Assembly (NCBI RefSeq): GCF_014762705.1
Contig: NZ_JABURL010000009.1
Span: 1 to 44,593 of the forward strand
Reading direction: 5' to 3'
Length of the DNA stretch: 44,593 bases
Source of the DNA: Cyclobacterium sp.
GTDB lineage: Bacteria; Bacteroidota; Bacteroidia; Cytophagales; Cyclobacteriaceae
Part shown: positions 1 through 44,593 of the stretch, piece after piece
How the letters are laid out: each line of letters begins with the position of its first letter
Position numbering within the stretch: position 1 is the first letter of the stretch
Notes under the pieces: model-generated
Seen by the model: the letters and a program-made list of their open reading frames with translations, nothing else
Told to the model about the DNA's origin: nothing
Databases searched by the model: none
Made by a program: the position numbers and the translations under genes

Positions 1-953
<953 letters not shown>

Positions 954-1042
954 CACCTTTGACACATTGCATTTTCCGCGAGACACTGTCATAGAAGAAC
1001 ACAAGAGATTAGCGGAAAGCCCAGGTGGCTCCGTAAAGACAT

Positions 1043-1150
1043 AGGCGGCCCGGCGCAGGGGACCCACCTCTTCCCATCCCGAACAGAGAAGTTAAGCCCT
1101 GCAGCGCCGATGGTACTGGGGTTACACCCGGGAGAGTAGGTCGCCGCCTC
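1043..1150 (+). rRNA. rrf: 5S ribosomal RNA
   Basis: Complete 5S gene of about 108 bases, roughly 90 bases after the 23S end. The conserved core CCCATCCCGAACAGAGAAG is visible at 1074-1092, and the terminal helix pairs AGGCGGC at the start with GCCGCCT at the end. The loop E/helix IV segment GGAGAGTAGG is also present. No tRNA lies in the 23S-5S spacer. Together with the terminator that follows, this is the end of an rrn operon. Confidence 0.96.
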
Positions 1151-1159
1151 ATTTATTCA

Positions 1160-1195
1160 AAAGCCCTTTGGTTAACGCCACAAGGGCTTTTTTTA
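1160..1195 (+). terminator. rrn operon terminator
   Basis: Rho-independent terminator: an 11-base stem, AAAGCCCTTTG at 1160-1170 pairing with CAAGGGCTTTT at 1181-1191, with a 10-base loop and a run of seven T. It sits 10 bases after the 5S gene and closes the rRNA transcript. Confidence 0.92.
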
Positions 1196-1215
1196 TGCCC
1201 GGAGCAAAAGAAATG

Positions 1216-1389
1216 TTCACCACAGATTACACGGATTAACACAGAGAAAATCAAAAGCAACCTCCCTTCTATGTTCTTCTATTCCTTATATGGTTCCCTT
1301 ATTTTTAGAACCATATAAGACATATAAGGAAATATAAGGTTTAGGCTACAAAAAAAAATCTGTGGTAATCTGGGTTTATCTGTGGTGAA
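1216..1389. repeat. Palindromic intergenic repeat, copy 1
   Basis: About 174-base element with imperfect inverted ends. It starts TTCACCACAGATTACACGG and ends with the near-complement of that, TTTATCTGTGGTGAA. Inside is a perfect 12-base inverted repeat, CTTATATGGTTC (1285-1296) and GAACCATATAAG (1308-1319), followed by ATATAAGGAAATATAAGG. CACAGATTA-type repeats are widespread in intergenic DNA of many bacteria. No protein can be read from it. Confidence 0.8.
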
Positions 1390-1396
1390 TCCTTTG

Positions 1397-1584
1397 TTCC
1401 CACCACGGATTAGAACAGAGAAAATCAAATACAAGCCCACTTCTATGTTCTTCTATTCCTTATATGGTTCTCCTTTTTTTTGAACCATATAAGTGATATA
1501 AGGAAATATAAGGTTTCATTGGAATCAGAAAATATTGTGGCAAATCCCACATGCCTACCACAGATCACGCAGATTGGCACAAAT
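1397..1584. repeat. Palindromic intergenic repeat, copy 2 plus partial third end
   Basis: A second, diverged copy of the preceding repeat in direct orientation. It has the same inner hairpin, CTTATATGGTTC at 1459-1470 and GAACCATATAAG at 1482-1493, with a different T-rich loop, and the same following ATATAAGGAAATATAAGG. Its right end is degenerate. It is followed at 1556-1584 by another forward CCACAGATCACGCAGATT end, as if a third copy had been truncated. Confidence 0.75.
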
Positions 1585-1605
1585 AGCTTTTAGGAAGGGA
1601 TCAAA

Positions 1606-1632
1606 TAAAAAAGCCTCCCTGGTAGGGGAGGC
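1606..1632 (-). terminator. Terminator after hsp20
   Basis: On the minus strand the stem GCCTCCC / GGGAGGC (1626-1632 with 1613-1619) has a 6-base loop and is followed by TTTTTTA. It lies about 30 bases beyond the hsp20 stop codon, so it terminates that gene. Confidence 0.85.
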
Positions 1633-1660
1633 ATTCAGACTAATTTTCGGGATTTTTAAT

Positions 1661-2116
1661 TTACCCTACAGTGATTTGCTTTACCTTGTTCTGGATTTGC
1701 TTTTTGGGTATGCTGACCAAAAGGATTCCGTCTTTGTACTGCGCATTGATGTTGTCAATGTCAGCCTTCTCTTCAGGTAGGAAAAAGGATCTTTGGAAGG
1801 ATTCATAATGAAATTCCCTTCTGGTTACCTGATCTTTTTCTTCCTGCTCTTCGGATTTCTTTTCTGAGGCGATCACCAGGTGCTCGTTTTCATAAGAGAT
1901 TTTAAAATCTTCTTTTTTCAGGCCAGGTACAGCCAGTTCCAGCAAGTAATTCTTTTCATTTTCTTTGATATTTACTGCCGGTACGCTGGCTTTGAAACGG
2001 CTCAGGGGCGCACCCAGGTCAAAAGCCGAAGGCATGTCGAATAACCTGTCAAACAAATTGTCAAATGCAGGGACTTGGGATTTTTTTCCGTTGTTTGCTA
2101 CTTTCATCAGTGTCAT
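1661..2116 (-). CDS. Small heat shock protein, Hsp20/alpha-crystallin family
   Basis: A 151-residue ATP-independent holdase chaperone that binds unfolding proteins in the cytoplasm. The alpha-crystallin domain covers roughly residues 40-140. Visible signatures are the early PAVNIKENEKNYLLELAVPG strand pair, the FKISYENEHLVI strand, and the L-V-S-I-P motif near the end. A C-terminal I-T-V can serve as the I-x-I tail that docks in the groove of a neighbouring subunit. The open frame extends 20 codons further upstream. I chose the start at 2116 because family members in this phylum begin MTL(V/M)K and the upstream residues look like leader DNA. It is monocistronic with its own terminator. The upstream gap to dctM should hold the promoter. 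Confidence 0.93.
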   Translation of the reverse strand: MTLMKVANNGKKSQVPAFDNLFDRLFDMPSAFDLGAPLSRFKASVPAVNIKENEKNYLLELAVPGLKKEDFKISYENEHLVIASEKKSEEQEEKDQVTRREFHYESFQRSFFLPEEKADIDNINAQYKDGILLVSIPKKQIQNKVKQITVG

Positions 2117-2291
2117 GGCTATAATAGTTTTTGGTTTATAATGCTTTTTCTTCTCCAAAATCAAATCAAATGCCAATGTTTATTTAGCTATAAACCACTG
2201 AAAATTAAGACAATAAGTCATGCGTGAACGCTTAAATAAGTCAAATTGTCTAATTTTATTTTGAAATAATGCCAAAATGTCTATGCAGTGA

Positions 2292-3566
2292 TCAGTCGTA
2301 AAATAGCCCTGGAAGCCAAAGGCTGATTGCCGGAATGTAAGTAAGCAGCATCAAAACTCCCAAACTGACCAATAAAAAGGGTAAACCTGCCTTGGCAATT
2401 TTTTCTATTGAAACCTGCCCTATACTGGAGGCAACAAACAGACAAACGCCCACGGGAGGTGTAGTAAGGCCTATCACCAAATTAAAAACCATGATAATGG
2501 CAAATTGTACAGGATCCACACCTACCTGAACGGCCACTCCCAGCAGCACTGGAAAAAGAATTAACAATGCTGCTATGGTTTCCATAAAGGCACCTATAAA
2601 AATCAGGAGTAAATTGATCAATAACAATAAGATCCATTTGTTTTCGGTGAGTTCGAGTAAGCTGTTGGCAATCAGGAGTGGTAATTCTTCCACCGTCATG
2701 ATCCAGGCAAAGAGGTTGGCAAAACCTACCAATACCATCAGGGCTGCAGTGGTTTTCGCCGATTGGAGCAAAATGGCTGGTATCATCTTTAATTTCAACT
2801 CCCTGTAAACCCAAAGACCGATGGCGATGGCATAAATGACCGCGACTATAGAAGCTTCAGTGGGAGTGAAAACCCCACCAATGATGCCAAAAAGAATTAC
2901 AAAAGTCATCATTATTGCCCAAAAGGCCTGAAAGAAACTCTTGAAAATAAATTTTATCGGTTTACGACTACTTTTGGGATATTTCTTTTTGACGGCGATC
3001 AAATAGGTAGTGATCATAAATCCTACGCCCAATAACAAACCTGGAATGATACCTGCAACGAATAGTTTACCAACGGATAAGCCTGTCAAAGTAGCCGCAA
3101 TGATCATGGGAAGGCTGGGAGGAATAACGGGTCCAATGGTGGAAGATGAGGCGGTTACGGCACAGGAAAAAGGGGCATCGTAGCCTTCTTTTTTCATAGC
3201 AGGGATCATTACTGAACCTATACTGGCAGTATCAGCAATGGCCGTACCCGAAATTCCCCCAAATAACATAGAGGCACCAACATTGGCCAGCCCCAGTCCT
3301 CCTCTGATATGTCCCAGGAGGGCATTACAAAAATTAATGATCCTTTGGGTAATTCCACTGGCATTCATCAGGTTGCCAGCCAGGATAAATCCGGGAATGG
3401 AGAGTAAAACAAACACATCAATGCCGGCATACATCTTTTGAGGTATGACCATTAATGGAATATCGCTAAAGATCAGGTAAGTGAAAGCGGAAATCCCCAA
3501 GGCAAAAGCTATAGGGAAACCCAGGATCAGTAAAATCAGGAACACCACAAAAAGCAAAACGGTCAT
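2292..3566 (-). CDS. dctM: TRAP transporter large permease subunit DctM
   Basis: A 424-residue membrane protein, the large (12-TM type) subunit of a tripartite ATP-independent periplasmic transporter. It drives uptake of a carboxylate-bearing solute with the sodium or proton gradient. Family signatures are GGISGTAIADTASIGSVMIP near residue 105-125, then SSSTIGPVIPPS, and a mirrored second half with GLTTPPVGVCLF near residue 365. It is the last gene of the operon: its start overlaps the dctQ stop by 4 bases, implying translational coupling. The substrate cannot be read from the sequence; C4-dicarboxylates, 2-oxo acids, sugar acids and sialic acid are all known TRAP substrates. Confidence 0.94.
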   Translation of the reverse strand: MTVLLFVVFLILLILGFPIAFALGISAFTYLIFSDIPLMVIPQKMYAGIDVFVLLSIPGFILAGNLMNASGITQRIINFCNALLGHIRGGLGLANVGASMLFGGISGTAIADTASIGSVMIPAMKKEGYDAPFSCAVTASSSTIGPVIPPSLPMIIAATLTGLSVGKLFVAGIIPGLLLGVGFMITTYLIAVKKKYPKSSRKPIKFIFKSFFQAFWAIMMTFVILFGIIGGVFTPTEASIVAVIYAIAIGLWVYRELKLKMIPAILLQSAKTTAALMVLVGFANLFAWIMTVEELPLLIANSLLELTENKWILLLLINLLLIFIGAFMETIAALLILFPVLLGVAVQVGVDPVQFAIIMVFNLVIGLTTPPVGVCLFVASSIGQVSIEKIAKAGLPFLLVSLGVLMLLTYIPAISLWLPGLFYD

Positions 3567-4024
3567 TTGAATTTTTTTAGTAGTTCAAAAATGCTGTACA
3601 GGCTGACAAATAAACCCATTATGGCCATTGATCCATACATGATAGCCATATTGAGGTTCAGGGAAGGTGATTTTTGCAAAGTAACGATATCCATCAGAGG
3701 AAGACTGAAAATAAATTGGGTAAGCATCAGGCAAATGACCAAAACCAAGATGCAGGCTTCCATTTTTGATTTTGCTTTTGGGGAAAGCCGGTCCAGAAAG
3801 GTGTTCACACTGACATATCCCTTGTCTTTTACGGCCAATGCTGCTCCGATACTCACCAGGTAAATAAAACAAAATCTGGCCAATTCTTCAGTCCAGTTTG
3901 GTGACCAGGGCAGGGCATACCTGGCAATGATCTGCAGTACAACAACTGCGATCATCAATACGAAACTCAGATTCAAAAAGAATCCCAGAATTTTATCCAA
4001 AACGGGAAAGTAAGTTTTGATCAT
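3563..4024 (-). CDS. dctQ: TRAP transporter small permease subunit DctQ
   Basis: A 153-residue membrane protein with four hydrophobic segments, the small subunit that binds DctM. The typical PNWTEELARFCFIYLVSIGA stretch (residues about 37-56) is visible. It matches the W-x-E-E-x-x-R/F pattern of the family, followed by an AAL.VKDKGYVSV segment. It lies between dctP and dctM with 4-base overlaps on both sides, so the three genes are one transcript. Confidence 0.93.
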   Translation of the reverse strand: MIKTYFPVLDKILGFFLNLSFVLMIAVVVLQIIARYALPWSPNWTEELARFCFIYLVSIGAALAVKDKGYVSVNTFLDRLSPKAKSKMEACILVLVICLMLTQFIFSLPLMDIVTLQKSPSLNLNMAIMYGSMAIMGLFVSLYSIFELLKKFK

Positions 4025-5025
4025 TGTACCTGCTGGATTCTGTTTAACAAATCGATCTGATCGGCATCAAAAGCTTCCATAACGGCCTTGTTGGAGGCCT
4101 TCCGGAACGCCTCTTTGTCCACTTCAATGAATTCCATGCCCTGGTCCAAAAGAAATTGGTAATCTTTCTTTTCCTGTATAAGAAACAATTCATGCTCATA
4201 TTCCTGCATCACTGCAGCAGCTTCATCGATGACTTGCTGAAGGTCAGGGGGCAACATTTCATACTTTTTATTGCTCATGACCACATAGGCCCAGCTTTTC
4301 ACATGTTCGGTCAGCATGCAATATTGCTGGACTTCGTACAACCCCGCATCCTTGATCAGGGCGAATGGGTTTTCCTGACCATGTATGGTAGATTGTTGCA
4401 ATGCCGTAAAGACCTCTGAAAAGGCCATGGGGGTAGGCTTGGCACCTAAAGCGCTCCAGGTATCCACGTAAAGGGAGACGGCCGGTACCCGCAGTATCAT
4501 GCCCTGCAGTTCATCCGGATGCCTGATGGGCCTGTTTGCCGTAAGATTTCTGGCACCTCTTTCAAACCAGGCGATGGGCCTGAAGCCTGCAATGTCCAGT
4601 ATATGTTGCTCGATTTCTTTTCCCAATGGCCCTCCGGCTACCTTTTTCAGGTGATCGGAATCGCGGATGGCGAAGGGGGTGGCACACAATATGGATTTGG
4701 GCAGGCTCCAGCTTTGCAGGGATTCACCCGTAATCATGATGTCGGCACTACCTACAAGGAGTCCGGTAAGGACATCCATTTCTTTCCCCAGTTGTTCATT
4801 GGGATAGACTTTTACTTCCAGCCGGCCATTGGATCTTTTTTTAACTTCCTCGGCAAACTTCAGACTTGCCTGGTGCCAGCCATGTTGGCTGTTGGCCAGG
4901 TGACCAAACCTGAGTACATATTCGGGTTGATTTTCACTTGCCTCTTTACACCCCGTGAGTAATAAGACGAGGCAAAATATAAATACAGTCAGATCAGAAT
5001 TTGGGTGCATTGTTTTTGACATCAA
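4021..5025 (-). CDS. dctP: TRAP transporter substrate-binding lipoprotein DctP
   Basis: A 334-residue periplasmic solute receptor of the DctP family, first gene of the dctPQM operon. The N-terminus is a lipoprotein signal with lipobox LLTGC (Cys about residue 26). The mature protein should therefore be membrane-anchored, unlike the soluble receptors of many Proteobacteria. Family signatures are LRFGHLANSQHG at the mature N-terminus, LQGMILRVPAV with the Arg that clamps the ligand carboxylate, and GQENPFALI. Three Met codons lie in the first six residues; the first is used here, and MHP at 5010 is also possible. No two-component regulator lies beside it. The ligand is unknown but almost surely a carboxylate. 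Confidence 0.93.
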   Translation of the reverse strand: MMSKTMHPNSDLTVFIFCLVLLLTGCKEASENQPEYVLRFGHLANSQHGWHQASLKFAEEVKKRSNGRLEVKVYPNEQLGKEMDVLTGLLVGSADIMITGESLQSWSLPKSILCATPFAIRDSDHLKKVAGGPLGKEIEQHILDIAGFRPIAWFERGARNLTANRPIRHPDELQGMILRVPAVSLYVDTWSALGAKPTPMAFSEVFTALQQSTIHGQENPFALIKDAGLYEVQQYCMLTEHVKSWAYVVMSNKKYEMLPPDLQQVIDEAAAVMQEYEHELFLIQEKKDYQFLLDQGMEFIEVDKEAFRKASNKAVMEAFDADQIDLLNRIQQVQ

Positions 5026-5100
5026 AACAATTGGTATGGGTTATTGCTTTTCAAATTGAATTCAAAGTACAAAAAAATATTTGTCACAGCCCCTTATTTT

Positions 5101-8100
5101 TTAAAATTTGGCTCCCACCACCACGGTTTTTTTGACTTGTATTACCTCCCCGTCCGGGTGGAACAATTCACCGGAAACAATATAATAGCCCGCATTGACT
5201 TTTTCTCCTCTTTCATTGGTACCATCCCAGGTATAAAATCCATTGCTTCCCCAAATTTCATTTTGGCACAATTCCCTGATGGGTATACCGGTAGGTGAAA
5301 AGATCCTTAAAGTGGCCTGGTAGCCGGGCCTGTCCATTTTGTAGGAGATGGTAGTAAAAGGCTGCTCTCCGGCGGCCAGAGGTACAAATACCTCGGGGGA
5401 GATGTGTATGCCCAAATCATGAGAAGGGCTGTCATACACCTGTGAGTTTTTGAATCCAGGACTGGCATAGCCCACATGTGCTGCCGCCGAATGCCAGTTT
5501 TCTGGCTCATTGGCAGGAGAAAGAACCGAAAATCTTTCCAGCGAGATCCCTTTTACATCCCTCAAAAATCCATGATGCATGTCTTCATTGTAATCCAGTT
5601 TTTCTTCCCATTGCTCCTCCGGGTCCAATAGTATCACAGTTCCGGATCGAATGGGATAGCTTGGCAAGGCCATTTCAAGAAAACTTTCCTTTACACCCTT
5701 TGGATATTGCGCTGCCAGCTTTTCCACATCCGTAGTGAGTACCAGGTAGCTAAATGGATCAATGATCAAGTCATCCCCGGAAATAACCCTCCTGTTTGCC
5801 AGCTCTCCTGATTCTTCATTGGCCAATTTCCAGTTTTTCAGGTTCAATAATTTGGATGAATGGTTATAAATTTCTACAAACTTGGGGGCGCCTGTGGCAG
5901 GGTTGAAAAGGATTTCATTCAAAACCAGATTTCCCTCTTCCGCCTCAGCCGGTATTTTGATCCAGGCCAGGTTTGCCTCCGGGGAAATGGCATTCCCCAC
6001 ACAGTCCCGCCAAGTATTAACCTGTAACTGATAAGCCTGGTTTTCCATCAGAGGCATTTCCAGCAGGATGATCCACTGAAAGCGGTCAAGGGAATCAGGA
6101 TAGGAGTCTTTGACATCAATTTGAGGAGAAAGTTGAAATTCACTGCTGGCGTTATGGGGTCCTACGGGTTTAGAAAACCGCAATAGAAGCTGATCCACCC
6201 CCTTGGGCATGGCTGACAGAAGTCGAGGGGGCCTGCGGTCAGGACTATCGTCAAATGCCGTATTGATGGCTCCGGGTGTGCCTCTTTGTGGGCTGATAGA
6301 TGGAGCATAATTCTCTTGAGATTCGCAGGGATAAACTGGATTGATTACCTCCAGGCTAAAGCCATTATTGGCTATTTCTCCTCCCAGCGGCATGGAAGGA
6401 TTGTAGATCAATCTGTCAACCAGGTCCCCATGGGTATTGTAGAGGGAAATTTCATCTCCCCCATTGAGCAGGGTAGGCCAGTGCTTTAATCCCAGTACCT
6501 GAGCAAATGGATCAAAGGCTTTCTTATCCGCTTCGGGGCATAGGATAAGGAAGCCTCCCGGTGCAACCGTTGCCCTGGGTAGACTACTTTCATTTCTTGA
6601 ATTGGCGATTTTCATCCCCCCCAGATGAAATAATTTGTCCGTTGGATTGTAGATTTCAATATATTCCGTGTTCGGTAAGGGGCTGCCAGGCCGGGGAGCG
6701 GGCATGATTTCATTGATAACCAATTCTTTAAATTGGGGAATTTCGGGAGGAAGGTAGGAAAAAGTCAGTGACTGTCTCTTTATGGCATGCCCATCCATAT
6801 CTTCCAATTCCCGGATTTCCAGGGTGATTACCTGCCCGGCTTCCCATCCATTTTCAAAGGTCAGTAATATCTCTTTGCCATTATTTTCCAAAGATATGGA
6901 GGATGGTGAAATACCTTCAATGGAATAAAAATCCGGTACTACGGCCAATATTGGGTTTAGAACCTGATCGAAATACAAAAGCAGGCGGTTTTCAGGTAAG
7001 GGCTCTACTTCCAATAATTCCGGAGGCAATGGATCCCACTCCACGGTCCTGAGACTTCCAGGCATACGGCTTCCATCTTCTCCCAGTCGGGGAGGGATTT
7101 TTAAAGTCCACAGGCTTCTCTCGGGCAGGGGTGCATCAATGATCAATTGAATATGATTGCCCCGGCTTTTGCTGAGCAGTGGTGTAATGCTCCGCTCGTC
7201 TTCCAGAAAACTGAACGTCCCCTCCCAGGGATTAATCGTATCGAGAGGTTCCAGCAGGTTGATTTGGACCAACTGGGAATTTTGGACCCAAAGCTCGTAG
7301 ATCCCGTCGGCATAATGTAAGCTTCCCTGATAGGGAAGACCCTCTTTCCCGCTTTTGGATTTTACAGCATGGATGGAAATGAAAACGCTGTCCTCCAGTG
7401 TCAATTGTTCCCGCAATTCCACCTTTACCTGAAATCCGTTTTCCATGAGCAGGGCACTTTTTGCCGGGGAAAAATTAATCTGGTAATTTTCGGGAAAAAC
7501 CAGGGAAGCCGGATCAGGGAAATCAGTAAAAGTTACCATAAGATGCTGCTCATCCCAAATTTCCACAGCCCCAGGGCGCAAAAGGCTGTTGTCCAAAATA
7601 ATGTCGATGTTCGAAGCCAATTCTCCTGTTTTGGCCCATACCACCGGAATCGCTACCTGAATTTCATCCTCCACCAGGGGTTTTTCTGAAGCGAGGGTCA
7701 GGCTCAAACCATCTTCCGATAGGACTATATTTTCGGCCTGTAAGCCATTTACCAATACCTGATCCGGTAAGACAATGGCCTTGTTCCATACCATTTCAAG
7801 CGCAAAGGGTGACAATAAAAATGCCGTATCAATCACCGGTGGAAGGGTGTCCCAGGTAAAATCCCGGTTGATGCTTCGGGTCATTTCCTTGCCATAAAGG
7901 TCTTTCAACTGATTCATGCTGATCCGGTAAGCTTTACCCGGAACCCAGGAAGAGGCGAATTCAAGCTTTACCTGATTGGTGCCGGACATGACCAATGATT
8001 GGGGAAAGCCTATCCCTTCATTTACTTCATAGTGCTGGGCTATCAGTGCCCATTTGGGATCCAGTGCTTTGTTAAAAGTCAACAAAAGGCTATTAGCAGC

Positions 8101-10371
8101 TGGAATGGTCAATTCACTGAGGTTGATATTTCGGGTATCCCAAAAAAACGCCTTGTTCAGGGTAAACCGGTTTACCCCCTCCGGGTCCCTGATACCACTT
8201 ACCTCCAGAATTAGGTTTTGATCCTGGGGAAATTCCCTGTCAAAAACCAGCAAATAGCTATTTTCTTCATCTCCCACAGGTAAAATCCGCCGTGGCTGCC
8301 AGGCCTCAGTACCAAGCTTGTAATTCTCCGGAATTAAAATGGTTTTTTGGTCAAGGGGGATTTTATAAATAACCTTAAGGATATTTGGAGATGAATAAAA
8401 AATACTATCCAATACATCTTCCCAGTAAAAAGAAATGGGCTTATCAAGCAAATAGTTGCCATAACGGTCGGGTATGCTGTCTGCAATCAATTCGTAACTG
8501 CTGCCCATTTGAAGTGGACTGTCCAATTCCAGCCTGATTTTATGGGGAGCACTTTCATCAATATGAGCAGCAGTGATTGCGGAAGCATCCTCCCGGAACC
8601 GAAAATTTCCCGGCATCGATGCTTGTTGCAGGTCAAGCGCTTCATCAAAAACCAACAAAAGCACTTTCCCGCTTATTCCCCAAATTTCTTCTATTTTGGG
8701 AGGAGAGGTATCATACAGAAAAGAAATGGAATTGGTAGCCAGGGAAACGCCAAAGCAATCAGTCAACTGGGTTATTTCCAGGGTATAGGTTTGGTCGGAT
8801 TCCATGGTCGTGGCCAACTTCAGGACCATGGATTGATCCGAATAATCCAAAACAAGCAGCTCTTCGCCTGAAAGGGAAAAATAAGGCAGGGATTCCAGTA
8901 CAGGGGGCAAAGGTTTGGAAAAGGAAAGGAGGATTTGATCTGGGGATAAAGGGCTTACTTTTGTTATTTCAAAAGGCCGGTTATCTAAAGCTTCACTGAA
9001 AACCGCATTTTTTTGTCCTGGTGTTCCTCCCTGGTCCGAGTCGGAAGCTTTCCAGTTAAAGGAATCGCTGCAGGTCTGGAAGGGATTGATTCTTTCCATT
9101 GCCCAACCTCCTCTGGATTTTTCTTCGTTCTGATAAAATGCCAGATCGTAGACAAGGCTGTCTACCAAATTATCAAAGCCATCCCTGAGCATGAGCGCAG
9201 CCGAATTGTTGGCCAGGTTGGGAAAAGCATCGACAGCCGCCACCGGGCCAAAAGGTGCAAACTGGGGTTTATTGGAATTGACGGAAAGAATGAGATACGA
9301 TTTTGGTTCCATCAGGACCTCCTCCACAAGTCCTCCATTGAGTGTAAAATCTTTGAGTAAAACAGGTTTCTCGCTGCGGTTAAACAGCTCTATATACTCA
9401 GCATTGGTCTGGGCAGGCAGTACCGGATCCGGAGGAAGAAGTCCTTTGGGGTTGGGATCAGGCATGATTTCATTGATGATCAGGGTACCTGCGGGGCTGG
9501 CTGTGTGCAGGTCAAAAGAATGTTCCCAATCCTCATGTGTACTTCCTTCCTCTAAACCGGTGATCTGTTCAAACTTCAGGGTATAGCTGTTGGTGTGCAG
9601 GTAGTCCTCAAACTCCAATAGAATTTTTGACGAATCGATGCGCGTTGCATTTTTGGCATTACCATAGTCATTGTCCAGACTGACGCCCTCCCTGGGCAAT
9701 TCAATGGGCTGGTTAAAATGCAGCAGCAAGGAATTGGGTCCGCCGCTTTCCACTTGATTGATGGCCAGGGTTTTCGTTTGATCCTGTCGCCCCCCTATGC
9801 TGAAATCATCCAGAAATAAACGGGCAGCTGAGCCGTTTCCCGAACCATAGACCGCTTCCAATAGTAGGGTTACCTGTTTTAAATCCTGAAAGGCTACAGG
9901 AATTTCCTGGCTGAATAGGGCATAGGGAGTATCCGAATTGGGAAAGGTGTTGTCATCCGCAATCTGGATCCTTTCACCAAAGCCCTGCTCCGGGTCTATT
10001 GACAGGGAAAGATAGAGCAGTACCGGCCTGTTGCCCGACCCGTTTTTGCTGGTTTTGGCATAAAAGGAAATTATAGGGTTTTGTAACCCTTCAGTCGATG
10101 TTTTTATGTAAATTTGCGCATTGAAACTACCGATGGTTTGAATACCCAGCGCATTGGACTGGTTCAGTCCTTCGCCGGCAGCCTGAAAAACCCTGGCAGT
10201 ACCTGTGCTCAGCTCATTGGCTGACCAAGCAGGCAGAAATTCTTCAGGATGGTTGATGGTGGTAAATTTGCTTTCAAAATCCTGAACCTCAAAAGTTTCG
10301 GTTTTAGGCAGCTGCACAAAACCTAGTATGGAAAAAGCAATGAAACTCCATACGGAAATGATGGCTTTCAC
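5101..10371 (-). CDS. Giant surface protein with three lamin-tail domains and Ig-like repeats
   Basis: About 1756 residues. Counting from an upstream ATG at 10461, the first 30 residues look untranslated. The GTG at 10371 opens directly into a signal peptide (KAIISVWSFIAFSILGF), so I prefer it. Approximate domains in upstream-ATG numbering: an all-beta N-terminal carbohydrate-binding-like domain (55-225); lamin-tail domains at 324-487, 1242-1404 and 1507-1670, each starting with (V/I)(I/L)NEI(M/L) and ending with PG-x-x-N; and a C-terminal FlgD-like Ig domain (1675-1786, NAGYYIVSGEL). Between the first two lamin-tail domains, and after the second, lie about ten SbsA/Big_5-like repeats of 80-95 residues. 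Each contains a strand of the type LLLxFxxPL. It probably works outside the outer membrane in adhesion or gliding. The C-terminus may act as a type IX secretion signal but lacks a textbook motif. Confidence 0.85.
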   Translation of the reverse strand: MKAIISVWSFIAFSILGFVQLPKTETFEVQDFESKFTTINHPEEFLPAWSANELSTGTARVFQAAGEGLNQSNALGIQTIGSFNAQIYIKTSTEGLQNPIISFYAKTSKNGSGNRPVLLYLSLSIDPEQGFGERIQIADDNTFPNSDTPYALFSQEIPVAFQDLKQVTLLLEAVYGSGNGSAARLFLDDFSIGGRQDQTKTLAINQVESGGPNSLLLHFNQPIELPREGVSLDNDYGNAKNATRIDSSKILLEFEDYLHTNSYTLKFEQITGLEEGSTHEDWEHSFDLHTASPAGTLIINEIMPDPNPKGLLPPDPVLPAQTNAEYIELFNRSEKPVLLKDFTLNGGLVEEVLMEPKSYLILSVNSNKPQFAPFGPVAAVDAFPNLANNSAALMLRDGFDNLVDSLVYDLAFYQNEEKSRGGWAMERINPFQTCSDSFNWKASDSDQGGTPGQKNAVFSEALDNRPFEITKVSPLSPDQILLSFSKPLPPVLESLPYFSLSGEELLVLDYSDQSMVLKLATTMESDQTYTLEITQLTDCFGVSLATNSISFLYDTSPPKIEEIWGISGKVLLLVFDEALDLQQASMPGNFRFREDASAITAAHIDESAPHKIRLELDSPLQMGSSYELIADSIPDRYGNYLLDKPISFYWEDVLDSIFYSSPNILKVIYKIPLDQKTILIPENYKLGTEAWQPRRILPVGDEENSYLLVFDREFPQDQNLILEVSGIRDPEGVNRFTLNKAFFWDTRNINLSELTIPAANSLLLTFNKALDPKWALIAQHYEVNEGIGFPQSLVMSGTNQVKLEFASSWVPGKAYRISMNQLKDLYGKEMTRSINRDFTWDTLPPVIDTAFLLSPFALEMVWNKAIVLPDQVLVNGLQAENIVLSEDGLSLTLASEKPLVEDEIQVAIPVVWAKTGELASNIDIILDNSLLRPGAVEIWDEQHLMVTFTDFPDPASLVFPENYQINFSPAKSALLMENGFQVKVELREQLTLEDSVFISIHAVKSKSGKEGLPYQGSLHYADGIYELWVQNSQLVQINLLEPLDTINPWEGTFSFLEDERSITPLLSKSRGNHIQLIIDAPLPERSLWTLKIPPRLGEDGSRMPGSLRTVEWDPLPPELLEVEPLPENRLLLYFDQVLNPILAVVPDFYSIEGISPSSISLENNGKEILLTFENGWEAGQVITLEIRELEDMDGHAIKRQSLTFSYLPPEIPQFKELVINEIMPAPRPGSPLPNTEYIEIYNPTDKLFHLGGMKIANSRNESSLPRATVAPGGFLILCPEADKKAFDPFAQVLGLKHWPTLLNGGDEISLYNTHGDLVDRLIYNPSMPLGGEIANNGFSLEVINPVYPCESQENYAPSISPQRGTPGAINTAFDDSPDRRPPRLLSAMPKGVDQLLLRFSKPVGPHNASSEFQLSPQIDVKDSYPDSLDRFQWIILLEMPLMENQAYQLQVNTWRDCVGNAISPEANLAWIKIPAEAEEGNLVLNEILFNPATGAPKFVEIYNHSSKLLNLKNWKLANEESGELANRRVISGDDLIIDPFSYLVLTTDVEKLAAQYPKGVKESFLEMALPSYPIRSGTVILLDPEEQWEEKLDYNEDMHHGFLRDVKGISLERFSVLSPANEPENWHSAAAHVGYASPGFKNSQVYDSPSHDLGIHISPEVFVPLAAGEQPFTTISYKMDRPGYQATLRIFSPTGIPIRELCQNEIWGSNGFYTWDGTNERGEKVNAGYYIVSGELFHPDGEVIQVKKTVVVGAKF

Positions 10372-10473
10372 AGAATGAATATAACTAAAAGTATATAAAA
10401 TAAGTATTCGTAAATAAAAAATGTTTTTCTGATCACAAAGCAGGAAAACAAAACCGGTCAAAATTTAATCAAC

Positions 10474-11463
10474 ATGAAGTTAGCCGTAGTAGGAGCCACC
10501 GGCCTGGTGGGCTCAGAGATTCTTGAAGTGCTTGATGAGCACAATTTCCCTTTTGATGAACTCTTGTTGGTCGCTTCCGAGCGTACTGCAGGGAAAAAGA
10601 TTACTTTTAAGGGCAAGGAATATACGGTCATAGGTCTCAAGCAGGCCGTGTCGGAGAAGCCGGACATCGCCATTTTTTCTGCAGGGGGAAATACCTCCAA
10701 GGAATGGGCTCCACAGTTTGCTGAAGTGGGAGCCATTGTCATCGACAATTCCTCTGCCTGGAGAATGGACCCCAGTAAAAAATTGGTAGTTCCCGAAATC
10801 AATGGCAAAGTCCTTCGGATTGATGACCGCATTATTGCCAATCCCAATTGTTCCACCATTCAGATGGTGCTGGCCCTTGCCCCTCTCAGGGAAAAATATG
10901 GTATCAAAAGGATCGTGGTATCTACTTATCAGTCCGTGACCGGAACGGGTAAAGATGCCGTGGACCAAATGATGGCCGAAAGAAAGGGTGAGGAAGCCAA
11001 TATGGTGTATCCTTATAAAATCGACTTGAATGTATTGCCGCACATTGACGTTTTTCAAGATAACGGCTACACCAAAGAAGAGATGAAGATGATCAACGAA
11101 ACCAAAAAAATCTTCGGAGACGACAGCATTCGGGTGACCGCCACTGCCGTAAGAATCCCCGTGATGGGTGGCCACTCAGAAGCGGTGAATGTGGAATTCC
11201 ATAAAGATTTTGACCTGGATGAAGTGAAAGAATTGTTGTCCCATACCCCTGGTGTTATTGTGGAAGATGATCCGGCCAACAATATCTACCCCATGCCCCT
11301 GAATGCCCATAAGAAAGATGAAGTTTTTGTAGGTAGATTGCGCCGGGATGAAACCCAGCCCAATACGCTTAACATGTGGATTGTGGCGGACAACCTGAGA
11401 AAGGGTGCTGCTACCAATGCGGTGCAGATTGCCGAATACCTGATGGAACACAGCATGGTATAA
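10474..11463 (+). CDS. asd: Aspartate-semialdehyde dehydrogenase
   Basis: A 329-residue NADPH-dependent cytoplasmic enzyme that reduces aspartyl-4-phosphate to aspartate-4-semialdehyde. This is the branch point to lysine/diaminopimelate, methionine and threonine. Visible are the Rossmann motif VVGATGLVGSEI at the N-terminus, the catalytic cysteine in NPNCST (Cys126), the segment STYQSVTGTGK, and RIPVMGGHSEAVNVE with the substrate-binding Arg/His region. The length is normal for the family. It is transcribed divergently from the giant surface protein, with about 100 bases between them, and the next gene begins at the base after its stop codon. Confidence 0.97.
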   Translation: MKLAVVGATGLVGSEILEVLDEHNFPFDELLLVASERTAGKKITFKGKEYTVIGLKQAVSEKPDIAIFSAGGNTSKEWAPQFAEVGAIVIDNSSAWRMDPSKKLVVPEINGKVLRIDDRIIANPNCSTIQMVLALAPLREKYGIKRIVVSTYQSVTGTGKDAVDQMMAERKGEEANMVYPYKIDLNVLPHIDVFQDNGYTKEEMKMINETKKIFGDDSIRVTATAVRIPVMGGHSEAVNVEFHKDFDLDEVKELLSHTPGVIVEDDPANNIYPMPLNAHKKDEVFVGRLRRDETQPNTLNMWIVADNLRKGAATNAVQIAEYLMEHSMV

Positions 11464-12651
11464 GTGGCACTACAAGCTACATACGATTCCCAATTGAAGC
11501 AGTTTGTGCAGGATCATCTTGATGAAGATCCTGCACAATTGCTTTTAAGGCATAAGGAAATTCCCGGCCTGGACATCAAGGCAGCTGCCCGGCAAATCGC
11601 CATGCGGCAAAAAGCCAGACAAAAACTGCCTTCCTGGTCGGCTAACCCTTCCCTGATTTTTCCACCGGCACTTTCTATGGAGCAATGCTCCTCAGAGGCT
11701 ACGGCCCGGTATAAAAGCAGTTTGTTTCAGGGGAATACCTTGGCTGACCTCACCGGAGGCTTTGGGGTGGATATTGTTTATTTAGGAGAAAACTTTACTC
11801 AGCTCACCTATATAGAGCAACAGGATGAATTGGTGGAACTGGCCAGGCATAACCTTCCCCAACTTTTGAATAGCCGGCAATTGAGGATTATCCACCAAGA
11901 TGGCATCGCTTTTCTCCATCAAACCAGGGAAAAATTTGACCTGCTCTTCGTGGATCCTGCCAGAAGGGGAAAAGACAATCGGAAGCTGTACCGGCTGCAG
12001 GACCTGGAACCGGATGTAGTGGAAAATTGGACCTTGCTGCAGAAGAAAGCGGCCAAAATCCTGATCAAGGCCTCCCCCATGCTGGACATCAGCATGGCAG
12101 GACGGGAATTACCTGGTCTCTCAGAAATTCATGTGGTAAGCGTAAAAAATGAGGTCAGGGAATTGTTGCTTTTGTACAATGGCTCGCATCAGCCGCTGAA
12201 GATTATAGCCGTGGAAATCAATGGTCAGGACCAAAGTGTTTTTTCTTTTACCCCGGAAGAAGAGCTCAATGCGGCACCCGTATTTTCCTTTCCCCAAAAA
12301 TATCTGGTCATTCCCTATGCCGGAATATTAAAAGCAGGGGCATTTAAAAGTTTTGCGGTCAAGCAGGGATTGGCCAAACTACATCCCCACACCCACGTGT
12401 ACACCACCGATCAATTTCCTGAGGCCGTTCCCGGGAGGGTTTTCGAGGTGTTGGAGGAAATCAAAGCGGACAAGAAATTGATAAAAAAGCTTTATCCGGA
12501 GGGCTTGGCCCATATAATTTCCCGAAATCATCCCTTAAAGGCCGACGCATTCAAAAAGAAATTCCGGCTAAGAGATGGGGGAGATGAATTTTTGCTTGCA
12601 GTCACGGTAATGAATGGAAAGACGGGGGTTTGGCGTTGCAGGATGGTTTGA
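11464..12651 (+). CDS. PG1098-type class I SAM-dependent methyltransferase, THUMP-like domain
   Basis: A 395-residue cytoplasmic protein, probably an RNA methyltransferase. The SAM-binding motif I is LADLTGGFGVDIVYL (about residues 93-107). The acidic loop YIEQQDELVELA and motif IV FDLLFVDPARRG (about 158-169) follow. The C-terminal third (about 300-395) resembles the THUMP-like domain of the Porphyromonas PG1098 family, with FEVLEEI near its start. It starts with GTG directly after the asd stop codon, with no intergenic base, so translation is probably coupled. The real substrate is not known to me. The link with asd looks like simple co-transcription. Confidence 0.85.
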   Translation: MALQATYDSQLKQFVQDHLDEDPAQLLLRHKEIPGLDIKAAARQIAMRQKARQKLPSWSANPSLIFPPALSMEQCSSEATARYKSSLFQGNTLADLTGGFGVDIVYLGENFTQLTYIEQQDELVELARHNLPQLLNSRQLRIIHQDGIAFLHQTREKFDLLFVDPARRGKDNRKLYRLQDLEPDVVENWTLLQKKAAKILIKASPMLDISMAGRELPGLSEIHVVSVKNEVRELLLLYNGSHQPLKIIAVEINGQDQSVFSFTPEEELNAAPVFSFPQKYLVIPYAGILKAGAFKSFAVKQGLAKLHPHTHVYTTDQFPEAVPGRVFEVLEEIKADKKLIKKLYPEGLAHIISRNHPLKADAFKKKFRLRDGGDEFLLAVTVMNGKTGVWRCRMV

Positions 12652-12750
12652 TGTGCTGATGTGTCGATGTGCTGATGGATATGCCGGGGCTGCAGTGACT
12701 GGGGTGCCTAAGGTTCCTGGGCTTGTCGAAGGAAGCTTGTCGAAAGCATG
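12650..12750. repeat. Short intergenic repeats
   Basis: Directly at the end of the methyltransferase gene GATGTGCTGATG occurs twice (12650-12661 and 12666-12677), a period of 16 bases. Then follows GGTTCCTGGGCTTGTCGAAGG with a second GCTTGTCGAA (about 12711-12744). Both types resemble interspersed repeats common between genes in Bacteroidota; the CTTGTCGAAGG type is particularly widespread. No coding potential is visible. Confidence 0.6.
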
Positions 12751-12798
12751 GTTTGATTTGTAATGGGCAGATATAGATTTTATATAATTGTCTACTGC

Positions 12799-13233
12799 TT
12801 AAGCTTCTTGGAATATTTTTTCCGTTAAACCAGGCACGTTTGGGTTGTTCTTTTGTAAATAGGCTACCAATCCCCAAAAAACAAACTTTTGTAAAATGGG
12901 CAGGTGAACGTAAAAATAGCTTTTCCACTGAGGATGTATGGTAATGGTGCCCTCTGCTATTGTATAGGGGCAAAAATTCGGGGGGTGGTATGGAGAACTC
13001 ATTGAAGAATCAGAGATCATTTTGTTTTTTTGATGATCGGGAATTTCCCTTAATTCACTTTCAAACCAAGGTGTTAAAAAGCGGAATGGGACACACCTTG
13101 AGAAGTTGTTTAAAAGCTGCTTTTTTTGATTTATTTCAAAGATAATGCATTTTAGGAGTCCTGAAAACTCACTAAATGAGACAAATCTGACATGATCGAC
13201 ATCATAGGAGATATTCACGGATACAGTGATCAA
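12799..13233 (-). pseudogene. Possible decayed gene, C-terminal remnant
   Basis: A minus-strand open frame of 144 codons runs from inside the start of the metallophosphoesterase gene to a stop at 12799. The last 95 residues look like real protein rather than noise: VPFRFLTPWFESEL, then GTITIHPQWKSYF, then WGLVAYLQKNNPNVPGL. This pattern reminds me of the C-terminal part of HNH-endonuclease-type proteins of Bacteroidota, but that is recollection, not a search result. No upstream N-terminal half or nuclease motif exists here, because the frame runs into the divergent gene. It sits among intergenic repeats, so I read it as a decayed gene. A short true gene starting at 13002 or 13020 is the alternative. 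Confidence 0.4.
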
Positions 13234-14076
13234 TTGGAGGCATTGCTACTCAAACTGGGATACAGGAAGGAGGGAGGAGTCTATTTTCACCCGCAAAGGA
13301 CCGTACTTTTTTTAGGAGACTATATCAATAAAGGACCAAAAATCAAAGAAACACTGGAAATTGTAAAGGCCATGGCAGACAAGGGTTCCGCCATCGCTTT
13401 AATGGGTAACCATGAGTTTAATGCCATTTGGGACCTGTTTCGACTAGAAAATGAAAGCTTGCCGGCAGACCAATCTTTCCAGTGGGAAGACAGCCTTTTG
13501 GCATTTGATAATAACTTAAATGAATTCAAATATTACGTGGATTGGTTTAAAAACCTGCCTCTTTTTTATGAAAACGACTATTTTCGTGCTGTTCATGCCT
13601 GTTGGGACCCTGGGCAGATCAGTCTTTTAAAGGAAAACTTAACTGGAAAAGCACTTACAGGAGAGTTGATCACAAAAACACCTGAATGTAACAGGGCACT
13701 TACAGAGACCCTCAATGGAAAGGAGTTGGCATTGCCCATAAATGCCTCCATTCAGGAAGCAGGTTTTGCAGCGGGTACCAGGATCAGGTACAAATGGTGG
13801 GAGGATCCCGCACAAATGAGCTATAAAGATTTCAGTGTGGATCCGGTGGATTTGCCCGACCTTGCTCTGGACCTGTCACTGATAAAGGACAGGCAATATT
13901 ATGGGGAAGGAGAAAAGCCGGTATTTTTTGGCCATTATGGGCGGGCGGGATTTTCTTCTATTATCCGGCACAATGTGTGCTGCCTGGATTTCGGGATGGG
14001 TAACGGAGGATATCTGGCCGCTTACCGAATGGATGAAAGCCTGAAATTGTCCAATGACAAGCTGGTGTATGTATGA
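13192..14076 (+). CDS. Metallophosphoesterase (Ser/Thr phosphatase-like)
   Basis: A 294-residue cytoplasmic calcineurin-like phosphoesterase. All three metal-binding blocks are visible: GDIHG (residues 6-10), GDYINKGP (about 42-49, in place of the usual GDxVDRG) and GNHE (about 72-75). Further down are VHACWD and FFGHYG, matching the VHAG and GH(T/Y) metal-ligand motifs. The fold is that of the PPP-type phosphatases and symmetrical Ap4A hydrolases such as ApaH and PrpE. The substrate is not evident. The start at 13192 places the GDIHG block where the family has it. Confidence 0.9.
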   Translation: MIDIIGDIHGYSDQLEALLLKLGYRKEGGVYFHPQRTVLFLGDYINKGPKIKETLEIVKAMADKGSAIALMGNHEFNAIWDLFRLENESLPADQSFQWEDSLLAFDNNLNEFKYYVDWFKNLPLFYENDYFRAVHACWDPGQISLLKENLTGKALTGELITKTPECNRALTETLNGKELALPINASIQEAGFAAGTRIRYKWWEDPAQMSYKDFSVDPVDLPDLALDLSLIKDRQYYGEGEKPVFFGHYGRAGFSSIIRHNVCCLDFGMGNGGYLAAYRMDESLKLSNDKLVYV

Positions 14077-14122
14077 AGGATTTTTTTCTTTATCTTCCCT
14101 ATCTGAACCAATAAACCTGAAA

Positions 14123-15055
14123 ATGAACCGAAGAAACTTTACCAGGAAAACCGCAATGGGTCTGGCCATGGCCGGAATATCACCTTACCTTTCTGCTTTT
14201 GGCCTTCCACAAGGAAGCGTCAGACTAGGAGGCCCTATCTACCAAAACTACCAGTCTCCGGACGACTGGGTAGCTGCCGTTCTAAATAAAAATTACAGGG
14301 CAGCCTACTGTCCGGTAAGTTTGGATGCCGGAAGCGATGAAATCCGGCTTTTTGAAGCAGCGGCCAAAAAAGCCGATATCGTCATTGCGGAGGTAGGGGC
14401 CTGGAGTAATCCCATCAGCCCTGATGCGGAGATGGCCAGGGCCTCATTCGACAAGTGCACGCAATCCCTGCAGCTGGCCGATGCCATTGGTGCCAACTGC
14501 TGTGTGAATATCAGCGGCTCAAAAAACCCGGAACATTGGGCAGGTCCTCACAAGGACAACCTTACCTCGGATACATTTGATCAGGTAGTAGAGGTGACCC
14601 GCAAAATCATCGATGAAGTGCAACCCAAAAGGACCCACTTTGCACTGGAACCCATGCCCTGGGCTTTTCCGGACTCGGCAGACAGCTACCTGGACCTGAT
14701 CCGGGCTATTGACCGCAAGGCCTTTGGGGTACACATGGACCCCATGAACCTGATCATTACACCCGGCTTGTACTATGGCAATGCAGACATGATCAAATCC
14801 TGTTTTAAAAAACTGGGTCCCCATATCCGGAGTTGCCATGCCAAGGATATACAAATACGGGAAGATTATTACATGCCCCAGTTTACGGAAGTACGGCCAG
14901 GCCTCGGGGTAATGGATTATCAGGTGTTTCTTCAGGAGCTGAGCCAGCTTTCAGGTATCCCCCTGATGATGGAGCACCTCAGCTCTGCCGAAGAATATGA
15001 CCTGGCAGCAAGGTATATCCGTTCAGAGGGGAAGAAAATCGGAATTACGGTTTAA
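14123..15055 (+). CDS. Tat-exported sugar phosphate isomerase/epimerase-like TIM barrel
   Basis: A 310-residue TIM-barrel protein of the xylose isomerase-like (AP endonuclease 2) superfamily. I place the start at 14123, because it opens with a twin-arginine leader, MNRRNFTRKTAMGLAMAGIS. The upstream 23 codons of the frame overlap the previous gene. Metal-binding positions of the fold are visible: FALEPMPWAF (Glu), GVHMDPMN (His and Asp), RSCHAKDI (His) and MMEHL (Glu). Such exported epimerase-like proteins are common in carbohydrate-degrading Bacteroidota and act in the periplasm on sugars of unknown identity. It follows the metallophosphoesterase by 46 bases and may share its transcript. It converges with the small gene on the other strand, overlapping it by 4 bases. 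Confidence 0.85.
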   Translation: MNRRNFTRKTAMGLAMAGISPYLSAFGLPQGSVRLGGPIYQNYQSPDDWVAAVLNKNYRAAYCPVSLDAGSDEIRLFEAAAKKADIVIAEVGAWSNPISPDAEMARASFDKCTQSLQLADAIGANCCVNISGSKNPEHWAGPHKDNLTSDTFDQVVEVTRKIIDEVQPKRTHFALEPMPWAFPDSADSYLDLIRAIDRKAFGVHMDPMNLIITPGLYYGNADMIKSCFKKLGPHIRSCHAKDIQIREDYYMPQFTEVRPGLGVMDYQVFLQELSQLSGIPLMMEHLSSAEEYDLAARYIRSEGKKIGITV

Positions 15056-15246
15056 TCTTGCAGGACTCCGATTGACAGCAGACTCAGGAACAGCAGCAAT
15101 GCCGGAATCCCATAATATTTCAAGACTATAAGGCGGTTGCAGCGGTGCAAGAACCAAAGTACCAGTACCGGGCGAATAAATCCCAGGACCAGGCCAAGAC
15201 CGGCCAGCAGGAATAAGATTTTCAGACTTGCAATAAGGGTTTCCAT
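15052..15246 (-). CDS. Small two-helix membrane protein
   Basis: 64 residues with two hydrophobic segments (about 5-30 and 42-62). They flank a short basic, polar loop with LVLWFLHRCNRLIVLKYYG. That loop looks family-like, as in small uncharacterised Bacteroidota membrane proteins, but I cannot name a family. It begins right behind the terminator of the infB operon and ends inside the last codons of the convergent TIM-barrel gene. Function unknown. It could be a spurious frame, but the clean two-helix layout argues for a gene. Confidence 0.55.
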   Translation of the reverse strand: METLIASLKILFLLAGLGLVLGFIRPVLVLWFLHRCNRLIVLKYYGIPALLLFLSLLSIGVLQD

Positions 15247-15254
15247 AAGACCAC

Positions 15255-15287
15255 AAAAGGACAGCTGTAGGCTGTCCTTTTATCAAT
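15255..15287 (-). terminator. Terminator of the rimP-nusA-infB operon
   Basis: Perfect 11-base stem, AAAAGGACAGC (15255-15265) with GCTGTCCTTTT (15271-15281), and a 5-base loop. Read on the minus strand it lies about 70 bases after the infB stop and is followed by TTTT. The plus strand also ends in TTTT, so it could work weakly in both directions. Confidence 0.8.
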
Positions 15288-15349
15288 AAATAAATAATAA
15301 ACTTAACTCCGGCATATCCTGTATTGTCACATTTGGAGTTTGGGATGCT

Positions 15350-18328
15350 TTATTTTTTACGCTTGATTTCTTCCATTTTATAACCTTCAAAAGTGTCGCC
15401 CACCTGCAGGTCATTGAAACCTTTGATAGAAACACCACACTCGTAGCCGTATTTGACTTCGGCCACATCATCTTTGAAACGTTTGAGGGCACTGATTTCA
15501 CCCTCATGAATAACGATACCATCTCTGATGACCCTGATTTTGTTTTTTCGGTGAAGGTACCCATCGGTAACATAAGCACCGGCCACTGTTCCTACCTTGG
15601 AGATCTTGAATACCTCCCTTACTTCAATATTACCGGTAATGACTTCTTCAAACTCAGGTTCCAGCATGCCTTCAATGGCATCCTTAATCTGGTTAATGGC
15701 ATCATAAATGATGGAATAGTGTCTGATCTCGATTTCTTCCTGTTCGGCCAATCGCTTGGCATTGGCGGACGGTCTTACCTGGAACCCCAGGATGATGGCA
15801 TCTGAAGCGGAAGCAAGCAATACGTCTGATTCCGAAATCTGACCCACACCCTGATGGATAATACTCACCTTCACCTCTTCTTTGGAAAGCTTTAACAAGG
15901 AATCTGACAGGGCTTCCACCGATCCGTCCACATCACCTTTGATGATGATGTTGAGCTCCTTAAAGCTACCTATGGCCAGCCTTCGGCCAATTTCATCCAG
16001 GGTAATGTGTTTCTTGGTTCTGAGGCTTTGCTCTCTTTGGATTTGTTCCCGTGAATTGGCGATTTCTCTTGCTTCACGCTCAGAATCGTAAACTTTAAAC
16101 ACATCTCCAGCCTGGGGAGCACCACTTAATCCCAGTACCTGTACCGGAGTAGAGGGTCCTGCTGCTTCAACCTTTTGTCCCAAATGGTCAAACATGGCCT
16201 TTACCCGGCCATAATGCTGGCCTGCAAGGATGGTGTCGCCTACCTTTAAGGTTCCACCTTGTACCATAATGGTGGTCACATAACCCCTTCCTTTATCCAG
16301 AGAGGCTTCTACCACTGTGCCTACTGCATTTTTCTTAGGATTGGCTTTGAGCTCCAGGATTTCAGATTCCAACAGTACCTTTTCCAACAGGTCATCTATA
16401 CCCATTCCTGTCTTAGCCGAAATTTCCTGAGACTGGTATTTTCCGCCCCAATCTTCCACCAATAAGTTCATATTGGCCAATTCCTCCCTGATTTTATCTG
16501 CGTTTGCATTGGGTCGATCTATTTTATTGATCGCAAAAATCATTGGGACACCGGCTACCTGTGCATGGTTGATGGCTTCTTTGGTTTGTGGCATCACACT
16601 ATCATCAGCAGCGATCACGATGATGGCTACGTCGGTGATTTTGGCACCCCTGGCCCGCATGGCTGTAAATGCTTCGTGTCCTGGTGTATCCAGGAAGGCT
16701 ATTTTATGGCCATCAGTTGTTTCCACATCATAGGCGCCGATATGCTGGGTAATCCCTCCAGCTTCTCCATGGGTCACCTTGGATCTCCTGATATAATCCA
16801 GAAGAGAAGTTTTACCATGATCCACATGTCCCATGATGGTGACGATAGGGGCTCTTTCCACCAATTGCTCTGGGTCTTCTTCTACCTTTATCTCGGCCTC
16901 TTCCTCATCGGATTTGGTAAATTCAACGTCATAGTTGAACTCATCTGCAATAATGGTAATGGCCTCGGCATCCAAACGCTGGTTGATGGACACGAACATG
17001 CCCAATCCCATGCACACGGATATAACCTCATTGACGGAAACATCCATCAGGGAAGCAAGGTCATTGGCAGAAATAAATTCTGTTACCTTTAAAACTTTGC
17101 TTTCCTCCGGGGTATCGCTTACCTCCTTGGATCTTTCTGAACGTTTATCCCTGCGGTTTTTTCCTTTACCTCCGGATTTACCCCCACCTTGTAGTCGGGC
17201 AAGGGTTTGTTTGATTTGATCCTGTATTTCTTTTTGGGTAGGTTCTTCTTTCTGGAACCTGGCATTTCCGGGTCTTCCTCCCGGACGGCCTGTTGCTCCT
17301 CTGTTGTTGCCTTTTCTGGCACCCTGGGCAGGGCCTTTTCCCGCTGCACCAGGTGCTCCCGGCTTGGCCCCTTCGGCTCCTCTGGCAGGTCGGTTATCTA
17401 TGCGTTTTCTCGGACGTTTTTTCTTTTCTTTATTGCGCTCATCCGAAGATGCCACCGGTTTGGTTTTCTTTTTGGACTTGTCTTTAGGCAACTCTATTTT
17501 TCCTAAAACCGTCAATCCCTTCAGGGAATCGGCTCTGGCTGAAATAACACGGTCCTCTGATTTTTCAGCGGGTTTTTGCGGCTCTTCGGCTGGCTTTTGG
17601 GCTGTTGCAGGCTTTTCTTCTGCTGCAGGTTTCTCTTCCGCCGGTTTCTCTGCTTCTGGTTTCTTTTCTGCTTCAGGTTTTTCTTCCACCTTACTTGCGG
17701 ATGGCTCGGGTTTGGTAGATTCCTTAACGGACTCTTCCTCCTTTGCCTTTTCAGGTGCTTTGGCTGCTTTTTCCTCGGCCTTGGGTTTTTCTTCTATTAC
17801 CTCTTTTTCAGGTTTCTCAGGCTCGGAAACTTTCCTTTCCGGGGCTTTTGTCTCAGGTTGCTGAGGTTTTGGTTCTTCAGCACTTTTTTTCTCCCCTTCG
17901 CCTGGTTTGGGGCTTTTACCCTCCAAATCAATTTTTCCTACAACTTTTATCCCTTGTAGTTTAGGTGCATCAGTAGGTATTTTGTCAGTATCTTTTTCGG
18001 CTGGCTTTTTCTCCTCTTTGGCCGCTGGAGCTGGTTTTTCAGGTTCAGGTTTTTTGATTTCCTTTTCCGGTTCAGACTCAGATTCAGCGCGAATGGTAAA
18101 ATTCTCGTTGTGTCTTTTACCAATGGACAGATGAGAGGCCTCTTCCTTCTCCTGGGCAGAAGACCGGAACTCTTTGGCAAGCATATTGAAATGCTCCAAA
18201 CTTATTTTTGAGTTCGGGTTGCTTTCTACCTCAAAGCCCTTCTTCGCCATGGACTCAACGATGGTTGCTACCCCTACATTGAGCTTTCTGGCTACCTGGC
18301 CTAATCGCATCATTTTTTCTTCTGACAT
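15350..18328 (-). CDS. infB: Translation initiation factor IF-2
   Basis: A 992-residue GTPase that brings initiator tRNA to the 30S subunit and promotes subunit joining. The N-terminal IF2_N motif is [19 protein letters not shown] (from residue 6). Residues about 85-390 are a long charged, low-complexity linker rich in Lys, Glu, Pro and Ala, ending in a basic Gly-rich part. The GTPase domain begins near residue 490: G1 GHVDHGKT (about 498), G3 DTPGHEAF, G4 NKID. Domains II to IV follow, with [13 protein letters not shown] in domain III and [18 protein letters not shown] near the end. The length is usual for the phylum. It is the last gene of the rimP-nusA-infB operon, 71 bases after nusA. Confidence 0.98.
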
Positions 18329-18399
18329 ACTAATACCTATTCCTGTATTTTAATATAATGCAAATATAAAGGGGATAACGAATTATCTATCGCTATTTG

Positions 18400-19644
18400 C
18401 TATTCAAATTCTTGTTTTAATATTTTAAATACATCATCAATCGTTTCTTCTTCCAATTCAGTTCTTCTCAACAGGTCTTCTTTGGTCAGTGCCAGCACGC
18501 TTTTTGCTGTATCCAGCCCTGTTTTCTTGAATTCCTCGATGACCCAAGCCTCAATTTCATCAGAAAATTCCGACAAATCCACATCTTCCTCGTCTTCATA
18601 ACCTGACAGTTCCCTGAAAACGTCAATTTCATACCCCACCAGGCGGCTGGCCAACCTGATATTGAAGCCCCCTTTGCCTATGGCCAGAGAAACCTGATCA
18701 GGTTTAAGGTAAACCGAAATCCTTTTCTCTTCCTCATTGACTTGTAGGGAAGAAACCTTTGCCGGGCTCAATGCCCTGGAAACATATAAATCCAGGTTTT
18801 CCGTATAATTGATAACGTCAATATTCTCATTCTGCAGTTCCCTCACCACAGCATGGATCCTGCTTCCCTTCATGCCTACACAGGCACCCACAGGGTCGAT
18901 GCGGTCATCGTAAGACTCTACAGCTACCTTGGCTCTTTCACCGGGCTCTCTTACTATCTTTTTTATGGTGATCAAACCATCATATACCTCAGGAACCTCG
19001 TTTTCAAACAACCTCTCCAAAAATATAGGTGAGGTTCTGGACAAAACGATCCTTGGGTTGCCATTGATCATTTCCACCTTGTGTACTATGGCCCGCACAG
19101 CATCACCTTTCCGGAAACGGTCCTTGGGTATCTGCTCAGACTTTGGCATGATCAACTCATTTCCTTCTCCATCCATTAGCAGCACTTCCCTGCCCAATAT
19201 CTGATACACCTCAGCATTGATGATTTCTCCGACTAATTCTTCATATTGCTGGAAAAGCAAGTCTTTCTCCAAATCCTTGATCCTTTGGATCAGGGTTTGT
19301 CTGGCCATCATCACTGCTCTCCTTCCAAAATCTTCCAATTCGATTTTTTCGTAGGTTTCTTCCCCAATTTCAAAATCAGGCTCAATTTTCTTTGCCTCTG
19401 ACAAACTGATTTTATCATAATCCCAGATGTCCTCGGAATTGTCATCCACAATCTCCCTGATTCTTACAATTTCCAAATCACCCTTGTCCGCATTGATGAT
19501 GACATCAAAGTTTTCATCTGTTTCGTACTTTTTCCGAATCATTGCCCTAAATACATCTTCAAGTATGCGGATCATTGTTGGTCTGTCCACATTTTTTGAT
19601 CTTGCAAACTCTGCAAATGATTCAATCAGAACTTTAGCATCCAT
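18400..19644 (-). CDS. nusA: Transcription termination/antitermination protein NusA
   Basis: A 414-residue RNA-polymerase-binding factor that modulates pausing, termination and antitermination. The N-terminal domain binds polymerase (SKNVDRPTMIRILEDVFRAM). An S1 domain lies around 135-200 (VGEIINAEVYQI, FRKGDAVRAIV). Two KH domains follow: the first has DPVGACVGMKGSRIHAVVRE (about 250-270), the second VSLAIGKGGFNIRLA (about 315-330). A short acidic C-terminus with helix-hairpin-helix character (FKKTGLDTAKSVLALTKEDL) ends it. The long Proteobacterial C-terminal repeats are absent, as expected. It starts 5 bases after the rimP stop. Confidence 0.97.
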   Translation of the reverse strand: MDAKVLIESFAEFARSKNVDRPTMIRILEDVFRAMIRKKYETDENFDVIINADKGDLEIVRIREIVDDNSEDIWDYDKISLSEAKKIEPDFEIGEETYEKIELEDFGRRAVMMARQTLIQRIKDLEKDLLFQQYEELVGEIINAEVYQILGREVLLMDGEGNELIMPKSEQIPKDRFRKGDAVRAIVHKVEMINGNPRIVLSRTSPIFLERLFENEVPEVYDGLITIKKIVREPGERAKVAVESYDDRIDPVGACVGMKGSRIHAVVRELQNENIDVINYTENLDLYVSRALSPAKVSSLQVNEEEKRISVYLKPDQVSLAIGKGGFNIRLASRLVGYEIDVFRELSGYEDEEDVDLSEFSDEIEAWVIEEFKKTGLDTAKSVLALTKEDLLRRTELEEETIDDVFKILKQEFE

Positions 19645-19649
19645 TGTTT

Positions 19650-20120
19650 TTATTTGAAAGAGACTAATACTATAGATTTCTTAATTTGGTCAAAAGTAAA
19701 ATTAAGGCTTTCCTCAACCCCTTTTTTTCCTTTTTCTTTTTTCATTGACAATAACTGAATGCCCCTTTGATCTACCTCGGTTAATTTTCCTTCAAGGATT
19801 TGATCGTTGGCCAGGACCACTTGCAGGTTTCTACCAATATTCTTTTGGTATTGCCTCCTGGAGCTCAAAGGGAAATCCACCCCGGGAGAGGATACCTCAA
19901 TGACATAAGCCGTATCCATTAGCTCCTTAGCTTCAATTTCTTCCCCTACGGCCCTGCTTACCAGGGCACAAGTGTCAATATTAATGCCATGGTCTGCATC
20001 AATCAAAATTTTAAGGGATTTTTTAGGGCCTTTCTCTACGATTTGGATATCCACCACAAAATGGCTGCTATCAGGGAGGTGTTTCTCCACTATTTCCGCT
20101 ATCGTTTGCCTCAAATTCAT
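19650..20120 (-). CDS. rimP: Ribosome maturation factor RimP
   Basis: A 156-residue cytoplasmic factor needed for 30S maturation. The N-terminal domain has IQIVEKGPKKSLKILIDADHGINIDTCALVSRAVGEE, shown here only in part by its ILIDADHG and ALVSRAVG motifs. The signature VIEVSSPGVDFPL (about residues 90-102) is the classic RimP motif. The C-terminal Sm-like domain has LEGKLTEVDQRGIQLL. The frame is open for 12 codons further upstream; MNLRQTIAEIV at 20120 matches the usual family start, so I use it. First gene of the rimP-nusA-infB operon. Confidence 0.95.
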   Translation of the reverse strand: MNLRQTIAEIVEKHLPDSSHFVVDIQIVEKGPKKSLKILIDADHGINIDTCALVSRAVGEEIEAKELMDTAYVIEVSSPGVDFPLSSRRQYQKNIGRNLQVVLANDQILEGKLTEVDQRGIQLLSMKKEKGKKGVEESLNFTFDQIKKSIVLVSFK

Positions 20121-20172
20121 ATCTTTTTGCTTACTTGCTCCAAGCTTTGTTCCCAAAATGATTCATAATGAA

Positions 20173-20195
20173 AGAGGGGACTGCCTGTCCCCTCT
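20173..20195 (-). promoter_or_regulatory. Hairpin in the leader of the rimP operon
   Basis: Perfect 9-base inverted repeat, AGAGGGGAC (20173-20181) and GTCCCCTCT (20187-20195), with a 5-base loop. It lies 52 bases upstream of the rimP start, between rimP and the divergent cysS. It has only a short T run on either strand, so it is a poor terminator. It may be a leader structure of the rimP operon transcript. Its function is not evident. Confidence 0.5.
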
Positions 20196-20264
20196 TGTTT
20201 CATTACTTAATTCATGCACAAATGTAATAAAATTATTTTCCTAAAAAAAGTATTGAAAGTTTGA

Positions 20265-20272
20265 TAAATTTG
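20265..20272 (+). promoter_or_regulatory. Possible -7 element of cysS promoter
   Basis: TAAATTTG matches the Bacteroidota primary-sigma -7 consensus TAnnTTTG. It ends 4 bases before the cysS ATG, so transcription would begin at or next to the start codon. No clear -33 TTTG is seen at the right distance. This is suggestive only. Confidence 0.3.
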
Positions 20273-20276
20273 CCCC

Positions 20277-21770
20277 ATGCATTCAAAAAAGTTGAAAATA
20301 TACAATACCCTATCCAGAAAAAAGGAATTTTTTGAGCCTCTCAGTCCCCCTCATGTGGGCATGTATGTTTGCGGGCCTACGGTATATGGCGATGCACATC
20401 TGGGACATGCCAGGGCTGCAGTTACCTTTGACGGCGTGTACCGCTACCTTTCTTTTCTGGGATACAAGGTCAGGTATGTCCGCAATATTACCGATGTAGG
20501 TCATTTGGAGGCTGATGCGGACGATGGGGAAGACAAAATTGCCAAAAAAGCCAAACTGGAGCAGCTGGAACCCATGGAGGTGGCCCAGCAATATGCTACC
20601 TCCTATCACCAGGACATGAACCTGCTGAATACCATCAGGCCCAGCATCGAGCCCCGAGCCACCGGTCATATTCCGGAACAGATTAAATTAGTGGAAAAAA
20701 TTCTGGAGGAAGGCCTGGCATATGTGGTAAATGGAAGCGTTTATTTTGATGTGTTGAAATACAATGAAACCAAAAAATATGGTCGCTTATCAGGCAGGGT
20801 GGTGGAGGAATTGATGAGCGGAAGCCGGGAGCTGGATGGGCAATCGGAAAAAAGAAATCCCCTGGATTTCGCCCTTTGGAAAAAAGCCGCTCCGGAACAC
20901 CTGATGAAATGGGATTCTCCCTGGAGTGTTGGATTTCCGGGCTGGCACCTGGAATGTACTGCAATGAGTGCCAAATACCTGGGCAACCAATTTGATATAC
21001 ATGGGGGAGGGATGGACTTGATGTTTCCGCATCATGAGTGTGAAATTGCCCAGGGCAACGCCTGCCACCATGCGGATCCCGCCAAATACTGGATGCACAA
21101 TAACATGATAACCATCAATGGGCAAAAAATGGGCAAGTCGCTGGGTAATTTTATCACCCTGCAGCAACTGTTTACAGGCGAACATGATAAACTGGAACAA
21201 GCCTACAGCCCCATGACGGTGCGGTATTTTATCCTGACGGCCCATTATCGGTCCACCCTGGATTTTTCCAATCAAGCCTTGCAGGCCGCACAAAAAGGGT
21301 ATAAGAAGCTGATTAATGGTCATCGCATTGGGAAATTATTGACCTATCAGGATGATTCCGCTATTTCCCTGGATGACAATCAGATTAAGCAGGTAGAAAA
21401 AAGCATTGCGGATGCTTTTGCATCCATGGATGATGATTTCAATACCGCACAGGCCATTGGACATTTGTTTAACTTGCTTAAAAAAATCAATAGTATGTAT
21501 ACCGGTCAGCTGCATCCTGCCCAGTTGGGTGAGAAGGTATTTGATGAGTTGATCCGTACTTTCGATTCCTTTGTCACAGATATACTGGGTCTGGTGGAAG
21601 AGAAAGGGGATCATCAGGAAGAGTTGCTCAAGGTGATACTGGAACTGTATGGGAAGGCAAAAACTGCCCGGGAATACCATAAGGTAGACGAGATCCGCAA
21701 GGCGCTAAAATCTGCGGGTTTGATCATCAAGGACATGAAAGACAAAGTAGATTGGGCTTATGAAGAGTAG
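20277..21770 (+). CDS. cysS: Cysteinyl-tRNA synthetase
   Basis: A 497-residue class I aminoacyl-tRNA synthetase charging tRNA-Cys with cysteine in the cytoplasm. The HIGH-type motif is in [14 protein letters not shown] (about residues 33-46). The zinc-binding, cysteine-discriminating residues are Cys in YVCGPTVY, Cys in HLECTAMS, and His/Cys in HHECEIAQ. The KMSKS-type motif is KMGKSLGN (about residue 284). The C-terminal helical anticodon-binding region (DALR-like) has [15 protein letters not shown]. The length is typical. Its end overlaps the start of the peptidase gene by 11 bases. Confidence 0.98.
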
Positions 21771-22743
21771 ATTGGTCATTTTAATTTTTGGGCTCATTTA
21801 TTGGTCCTGTGGAGAGCAAAGCGTCCGGGAAGAAAAAGCGGAAGAAGAATTATCCCTCAAACCTGTCCCTGCCTTCAATGCCGATTCTGCCTATGCTTTT
21901 GTGAAAAAACAGGTGGATTTTGGCCCCAGAGTTCCCAACACAGCCGCACACAGGGAAACCGGCGATTGGTTAACCGAAAAATTAAAATCCTATGGGTTTT
22001 CAGTGAGCGAACAGGAGTTTACGGCCAGGGCCTATGATGGCAAGGAACTGCAATTGAGGAATATTATTGGGAGCTTTCAGCCGGAGGCTGGAAAAAGGAT
22101 TCTGCTGGCTGCGCACTGGGACACCAGGAGAATTGCGGACAAGGATACAGAACGCCTGGATGAACCCATAGATGGGGCCAATGATGGCGGAAGTGGAGTG
22201 GGCGTTTTATTGGAAATTGCCAGGGTGCTGCATGCAGATTCCCTGCAACCTGATGTGGGGATTGATATTATTTTCTTTGATGGGGAAGACGATGGAGAGC
22301 CGGAACACCGGAACTTCAGGGACAATAGCCAGGTATGGTGGTGTCTGGGTTCTCAGCACTGGTCCAAAAACCCCCATTCTCCCGGGTATTCCGCCTATTA
22401 TGGTATTTTGCTGGATATGGTGGGAGGTAAAAATGCCCGGTTTTACAAGGAGGGTTATTCCATGCAATATGCAAAAAACCTGGTAGACAGGGTCTGGAAT
22501 TATGCCCATAGGTTGGGGTATGGGGAGTTTTTTCCCATGCGCCGTACCGAGGCCATCACGGACGATCACCTGTTTGTCAACCAGGACGCCAATATTCCCA
22601 TGATCAATATCATCGAATTCAGTCCCGAGTACGGATTTGGCCATTACCACCACACGCATCAGGACAATATGGACCTGATCGACCGGAAAAGCCTGGAGGT
22701 CGTAGGGGAAACCGTTCTCTTTACCATTTTTCAGGAAGAATAA
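21760..22743 (+). CDS. M28-family peptidase / glutaminyl-cyclase-like lipoprotein
   Basis: A 327-residue exported zinc enzyme. Its hydrophobic leader ends in IYWSC (Cys17), a slightly irregular lipobox, so it is probably lipid-anchored. Metal and catalytic positions of the M28 fold are visible in order: AAHWDTR (His), GANDGGSG (Asp), FFDGEDDGE (Glu), LLDMVGG (Asp) and HTHQDN (His). The W-C-L-G-S-Q-H-W segment and the single-zinc pattern fit the glutaminyl-peptide cyclotransferase branch as well as aminopeptidases. The two cannot be separated without alignment. It overlaps cysS by 11 bases and precedes galK by 22 bases. Confidence 0.9.
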
Positions 22744-22765
22744 TTCATTCATAAAACCCTTTTTC

Positions 22766-23920
22766 ATGTCAATTGCAGGTGAGATTAAAACTCTTTTTCA
22801 GAATAAATACCATAGGGAAGCCTTACTGATCCGCTCTCCCGGTAGGATCAACCTGATCGGAGAACATACCGATTACAATGAGGGCTATGTGCTTCCGGCA
22901 GCCATTGACAAGTACATCTACCTGGGATTTGCTAAAAATAACAGCCGAAAATGCCGGGTGTATTCACTCGACTTCGGGGAGGAGGAAAGCTTTTTGCTGG
23001 AGGATATGAAACCCAGGAAGGGCTGGATCAATTTTGTCATGGGAGTGGCAGCGCAATTGAAACAGGCGGGGCATAATCTGGAAGGGTTTGACTGTGTTTT
23101 TGGAGGCGACATCCCCATAGGCGCGGGCTTATCTTCTTCCGCAGCGTTGGAAAATGGCGTTGGCTTGGGGTTGTCGGAGTTATTTGAGCTGCACATCGAA
23201 AAGTTGGATCTGGTCCGGTATTCTCAACAAGCAGAACATACCTTTGCCGGTGTAAATTGTGGCATTATGGACATGTTTGCTTCCATGATGGGCAGGAAGG
23301 ATCAGGTGATCAGGCTGGATTGTCGTTCGCTGGAACACTCTTACTTTCCTCTGGAGCTCGGGGATTTTCAATTGCTCCTTTGCAATACCAAAGTAGCCCA
23401 TACCTTGGCCGAATCAGCCTACAACAAAAGAAGGGAAGAATGCCAGGCAGGGGTAAATAAGGTGAAGGAGCAGTTTCCTGAGGTAAAAAGTCTCAGAGAT
23501 GTTACTCCCCAAATGCTGGAAAAGGCAAAAGGGGAAATGTCTCCTGTGGTTTACAAGCGTTGCGCTTATGTGATCCTGGAGAACGAACGCCTGATAACTA
23601 CCTGCGATGCCCTTGCTGATGGTGACCTGGAAGCGGTTGGGCAATTGCTGTACGGCTCACATGAGGGGCTCTCTGAAGCATATGAAGTCAGTTGCCCTGA
23701 ACTTGATTTTTTGGTGGACTATACCAGAGACTTGCCCTATGTGTTAGGTGCCAGGATGATGGGTGGCGGATTTGGAGGCTGTACCCTAAATCTCTTAGAG
23801 AAGTCTTCTACAAAAGGTTTTATCGCTTCCATTACGGCAGCTTACCTGGAGAAATTTGGCCTGCAAATGGAAACCTATGAGGTCAAGGTCGCTGATGGGA
23901 CCGGAGTATTTTTTGTATAA
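22766..23920 (+). CDS. galK: Galactokinase
   Basis: A 384-residue GHMP kinase that phosphorylates alpha-D-galactose to galactose-1-phosphate in the Leloir pathway. The galactokinase signature is RSPGRINLIGEHTDYNEG (about residues 20-37). The ATP-binding GHMP motif is PIGAGLSSSAALE (about 116-128), and the third motif is MMGGGFGGCTLNL (about 331-343). The catalytic Asp lies in NCGIMDMFASMMG. The length is normal. No galT, galE or galactosidase lies beside it. It follows the M28 gene closely and probably ends the cysS transcript. Confidence 0.97.
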   Translation: MSIAGEIKTLFQNKYHREALLIRSPGRINLIGEHTDYNEGYVLPAAIDKYIYLGFAKNNSRKCRVYSLDFGEEESFLLEDMKPRKGWINFVMGVAAQLKQAGHNLEGFDCVFGGDIPIGAGLSSSAALENGVGLGLSELFELHIEKLDLVRYSQQAEHTFAGVNCGIMDMFASMMGRKDQVIRLDCRSLEHSYFPLELGDFQLLLCNTKVAHTLAESAYNKRREECQAGVNKVKEQFPEVKSLRDVTPQMLEKAKGEMSPVVYKRCAYVILENERLITTCDALADGDLEAVGQLLYGSHEGLSEAYEVSCPELDFLVDYTRDLPYVLGARMMGGGFGGCTLNLLEKSSTKGFIASITAAYLEKFGLQMETYEVKVADGTGVFFV

Positions 23921-24637
23921 AAAACTAAAATTTACCTACCAGGGATTGTACATTACCAATCCACTCTCACTTTATCTGTTCTGAATCACCAATTTGTCCA
24001 AAAAGAAAAAAATGCTCCGGCAGAGTATGCGGTGAAAGACCAAACCTTCGGTTGATGGAGTTTTTATCCGTTTTTAGACATTTACAAACGGTTTGGTAAA
24101 TCAGCTCTAGTTAGCAACAGGCTACCCGAAACACGGTACTTTATGCCTTTACGGCCCTTATTTATTTTATATTATAAAATATTCGTTTGTATTAGGTGAT
24201 AGGCAAATAAAGTGCAGGGTGCACTTTATTCGTATTTTAGGCACCAACATCAAATCAATCGTCTTGTTCTAGAAATAATGGATGAAATAAATAGTTTAGA
24301 CCTGGTTATACCAGCTGAATTAAAAGCGCGGAGTAGTTCTGGTTTTCTCTCCCCAATTGCTTACCTGTGTAGTAGTCCCAAAACCAAAATGGTAGGGGTT
24401 TGGTGATTTCTTTTATTTGGTAAAAATAAAAGAAATAGAACATAATTTCTTATATTGGACGGTAATAAAAAGAAATTATTAAAGGCTCAGACTACGGGGT
24501 TTCAGATCATATCCCTGAAGGATTGGAGTCATCGGTGCCTTGAGTAAGGCTCGGTACGCCTACGCTATGGCAGCAAATAGAAAAAAGAAATACTATCTGC
24601 TGTACAAACAAATTTTTTACACTAAAGAGAAACTATT
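23921..24637. other. Gene-free stretch between galK and tyrosinase
   Basis: 717 bases without a supported gene and visibly AT-rich. It holds two perfect inverted repeats: AATAAAGTGCA / TGCACTTTATT (24206-24216 and 24220-24230, loop GGG), and ATTTCTTTTATTT / AAATAAAAGAAAT (24406-24418 and 24424-24436). A 64-codon frame at 24212-24406 starts inside the first palindrome and has no recognisable features. The tyrosinase promoter should lie in the last 150 bases, but no clear consensus is seen. Confidence 0.6.
24206..24230. repeat. Perfect 11-base palindrome with 3-base loop
   Basis: AATAAAGTGCA pairs with TGCACTTTATT around GGG. It lies about 290 bases after galK. It could act as a symmetrical terminator or be the remains of a mobile element end. 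There is no long T run beyond the stem. Confidence 0.6.
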
Positions 24638-26278
24638 ATGACCAAAGCAGAACTAAACAACCCTGATTTTCCGTCTATTATCGCCGAACCCATCTGGGAT
24701 AATGAAGTTCAATGGTTTTTCAGAGAGGACTATGACGTACCTCATATGAAAGGTATTATTGATCTCGCTAGCTACCAGGAGGTCAGTAGCTTGAGCGCGA
24801 AAATATATTACTACGTCTATTATAAAATGATGCCGGCGCCCTGGGGGCCAAAACCAACTCCCTGGAACGAAAATAAGGCCTACTCATTTCGTAACTGGCT
24901 TACCCATGGCTGTCCCAAAGATCAAGCAGCTTTGGATGCATTCAAAAAGAAGCAAGTTGCTATTGCCGAAGATACAAGCCTGCGTCACAGGAAAAATGTA
25001 AATGACATTCAAGGGGTTGAAAAGGAAAACCTCCTCAAAGCATTTCAGGGCATCATGGATTTGGATAACAATGATCCAAATAGTTTTTACCAATTAGGAG
25101 GAATCCATTGGTATCCGGCCCCCACCTATTGTGAACACCATATTCATCCCTTTTTAGCTTGGCATCGGGCATATATTCTTCAATTTGAAAATGCATTACG
25201 CGCTATTCCCGGATGTGAGGATGTGACCCTTCCTTACTGGGACATTTCGGATGATCGATATCCTGAAATCTTCTCGGAAGGACCATTCGCTACGTATAAA
25301 GTGCCTCAGGAGTTTATAAATCAGTACCCGCAGGAGGTTAAAAATGGATCACTAAAGGCAGATGGAAGTATTATTCGGAATGATGCTGCCACCTACAATG
25401 AGGAAAAATGGAAATATCTCAGAGATGCCACCCACGATCCTACAAATACGAATAAGGTATATCTTGATAAAATTATTCAATTTCCAACGTGGAATGCCTT
25501 TAACGGATTAACTAATAAAGGAGTATATGTTGCATCAGAATCATTGATGCATGCACATGATATGATCCATAACAGCAACGGGGCTACTACTGCAAATCAG
25601 GACGTAACTGGTTTTGAACCCGTATTTTGGTTATTCCATGCAAACTGGGATCGTTTGATGTGGCAATGGCAAAAATTACACCATACGACCAACGTGGAGG
25701 ATTTTAAGAAAAATGTCAAAGCTTGTGGTGATACTACAGATTGGATTGACGGAGTTGGACTAAATATTATGGATCCCTTTACGGAAACGTTAGGACTTAC
25801 AGTGGATCAGACCATCGATCTAAATAAAATGGGAGTCAACTATGTGGAGCCTCCACTTCCGCTAACAAAGCCTGAAAATTTTTCAGCCGATGAAATGCCT
25901 TCACATCGTAGTGCTAATAAAGGCCAATCCAACAAAAATGAGTTTACACTAAGCAATATGTCTTATGTATCTCTCAGAGTGAAAGATGTAAATCGCTTAA
26001 AAATACCTGGTTCGTTTACAGTTTCCTTGTATTTAGGAGGGGAATTTCTACAAAAGAGATTCTTCTTCCAGGCGACAGAACCAGGAAATTGTGCTAATTG
26101 TGTGAAACAAGCACTTGTCAGCTTTGATTTTGAATTTGAAAACGAAAGGCTGCAAAAAGCAGACGGAAAAGTAAAGGTCGAGATACAACTTTCACGTACG
26201 GACGAAGAAGGTAACCGCCCAGTGATTCCTTTTAGGGAAATAGGCAATCCTACTATCAATATTCGCCTCATACACTAA
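24638..26278 (+). CDS. Tyrosinase / polyphenol oxidase-like type 3 copper protein
   Basis: A 546-residue protein with a binuclear copper centre, expected to oxidise phenols or catechols to quinones. CuA ligands are His157 (GGIHWYP), His167 (YCEHH) and His176 (FLAWHRAYI). CuB ligands are His307 and His311 (HAHDMIHNSNG) plus the His in FEPVFWLFHANWDRL (about 334), where many relatives have two adjacent His. A beta-rich C-terminal domain (about 430-546, FTLSNMSYVSLRV...) with a Cys-x-x-Cys (NCANC, about 485) resembles the capping domain of plant-type polyphenol oxidases. The N-terminus has no signal peptide, so it looks cytosolic unless carried out by a partner. A haem lipoprotein gene follows on the same strand. 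Codons are more AT-rich than in galK. Confidence 0.92.
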   Translation: MTKAELNNPDFPSIIAEPIWDNEVQWFFREDYDVPHMKGIIDLASYQEVSSLSAKIYYYVYYKMMPAPWGPKPTPWNENKAYSFRNWLTHGCPKDQAALDAFKKKQVAIAEDTSLRHRKNVNDIQGVEKENLLKAFQGIMDLDNNDPNSFYQLGGIHWYPAPTYCEHHIHPFLAWHRAYILQFENALRAIPGCEDVTLPYWDISDDRYPEIFSEGPFATYKVPQEFINQYPQEVKNGSLKADGSIIRNDAATYNEEKWKYLRDATHDPTNTNKVYLDKIIQFPTWNAFNGLTNKGVYVASESLMHAHDMIHNSNGATTANQDVTGFEPVFWLFHANWDRLMWQWQKLHHTTNVEDFKKNVKACGDTTDWIDGVGLNIMDPFTETLGLTVDQTIDLNKMGVNYVEPPLPLTKPENFSADEMPSHRSANKGQSNKNEFTLSNMSYVSLRVKDVNRLKIPGSFTVSLYLGGEFLQKRFFFQATEPGNCANCVKQALVSFDFEFENERLQKADGKVKVEIQLSRTDEEGNRPVIPFREIGNPTINIRLIH

Positions 26279-26582
26279 TCGGATACCATCTACTATTATA
26301 AAGAAATGAGTAGATAGGCCAGGAGAAAAAGCTTAAATTCCTCATGGTAGTGAAAACTATGGTATCTGTTAGTATTTATGGAGCCGATGCTACTTTAGGT
26401 TGTTTGAATGGAGAGCCTATAGGGCTTCTGAAATAAGATCGGATTATGAGTAAGCAGTATCTGAATTACCAAAAAAGCTGCATGCCAATTATTCCGAAGA
26501 AAAACGATTTCGAAAATTTCGATTTTGGAACCGTAGAAAAGGCAGCATCATAAAATTAATATTATTCAAATAACTCACCATT
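26279..26582. other. Gap between tyrosinase and haem lipoprotein
   Basis: 304 bases with no supported gene. A 35-codon frame (26446-26553) has no recognisable features. I see no clear terminator after the tyrosinase. The two genes could therefore share a transcript, or the second may have its own promoter here. Confidence 0.5.
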
Positions 26583-28205
26583 ATGGAACGATCAATTTGT
26601 TTTAAACGAGTGTCACATCTATTTACGACTAAACTGAGCCTCTTTTTTTTCGTATTTGTGGGAATGATGCTCTTCTCCTGTGAAGAGGGAGGGAGCCATG
26701 ATGAAATTCCTCCGCCAGTTACATTTTCACCTAATATTCCCGTCGATGTTGACCCTGCATTACAAGAAAAACTAAAAAAAGAAGGGGATATTTACGCCTT
26801 AAATGAAAGCTTTAATCGCTACAGCTGGCAAGCATTTATGGCTATTCAATGGCCCGTAGCTGAAGATGGAACCCCTAAATCTAAATTTACAGATGCTGGT
26901 GAACCAGCCTGGTTAGGTTGGAAAGAGGCCTTTCAGGTGTATCGGGAAGATGGTCAAAAACCAGCTCCATGGGGAGCTCCCAGAACAGACTTTGGCCTGA
27001 AAATTCCCAAAGAGGTTTTAGCTGATGCTGACGCTAGAATTGTACTATCATCGAACACACCAACCCATCCCGACAATTTTAGCAATATAGCCGATGAAAC
27101 CGATCAAGCTTTTGCTGGGAAGTTGTACGATCAAAACGGGAATGTGGTAGTATACGAGGTACTTATGAATCAAATTGAATTTGATTATGTAGTAGAGAAA
27201 CAATTGTACAACATAAATGGTCAATTAGATTTTACAAGTACAGGTGCGATTGCGGACTTTCCTGCCGGAGATTACAACGCTGGAAATTTAGGAGCAGTAG
27301 AAATTAAATTTGCATGGAAGATTTTGGAAGACACAGACATTAAATCCCGCTACTACCAGGACGAAGGGTACGTATATAATGATGCCGGAGATTTAGTCAA
27401 AAAAGACATTGGGTTAATTGGAATGCATATAAGCCAAAAAACGCCAACCGCAAAGCAGTGGGTTTGGTCCACTTTTGAGCACGTCGATAACCTGGATCAG
27501 AATGTTATTGAAGTTAATGGTAAACGAAAATTAATTCACCCAACCCTACGTGATCCGAATTGCGAAATTTGCCCGGTAAATTACGATGTGTCTAACGGTA
27601 CCACCTTTAAATTTGAGGAAGACTCACAAGGGAATTATTGGCAATTAACAGGTAAGGATCAGCAAAAACAAGATAGTATTTACCCAGCGCAGTATTGGGC
27701 ATCGGAAAAGGTAATGAAAACGCAGGCTTTTAGAATGGTTGACATTCCAGTTCGTGTAAAAAACATTAACAAACAAATGCAAGCCTATTTTGCACAAGAA
27801 GGTAGTATATGGCAGTATTATATGCTAGTGGACACACAGTACCCGTTAAATCAAAACGCGCTACCTGGACCTTATGGTAATGACGACAATACGGTTCCTG
27901 AGTCTGTAGTAAACAAGCCGGGTGGAGATCCAAATATTACTTTGCTAACCAATTTAACTATGGAGACATTTTTTCAGGGAGGAAACCAAAGTGCATCTGA
28001 TTTAATGGAAGGCAATCCCAAAAACGCAATAACCATTTTTGGAACCGAAAGCTGTATGGGTTGTCATTCAAGTGCTGGGATCTATAAAATTATAGATGGT
28101 GAAGTCAGTAATAACGGACCGCAACTCTCTGGAGATTTTAGCTGGCTTTTAGGTAAAGCCAAGTACAACGATTCAATTCCGCCTCCCCACCCGATTCAGA
28201 AGTAA
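26583..28205 (+). CDS. Lipoprotein with C-terminal c-type haem motif
   Basis: A 540-residue exported protein with a lipoprotein leader ending in MLFSC (Cys33). The body is a conserved-looking but to me unnamed domain. Typical blocks are SWQAFMAIQWP near residue 78, PAWLGWKEAF near 108, and KQWVWSTFEHVDNLD near 297-312. A Cys pair follows in NCEICP. Near the end, ESCMGCHSSAG carries a covalent haem-binding site (Cys491, Cys494, His495), followed by GDFSWLLGKAK. One haem is predicted, with the sixth ligand unidentified. It probably acts in electron transfer or oxidation in the periplasm. Its placement 304 bases after a tyrosinase on the same strand suggests a joint role, but this is inference. 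Confidence 0.75.
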   Translation: MERSICFKRVSHLFTTKLSLFFFVFVGMMLFSCEEGGSHDEIPPPVTFSPNIPVDVDPALQEKLKKEGDIYALNESFNRYSWQAFMAIQWPVAEDGTPKSKFTDAGEPAWLGWKEAFQVYREDGQKPAPWGAPRTDFGLKIPKEVLADADARIVLSSNTPTHPDNFSNIADETDQAFAGKLYDQNGNVVVYEVLMNQIEFDYVVEKQLYNINGQLDFTSTGAIADFPAGDYNAGNLGAVEIKFAWKILEDTDIKSRYYQDEGYVYNDAGDLVKKDIGLIGMHISQKTPTAKQWVWSTFEHVDNLDQNVIEVNGKRKLIHPTLRDPNCEICPVNYDVSNGTTFKFEEDSQGNYWQLTGKDQQKQDSIYPAQYWASEKVMKTQAFRMVDIPVRVKNINKQMQAYFAQEGSIWQYYMLVDTQYPLNQNALPGPYGNDDNTVPESVVNKPGGDPNITLLTNLTMETFFQGGNQSASDLMEGNPKNAITIFGTESCMGCHSSAGIYKIIDGEVSNNGPQLSGDFSWLLGKAKYNDSIPPPHPIQK

Positions 28206-28570
28206 AAAAGCAGACTAAATATAAATTCCATTCGGCTATACCGCCGGGTGATGGTCTTTTCTCCCGAACTAAATAAAAGACAATATTACAGCTAAATCGC
28301 AAAAGATTTCCTGAGACGGCGATTGTGCTGCTTCGAAGAAATAAAAGCAGAAAAAAAGGTGAGCCAGCTCAATAAGGCCATTTGAATTTTGTTTTCTGCT
28401 GATTTCAACGCAGTATTGTAATGGTCAAGAACCAAACAATTTGCGTTTACCACATAAAAATTTTGAACATGCTAAGGTACTGTTAACCTTTATCGACTCT
28501 TAGCATAAACTTAAATTACTTAACTTAATCATTTGCATATACGCTTAATCTTTTGCGAAATTAATTTTCT
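28206..28570. other. Gap before the permease, with a possible operator
   Basis: 365 bases without a gene. An 8-base inverted repeat, ATGCTAAG (28469-28476) and CTTAGCAT (28499-28506), lies about 65 bases upstream of the permease start. It could be an operator. The last 80 bases are very AT-rich and probably hold the promoter. Confidence 0.45.
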
Positions 28571-29806
28571 ATGGCTGACAAAAATCTGAAAAGATCTCTA
28601 GGTTTCTGGAACATTCTCATGTTTGGTGTAGGGGGCATTGTAGGTGCTGGGATATATGCCATCATAGGACAGGCAGCAGGACTGGCGGGAAACGCTTTAT
28701 GGATCAGCTTTGCCATAGCAGCAGCGGTAGCGCTATTAACAGGATTATCATATGCAGAGTTTGTAAGCCGATTCCCAGATGCTGGTGGAAGCTTTGAATA
28801 TATCAAACAAGGGTTGGGAAAACGTACCGCAATGGTGCTATCGATAGCGATGACCTTTACGGGAATTGTTGCACCGGCAGCGATTGCGATAAGCTTTGCA
28901 GAATACCTGGGAAGGCTGGTTGAGGTCCCTAAATGGATAGCAATAGTGGCAATCATAATTGCTATGGGTCTATTTAATATTTTCGGCACAAAAATCAGTT
29001 CTCATTATAATACAATAGCAACCGCAATAACAATTGCCGGGCTGGGAATTGTCATCGCATTTTGTATCCCCGAATGGGGCTCGATAGATCTGATGAACAT
29101 GGAGGGTACGAGCATGACTGGAATTTTATCAGGATCAGCTCTTATATTTTTCAGTTATGTAGGTTTTGAGGATCTGGTTAAAATGGCAGAAGAGACCAAA
29201 GACGCCAAGAAAAATCTACCCAGAGGCGTTCTACTAAGCGGTATCATAGTTTTGATACTCTATGTTTTGATTGCAATTAGTGCTATCAGTGTTCTTGGGT
29301 CAGAGCGCCTTGCCGAATCTGATGGGCCGCTTGCCGCAGTGATCAATTCTCAATGGGGACCGATAGGTGGAACCGTGCTTGCCATCGTTGCTCTTTTTGC
29401 AACCAGTAAAACCATTTTAAGCAATATACTGGGTACTTCCCGCCTGCTTTATGACGTATCACGCGACAGCGGTATAAAATGGTTGAAGAAATTTACCACC
29501 TTAGAGGGAATAGGGGTCAATACTCCTAATTATGCCATTATAGCCATCACGATTGTTACGATCGCCTTTGGTCTTATAGGTAATTTAAAGGTAGTAGCGT
29601 CCATCAGTAATATTTTTGTCTTTACTGTTTTTGGGATGGTAAATGTGGCACTGCTGAAGTTCAGGGCTTCAAATTCCAAAGAAGGAAATCAAGAAGGTAT
29701 TTTTAAAATCCCTTTAAACGTCAATAATATTCCCGCTCCTACGGTTCTGGCTCTGATAACGATTATAGGGCTTTTTGTTTATAATATTTATAATTTGATC
29801 GGTTAA
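28571..29806 (+). CDS. APC-family amino acid permease
   Basis: A 411-residue inner-membrane protein with about 12 hydrophobic segments, of the amino acid-polyamine-organocation superfamily. The TM1 substrate-binding glycine motif is VGGIVGAGIYAIIG (about residues 20-33). The conserved loop after TM2, YAEFVSRFPDAGGSFEYIKQGLG, and the TM6 segment ALIFFSYVGFEDLVKMAEETKDAKKNLPRG are both typical (quoted here by their ends). It should import an amino acid or amine by cation symport or exchange; the substrate is unknown. It is the last intact gene of the AT-rich stretch. Confidence 0.92.
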   Translation: MADKNLKRSLGFWNILMFGVGGIVGAGIYAIIGQAAGLAGNALWISFAIAAAVALLTGLSYAEFVSRFPDAGGSFEYIKQGLGKRTAMVLSIAMTFTGIVAPAAIAISFAEYLGRLVEVPKWIAIVAIIIAMGLFNIFGTKISSHYNTIATAITIAGLGIVIAFCIPEWGSIDLMNMEGTSMTGILSGSALIFFSYVGFEDLVKMAEETKDAKKNLPRGVLLSGIIVLILYVLIAISAISVLGSERLAESDGPLAAVINSQWGPIGGTVLAIVALFATSKTILSNILGTSRLLYDVSRDSGIKWLKKFTTLEGIGVNTPNYAIIAITIVTIAFGLIGNLKVVASISNIFVFTVFGMVNVALLKFRASNSKEGNQEGIFKIPLNVNNIPAPTVLALITIIGLFVYNIYNLIG

Positions 29807-29831
29807 TGCGACCTAATAAAATCTAACTGTT

Positions 29832-30317
29832 ATGAGTGCCCTCCATATTGGCCTAAGATTTTTGAGTGGAGTCGTTTTTGATTCTCATGAACGCGATGTT
29901 TGTGTTAACTGAATTTGGACTCACCAGGTTGAGACAATACGATAAAGAAGAGTTCATGGATGATCCAAAGCTCAAGTGTGGCTGGAAGATGACTGAAGAA
30001 TTAGAAATATACGGTAGGCATATCAACAACAAGCGTCATTCCAAGAGTAGTCTTTGAACCTGCTGTATGCATTGTTATAGGCCCATTAATTGAATCTGAA
30101 CATTTGAGAACAAGCTACCATCCACCTAAAGAAATTGATTTTAGGGATTATTTGGAACCATATATCGGATTCTGGAAAAACTTGACGGATAAATTAATAA
30201 GTCAGTTAATGAAAAAAAAAACGACGCTTTGAATGGGGAAAACTAGTACCATACGACCCGAAACATGGTATTTCAGTTCATTTGGGAAAAATAATTATAA
30301 AAAAACCTAAAAGTTAA
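29832..30317 (+). pseudogene. Frameshifted CNNM/HlyC-like membrane protein remnant
   Basis: Parts of one protein are spread over three frames. Frame A from ATG 29832 gives MSALHIGLRFLSGV. Frame B (about 29870-30010) gives FLILMNAMFVLTEFGLTRLRQ and ends CGWKMTEELEIY. Frame C (from 30011) gives TVGISTTSVIPRVVFEPAV and runs to a stop at 30230. Joined, they follow the N-terminal pattern of CNNM/HlyC transporters (NGFFVxxEFALxRxR ... WEMTExLEIYLTGCQ-GI), with the LTGCQ codons deleted at the B/C junction. After a 10-A run (30212-30221) another shift continues FEWGKLVPYDPKHGISVHLG to a stop at 30315. That tail does not look CNNM-like to me. With three disruptions it is very unlikely to be functional. 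Confidence 0.65.
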
Positions 30318-30393
30318 AAATGGTGGATTTCTGAATTTTAGGTCAAAAATCGTATATTATCAATTCTTTTTTCAATTAAACTAAATCCAGATA

Positions 30394-31848
30394 ATGATGA
30401 GAAAAATTGGAATGGTTATCGCCTTATGCCTATGGATGTTTCAGGTACAGGCGGAACTTAGATTACCGCGGGTATTTGCGGATCATATGGTTTTGCAACG
30501 AGGACAAGAAATTCCTGTATGGGGATCCGCTGACTCGAGGGAGCGCGTGACGGTATCCTTTCAAGGCAAAGAGTATCGCGTGAGGGCAGACCGGGAAGGA
30601 AACTGGGAGCTCAAAATGGATGCGCTGTCAAAGGGAGGGCCCTATACCCTTACCGTAACCACAAGAGATGAATCCGTTACCTATGAGAATGTCATGATAG
30701 GAGACGTTTGGTTGCTGGGAGGCCAATCCAATATGGAATGGGCTTTGAAAAACACCAATAATGGTGAAGATAGCATCAAGACCGCCAAGCACCCTGACAT
30801 TCGATTGTTTGAAGTAGGAAGAAACCTTAGCCTGGAACCCATAGATGATGTCCCTGAGGCGAAGTGGTCTGTTTGTTCTCCAGAAACGGTGGAAAATTTT
30901 TCAGCTATCGGCTATTATTTTGCCAGAAGGATACAAACTGATTTAGATGTACCCATAGGTCTGTTGGACATCAACTGGGGAGGGACCCTATCTGAGGCAT
31001 GGACCAGTCCGGAAGCCCTGATGAGCCATGAGGACTTCAGAGAGCGGGTGGTTACCAACCAAACAGAAGGGCCTAAGGATTTTTCGGATCCAGAGGTAAG
31101 GAAACCCAATCTTTGGCCGACCAGCCTGTATTATGGCATGCTGGAGCCTGTTATTCCATTTGCGATCAAAGGTGCCCTCTGGTACCAGGGAGAATCCAAT
31201 GCAGGCAGGGCTTATCAGTACAGGGAAATATTTCCTTTGCTGATTACTGACTGGAGGGATAAATGGGGACAAGGAGATTTCCCTTTTTTATGGGTTCAGC
31301 TGGCCAATTTCAGACAGCCAAAAGATGAACCTGCTGACAGTGACTGGGCAGAACTTCGGGAAGCCCAGAGCATGACTTTATCCCTACCCAATACAGGGCA
31401 GGCAGTAATCATAGACAAGGGAGAAGCTGATGACATACACCCAAGAGACAAATGGACCGTTGGTGAAAGACTGGCAAAGGCCGCCAAAAAAATAGCTTAT
31501 GGCATGGATGTAGTGTATAGTGGACCTACTTTTAAATCCATGGAAATTCAGGGTGATCAAATCAGAATTAGCTTTGACCATATTGGCTCCGGTTTGATGG
31601 TTAAGGACAAGTATGGTTATGTAAAAGGATTTGCAGTGGCTGGAGCGGACAAAAAATTCCACTGGGTCAAAGGCTTTCAGGATGGAAACCAGATCGTTTT
31701 GGAAACCGGAGATATCGATGATCCTGTTGCTGTCAGGTATGCCTGGGCAGATAACCCTGATGATGTAAATCTTTACAACAAAGAGGGTTTACCTGCCAAT
31801 CCATTTCGTACAGATGAATGGCAGGGAATTACCTACGGAAAAAAATAA
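30394..31848 (+). CDS. Sialate O-acetylesterase
   Basis: A 484-residue secreted SGNH-type esterase with a signal peptide (residues 1-20, ending QVQA). It opens with the family pattern LRLPRVFADHMVLQRGQEIP. A beta domain (GNWELKMDALSKGGPYTLTV) interrupts the hydrolase fold. Catalytic blocks: WLLGGQSNMEW (nucleophile Ser, about 112), ALWYQGESN (about 265-273, block III) and EADDIHPRDK (Asp/His, about 343-352). It removes acetyl groups from sialic acids or, in many environmental Bacteroidota, from acetylated plant or algal polysaccharides. It is a single gene with a strong terminator, not in an evident polysaccharide utilisation locus. Confidence 0.93.
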   Translation: MMRKIGMVIALCLWMFQVQAELRLPRVFADHMVLQRGQEIPVWGSADSRERVTVSFQGKEYRVRADREGNWELKMDALSKGGPYTLTVTTRDESVTYENVMIGDVWLLGGQSNMEWALKNTNNGEDSIKTAKHPDIRLFEVGRNLSLEPIDDVPEAKWSVCSPETVENFSAIGYYFARRIQTDLDVPIGLLDINWGGTLSEAWTSPEALMSHEDFRERVVTNQTEGPKDFSDPEVRKPNLWPTSLYYGMLEPVIPFAIKGALWYQGESNAGRAYQYREIFPLLITDWRDKWGQGDFPFLWVQLANFRQPKDEPADSDWAELREAQSMTLSLPNTGQAVIIDKGEADDIHPRDKWTVGERLAKAAKKIAYGMDVVYSGPTFKSMEIQGDQIRISFDHIGSGLMVKDKYGYVKGFAVAGADKKFHWVKGFQDGNQIVLETGDIDDPVAVRYAWADNPDDVNLYNKEGLPANPFRTDEWQGITYGKK

Positions 31849-31868
31849 AGTCGAATGGTTTTAATCCA

Positions 31869-31925
31869 AATAGTGTCCGGGCATTACCAGGTGCGAAGCA
31901 TTTGATCTCCGGACACTATTTTTTT
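31869..31925 (+). terminator. Terminator after sialate O-acetylesterase
   Basis: Perfect 12-base stem, AATAGTGTCCGG (31869-31880) with CCGGACACTATT (31909-31920), with a 28-base loop and a run of seven T. It lies about 20 bases after the esterase stop, between convergent genes; its T run reaches the stop codon of the aminotransferase gene. Confidence 0.85.
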
Positions 31926-33021
31926 ACCAAAATTTTATCTTTTCCACTGCAGCTACCAGGCGGTGAATGTCTTCCGGAAATACATGGCCTATATGGCCAA
32001 TTCTGAAGGTTGCTGCCTGAGATACCTTGCCAGGATAGATCACAAACCCCTCTGATTTTAGCAACTGATAAAGTTTTTCGAAAGAAAAGGCAGTGCTTTG
32101 AGGCTCATGAAAGGCGGTAATGATGGGAGACTGGTCTTTGGTTTCTAAAAAAGGCTTTATGCCGATTTTTTCCATTCCGCTCACCAGGGTTTGGTGATTT
32201 GCTGCGTACCGTGCATGCCTGGCGGATATGCCACCCTCATTTTCCAATTCAGTAAGTGCTTGTAAAAATGCCCTCACAGTATGCGTAGGGGAGGTAAACC
32301 GCCATTTGCCAGGATCTTTTTCCATGGTTTCCCATTGATCGTATAAATCAAGAGAGTGGCTTCTCGAATTTCCTTTGCATTCCTGAAGGGTACTTTTTTT
32401 GGCAATAACAAATCCGAAGCCCGGAACTCCCTGTATGCATTTATTGGCACTGCTGATCAAAAAATCAATTTCCGGCCACTTGACATCCAATGGAATCCCT
32501 CCAAAGCTACTCATGGCATCCAGTATGAATACCTTTCCCCATCGGGCCGCCAATGCTGCAATGGGGGCGTAATTATTGAGCATGCCGGTAGTGGTTTCAC
32601 AATGGACCATGCCAATATGTGTGATGTCGGGATGGGTTTGTAAGGTTTTTTCTACAGTTTCGGGATCTGCTTGCTTATTCTCCGGAAATTCGACAACTAC
32701 CGTTGCTGCCTGCATTGATGTAGCTATCCTGGCCATCCTTTGGCCATATGCTCCGTTGGAAAGCACCAGGATTTTGCTTTTTGGCCTGAGGCTTGTCCAC
32801 AAGACTGCCTCCACGGAGAAGGTACCGCTTCCTTGCATCAAAACGTTGGTATAGGCTTCACCGCCATGGCTTAAATCCAGTATGTATTCCCGGATTTTTT
32901 GAACGATGGACTTATAGTCCGTATCCCAGGTGCACCAGTCCCTGTCCATGGCGGCACGGACAGTTTTGCTGGTACTTAATGGTCCAGGGGTTAGCAGCAG
33001 GTAGGGGTTTTCTGGTATCAT
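31924..33021 (-). CDS. phnW: 2-aminoethylphosphonate-pyruvate aminotransferase
   Basis: A 365-residue PLP-dependent class V aminotransferase. The opening block YLLLTPGPLSTSKTVRAAM and the following RDWCTWDTDY are highly characteristic of PhnW. Others are MVHCETTTGMLN, DAMSSFGGIPLDV (Asp168 pairs with the PLP nitrogen) and SSANKCIQGVPG (Lys194 forms the Schiff base). It would convert 2-aminoethylphosphonate and pyruvate to phosphonoacetaldehyde and alanine, the first step of phosphonate catabolism. I start it at 33021, giving the family length; the frame is open 19 codons further, into the divergent promoter region. No phnX, phnA or phnY is in the window, so the next enzyme must be elsewhere. 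Confidence 0.88.
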   Translation of the reverse strand: MIPENPYLLLTPGPLSTSKTVRAAMDRDWCTWDTDYKSIVQKIREYILDLSHGGEAYTNVLMQGSGTFSVEAVLWTSLRPKSKILVLSNGAYGQRMARIATSMQAATVVVEFPENKQADPETVEKTLQTHPDITHIGMVHCETTTGMLNNYAPIAALAARWGKVFILDAMSSFGGIPLDVKWPEIDFLISSANKCIQGVPGFGFVIAKKSTLQECKGNSRSHSLDLYDQWETMEKDPGKWRFTSPTHTVRAFLQALTELENEGGISARHARYAANHQTLVSGMEKIGIKPFLETKDQSPIITAFHEPQSTAFSFEKLYQLLKSEGFVIYPGKVSQAATFRIGHIGHVFPEDIHRLVAAVEKIKFW

Positions 33022-33133
33022 GGGAATGGTAATAACAGGATGAATATTGGGATTAAATATAGGGTTTCCCCCAAACAATTTCAGGGGTCTGCCTGGAATT
33101 CCTTATATTTATTCTATAACCTTTAAAAATATC

Positions 33134-33877
33134 ATGGAACGTTTTATTGAAGGTGTACACAATTATTGTGACCGGTGGTGTGAGCGGTGTGTATTTACCG
33201 ACAGGTGCAGGGTTTTTTACATGGAGGAAAAAGACCGAAAGATCTCCGCCCATGATCCCAAATGGGAGACCTCCCTTGAACCCATTACCAAAACCCTGGA
33301 AGAAGCCAGGATGATGCTGGAGAGAATGGCAAATGAGGAAGGCATTAACTTGTCTGAAACGGATCAGGAATCTGAAGAGGAGCGGGCAGACAAAAAATCA
33401 AGGGTAGAGAATCATCCTTTAATGAAAAAATCCATGGACTACATAGAACTCTCCCGGGAATGGCTGGAAAAAGGTCAGGTGAAAGACAATACCGATAAAA
33501 TTTTTCAAGAGGTAAACCTTGGAATAAAGAGCATGCAGGAAGGCGAAAGAGAAATTTTGCTCCTCAGAGACAGCCTGGAAGTAATCCGCTGGTACCAACC
33601 ATTTATCGCTGCCAAATGCCACAGGGCACTGCTGGGAAAAGAGGATGAATATAATAAACACTTTGCTGAAGAGGAACGGGATTATAACGGAAGCGCCAAA
33701 ATAGCCAGGATTGCGATCGAAAGGTCGATGCGGGCATGGGCAAGTTTACTGGGTTTTTTTGAGGAAGAAGAAAGTGCGATTTTTCGGATTTTAGCCAGTT
33801 TGCAGCAAGCCCAACAGGTGTTGGAAATGGCATTTCCAAACATGGATCATTTTATCAGGCCCGGATTTGATGAATGA
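33134..33877 (+). CDS. Uncharacterised helical protein with N-terminal Cys cluster
   Basis: A 247-residue soluble protein I cannot assign to a named family. Near the N-terminus four cysteines, spaced C-x3-C-x2-C-x5-C in YCDRWCERCVFTDRC, look like a zinc or iron-sulfur site. The rest is highly charged and predicted helical, with an acidic segment (SETDQESEEERADKK) around residue 77-91. RWYQPFIAAKCHRAL and ERSMRAWASLLGF come later. I start it at the Met directly before the Cys cluster (33134), since the 29 codons upstream overlap the phnW promoter region. It is divergent from phnW by about 110 bases and converges with egtD. Confidence 0.75.
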   Translation: MERFIEGVHNYCDRWCERCVFTDRCRVFYMEEKDRKISAHDPKWETSLEPITKTLEEARMMLERMANEEGINLSETDQESEEERADKKSRVENHPLMKKSMDYIELSREWLEKGQVKDNTDKIFQEVNLGIKSMQEGEREILLLRDSLEVIRWYQPFIAAKCHRALLGKEDEYNKHFAEEERDYNGSAKIARIAIERSMRAWASLLGFFEEEESAIFRILASLQQAQQVLEMAFPNMDHFIRPGFDE

Positions 33878-33879
33878 AA

Positions 33880-34812
33880 TTATACTTCAAATAGGCTGAT
33901 GCTGAAATAGGATTTGCTATCGGTAAAATGATGGTCCGCGCTGAAACCTGCTTTAAACCTGATCTGGTCCAGGTCTTCCAAACTGTATTTTTGTGATACC
34001 TCCATGTGAATGGGTTCAAATGCATGAAAGCCAATGGTCTGACCAGCCACCTGCACTTTTTGCGTAATGTTACTGATCAGGAAACTTTTCGTGGTCCCAC
34101 TCAGGGGATCATAACTGGCATAATGGTCAAACCCGGCTGTGTCAAAATCAGCACCTAATTCCCGGTTGATTCTTTCCAAAAGGTTGATATTAAACTTCTT
34201 GGTTATACCTGCGGGATCATCATAGGCGGAGAGTATGGTTTTGGGATGTTTTTTTAGATCCACTCCCAGCATGAAGTAGTCTCCCTTTGCCATAAAGGAC
34301 TTTACAAATTGAATAAAGTCCAGGGCTTTTTCCCCTTCAAAATTTCCAATATTGCTACCAAGAAAAAGAATGACTTTTGGTTTATCCCTCTCCTTGATGC
34401 TTTTGAGGGTGTCAAAGTAATCTCCGGCAATGGGTTTTACAGCTAATTCCGGAAGCTCTTGGCGCATGAATTGTTCATTTACCGAAAGGATATCTGGGGA
34501 AATATCCAGTGGGATATAAGTAATGTTTTTTTTCTCGCGGAGTAAGGCATCCAGAAAAAGTGCCGTTTTTGTTCCGTCACCTGCTCCCAGTTCCACCACA
34601 TCGTAGCCTTTGCTGGGAAGTTCTCTGATAATATCTTTTGCACGTAGCCTTAAAATCTCTGTTTCACAGCCGGGCAGATAATATTCCGGCATGTGCATGA
34701 TCTCCTGAAAGATGGCAGAACCCTTTTCATCATAAAAGTATTTTGAAAATAACCTTTTAGGGTTCGATTGTAAACCATTGAGGATGTCTTTTTCAAAGTT
34801 GGTTTGTGTCAT
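33880..34812 (-). CDS. egtD: L-histidine N-alpha-methyltransferase EgtD
   Basis: A 310-residue SAM-dependent enzyme that trimethylates histidine to hercynine, the first step of ergothioneine biosynthesis. Family blocks: PKRLFSKYFYDEKGSAIFQEI (residues about 18-38; only its core YFYDEKGS is needed to recognise it), MPEYYLPGCE, SAM motif I VELGAGDGTKT (73-83), and FLGSNIGNF with Asn154. IHMEVSQKYS contains the E-x-S pair (Glu271, Ser273) that holds the histidine substrate in characterised EgtD. It overlaps egtB by 4 bases, so the two are translated together. Confidence 0.95.
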   Translation of the reverse strand: MTQTNFEKDILNGLQSNPKRLFSKYFYDEKGSAIFQEIMHMPEYYLPGCETEILRLRAKDIIRELPSKGYDVVELGAGDGTKTALFLDALLREKKNITYIPLDISPDILSVNEQFMRQELPELAVKPIAGDYFDTLKSIKERDKPKVILFLGSNIGNFEGEKALDFIQFVKSFMAKGDYFMLGVDLKKHPKTILSAYDDPAGITKKFNINLLERINRELGADFDTAGFDHYASYDPLSGTTKSFLISNITQKVQVAGQTIGFHAFEPIHMEVSQKYSLEDLDQIRFKAGFSADHHFTDSKSYFSISLFEV

Positions 34813-35999
34813 TTTGTTTTAGCAAGTCTGATTCCTGAAAAAATCCATCTGGACGGTGGTGCAAAAAAGTTGCGGTAGGTAGCCCGGCTATGTCCTTGCG
34901 GAGTAGCTACAGATGCCCCTCGCAAAACATGCTGATTGACCATAAATTTGCCATTGTATTCTCCCAGTGCTCCTGCTGCTTTTTGAAATCCCGGGTAGGG
35001 AAGGTAGGCACTGCCGGTCCATTCCCAAAGTTGCCCCCAGGTAAAATGTTGGGATGCTGCCTCCCATTCAAATTCAGTAGGTAGGCGCATGCCTTTCCAT
35101 TCCGCAAAGGCATAGGCTTCGTAAAAACTCAGGTGTTGAACCGGTAAGTTTGGGTCTATGGGTTCTAAGCCCCTAAAGGTATATTGTCGCCATTCCCCTC
35201 CTTTTTGGTGCCAGTAAAGGGGAGCTTTGATTTGTTGATTTTGGATGAAATCCCATCCATCAGCATGCCACAAGTTAAAGTCCTGGTAGGCACCGGCACT
35301 GATAAATTCCATGTATGCTGCATTGCTTACCAGTTTGTTAGAAATCTGGTAGGACTCAAGGAAAACCCTATGTCTGGCATTTTCATTATCATAAGAAAAA
35401 CCATTTCCGGAAAACCCGATAGCATAAAGCCCTTCCTCCATGGAAATCCATCGCTGCTCCTGGCTTTCCTGCAGCAGATTGAAAGTATCCCCATATACCG
35501 GAAATGTCGGCTGGTGGCCCAGGATGTATTTGATATCATACACCAGCAACTCCTGGTGCTGTTGTTCATGATTGATTCCCAATTCAAGGATATCCAATGC
35601 TTCCTTTTCAGCCTCGCCTGAGCCAATAAAATCCAGGACTTCCTTTGTTACATAGTCCCTGTAGGCCATTACATCACGTACCGGTGGCCGGCTCATCAAA
35701 CCTCTGTTAGGACGCAACACCCTATCTCCTGCGTTGTTGTAATAACTGTTAAACAAATAGGCAAAGTCGGAGTCATAAACGGTATATCCCTGCTTAAAGG
35801 TACTGAGCAGAAATTGTTCAAAAAACCAGTTGCTATGTGCCAAATGCCATTTAGGAGGAGAAACATCCGCCATAGGCTGGGGAACATAATCCTCCAGTTC
35901 GAGGGGAGCACAAATCTTTTCGGTTTGCTCCCTGCAGTTTTTAAATTGATTTAATAGTAATGTTGATTTGGTTTCAGATTGGCTCAATTTCACTGACAT
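34809..35999 (-). CDS. egtB: Ergothioneine sulfoxide synthase EgtB
   Basis: A 396-residue non-haem iron enzyme that couples hercynine and a thiol (gamma-glutamylcysteine or cysteine) with oxygen to a sulfoxide. The N-terminal DinB-like domain supplies iron ligands in PPKWHLAHSNWF (His52/55) and NHEQQHQELL (His144, His148). RPNRGLMSRPPV (96-107) follows the EgtB pattern. The C-terminal formylglycine-generating-enzyme-like domain starts near 190, with MRLPTEFEWEAA and a final GIRLA. It overlaps egtD. EgtA, EgtC and EgtE are not in this window, so the thiol donor and the C-S lyase are open questions. Confidence 0.95.
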   Translation of the reverse strand: MSVKLSQSETKSTLLLNQFKNCREQTEKICAPLELEDYVPQPMADVSPPKWHLAHSNWFFEQFLLSTFKQGYTVYDSDFAYLFNSYYNNAGDRVLRPNRGLMSRPPVRDVMAYRDYVTKEVLDFIGSGEAEKEALDILELGINHEQQHQELLVYDIKYILGHQPTFPVYGDTFNLLQESQEQRWISMEEGLYAIGFSGNGFSYDNENARHRVFLESYQISNKLVSNAAYMEFISAGAYQDFNLWHADGWDFIQNQQIKAPLYWHQKGGEWRQYTFRGLEPIDPNLPVQHLSFYEAYAFAEWKGMRLPTEFEWEAASQHFTWGQLWEWTGSAYLPYPGFQKAAGALGEYNGKFMVNQHVLRGASVATPQGHSRATYRNFFAPPSRWIFSGIRLAKTK

Positions 36000-36119
36000 G
36001 CGGTGAATGGATTTGATTGGATGAATGAAACTAATGAATAGGGCTAAAGTTTTGCGCTACCCCTAAACAAAAGCAAGATTCAGGCTGAAATAGTTTGTTT
36101 TGGCAATTTCCATCATTTT

Positions 36120-36701
36120 TTATTCATAGAGTTCGACAATCATGTCGATTTCTACGGCAATATTATTGGGTAGAGAGCTCATGCCTATGGCAGCCCTGGC
36201 ATGTTTTCCTTTTTCCCCAAATACTTCTACCATTAAATCCGAAAAGCCGTTGATGACTTGTGAGTGCTGTTTAAAGTCAGGGGCAGCATTGACCATGCCC
36301 TGTGCCCTGATGATGTTTTTTACCCTGTTCAGATCACCGATTTCAGCTTTGAGTGAAGAAAGCAGGGAAATGCCCGTAAAACGTGCGGCTTCAATCCCTT
36401 GTTCCAGTTCCAGCTCGGTGCCGAGCTTGCCTATGACCTGTGTACCATCCGGTCTATCCGGTCCATGTCCTGCAAGGTAGACCACATTGCCAAGGGTTTT
36501 GGCTTTCAGGTAATTGGCAGTTGGGGCATTAGGCTGGATTAAGGTTATACCCAGGTCCTTGATCCTTTGTTCAGCATCTATGCCATCATTAGGCACTTCT
36601 TCGGTGGTTTCCTGATTTTCTAGGGAAGCATTTGTTGCTTTTTCACCACAGGAAATGAGACAAAAAGCGGACAATAGGAAAATTAAGGATAGCTTTTTCA
36701 T
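36120..36701 (-). CDS. RidA-family lipoprotein
   Basis: A 193-residue exported member of the RidA/YjgF family. The leader ends in CLISC (Cys18), a good lipobox, followed by an acidic spacer (about 20-45). The RidA domain covers about 50-192: NVVYLAGHGPDRPDG, SLKAEIGDLNRVKNIIRAQG, and the active-site region HARAAIGMSSLPNNIAVEIDM. The last includes Arg169 and Glu184, matching the Arg/Glu pair that hydrolyses enamine/imine intermediates in RidA. Export is unusual, since canonical RidA is cytosolic. It lies 184 bases downstream of the SelA-like gene on the same strand and 120 bases before egtB, and could serve either. A non-catalytic binding role is possible. Confidence 0.88.
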   Translation of the reverse strand: MKKLSLIFLLSAFCLISCGEKATNASLENQETTEEVPNDGIDAEQRIKDLGITLIQPNAPTANYLKAKTLGNVVYLAGHGPDRPDGTQVIGKLGTELELEQGIEAARFTGISLLSSLKAEIGDLNRVKNIIRAQGMVNAAPDFKQHSQVINGFSDLMVEVFGEKGKHARAAIGMSSLPNNIAVEIDMIVELYE

Positions 36702-36726
36702 GTGTTTATAATTTATTTTTAATAGG

Positions 36727-36751
36727 CCACCCCGATTAGTCGGGGCAGGCT
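36727..36751. repeat. GC-rich hairpin between SelA-like and RidA genes
   Basis: CCCCGA / TCGGGG (36730-36735 and 36740-36745) with a short loop, flanked by imperfectly matching GCC/GGC. The motif CCCGATTAGTCGGGG resembles a small intergenic repeat found in many Bacteroidota. No T run follows on the minus strand, so it is a weak terminator at best. Confidence 0.5.
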
Positions 36752-36885
36752 ATGGAATCTTTGACGATTAAAATAATCATTGCCCTGTGTGTTTAATGAT
36801 GATTTTAATCGTGTCGATTTCATGTTTTTTTATTTAATAAAGGTTTTGGTAACCGGTATGGGTTTTTATCTGCTTAAAAGGTTTT

Positions 36886-38505
36886 TCAGGTGGCCAGCGG
36901 AGGACCAGAGGGCACCATTATTTTTTCTTTTCTTGGGCTGCCTTCCGGTCTTTTGGCAGTAAATTCTGCAGTGAGGTATTCTCCCATAAATACTTCTCCT
37001 TTCAATTGGCTGCCTTCCATTTTGCCGGTAAACATAAAAGTGACTGAATCTCCCGGTTTACGGAAATTGCTGCGCATTTTAACTGTATTTCCTTCGATTG
37101 TTCCATACAGGTCCTGGTCCGCAAAATCACTCATGTGTGTACCGTTCAGCCAGTTCCCATCCTGCTCCAGAATCCACTTGTGGGTGCTTTTACTACTGAA
37201 AAAAGACATTTCCACCTCCCACTTCCCACTAAGATTATCTGCAGGAGCAGCCATAGCGTTATCGGTGGGTTTTCTTTTGGCGGATAGGGTTTTGTGGATT
37301 CTGTCTGCAACTACCCCGGCTTCTCCAGGCTGCATCTGGTTGGGACTTATGGTAATGGATGTCAGCCCGTCCTGATTGCGGCTGCCAACGGCAATCCTGG
37401 GCGCAGTTCTTCCGAAAAGCTCAGCCACTTCCTCACCACTAATATGCAATTGCTCCGGGTCCCAAAGGATCTGAAGCATGGGGGCACGGTTATTCAATCC
37501 ACTGGGCTGGTTGATCTGGTGGGTCACTCCCTTGATTTTTGTGGCCCTGTCAGCAATGCTGTTGAGCCATTCCATCCAGGTATCCCATTCCTTGTCATGG
37601 TCCCGGGTAGTCCAGGCTTCCACTGCTGCCAACATGCCAAGCATTTCCTCTTTACCCACTTTATTATCCCTTCCGGGACCATGGTGCGGAGAACTGGCTT
37701 GCCAGGCGGATAGCATCAGGTCTTTTCTGCCCAGTAGCAATCCGGCACATTGCGGACCGCAAATGGCCTTACCGCCTGAATAAGCCACCATGGTGGCTCC
37801 CCTTTCAAAATGCACACAAGGAATGGTCAGGTTTTCCGCTGCGGCATCCATGAGGATGGGGACATTACTACTTTTTGCGATACGGGCAATGTTTTCCAAG
37901 GATAAGGGCTGACCTGTATCTGCACCCCTGCCGGAAATCAGGTAAATCATTGCCGTTTTAGAGTTGATGGCTTTTTCCAGTTCTTCGGGACTATTAACCT
38001 CCACTATGGTAACGCCAATATTCCTTACAGCATGGTCGTATACATTTCTGGAATGCCTGGGAATGATAACCTCGGTTTTGTCAAATCCGCTGAGGTCCGG
38101 GATTTTTAGTAATTTTTCCGGGTTGCCGCCGGTCACACAAGCAGCAGTGGCATGTTTCATAGCTGCGGCACAACCTGCCGTTATGATACCAAAATCGGCT
38201 TTGGTGATTTCAGCAAGCCTTTCTCCAATGGCAAAGGCCAGTTCATCATATTGGACAAAGTTTTTTGCTGCTGCAGCCATTGCCTGATGTACTTCAGGCC
38301 TTTCAATGGACCCGCCAATAATGGTAAAGGTGCCTCTGCAATTGATGATAGGTTCTACTCCCAATGAACGGTAAATATTTTCATCAAGTGCCAAAGGACC
38401 ACTGGGCTTTTTATTTCTTTGACTTCCCATAATTGGTGACATGCTCATCAGGCTGCCCCCCATGGGTAGGATTGCCAGGTTTTTGATCATTTCTCTTCTG
38501 TCCAT
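36886..38505 (-). CDS. SelA-like PLP-dependent enzyme with Tat-like leader and C-terminal beta domain
   Basis: 539 residues. The catalytic part (about 45-410) belongs to the SelA-like, fold-type I PLP family that also includes D-glucosaminate-6-phosphate ammonia-lyase. LGVEPIINCRGTFTIIGG opens it, TAGCAAAMKHATAACV follows, then PILMDAAAE (Asp220), and SGGKAICGPQ with Lys246 as the expected Schiff-base lysine. Residues 1-27 (MDRREMIKNLAILPMGG...) look like a twin-arginine leader, so a folded, cofactor-loaded enzyme could be exported. Residues about 425-520 form an added beta-rich domain (LSGKWEVEMSFFS ... GSQLKGEVFMGEYLTAEF) of lipocalin-like character. I start at 38505, two codons before RR and 1 base after the preceding stop codon. 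The likely reaction is ammonia elimination from an amino acid or amino sugar acid. Confidence 0.85.
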   Translation of the reverse strand: MDRREMIKNLAILPMGGSLMSMSPIMGSQRNKKPSGPLALDENIYRSLGVEPIINCRGTFTIIGGSIERPEVHQAMAAAAKNFVQYDELAFAIGERLAEITKADFGIITAGCAAAMKHATAACVTGGNPEKLLKIPDLSGFDKTEVIIPRHSRNVYDHAVRNIGVTIVEVNSPEELEKAINSKTAMIYLISGRGADTGQPLSLENIARIAKSSNVPILMDAAAENLTIPCVHFERGATMVAYSGGKAICGPQCAGLLLGRKDLMLSAWQASSPHHGPGRDNKVGKEEMLGMLAAVEAWTTRDHDKEWDTWMEWLNSIADRATKIKGVTHQINQPSGLNNRAPMLQILWDPEQLHISGEEVAELFGRTAPRIAVGSRNQDGLTSITISPNQMQPGEAGVVADRIHKTLSAKRKPTDNAMAAPADNLSGKWEVEMSFFSSKSTHKWILEQDGNWLNGTHMSDFADQDLYGTIEGNTVKMRSNFRKPGDSVTFMFTGKMEGSQLKGEVFMGEYLTAEFTAKRPEGSPRKEKIMVPSGPPLAT

Positions 38506-38506
38506 A

Positions 38507-39730
38507 TCAATAAGTATATTTTTTTGCAGCCAATCCATTCAAGTCATAGACGATTTTCCCGCCTTTCATGGTAAGCTCCGTTTCCAATTTATATTTTCCT
38601 TCAATTTTATTACCTCCTGCATCAATAAAACCAAATTCCCCTTCATGTAATTTCAATAAGGTAAGGTCTGCCACAGCTCCTTCACTAAGGTGGCCCAGGT
38701 CAGTTCGTTTTATGGCTTGCGCAGCCTGCCAGGATGCCCTTTCGATCACATCATTTACTTCCATTCCAATATTAATAAATTTAGACATGACATTCAGCAT
38801 GTTTTTCATTCCGGAGTTCATGCTGAATCGGTGAAGGTCTGTACCGAAGCTGTGTGGGGTTAAACCCTGTCGTACGGCAGGTATGGCCTGACTGAACCAA
38901 AATCCGGCCCCTCCATGTCCCACATCGAATAATATGCCCCTATCATAAGCTGCTCTGACAAAACTGCGTAGCATGCCCTGCTCATCCACAATGGGCATGC
39001 GTTCTTCAATTTCTTCAAAGCTGTGCGTGAGGATATCCCCGGGTCTCATTTTTTCCAATTGTTGGGCCAGGGTGTATTGGGGCAGGTGGCATTCCACCAG
39101 CAAAGGCTTGTTAGCCATCTCAGTCGCCTGGAGTGCATTTTCAAAGGGTGTCCATTCCGGACCAGTATAATGACCGATTTTGATTCCCACCAGAATGTCA
39201 GGATACTGTAGCAGGGTTTCAAAGGCTTTTTCAGGATCCATGTCCAATAGGTTTTCCTGTTCTGGATTTCCGCTCATTCCGGTACCGGCGATATTTAAAA
39301 ATGCCAGTACCCTGGTTTGGGAAGCATCAATGACATTTTTTTTGAAAGTTTCAAAATTTCTCCAGCCGGAGGTTCCGGCATCTACCATGGTAGTAATACC
39401 GGATCGAAAGGAGAAATCATCCGGTGATACGCTGGAAAACCCATCTGCAAAGGTTCTTGCCTGGCTGCCTACGAATAGATGCGTGTGGAGGTCAATCAAT
39501 CCGGGGCTGAGGATCAAGCCAGAGGCATCAATCACTTTTTTTGCATCTTCCGAAGCAATTTGCGGAGCAACCCTGGCAATTTTTCCAGCCAAAACACCTA
39601 CATCCATGCTGTCACGTATGCCATTTTTTGCATCGATCAGATAGGCTCCTTTGATCAATATGTCCAGGTCCTGAGCCCGCAGCTGCAGGCAAAGGCTGAT
39701 TAGAAGAAAAAGAAGCGGCCATCTTTTCAT
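38507..39730 (-). CDS. Secreted amidohydrolase (deacetylase/dihydroorotase-like), copy B
   Basis: A 407-residue metal-dependent amidohydrolase with signal peptide (MKRWPLLFLLISLCLQLRAQ). Metal and catalytic positions: LHTHLF (His82, His84), VGIKIGHY (Lys184, probable carbamylated bridge), VECHLP (His215), ILTHSF (His236) and GTDLHRF (Asp298). This is the pattern of the deacetylase-type amidohydrolase family (COG3964), often a neighbour of SelA-like genes. The start at 39730 gives the signal peptide directly; the frame upstream overlaps the previous gene. It starts 10 bases after copy A and its stop is 1 base from the SelA-like start, so all three are surely one operon. Confidence 0.9.
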   Translation of the reverse strand: MKRWPLLFLLISLCLQLRAQDLDILIKGAYLIDAKNGIRDSMDVGVLAGKIARVAPQIASEDAKKVIDASGLILSPGLIDLHTHLFVGSQARTFADGFSSVSPDDFSFRSGITTMVDAGTSGWRNFETFKKNVIDASQTRVLAFLNIAGTGMSGNPEQENLLDMDPEKAFETLLQYPDILVGIKIGHYTGPEWTPFENALQATEMANKPLLVECHLPQYTLAQQLEKMRPGDILTHSFEEIEERMPIVDEQGMLRSFVRAAYDRGILFDVGHGGAGFWFSQAIPAVRQGLTPHSFGTDLHRFSMNSGMKNMLNVMSKFINIGMEVNDVIERASWQAAQAIKRTDLGHLSEGAVADLTLLKLHEGEFGFIDAGGNKIEGKYKLETELTMKGGKIVYDLNGLAAKKYTY

Positions 39731-39740
39731 GTTGATGTAT

Positions 39741-41024
39741 CTAGCGTTTGCCCAGTTCTGTTTCCCAATAAGGTACACTGAGCCCGTTCAGGTCCCACAC
39801 AATTCTCCCGGCCCTGATGGTAAGTTCCGCTTCGAGTTTTTTATCTCCGTCAATTTTGGTCCTTCGGATATCCTGAAAGCCAAAACTTCCTTCTCTGAGG
39901 CTGAATACTGCAATGTCTGCTTCCGAACCCGGGTCCAGGTTACCCAGGTCTTCCCTGTGAATTACCTGTGCAGGGTTCCAGGTTGCTCTCAGGATGACAT
40001 CCTCCAGGCTGAGTCCCATGTTCATGAATTTGGAAAGTAGATTGGCCATATCCTTAAACCCTCCGTTCATGCTGTCTTTATGTAAGTCCGAACTGATCAC
40101 ATCCGGAAGAAAGCCCTGCTGAATAGCCGGAATTGCTTGTCGAAAGGAAAAGGCGCCACCTCCATGTCCCACATCAAAACGAATTCCTTTCTGCTGCGCC
40201 GGCAAAATAAAGGGTTTAAGCTTCAGGTCTTCATCCACAATCGTTTCCCTGTTATTGGGTCCATAAGAGAAGGTATGGGTAAAAATATCGCCAGGCCTGA
40301 GATGTTCCATAAAAAGCGACTCAATGGAGTTGGGAGGCTGGTGTTCCCCAAAATCCACCATTACGGGGACATTGGCGAGGGTGCCCGCCTCTACAGCCAG
40401 GTCTACCTGCGTAAAATCGCCCCAGTAATGGGCGGATTTTATTCCTACAAGGATTTCAGGAAACAGGCGGGTAATCATATGAGCGGTCATGCTGGGGTTC
40501 ATGTCCATGACATTCTGTTCTTCAAATCTCCCGTACATGCCGGTACCCACAATGTTAAGTAGTGCCAAAATTCTCGTTTGGGAACGGTCTATGGTTTGTT
40601 TTTTGAATTCCCGGAAATTTTTCCAGCCAGAAGATCCTGCATCTACCACGGTAGTGACTCCTGAACGGAAGGTAAAACCATCCGGTGGCAGGCTGGTGAG
40701 GCCATTGGCAATGTATGCCTCCGTATCGGCACCATGAAACACATGCACGTGCATGTCCAATAGACCCGGGGTTACGATAAAACCGCTGAGGTCAATGGTT
40801 TTTTTTGCGCTACTTGACGGAATGTCCTTTTCTACCTTCAGTATTGTTTTGCCGGAAATGGCAATGTCCATGATGCCATTGATTTCGTTTTTTGGGTCCA
40901 GCACCCTGCCTCCTTTTAAAAGCAGGTCAATTTCCTGTGCCTGGGCTGTTAGGGTTGATAACAAAGCAGTACAAATCAAAAGCAATTGCAGGCACAACAA
41001 TTTGGTCAGATGTAAAACAGACAT
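39741..41024 (-). CDS. Secreted amidohydrolase (deacetylase/dihydroorotase-like), copy A
   Basis: A 427-residue paralogue of the next gene, with signal peptide (cut after AQAQ, about residue 30). Metal and catalytic positions are conserved: DMHVHVF (His92, His94), VGIKSAHY (Lys196), FGEHQP (His228), IFTHTF (His250) and SSDLHKD (Asp313). The two copies share long blocks such as GGGAFSFRQAIPA versus GGAGFWFSQAIPA and LVGIK-xx-HY, but differ around the third His. They may therefore act on different substrates. First gene of the amidohydrolase-SelA operon, with the promoter in the divergent gap before the Nramp-like gene. Confidence 0.9.
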   Translation of the reverse strand: MSVLHLTKLLCLQLLLICTALLSTLTAQAQEIDLLLKGGRVLDPKNEINGIMDIAISGKTILKVEKDIPSSSAKKTIDLSGFIVTPGLLDMHVHVFHGADTEAYIANGLTSLPPDGFTFRSGVTTVVDAGSSGWKNFREFKKQTIDRSQTRILALLNIVGTGMYGRFEEQNVMDMNPSMTAHMITRLFPEILVGIKSAHYWGDFTQVDLAVEAGTLANVPVMVDFGEHQPPNSIESLFMEHLRPGDIFTHTFSYGPNNRETIVDEDLKLKPFILPAQQKGIRFDVGHGGGAFSFRQAIPAIQQGFLPDVISSDLHKDSMNGGFKDMANLLSKFMNMGLSLEDVILRATWNPAQVIHREDLGNLDPGSEADIAVFSLREGSFGFQDIRRTKIDGDKKLEAELTIRAGRIVWDLNGLSVPYWETELGKR

Positions 41025-41369
41025 GGGCAGAGATTAATGTGTTTAGGTTAAATTAGCGTAAAGTAAAGCCAAAACCTGCGGATAATCCGCTGCATCTTTT
41101 GAGCTATATCAGCTTTTCAAAAGGCCTCATATAGCCAATTTGATTTTTGTGCCATGACTTATCTCAAAATATAAGGTCATTCAAGTACCGACCAGGCACA
41201 GGTCAAATTAAGCAGGGTTTTCACCGGGTATTTACGGAAATATTGCAAAAAAAATTGTTTTTACAAAGCCCTCTTTTATTAAAAGTCCGGTAAACTACAG
41301 ATTTCCTTTTTATTGAGGAGAAAAATATTCAAATTAACGACTTGCTAAATCATATTCTTCCGTTAAACT
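41025..41369. promoter_or_regulatory. Divergent promoter region, amidohydrolase operon / Nramp-like gene
   Basis: 345 bases without a gene, between two genes facing away from each other, so it must contain both promoters. GCGGATAATCCGC at 41078-41090 is a small palindrome (5-base arms) about 55 bases upstream of the first amidohydrolase and could be a regulator site. A further AT-rich part lies close to the transporter start. No riboswitch-like structure was recognised. Confidence 0.5.
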
Positions 41370-42650
41370 ATGAACAAAGCGAATAAAACTCCGAATACTA
41401 ACTTATTGCAAAAAATATGGCTTTGGATGTTGGGCATCGGTCCGGGGATTTTTTGTATTGGCTATACGATAGGAACCGGAAGTGTAACTTCTATGGCCAA
41501 GGCCGGGAGCGAATTCGGTATGCAGTTGCTTTGGGTGCTGGTGCTGAGTTGCGTTTTTTCTTGGGTGCTAATGGAAGCTTATGGTAGGTATGCCGTTGTT
41601 ACTGGTCAAACTTCCATCTACAGCTTTAAGACTAAATTGAAAGCAGGTAAAATTATTTCTTACCTGATAGTGGGCGGAATCATATTGGCGCAATGGAATT
41701 CCTTGTCGGGTATATTGGGGTTAAGTGCCAATGCCATTTACGAAATGGCAGTATTGTTTTTTCCGGATTTGTCGGGAAACTCCTACTGGCCGGTTCTGGG
41801 AATTGCGGTTGTATTGATTTTGGTGATGTATTCCTTCTTATGGGTTGGTCAATACTCATTTTTTGAAAAAGTGTTGATCGTTTTTGTGACCATTATGGGT
41901 ATTGCCTTTATCATTTCGATGTTTGTGGTACTGCCTGATCCGGCGCGGATGGTTAAAGGGCTTGTCCCCTCCGTGCCAGATGTGCCAGGGGGGAGGTTAT
42001 TGGTGGCAGCTTTTGTAGGAACGACAATGGCAGCCCCAACCTTTGTGGTGCGGCCCCTGCTGATGAAGGGCAAGGGATGGGGGCCTGCCCATACACGGGA
42101 ACAATCAAATGATGCGCTGACCGGCGCAATTTTAATGCTGGTAATTAATCTTTCGATCATGGCGGCGGCAACAGGGGCACTTTATGCAGATGGCAAAACC
42201 ATAGAAAAAGTAATGGACATGGTTTATATCCTGGAGCCGGTGGCCGGCAAATTTGCAGTTGCGCTATTCATGACGGGAGCACTGAGTGCCGGATTATCCT
42301 CTGTTTTCCCAATACTAATGGTGGCCCCGCTACTGGTGGCGGATTATAAAGAAGGGGAGCTAGACATCCGGTCCACCCGTTTTAAGGTTTTGACGGGCGT
42401 GGCTTGTCTGGTCGGTTTGACAGTTCCTGCTTTAGGTGCCAATCCCATATTTGCTCAAATATTGACCCAGGTGGCTGCTGTTTTCGTTTTACCTTTGGTT
42501 ATCGCCTGTATACTATACCTGGTAAATCAAAAAGCGTTGATGGGTGACCACAAGGCGGGGTTCTGGTTGAATATTGGGTTAATTACCGCCTTTATATTTG
42601 CCTGTATCATCTCCTACACAGGGGCTCTGGCCTTAATAGAGTTAGTTTGA
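41370..42650 (+). CDS. Nramp-fold transporter lacking canonical metal-binding motifs
   Basis: A 426-residue inner-membrane protein with about 11-12 hydrophobic segments and the Nramp/SLC11 layout. TM1 begins GIGPGIFCIGYTIGTGS (residues 22-38): the usual Nramp DPGN is replaced by T-I-G-T-G. In TM6 the usual MPH is replaced, as it reads GTTMAAPTFVVRPLL (217-231). The main Mn/Fe ligands are thus missing, so transport of manganese is doubtful; magnesium, another ion or an organic solute are options. It is divergent from the amidohydrolase/SelA operon, hinting that it may carry a substrate or product of that pathway. Its 3' end overlaps the convergent dehydrogenase gene by 9 bases. Confidence 0.82.
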   Translation: MNKANKTPNTNLLQKIWLWMLGIGPGIFCIGYTIGTGSVTSMAKAGSEFGMQLLWVLVLSCVFSWVLMEAYGRYAVVTGQTSIYSFKTKLKAGKIISYLIVGGIILAQWNSLSGILGLSANAIYEMAVLFFPDLSGNSYWPVLGIAVVLILVMYSFLWVGQYSFFEKVLIVFVTIMGIAFIISMFVVLPDPARMVKGLVPSVPDVPGGRLLVAAFVGTTMAAPTFVVRPLLMKGKGWGPAHTREQSNDALTGAILMLVINLSIMAAATGALYADGKTIEKVMDMVYILEPVAGKFAVALFMTGALSAGLSSVFPILMVAPLLVADYKEGELDIRSTRFKVLTGVACLVGLTVPALGANPIFAQILTQVAAVFVLPLVIACILYLVNQKALMGDHKAGFWLNIGLITAFIFACIISYTGALALIELV

Positions 42651-44396
42651 AATTTCAGCCCTGATATTTGCTACATCTTCTTTAGAAACAGCCGAAGCGT
42701 TATTGTCGAAATTCTGCCTTATGAAGGTCAATACTTCTGAAACTTGATCATCGCTTAAAAATTGATGGGCCGGCATTACATTGTCATACCATTCTCCGTT
42801 GACTTCTATTTCTCCCTCCAGGCCTTCCAGTACCAATTGGATCAGCCGTTTTTTGCTTCCTGTAACCCAGTCCGTTTGCCTAAGACCGGGTATCCTTCCT
42901 GTTGCTCCGTTGCCATCTCTTTGGTGACAGGGGGAGCAATAGGTATTGTATACCTTTTTACCTTCAGGAAGTTGACCTTTATCCAGGTTGTCCTCTTCGG
43001 GATGAGGGTTGCGGATATTGGCTACTAATTTTTGTGCATCCATTTTTTCTAGTTCAGCCTTTCCAAATGAAGCCTTTACTCCTGTAAATAAAATTCGCCA
43101 GATTTTGCCTACTCTTGAATCAGAGACATACAATGAACCATCAGGTCCTTGCGCCAGACCCATAGGCCTGAATGCAGCATCATTGGTATTGACAATTAGT
43201 TCTTTTCCCGCAAAACCATTCGCAAAAACTTCCCAATCACCTGCTGCTTGCCCGTTTTGAAAGGGTACAAAGGCGACAAAATAACCTGATTGTGGGTATG
43301 GAGACCGATTGGTAGAACCATGAAAGGCGATAAAAGCGCCGTTTTTATACCGGTCGGGAAATTGATCTCCCGTATAAAATAACAAGTCATTGGGAGCCCA
43401 GTGGCCCGGGAAGCCCATGACCGGATCGTCCATACCAGCACACCGGCCTACCATTTCACCATCCCCTCCGTACTCAGGGGCAAGGACCTTTTTCTTTTTG
43501 ATCTGGTCATAGTAACAATAGGGCCAGCCATAGTCTGCTCCCTGGCTTACTTTGATAAACTCTTCTGAAGGCAAAACAGCACTTTCCCAGGGAGAGAAGG
43601 TTTCAGGGTAAAGCAAATGCAGGTTATCTCTGCCATGCATCACCACATAAATGTGATTGTCTACCGGGTTGTAGTCCATGGCCACAACACTTCGGATCCC
43701 AGTGGCAAACAATTCACCATCTTTCTGGGTCATTCCCATTTTATCCTTAGGAAATTTCCAGACTCCTCCATGTTCGATCAGTTCGGGACAGGGATCCAGT
43801 CCCTGGGATCCGGGAATGCCACCGGGTTTGTTTTCCAAATCCTGGCAGGCGTTTGAGGGACTTCCAAATGGGACATATAAATTCCCCTCCCGATCAAAAG
43901 ATACGGGTTTGGTGATGTGCCAGTGAATACCGTGTTCATGATCATCGGTAAGCACTACTTCCATGGGCGTGTCAGGTATAAGTTGGCCTTGGTTCAGTTT
44001 GTTTCTGTAGACCACCCTCGCAGAACTGTAATACAGGTAGCCATCATGGATTCGCATTCCGTTTGCCAGACTGCCTTCGTCTTCATAATCCCCAAAATAC
44101 CTGATTAAATCTGCTTTACCATCACCAGTGGTATCCCTTAGGGCCACATTGCTGCCCATACCTTCCGCATATCTCAATTTTACATAGATGTCACCATTTT
44201 CGTTGACCGCCATATGCCTGCCCTTACCAATACTATCTATTACTATCAGGGCTCCGAAACCCTCGGGTAAAGAAAGGCCTCCATTTTCCGGATCGGGATG
44301 AGGTAAAGAATCTCTGCTTTCACAGGAATTAAAAAAAATAAATAAAACGGCTGAAAGGACGAAACTGCAGATGGACGGTAAAGAGATGCGATTCAT
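42642..44396 (-). CDS. Sugar-dehydrogenase-like beta-propeller fused to cytochrome c, lipoprotein
   Basis: 584 residues with a lipoprotein leader ending in FFNSC (Cys25). Residues about 40-440 form a beta-propeller of the L-sorbosone/soluble glucose dehydrogenase type: GFGALIVIDSIGKGRHMAVNENGDIYV, HWHITKPVSFDREGNLYVPFG, GIRSVVAMDYNPVDN, GADYGWPYCYYD and GPDGSLYVSDSRVGKIWRI, each quoted only in part of its block. The C-terminal domain (about 465-570) is a class I cytochrome c: YCSPCHQRDGNG (haem at about residue 486-490) and NVMPAHQFLSDDQVSEV with the axial Met. It would oxidise an aldose or alcohol in the periplasm, passing electrons intramolecularly to the haem. PQQ use is plausible but not proven. 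It is convergent with the Nramp-like gene. Confidence 0.87.
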   Translation of the reverse strand: MNRISLPSICSFVLSAVLFIFFNSCESRDSLPHPDPENGGLSLPEGFGALIVIDSIGKGRHMAVNENGDIYVKLRYAEGMGSNVALRDTTGDGKADLIRYFGDYEDEGSLANGMRIHDGYLYYSSARVVYRNKLNQGQLIPDTPMEVVLTDDHEHGIHWHITKPVSFDREGNLYVPFGSPSNACQDLENKPGGIPGSQGLDPCPELIEHGGVWKFPKDKMGMTQKDGELFATGIRSVVAMDYNPVDNHIYVVMHGRDNLHLLYPETFSPWESAVLPSEEFIKVSQGADYGWPYCYYDQIKKKKVLAPEYGGDGEMVGRCAGMDDPVMGFPGHWAPNDLLFYTGDQFPDRYKNGAFIAFHGSTNRSPYPQSGYFVAFVPFQNGQAAGDWEVFANGFAGKELIVNTNDAAFRPMGLAQGPDGSLYVSDSRVGKIWRILFTGVKASFGKAELEKMDAQKLVANIRNPHPEEDNLDKGQLPEGKKVYNTYCSPCHQRDGNGATGRIPGLRQTDWVTGSKKRLIQLVLEGLEGEIEVNGEWYDNVMPAHQFLSDDQVSEVLTFIRQNFDNNASAVSKEDVANIRAEISN

Positions 44397-44593
44397 TGGT
44401 TAATAGTAAATTTTCAATGGTAAATAGCAAAAAGTTTTGATTTTAACAATATATGCTAATGTAAAAATATATAAAAATAAAATATTAAAATGGAATCAAT
44501 AAGTTTTACGAACAAAATGCATTGAATTTAATTATAAATAAACAAAAATATATATGTTGTTTTAATTAATTTATTTCTACAAAATACTTAACA
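44397..44593. other. AT-rich end of window
   Basis: 197 very AT-rich bases upstream of the dehydrogenase start. They should contain its promoter. No gene, repeat or clear consensus is recognisable before the window ends. Confidence 0.5.

What the first reader, a model, noticed from the sequence alone, without database searches (positions are those of the whole stretch)
36120..41024. Candidate extracytoplasmic amide-to-keto-acid pathway: two amidohydrolases, SelA-like PLP enzyme, RidA
Seen: four genes in a row on one strand, three of them separated by 1 and 10 bases. Each has an export signal: Sec leaders on both amidohydrolases, a Tat-like leader on the SelA-like enzyme, a lipobox on RidA. 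Known: deacetylase-type amidohydrolases (COG3964) and SelA-like ammonia-lyases are often neighbours, and RidA hydrolyses the enamine/imine that PLP ammonia-lyases release. Inferred: an N-acylated or cyclic amide is opened, the free amine undergoes PLP-dependent ammonia elimination, and RidA clears the product, all outside the cytoplasm. A complete periplasmic route of this kind is not familiar to me.
Basis: partly seen in the sequence, partly recalled or inferred. Interest (0 to 1): 0.72.

Follow-up and report, generated by a model that had tools for sequence, protein, structure and literature searches.

The report
Exported amino-sugar acid breakdown cluster
A set of exported enzymes in Cyclobacterium and its relatives looks built to strip the acyl group and the ammonia from an oxidised amino sugar outside the cytoplasm and to bring in only the resulting keto-sugar acid, a job described so far inside the cell and with other enzymes.

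Summary
The four genes are present as described, each with an export-type leader. The window lies in a Cyclobacterium genome. Neighbourhoods of 80 named relatives of the PLP enzyme (the best 80 of 409) and of 39 short paralogues show that RidA goes with the PLP gene, not with egtB. RidA comes in two types, one with Sec or lipoprotein leaders and one with twin-Arg leaders. In the window's own genome the three RidA genes at PLP loci carry leaders and the other three do not.
In Flagellimonas one run adds SusC/SusD, a GH20 hexosaminidase, a lactonase, an RraA-type protein, a bile-acid-type symporter and, without leaders, a KDG-type kinase and KDPG aldolase.
Best reading: an extracytoplasmic, non-phosphorylating route from N-acetylhexosamine to a 2-keto-3-deoxy sugar acid. 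It resembles the cytoplasmic ong chitin-oxidation pathway but uses a PLP enzyme of another fold and another amidohydrolase branch. Export and linkage are well supported. [quoted passage not shown] No activity was tested.

The parts
39741..41024 (-).
   Evidence: HxH, Lys, beta6 His and beta8 Asp kept, beta5 His replaced by Asp
38507..39730 (-). AH2, Sec-type leader, paralogue 47% identical to AH1; beta5 His replaced by Glu
36886..38505 (-). Twin-Arg-leader PLP enzyme of the SelA/DgaE kind with a C-terminal extension of about 110 aa; proposed amino-sugar-acid ammonia-lyase
   Evidence: PLP Lys in SGGKxxxGPQ present in 45 of 45 aligned rows
36120..36701 (-). RidA-family lipoprotein (PF14588)
   Evidence: lipobox LISC; linked to PLP genes
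42642..44396 (-). GSDH-type beta-propeller dehydrogenase fused to cytochrome c, lipoprotein-like leader; proposed C1 oxidation step
   Evidence: PF07995 and PF00034 above cut-off; GSDH-type genes in 34/80 long-PLP and 27/39 short-PLP loci vs 1/40 controls
41370..42650 (+). Nramp-like transporter divergent from AH1, without the canonical DPGN motif; proposed organic-acid importer
   Evidence: close relatives in 15/80 named loci, Cyclobacterium, Lunatimonas and kin
41025..41369 (.). Shared divergent intergenic region of AH1 and the Nramp-like gene (promoter region inferred)
   Evidence: no sigma-70-like site scored in it

Best explanation
The cluster encodes the extracytoplasmic part of a non-phosphorylating catabolic route for N-acetylhexosamines or their aldonic acids. 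Proposed order: (1) a dehydrogenase-cytochrome c oxidises C1 to the lactone; (2) the lactone is opened, in relatives by SMP-30 or PF10282 lactonases; (3) AH1 and/or AH2 remove the N-acyl group; (4) the Tat-exported PLP enzyme eliminates water and ammonia to give 2-keto-3-deoxy-gluconate or -galactonate, and RidA hydrolyses released enamine/imine; (5) the keto acid is imported (SBF, MFS or the Nramp-like carrier) and processed by cytoplasmic KDG kinase and KDPG aldolase. Shown: gene order, families, leader sequences, linkage, and the presence of KDG-kinase-like, KDPG aldolase and SBF genes in the same genome. Inferred: every reaction, the substrate, the actual compartment, and which carrier works.
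For: Linkage: AH 59/80, RidA 29/80, GSDH 34/80, lactonase 15/80, SBF 13/80, RraA 12/80 named loci vs 0, 0, 1, 0, 0, 0 of 40 controls. Short-PLP loci: AH 32/39, RidA 30/39, GSDH 27/39. Leaders: twin-Arg pattern on 81/83 long PLP (69/83 also pass my hydrophobic rule); signal-like leaders on AH1 61/63, AH2 45/48, window-type RidA 18/20, Tat-type RidA 14/14 (all twin-Arg), SMP30 10/10, RraA 12/12; but 0/3 PfkB-type KDG kinase, 0/4 DGOK, 0/9 KDPG aldolase. The rule passes 186 of 469 control ORFs, 13 of them with twin Arg. Own-genome control: of six RidA-family genes, the three at PLP loci carry leaders, the other three do not (read by eye). Logic: L122 (Flagellimonas alvinocaridis) is one co-directional run SusC-SusD-membrane protein-GH20-GSDH/cyt c-SMP30-AH1-PLP-RidA-RraA-DUF4440-SBF-KDG-type kinase-KDPG aldolase. 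L164 has PLPshort-AH1-DGOK-KDPG-type aldolase-MFS-PLP. A KDG-kinase-like and a KDPG aldolase gene lie near each other on contig C87 of the window's genome. Precedent: OngB, OngC, KdgK and the essential RidA protein OngD take GlcNAc1A to KDG-6-P in Pseudoalteromonas (PMC9537276, passages and section 13).
Against: KDG kinase (7/80) and KDPG aldolase (9/80) linkage is limited to about three lineages; the kinase excess over controls (1/40) is not significant (one-sided Fisher p 0.19; aldolase p 0.02), and 0/39 short-PLP loci have either. The PfkB-type kinase of L122 is below the cut-offs of the KDG-kinase models it resembles. In the window no lactonase, GH20 or KDG enzyme is adjacent. SusC is common in controls too (24/80 vs 5/40). 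DGL residues: of 45 exported rows His at column 162 in 1, at 163 in 3, Arg301 in 2, Arg332 and Arg346 in 0, carboxylate Arg226 in 17. Two of the three rows with a His at 163 (L056, L057) have RidA next to the PLP gene, against a simple rule that RidA makes up for the missing His. AH1/AH2 lack the beta5 His of solved relatives. 21 of 80 named loci (17 of the 58 of at least 17 kb) have no AH nearby, many of them Dyadobacter, though AH relatives exist elsewhere in the 10 of those 21 genomes tested. L163 has a PLP relative without a leader. PQQ binding by the dehydrogenase was not tested.
Confidence: 0.5

Rival explanations
1. Extracytoplasmic catabolism of N-acyl-D-amino acids (for example from peptidoglycan or D-amino-acid peptides): AH1/AH2 deacylate, the PLP enzyme eliminates ammonia from beta-hydroxy D-amino acids, RidA clears the enamine, the keto acid is imported.
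For: COG3964 enzymes are recalled to deacylate N-acetyl-D-amino acids and alpha-acyloxy acids; [quoted passage not shown] An Arg invariant in the 16 long forms aligned (R370) may bind an alpha-carboxylate (inference).
Against: It does not account for GSDH-cytochrome c, sugar lactonases, GH20, KDG-type kinases or KDPG aldolases in clusters.
Confidence: 0.22
2. The KDG enzymes serve another glycan branch, and the AH/PLP/RidA genes act on a different nitrogen compound such as a cyclic imide, pyroglutamate or a modified nucleoside.
For: A sub-group (for example L117, L124; L136 in part) has the AH/PLP genes beside an Nramp protein of another type, NIPSNAP and adenosine deaminase genes (Pfam on L067 proteins; order) and genes that I take for PxpA and PxpB from their sequence (recalled, no family search).
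Against: Those gene sets are confined to one sub-group (Nramp of that type in 4/80 loci); GSDH and RidA linkage is far wider. No uronate lyase or isomerase was recognised, but only selected neighbours were annotated.
Confidence: 0.15
3. A detoxification or salvage module: exported enzymes remove reactive or inhibitory amino-sugar acids or enamines, not a carbon route.
For: RidA is known for damage control; the DGL authors suggest that C3 protonation may avoid release of a cytotoxic intermediate (PMC9529869, passages), and 42 of 45 exported rows, the window's included, have no His at that column.
Against: A symporter and KDG-type enzymes sit in the same runs in some relatives; three rows do have the His, two of them with RidA beside them.
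Confidence: 0.08

Closest known systems
ong oxidative chitin pathway of Pseudoalteromonas prydzensis (OngA, OngB, OngC, OngD, KdgK)
   Same: Same predicted order: N-deacetylation of the sugar acid, PLP deamination to KDG, RidA partner, KDG kinase; outer-membrane TonB receptors and a beta-hexosaminidase
   Different: OngB and OngC are predicted cytoplasmic; OngB is a subtype V D-aminoacylase-like amidohydrolase and OngC a fold-III PLP enzyme. Here the PLP enzyme is SelA/DgaE-like (fold I, recalled), the amidohydrolases are of NF006689, leaders are on AH, PLP enzyme and RidA, and a dehydrogenase may make the sugar acid
[quoted passage not shown]
   Same: Nearest solved relative of the PLP enzyme (E 3.9e-36); PLP Lys and, in the window, Arg226 kept
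   Different: The window lacks the His163 proton donor and has M and N at phosphate Arg301 and Arg346 (and G at 332, Arg there in the pairwise alignment); below the DgaE model cut-off (153 vs 600 bits); DGL takes its substrate from a cytoplasmic PTS
Atu3266-like amidohydrolases (PDB 2ogj, 8je0; names recalled)
   Same: Nearest solved relatives, barrel motifs kept
   Different: Sec-type leaders, two paralogues together, beta5 metal-ligand His replaced by Asp or Glu
RidA / Rid family (PF14588, PF01042)
   Same: Family match; segment HARAAxG..LP...VEID shared with PDB 3d01
   Different: Lipoprotein, Sec or twin-Arg leaders; three other RidA-family genes of the same genome have none
Tat-exported PLP enzyme PvdN of Pseudomonas (recalled; listing only)
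   Same: A PLP enzyme exported by Tat
   Different: Siderophore maturation, no amidohydrolase or RidA partner (recalled)

Membership tests
ong-type GlcNAc1A pathway (working analogy) | Deacetylase, PLP deaminase, RidA and KDG kinase encoded together | tested here: inconclusive
   Amidohydrolase, PLP and RidA genes together in many loci; KDG-type kinase in 7/80 loci, not in the window
ong-type GlcNAc1A pathway (working analogy) | Homologous OngB (subtype V) and OngC (fold III) | tested here: not met
   AHs belong to NF006689; PLP enzyme aligns to DGL; OngC is fold III. OngB/OngC sequences were not compared directly
DgaE/DGL (NF047797, TIGR01437) | Score above the curated cut-off | tested here: not met
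   153.3 vs 600 and 159.8 vs 385.3 bits
DgaE/DGL (NF047797, TIGR01437) | PLP Lys, His162/His163, Arg226, Arg301/332/346 | tested here: not met
   Of 45 exported rows: Lys 45, His162 1, His163 3, Arg226 17, Arg301 2, Arg332 0, Arg346 0 (residue roles)
Amidohydrolase family NF006689 | Score above the curated cut-off | tested here: met
   434.6 and 405.7 vs 371
Amidohydrolases of the 2ogj/8je0 kind | Metal ligands HxH, Lys, His (beta5), His (beta6), Asp (beta8); roles recalled | tested here: not met
   beta5 is Asp in 35/35 AH1-type and Glu in 31/31 AH2-type rows; the other five positions kept in all 66
Rid family | PF14588 above gathering score | tested here: met
   57 vs 35 bits
Rid family | Enamine/imine deaminase activity | not testable with these tools
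   needs protein
Nramp metal transporter | DPGN metal-binding motif in TM1 | tested here: not met
   window has IGYTIGTGS where PDB 10ky_A has VGFIDPGNW; the motif's role is recalled
Extracytoplasmic enzyme set | Export-type leaders on AH, PLP enzyme and RidA across relatives | tested here: met
   by a home-made rule with a high background (186/469 control ORFs; twin-Arg 13/469); real localisation untested

The most novel reading that the evidence does not exclude
A complete oxidative, non-phosphorylating N-acetylhexosamine pathway outside the inner membrane of Bacteroidota: oxidation, lactone opening, deacetylation and PLP-dependent ammonia elimination with a dedicated exported RidA, so that ammonia and acetate are released outside and only a nitrogen-free keto-sugar acid is imported.
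Probability: 0.4. Interest if true: 0.82.

Novelty: new variant of a known kind. Interest (0 to 1): 0.7.

Why it matters
PLP ammonia-lyases and their RidA guards are normally thought of as cytoplasmic (recalled). Here both carry export-type leaders across many species, and two different types of RidA, using two export routes, are tied to the same kind of PLP enzyme. If right, this is an amino-sugar route in which nitrogen is left outside the inner membrane. It also makes testable what RidA does in such pathways: OngD is essential for GlcNAc1A use, yet its role is reported as unknown (PMC9537276). Most of the exported PLP enzymes, the window's included, lack the His that protonates the enamine in DGL (42 of 45 rows), which suggests, but does not show, why a RidA partner could be needed. 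Genes that resemble selenocysteine synthase or dihydroorotase would get a physiological context.

Tried and rejected
egtB/egtD as partners of RidA: rejected, because they lie beside it only in the Cyclobacterium loci (9/80 named loci) while RidA stays with the PLP gene where egt is absent.

The Nramp-like protein as a metal importer: disfavoured, the canonical motif is absent; its real substrate is open.

The KDG-enzyme linkage as statistical proof: not claimed. The kinase excess over 40 controls is not significant (p 0.19); the argument rests on order within tight runs in separate lineages and on the absence of leaders on those enzymes. The controls come from five genomes of one family, and three pairs of control regions overlap; the 80 named loci are the best 80 of 409 and are not independent (nine are Cyclobacterium). 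Neighbour labels in the counts are BLAST matches to representatives, of which only the ones named went through Pfam or NCBIfam.

Paper searches (only the top of each listing was shown, for example 15 of 83 papers) listed no description of an exported AH-PLP-RidA set; only these searches of one open-access library support that. Read as passages: PMC9537276 (plus its section 13), PMC12017989, PMC9529869, PMC11653859; the rest were seen as listings.

Promoter-like and terminator-like sites were no more than in shuffles.

Full report
1. The observation. The window contains, on the minus strand, AH1 (39741-41024), AH2 (38507-39730), the PLP enzyme (36886-38505) and RidA (36120-36701), with gaps of 10, 1 and 184 nt. 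AH1 and AH2 score above the NF006689 cut-off. The PLP enzyme matches TIGR01437 and NF047797 below their cut-offs, and RidA matches PF14588. Two neighbours belong to the picture: a divergent Nramp-like gene (41370-42650) and, tail to tail with it, a GSDH-type dehydrogenase fused to cytochrome c (42642-44396). The window is a whole contig of a 6.08-Mb assembly; a PLP homologue 99% identical lies in Cyclobacterium plantarum.

2. Distribution. In a phylum sample, 8 of 395 genomes (the window's included) have a PLP homologue at E up to 1e-20; in a sample of the window's family, 65 of 245. A full-length form with the C-terminal extension and a shorter form of about 400 aa both occur, often in one genome. 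A named scan gave 409 confirmed loci, of which the best 80 were kept and studied; 79 carry Bacteroidota or unspecified bacterial names and one (L163) is a Gemmatimonadetes MAG.

3. Linkage. In the 80 named loci: AH 59, GSDH 34, RidA 29, lactonase 15, SBF symporter 13, RraA 12, KDPG aldolase 9, KDG/KDGal kinase 7, GH20 2. In 40 random 20-kb regions from five related genomes the same counts are 0, 1, 0, 0, 0, 0, 0, 1, 0. SusC is found in 24/80 and in 5/40 controls, SusD in 15/80 and 2/40, so these two say little by count. One-sided Fisher values range from 1e-16 (AH) and 9e-7 (RidA) to 0.02 (aldolase) and 0.19 (kinase); loci are not independent, so these are descriptive. In 39 short-PLP loci: AH 32, RidA 30, GSDH 27, CBM9 14, RraA 8, lactonase 7, SBF 7, KDG kinase and aldolase 0. 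RidA is the immediate same-strand neighbour of a PLP gene in 26/80 and 22/39 loci. egtB/egtD are there in 9/80, the nine Cyclobacterium loci. Against universality: 21 of 80 loci have no AH nearby, 17 of them among the 58 loci of at least 17 kb, and many are Dyadobacter. I tested 10 of those 21 genomes (nine Dyadobacter and the L163 MAG): all 10 have AH relatives elsewhere, and five have one at 65-70% identity to AH1 beside a second AH.

4. Export. By a simple rule (charged start, hydrophobic stretch), signal-like leaders are on AH1 61/63, AH2 45/48, window-type RidA 18/20, Tat-type RidA 14/14 (all twin-Arg), SMP30 10/10, RraA 12/12, GSDH-cytochrome c 31/36 and CBM9 4/8. Long PLP proteins have the twin-Arg pattern in 81/83 and pass the full rule in 69/83; short ones pass in 12/15. 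Exceptions to twin Arg are L155 and L163. Cytoplasmic comparison: PfkB-type KDG kinase 0/3, DGOK 0/4, KDPG aldolase 0/9, EgtD 0/9, EgtB 1/9. The rule is lax: 186 of 469 ORFs of the control regions pass it, 13 with twin Arg, and 47 of 469 show the RR pattern used for PLP. The twin-Arg results stand far above that; the Sec results stand above it less sharply. Short loci agree: RR near the start of 40/41 short PLP and 26/27 Tat-type RidA (RR anywhere in the first 70 residues, control 57/469). In the window's own genome six RidA-family genes exist. The three at PLP loci (window, C53:19481, C53:9612) have leaders; those on C79, C66 and C83 do not (by eye). This is the strongest single argument that RidA works outside with the PLP enzyme.

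5. What the pathway is. In Flagellimonas alvinocaridis (L122) one co-directional run reads SusC, SusD, a membrane protein, GH20, GSDH-cytochrome c, SMP-30, AH1, PLP, RidA (Tat), RraA-like, DUF4440, SBF symporter, PfkB-type kinase, KDPG aldolase, with one gap of 369 nt after SusD and the others under 60 nt; L123 and L127 repeat most of it. The kinase is nearest to KDG-kinase models but below their cut-offs; the aldolase is above its cut-off. In L164 (and, by BLAST, L146, L155, L161) short PLP and AH1 are followed by a 2-keto-3-deoxygalactonokinase (PF05035), a KDPG-type aldolase, an MFS carrier and the long PLP gene. Two further loci (L145, L150) carry an aldolase 37-38% identical to that of L122. 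So kinases of two Pfam families for 2-keto-3-deoxy sugar acids sit in such clusters. The window's genome has a KDG-kinase-like gene and a KDPG aldolase, one small ORF apart, on C87 and an SBF gene beside a Tat-type RidA gene, an SMP-30 gene and SusC/SusD on C53, near the short-PLP locus. From this I infer the route given in the best explanation.

6. Mechanism details. The PLP Lys is present in 45 of 45 exported rows aligned. DGL's His163 column has a His in 3 of 45 and the His162 column in 1; Arg301 in 2, Arg332 and Arg346 in none; the carboxylate Arg226 in 17, the window among them (roles). For the window the pairwise alignment puts an Arg at 332, so that position is uncertain, as is the His loop. 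Loss of phosphate-binding residues fits an unphosphorylated substrate. An Arg invariant in 16 aligned long forms (R370) could take the carboxylate (inference). In DGL, removal of His163 leaves the enzyme active but a transient intermediate accumulates. An enzyme without that His may release more enamine, which could explain the RidA partner; against a simple rule, two of the three rows with the His (L056, L057) also have RidA beside the PLP gene. AH1 and AH2 keep HxH, Lys, the beta6 His and the beta8 Asp in all 66 rows, but the beta5 His of 2ogj and 8je0 is Asp in 35/35 AH1-type and Glu in 31/31 AH2-type rows. Why two paralogues are kept is unknown.

7. Comparison with what is known. The ong pathway of Pseudoalteromonas converts GlcNAc1A to KDG-6-P with OngB, OngC and KdgK and needs the RidA protein OngD; OngB and OngC are predicted cytoplasmic, OngC is fold III, OngB is a D-aminoacylase-like subtype V enzyme. 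The cluster here would work like it, but is not a member: different amidohydrolase branch, different PLP enzyme, exported. I found no description of an exported version in the listings.

8. Verdict. Observation confirmed; export-type leaders and linkage well supported; the amino-sugar-acid substrate is the best of several readings (about one in two); chemistry and localisation untested.

Noticed in passing
window 36702-36885: The 184-nt PLP-RidA spacer folds far better than shuffles (z -5.0) and holds a palindrome found six times exactly in this genome; in most relatives the gap is under 120 nt, so it may be an inserted repeat.
   Followed up: partly
window 41370-42650: Nramp-family protein without the DPGN motif; in other loci (L116, L117, L124, L136) another Nramp-type gene sits beside the PLP gene. 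Possibly Nramp relatives that carry organic acids.
   Followed up: partly
window 36886-38505: The C-terminal ~110 aa of the long PLP form match no Pfam model at E 0.001 but hold invariant residues across 16 long forms.
   Followed up: no
window 38507-41024: beta5 metal-ligand His replaced by Asp (AH1, 35/35 rows) or Glu (AH2, 31/31 rows).
   Followed up: partly
L122:12197-13129 and similar loci: RraA-type proteins (aldolase fold, recalled) with signal-like leaders in 12/80 long and 8/39 short loci; they might cleave the keto acid outside the inner membrane.
   Followed up: no
L163: Gemmatimonadetes MAG with a 62% identical PLP relative that has no leader and no AH or RidA neighbour in 14 kb.
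   Followed up: partly
L116, L117, L121, L124: A sub-group with adenosine deaminase-like and NIPSNAP genes beside the AH/PLP genes.
   Followed up: no
window 31924-33054: 2-aminoethylphosphonate transaminase PhnW, above cut-off.
   Followed up: no
window 33880-35999: egtD and egtB, above cut-off, near RidA only in the Cyclobacterium loci.
   Followed up: yes
L244: Locus of the window's genus with a short PLP gene among several sulfatase-like proteins (read from N-termini only).
   Followed up: no
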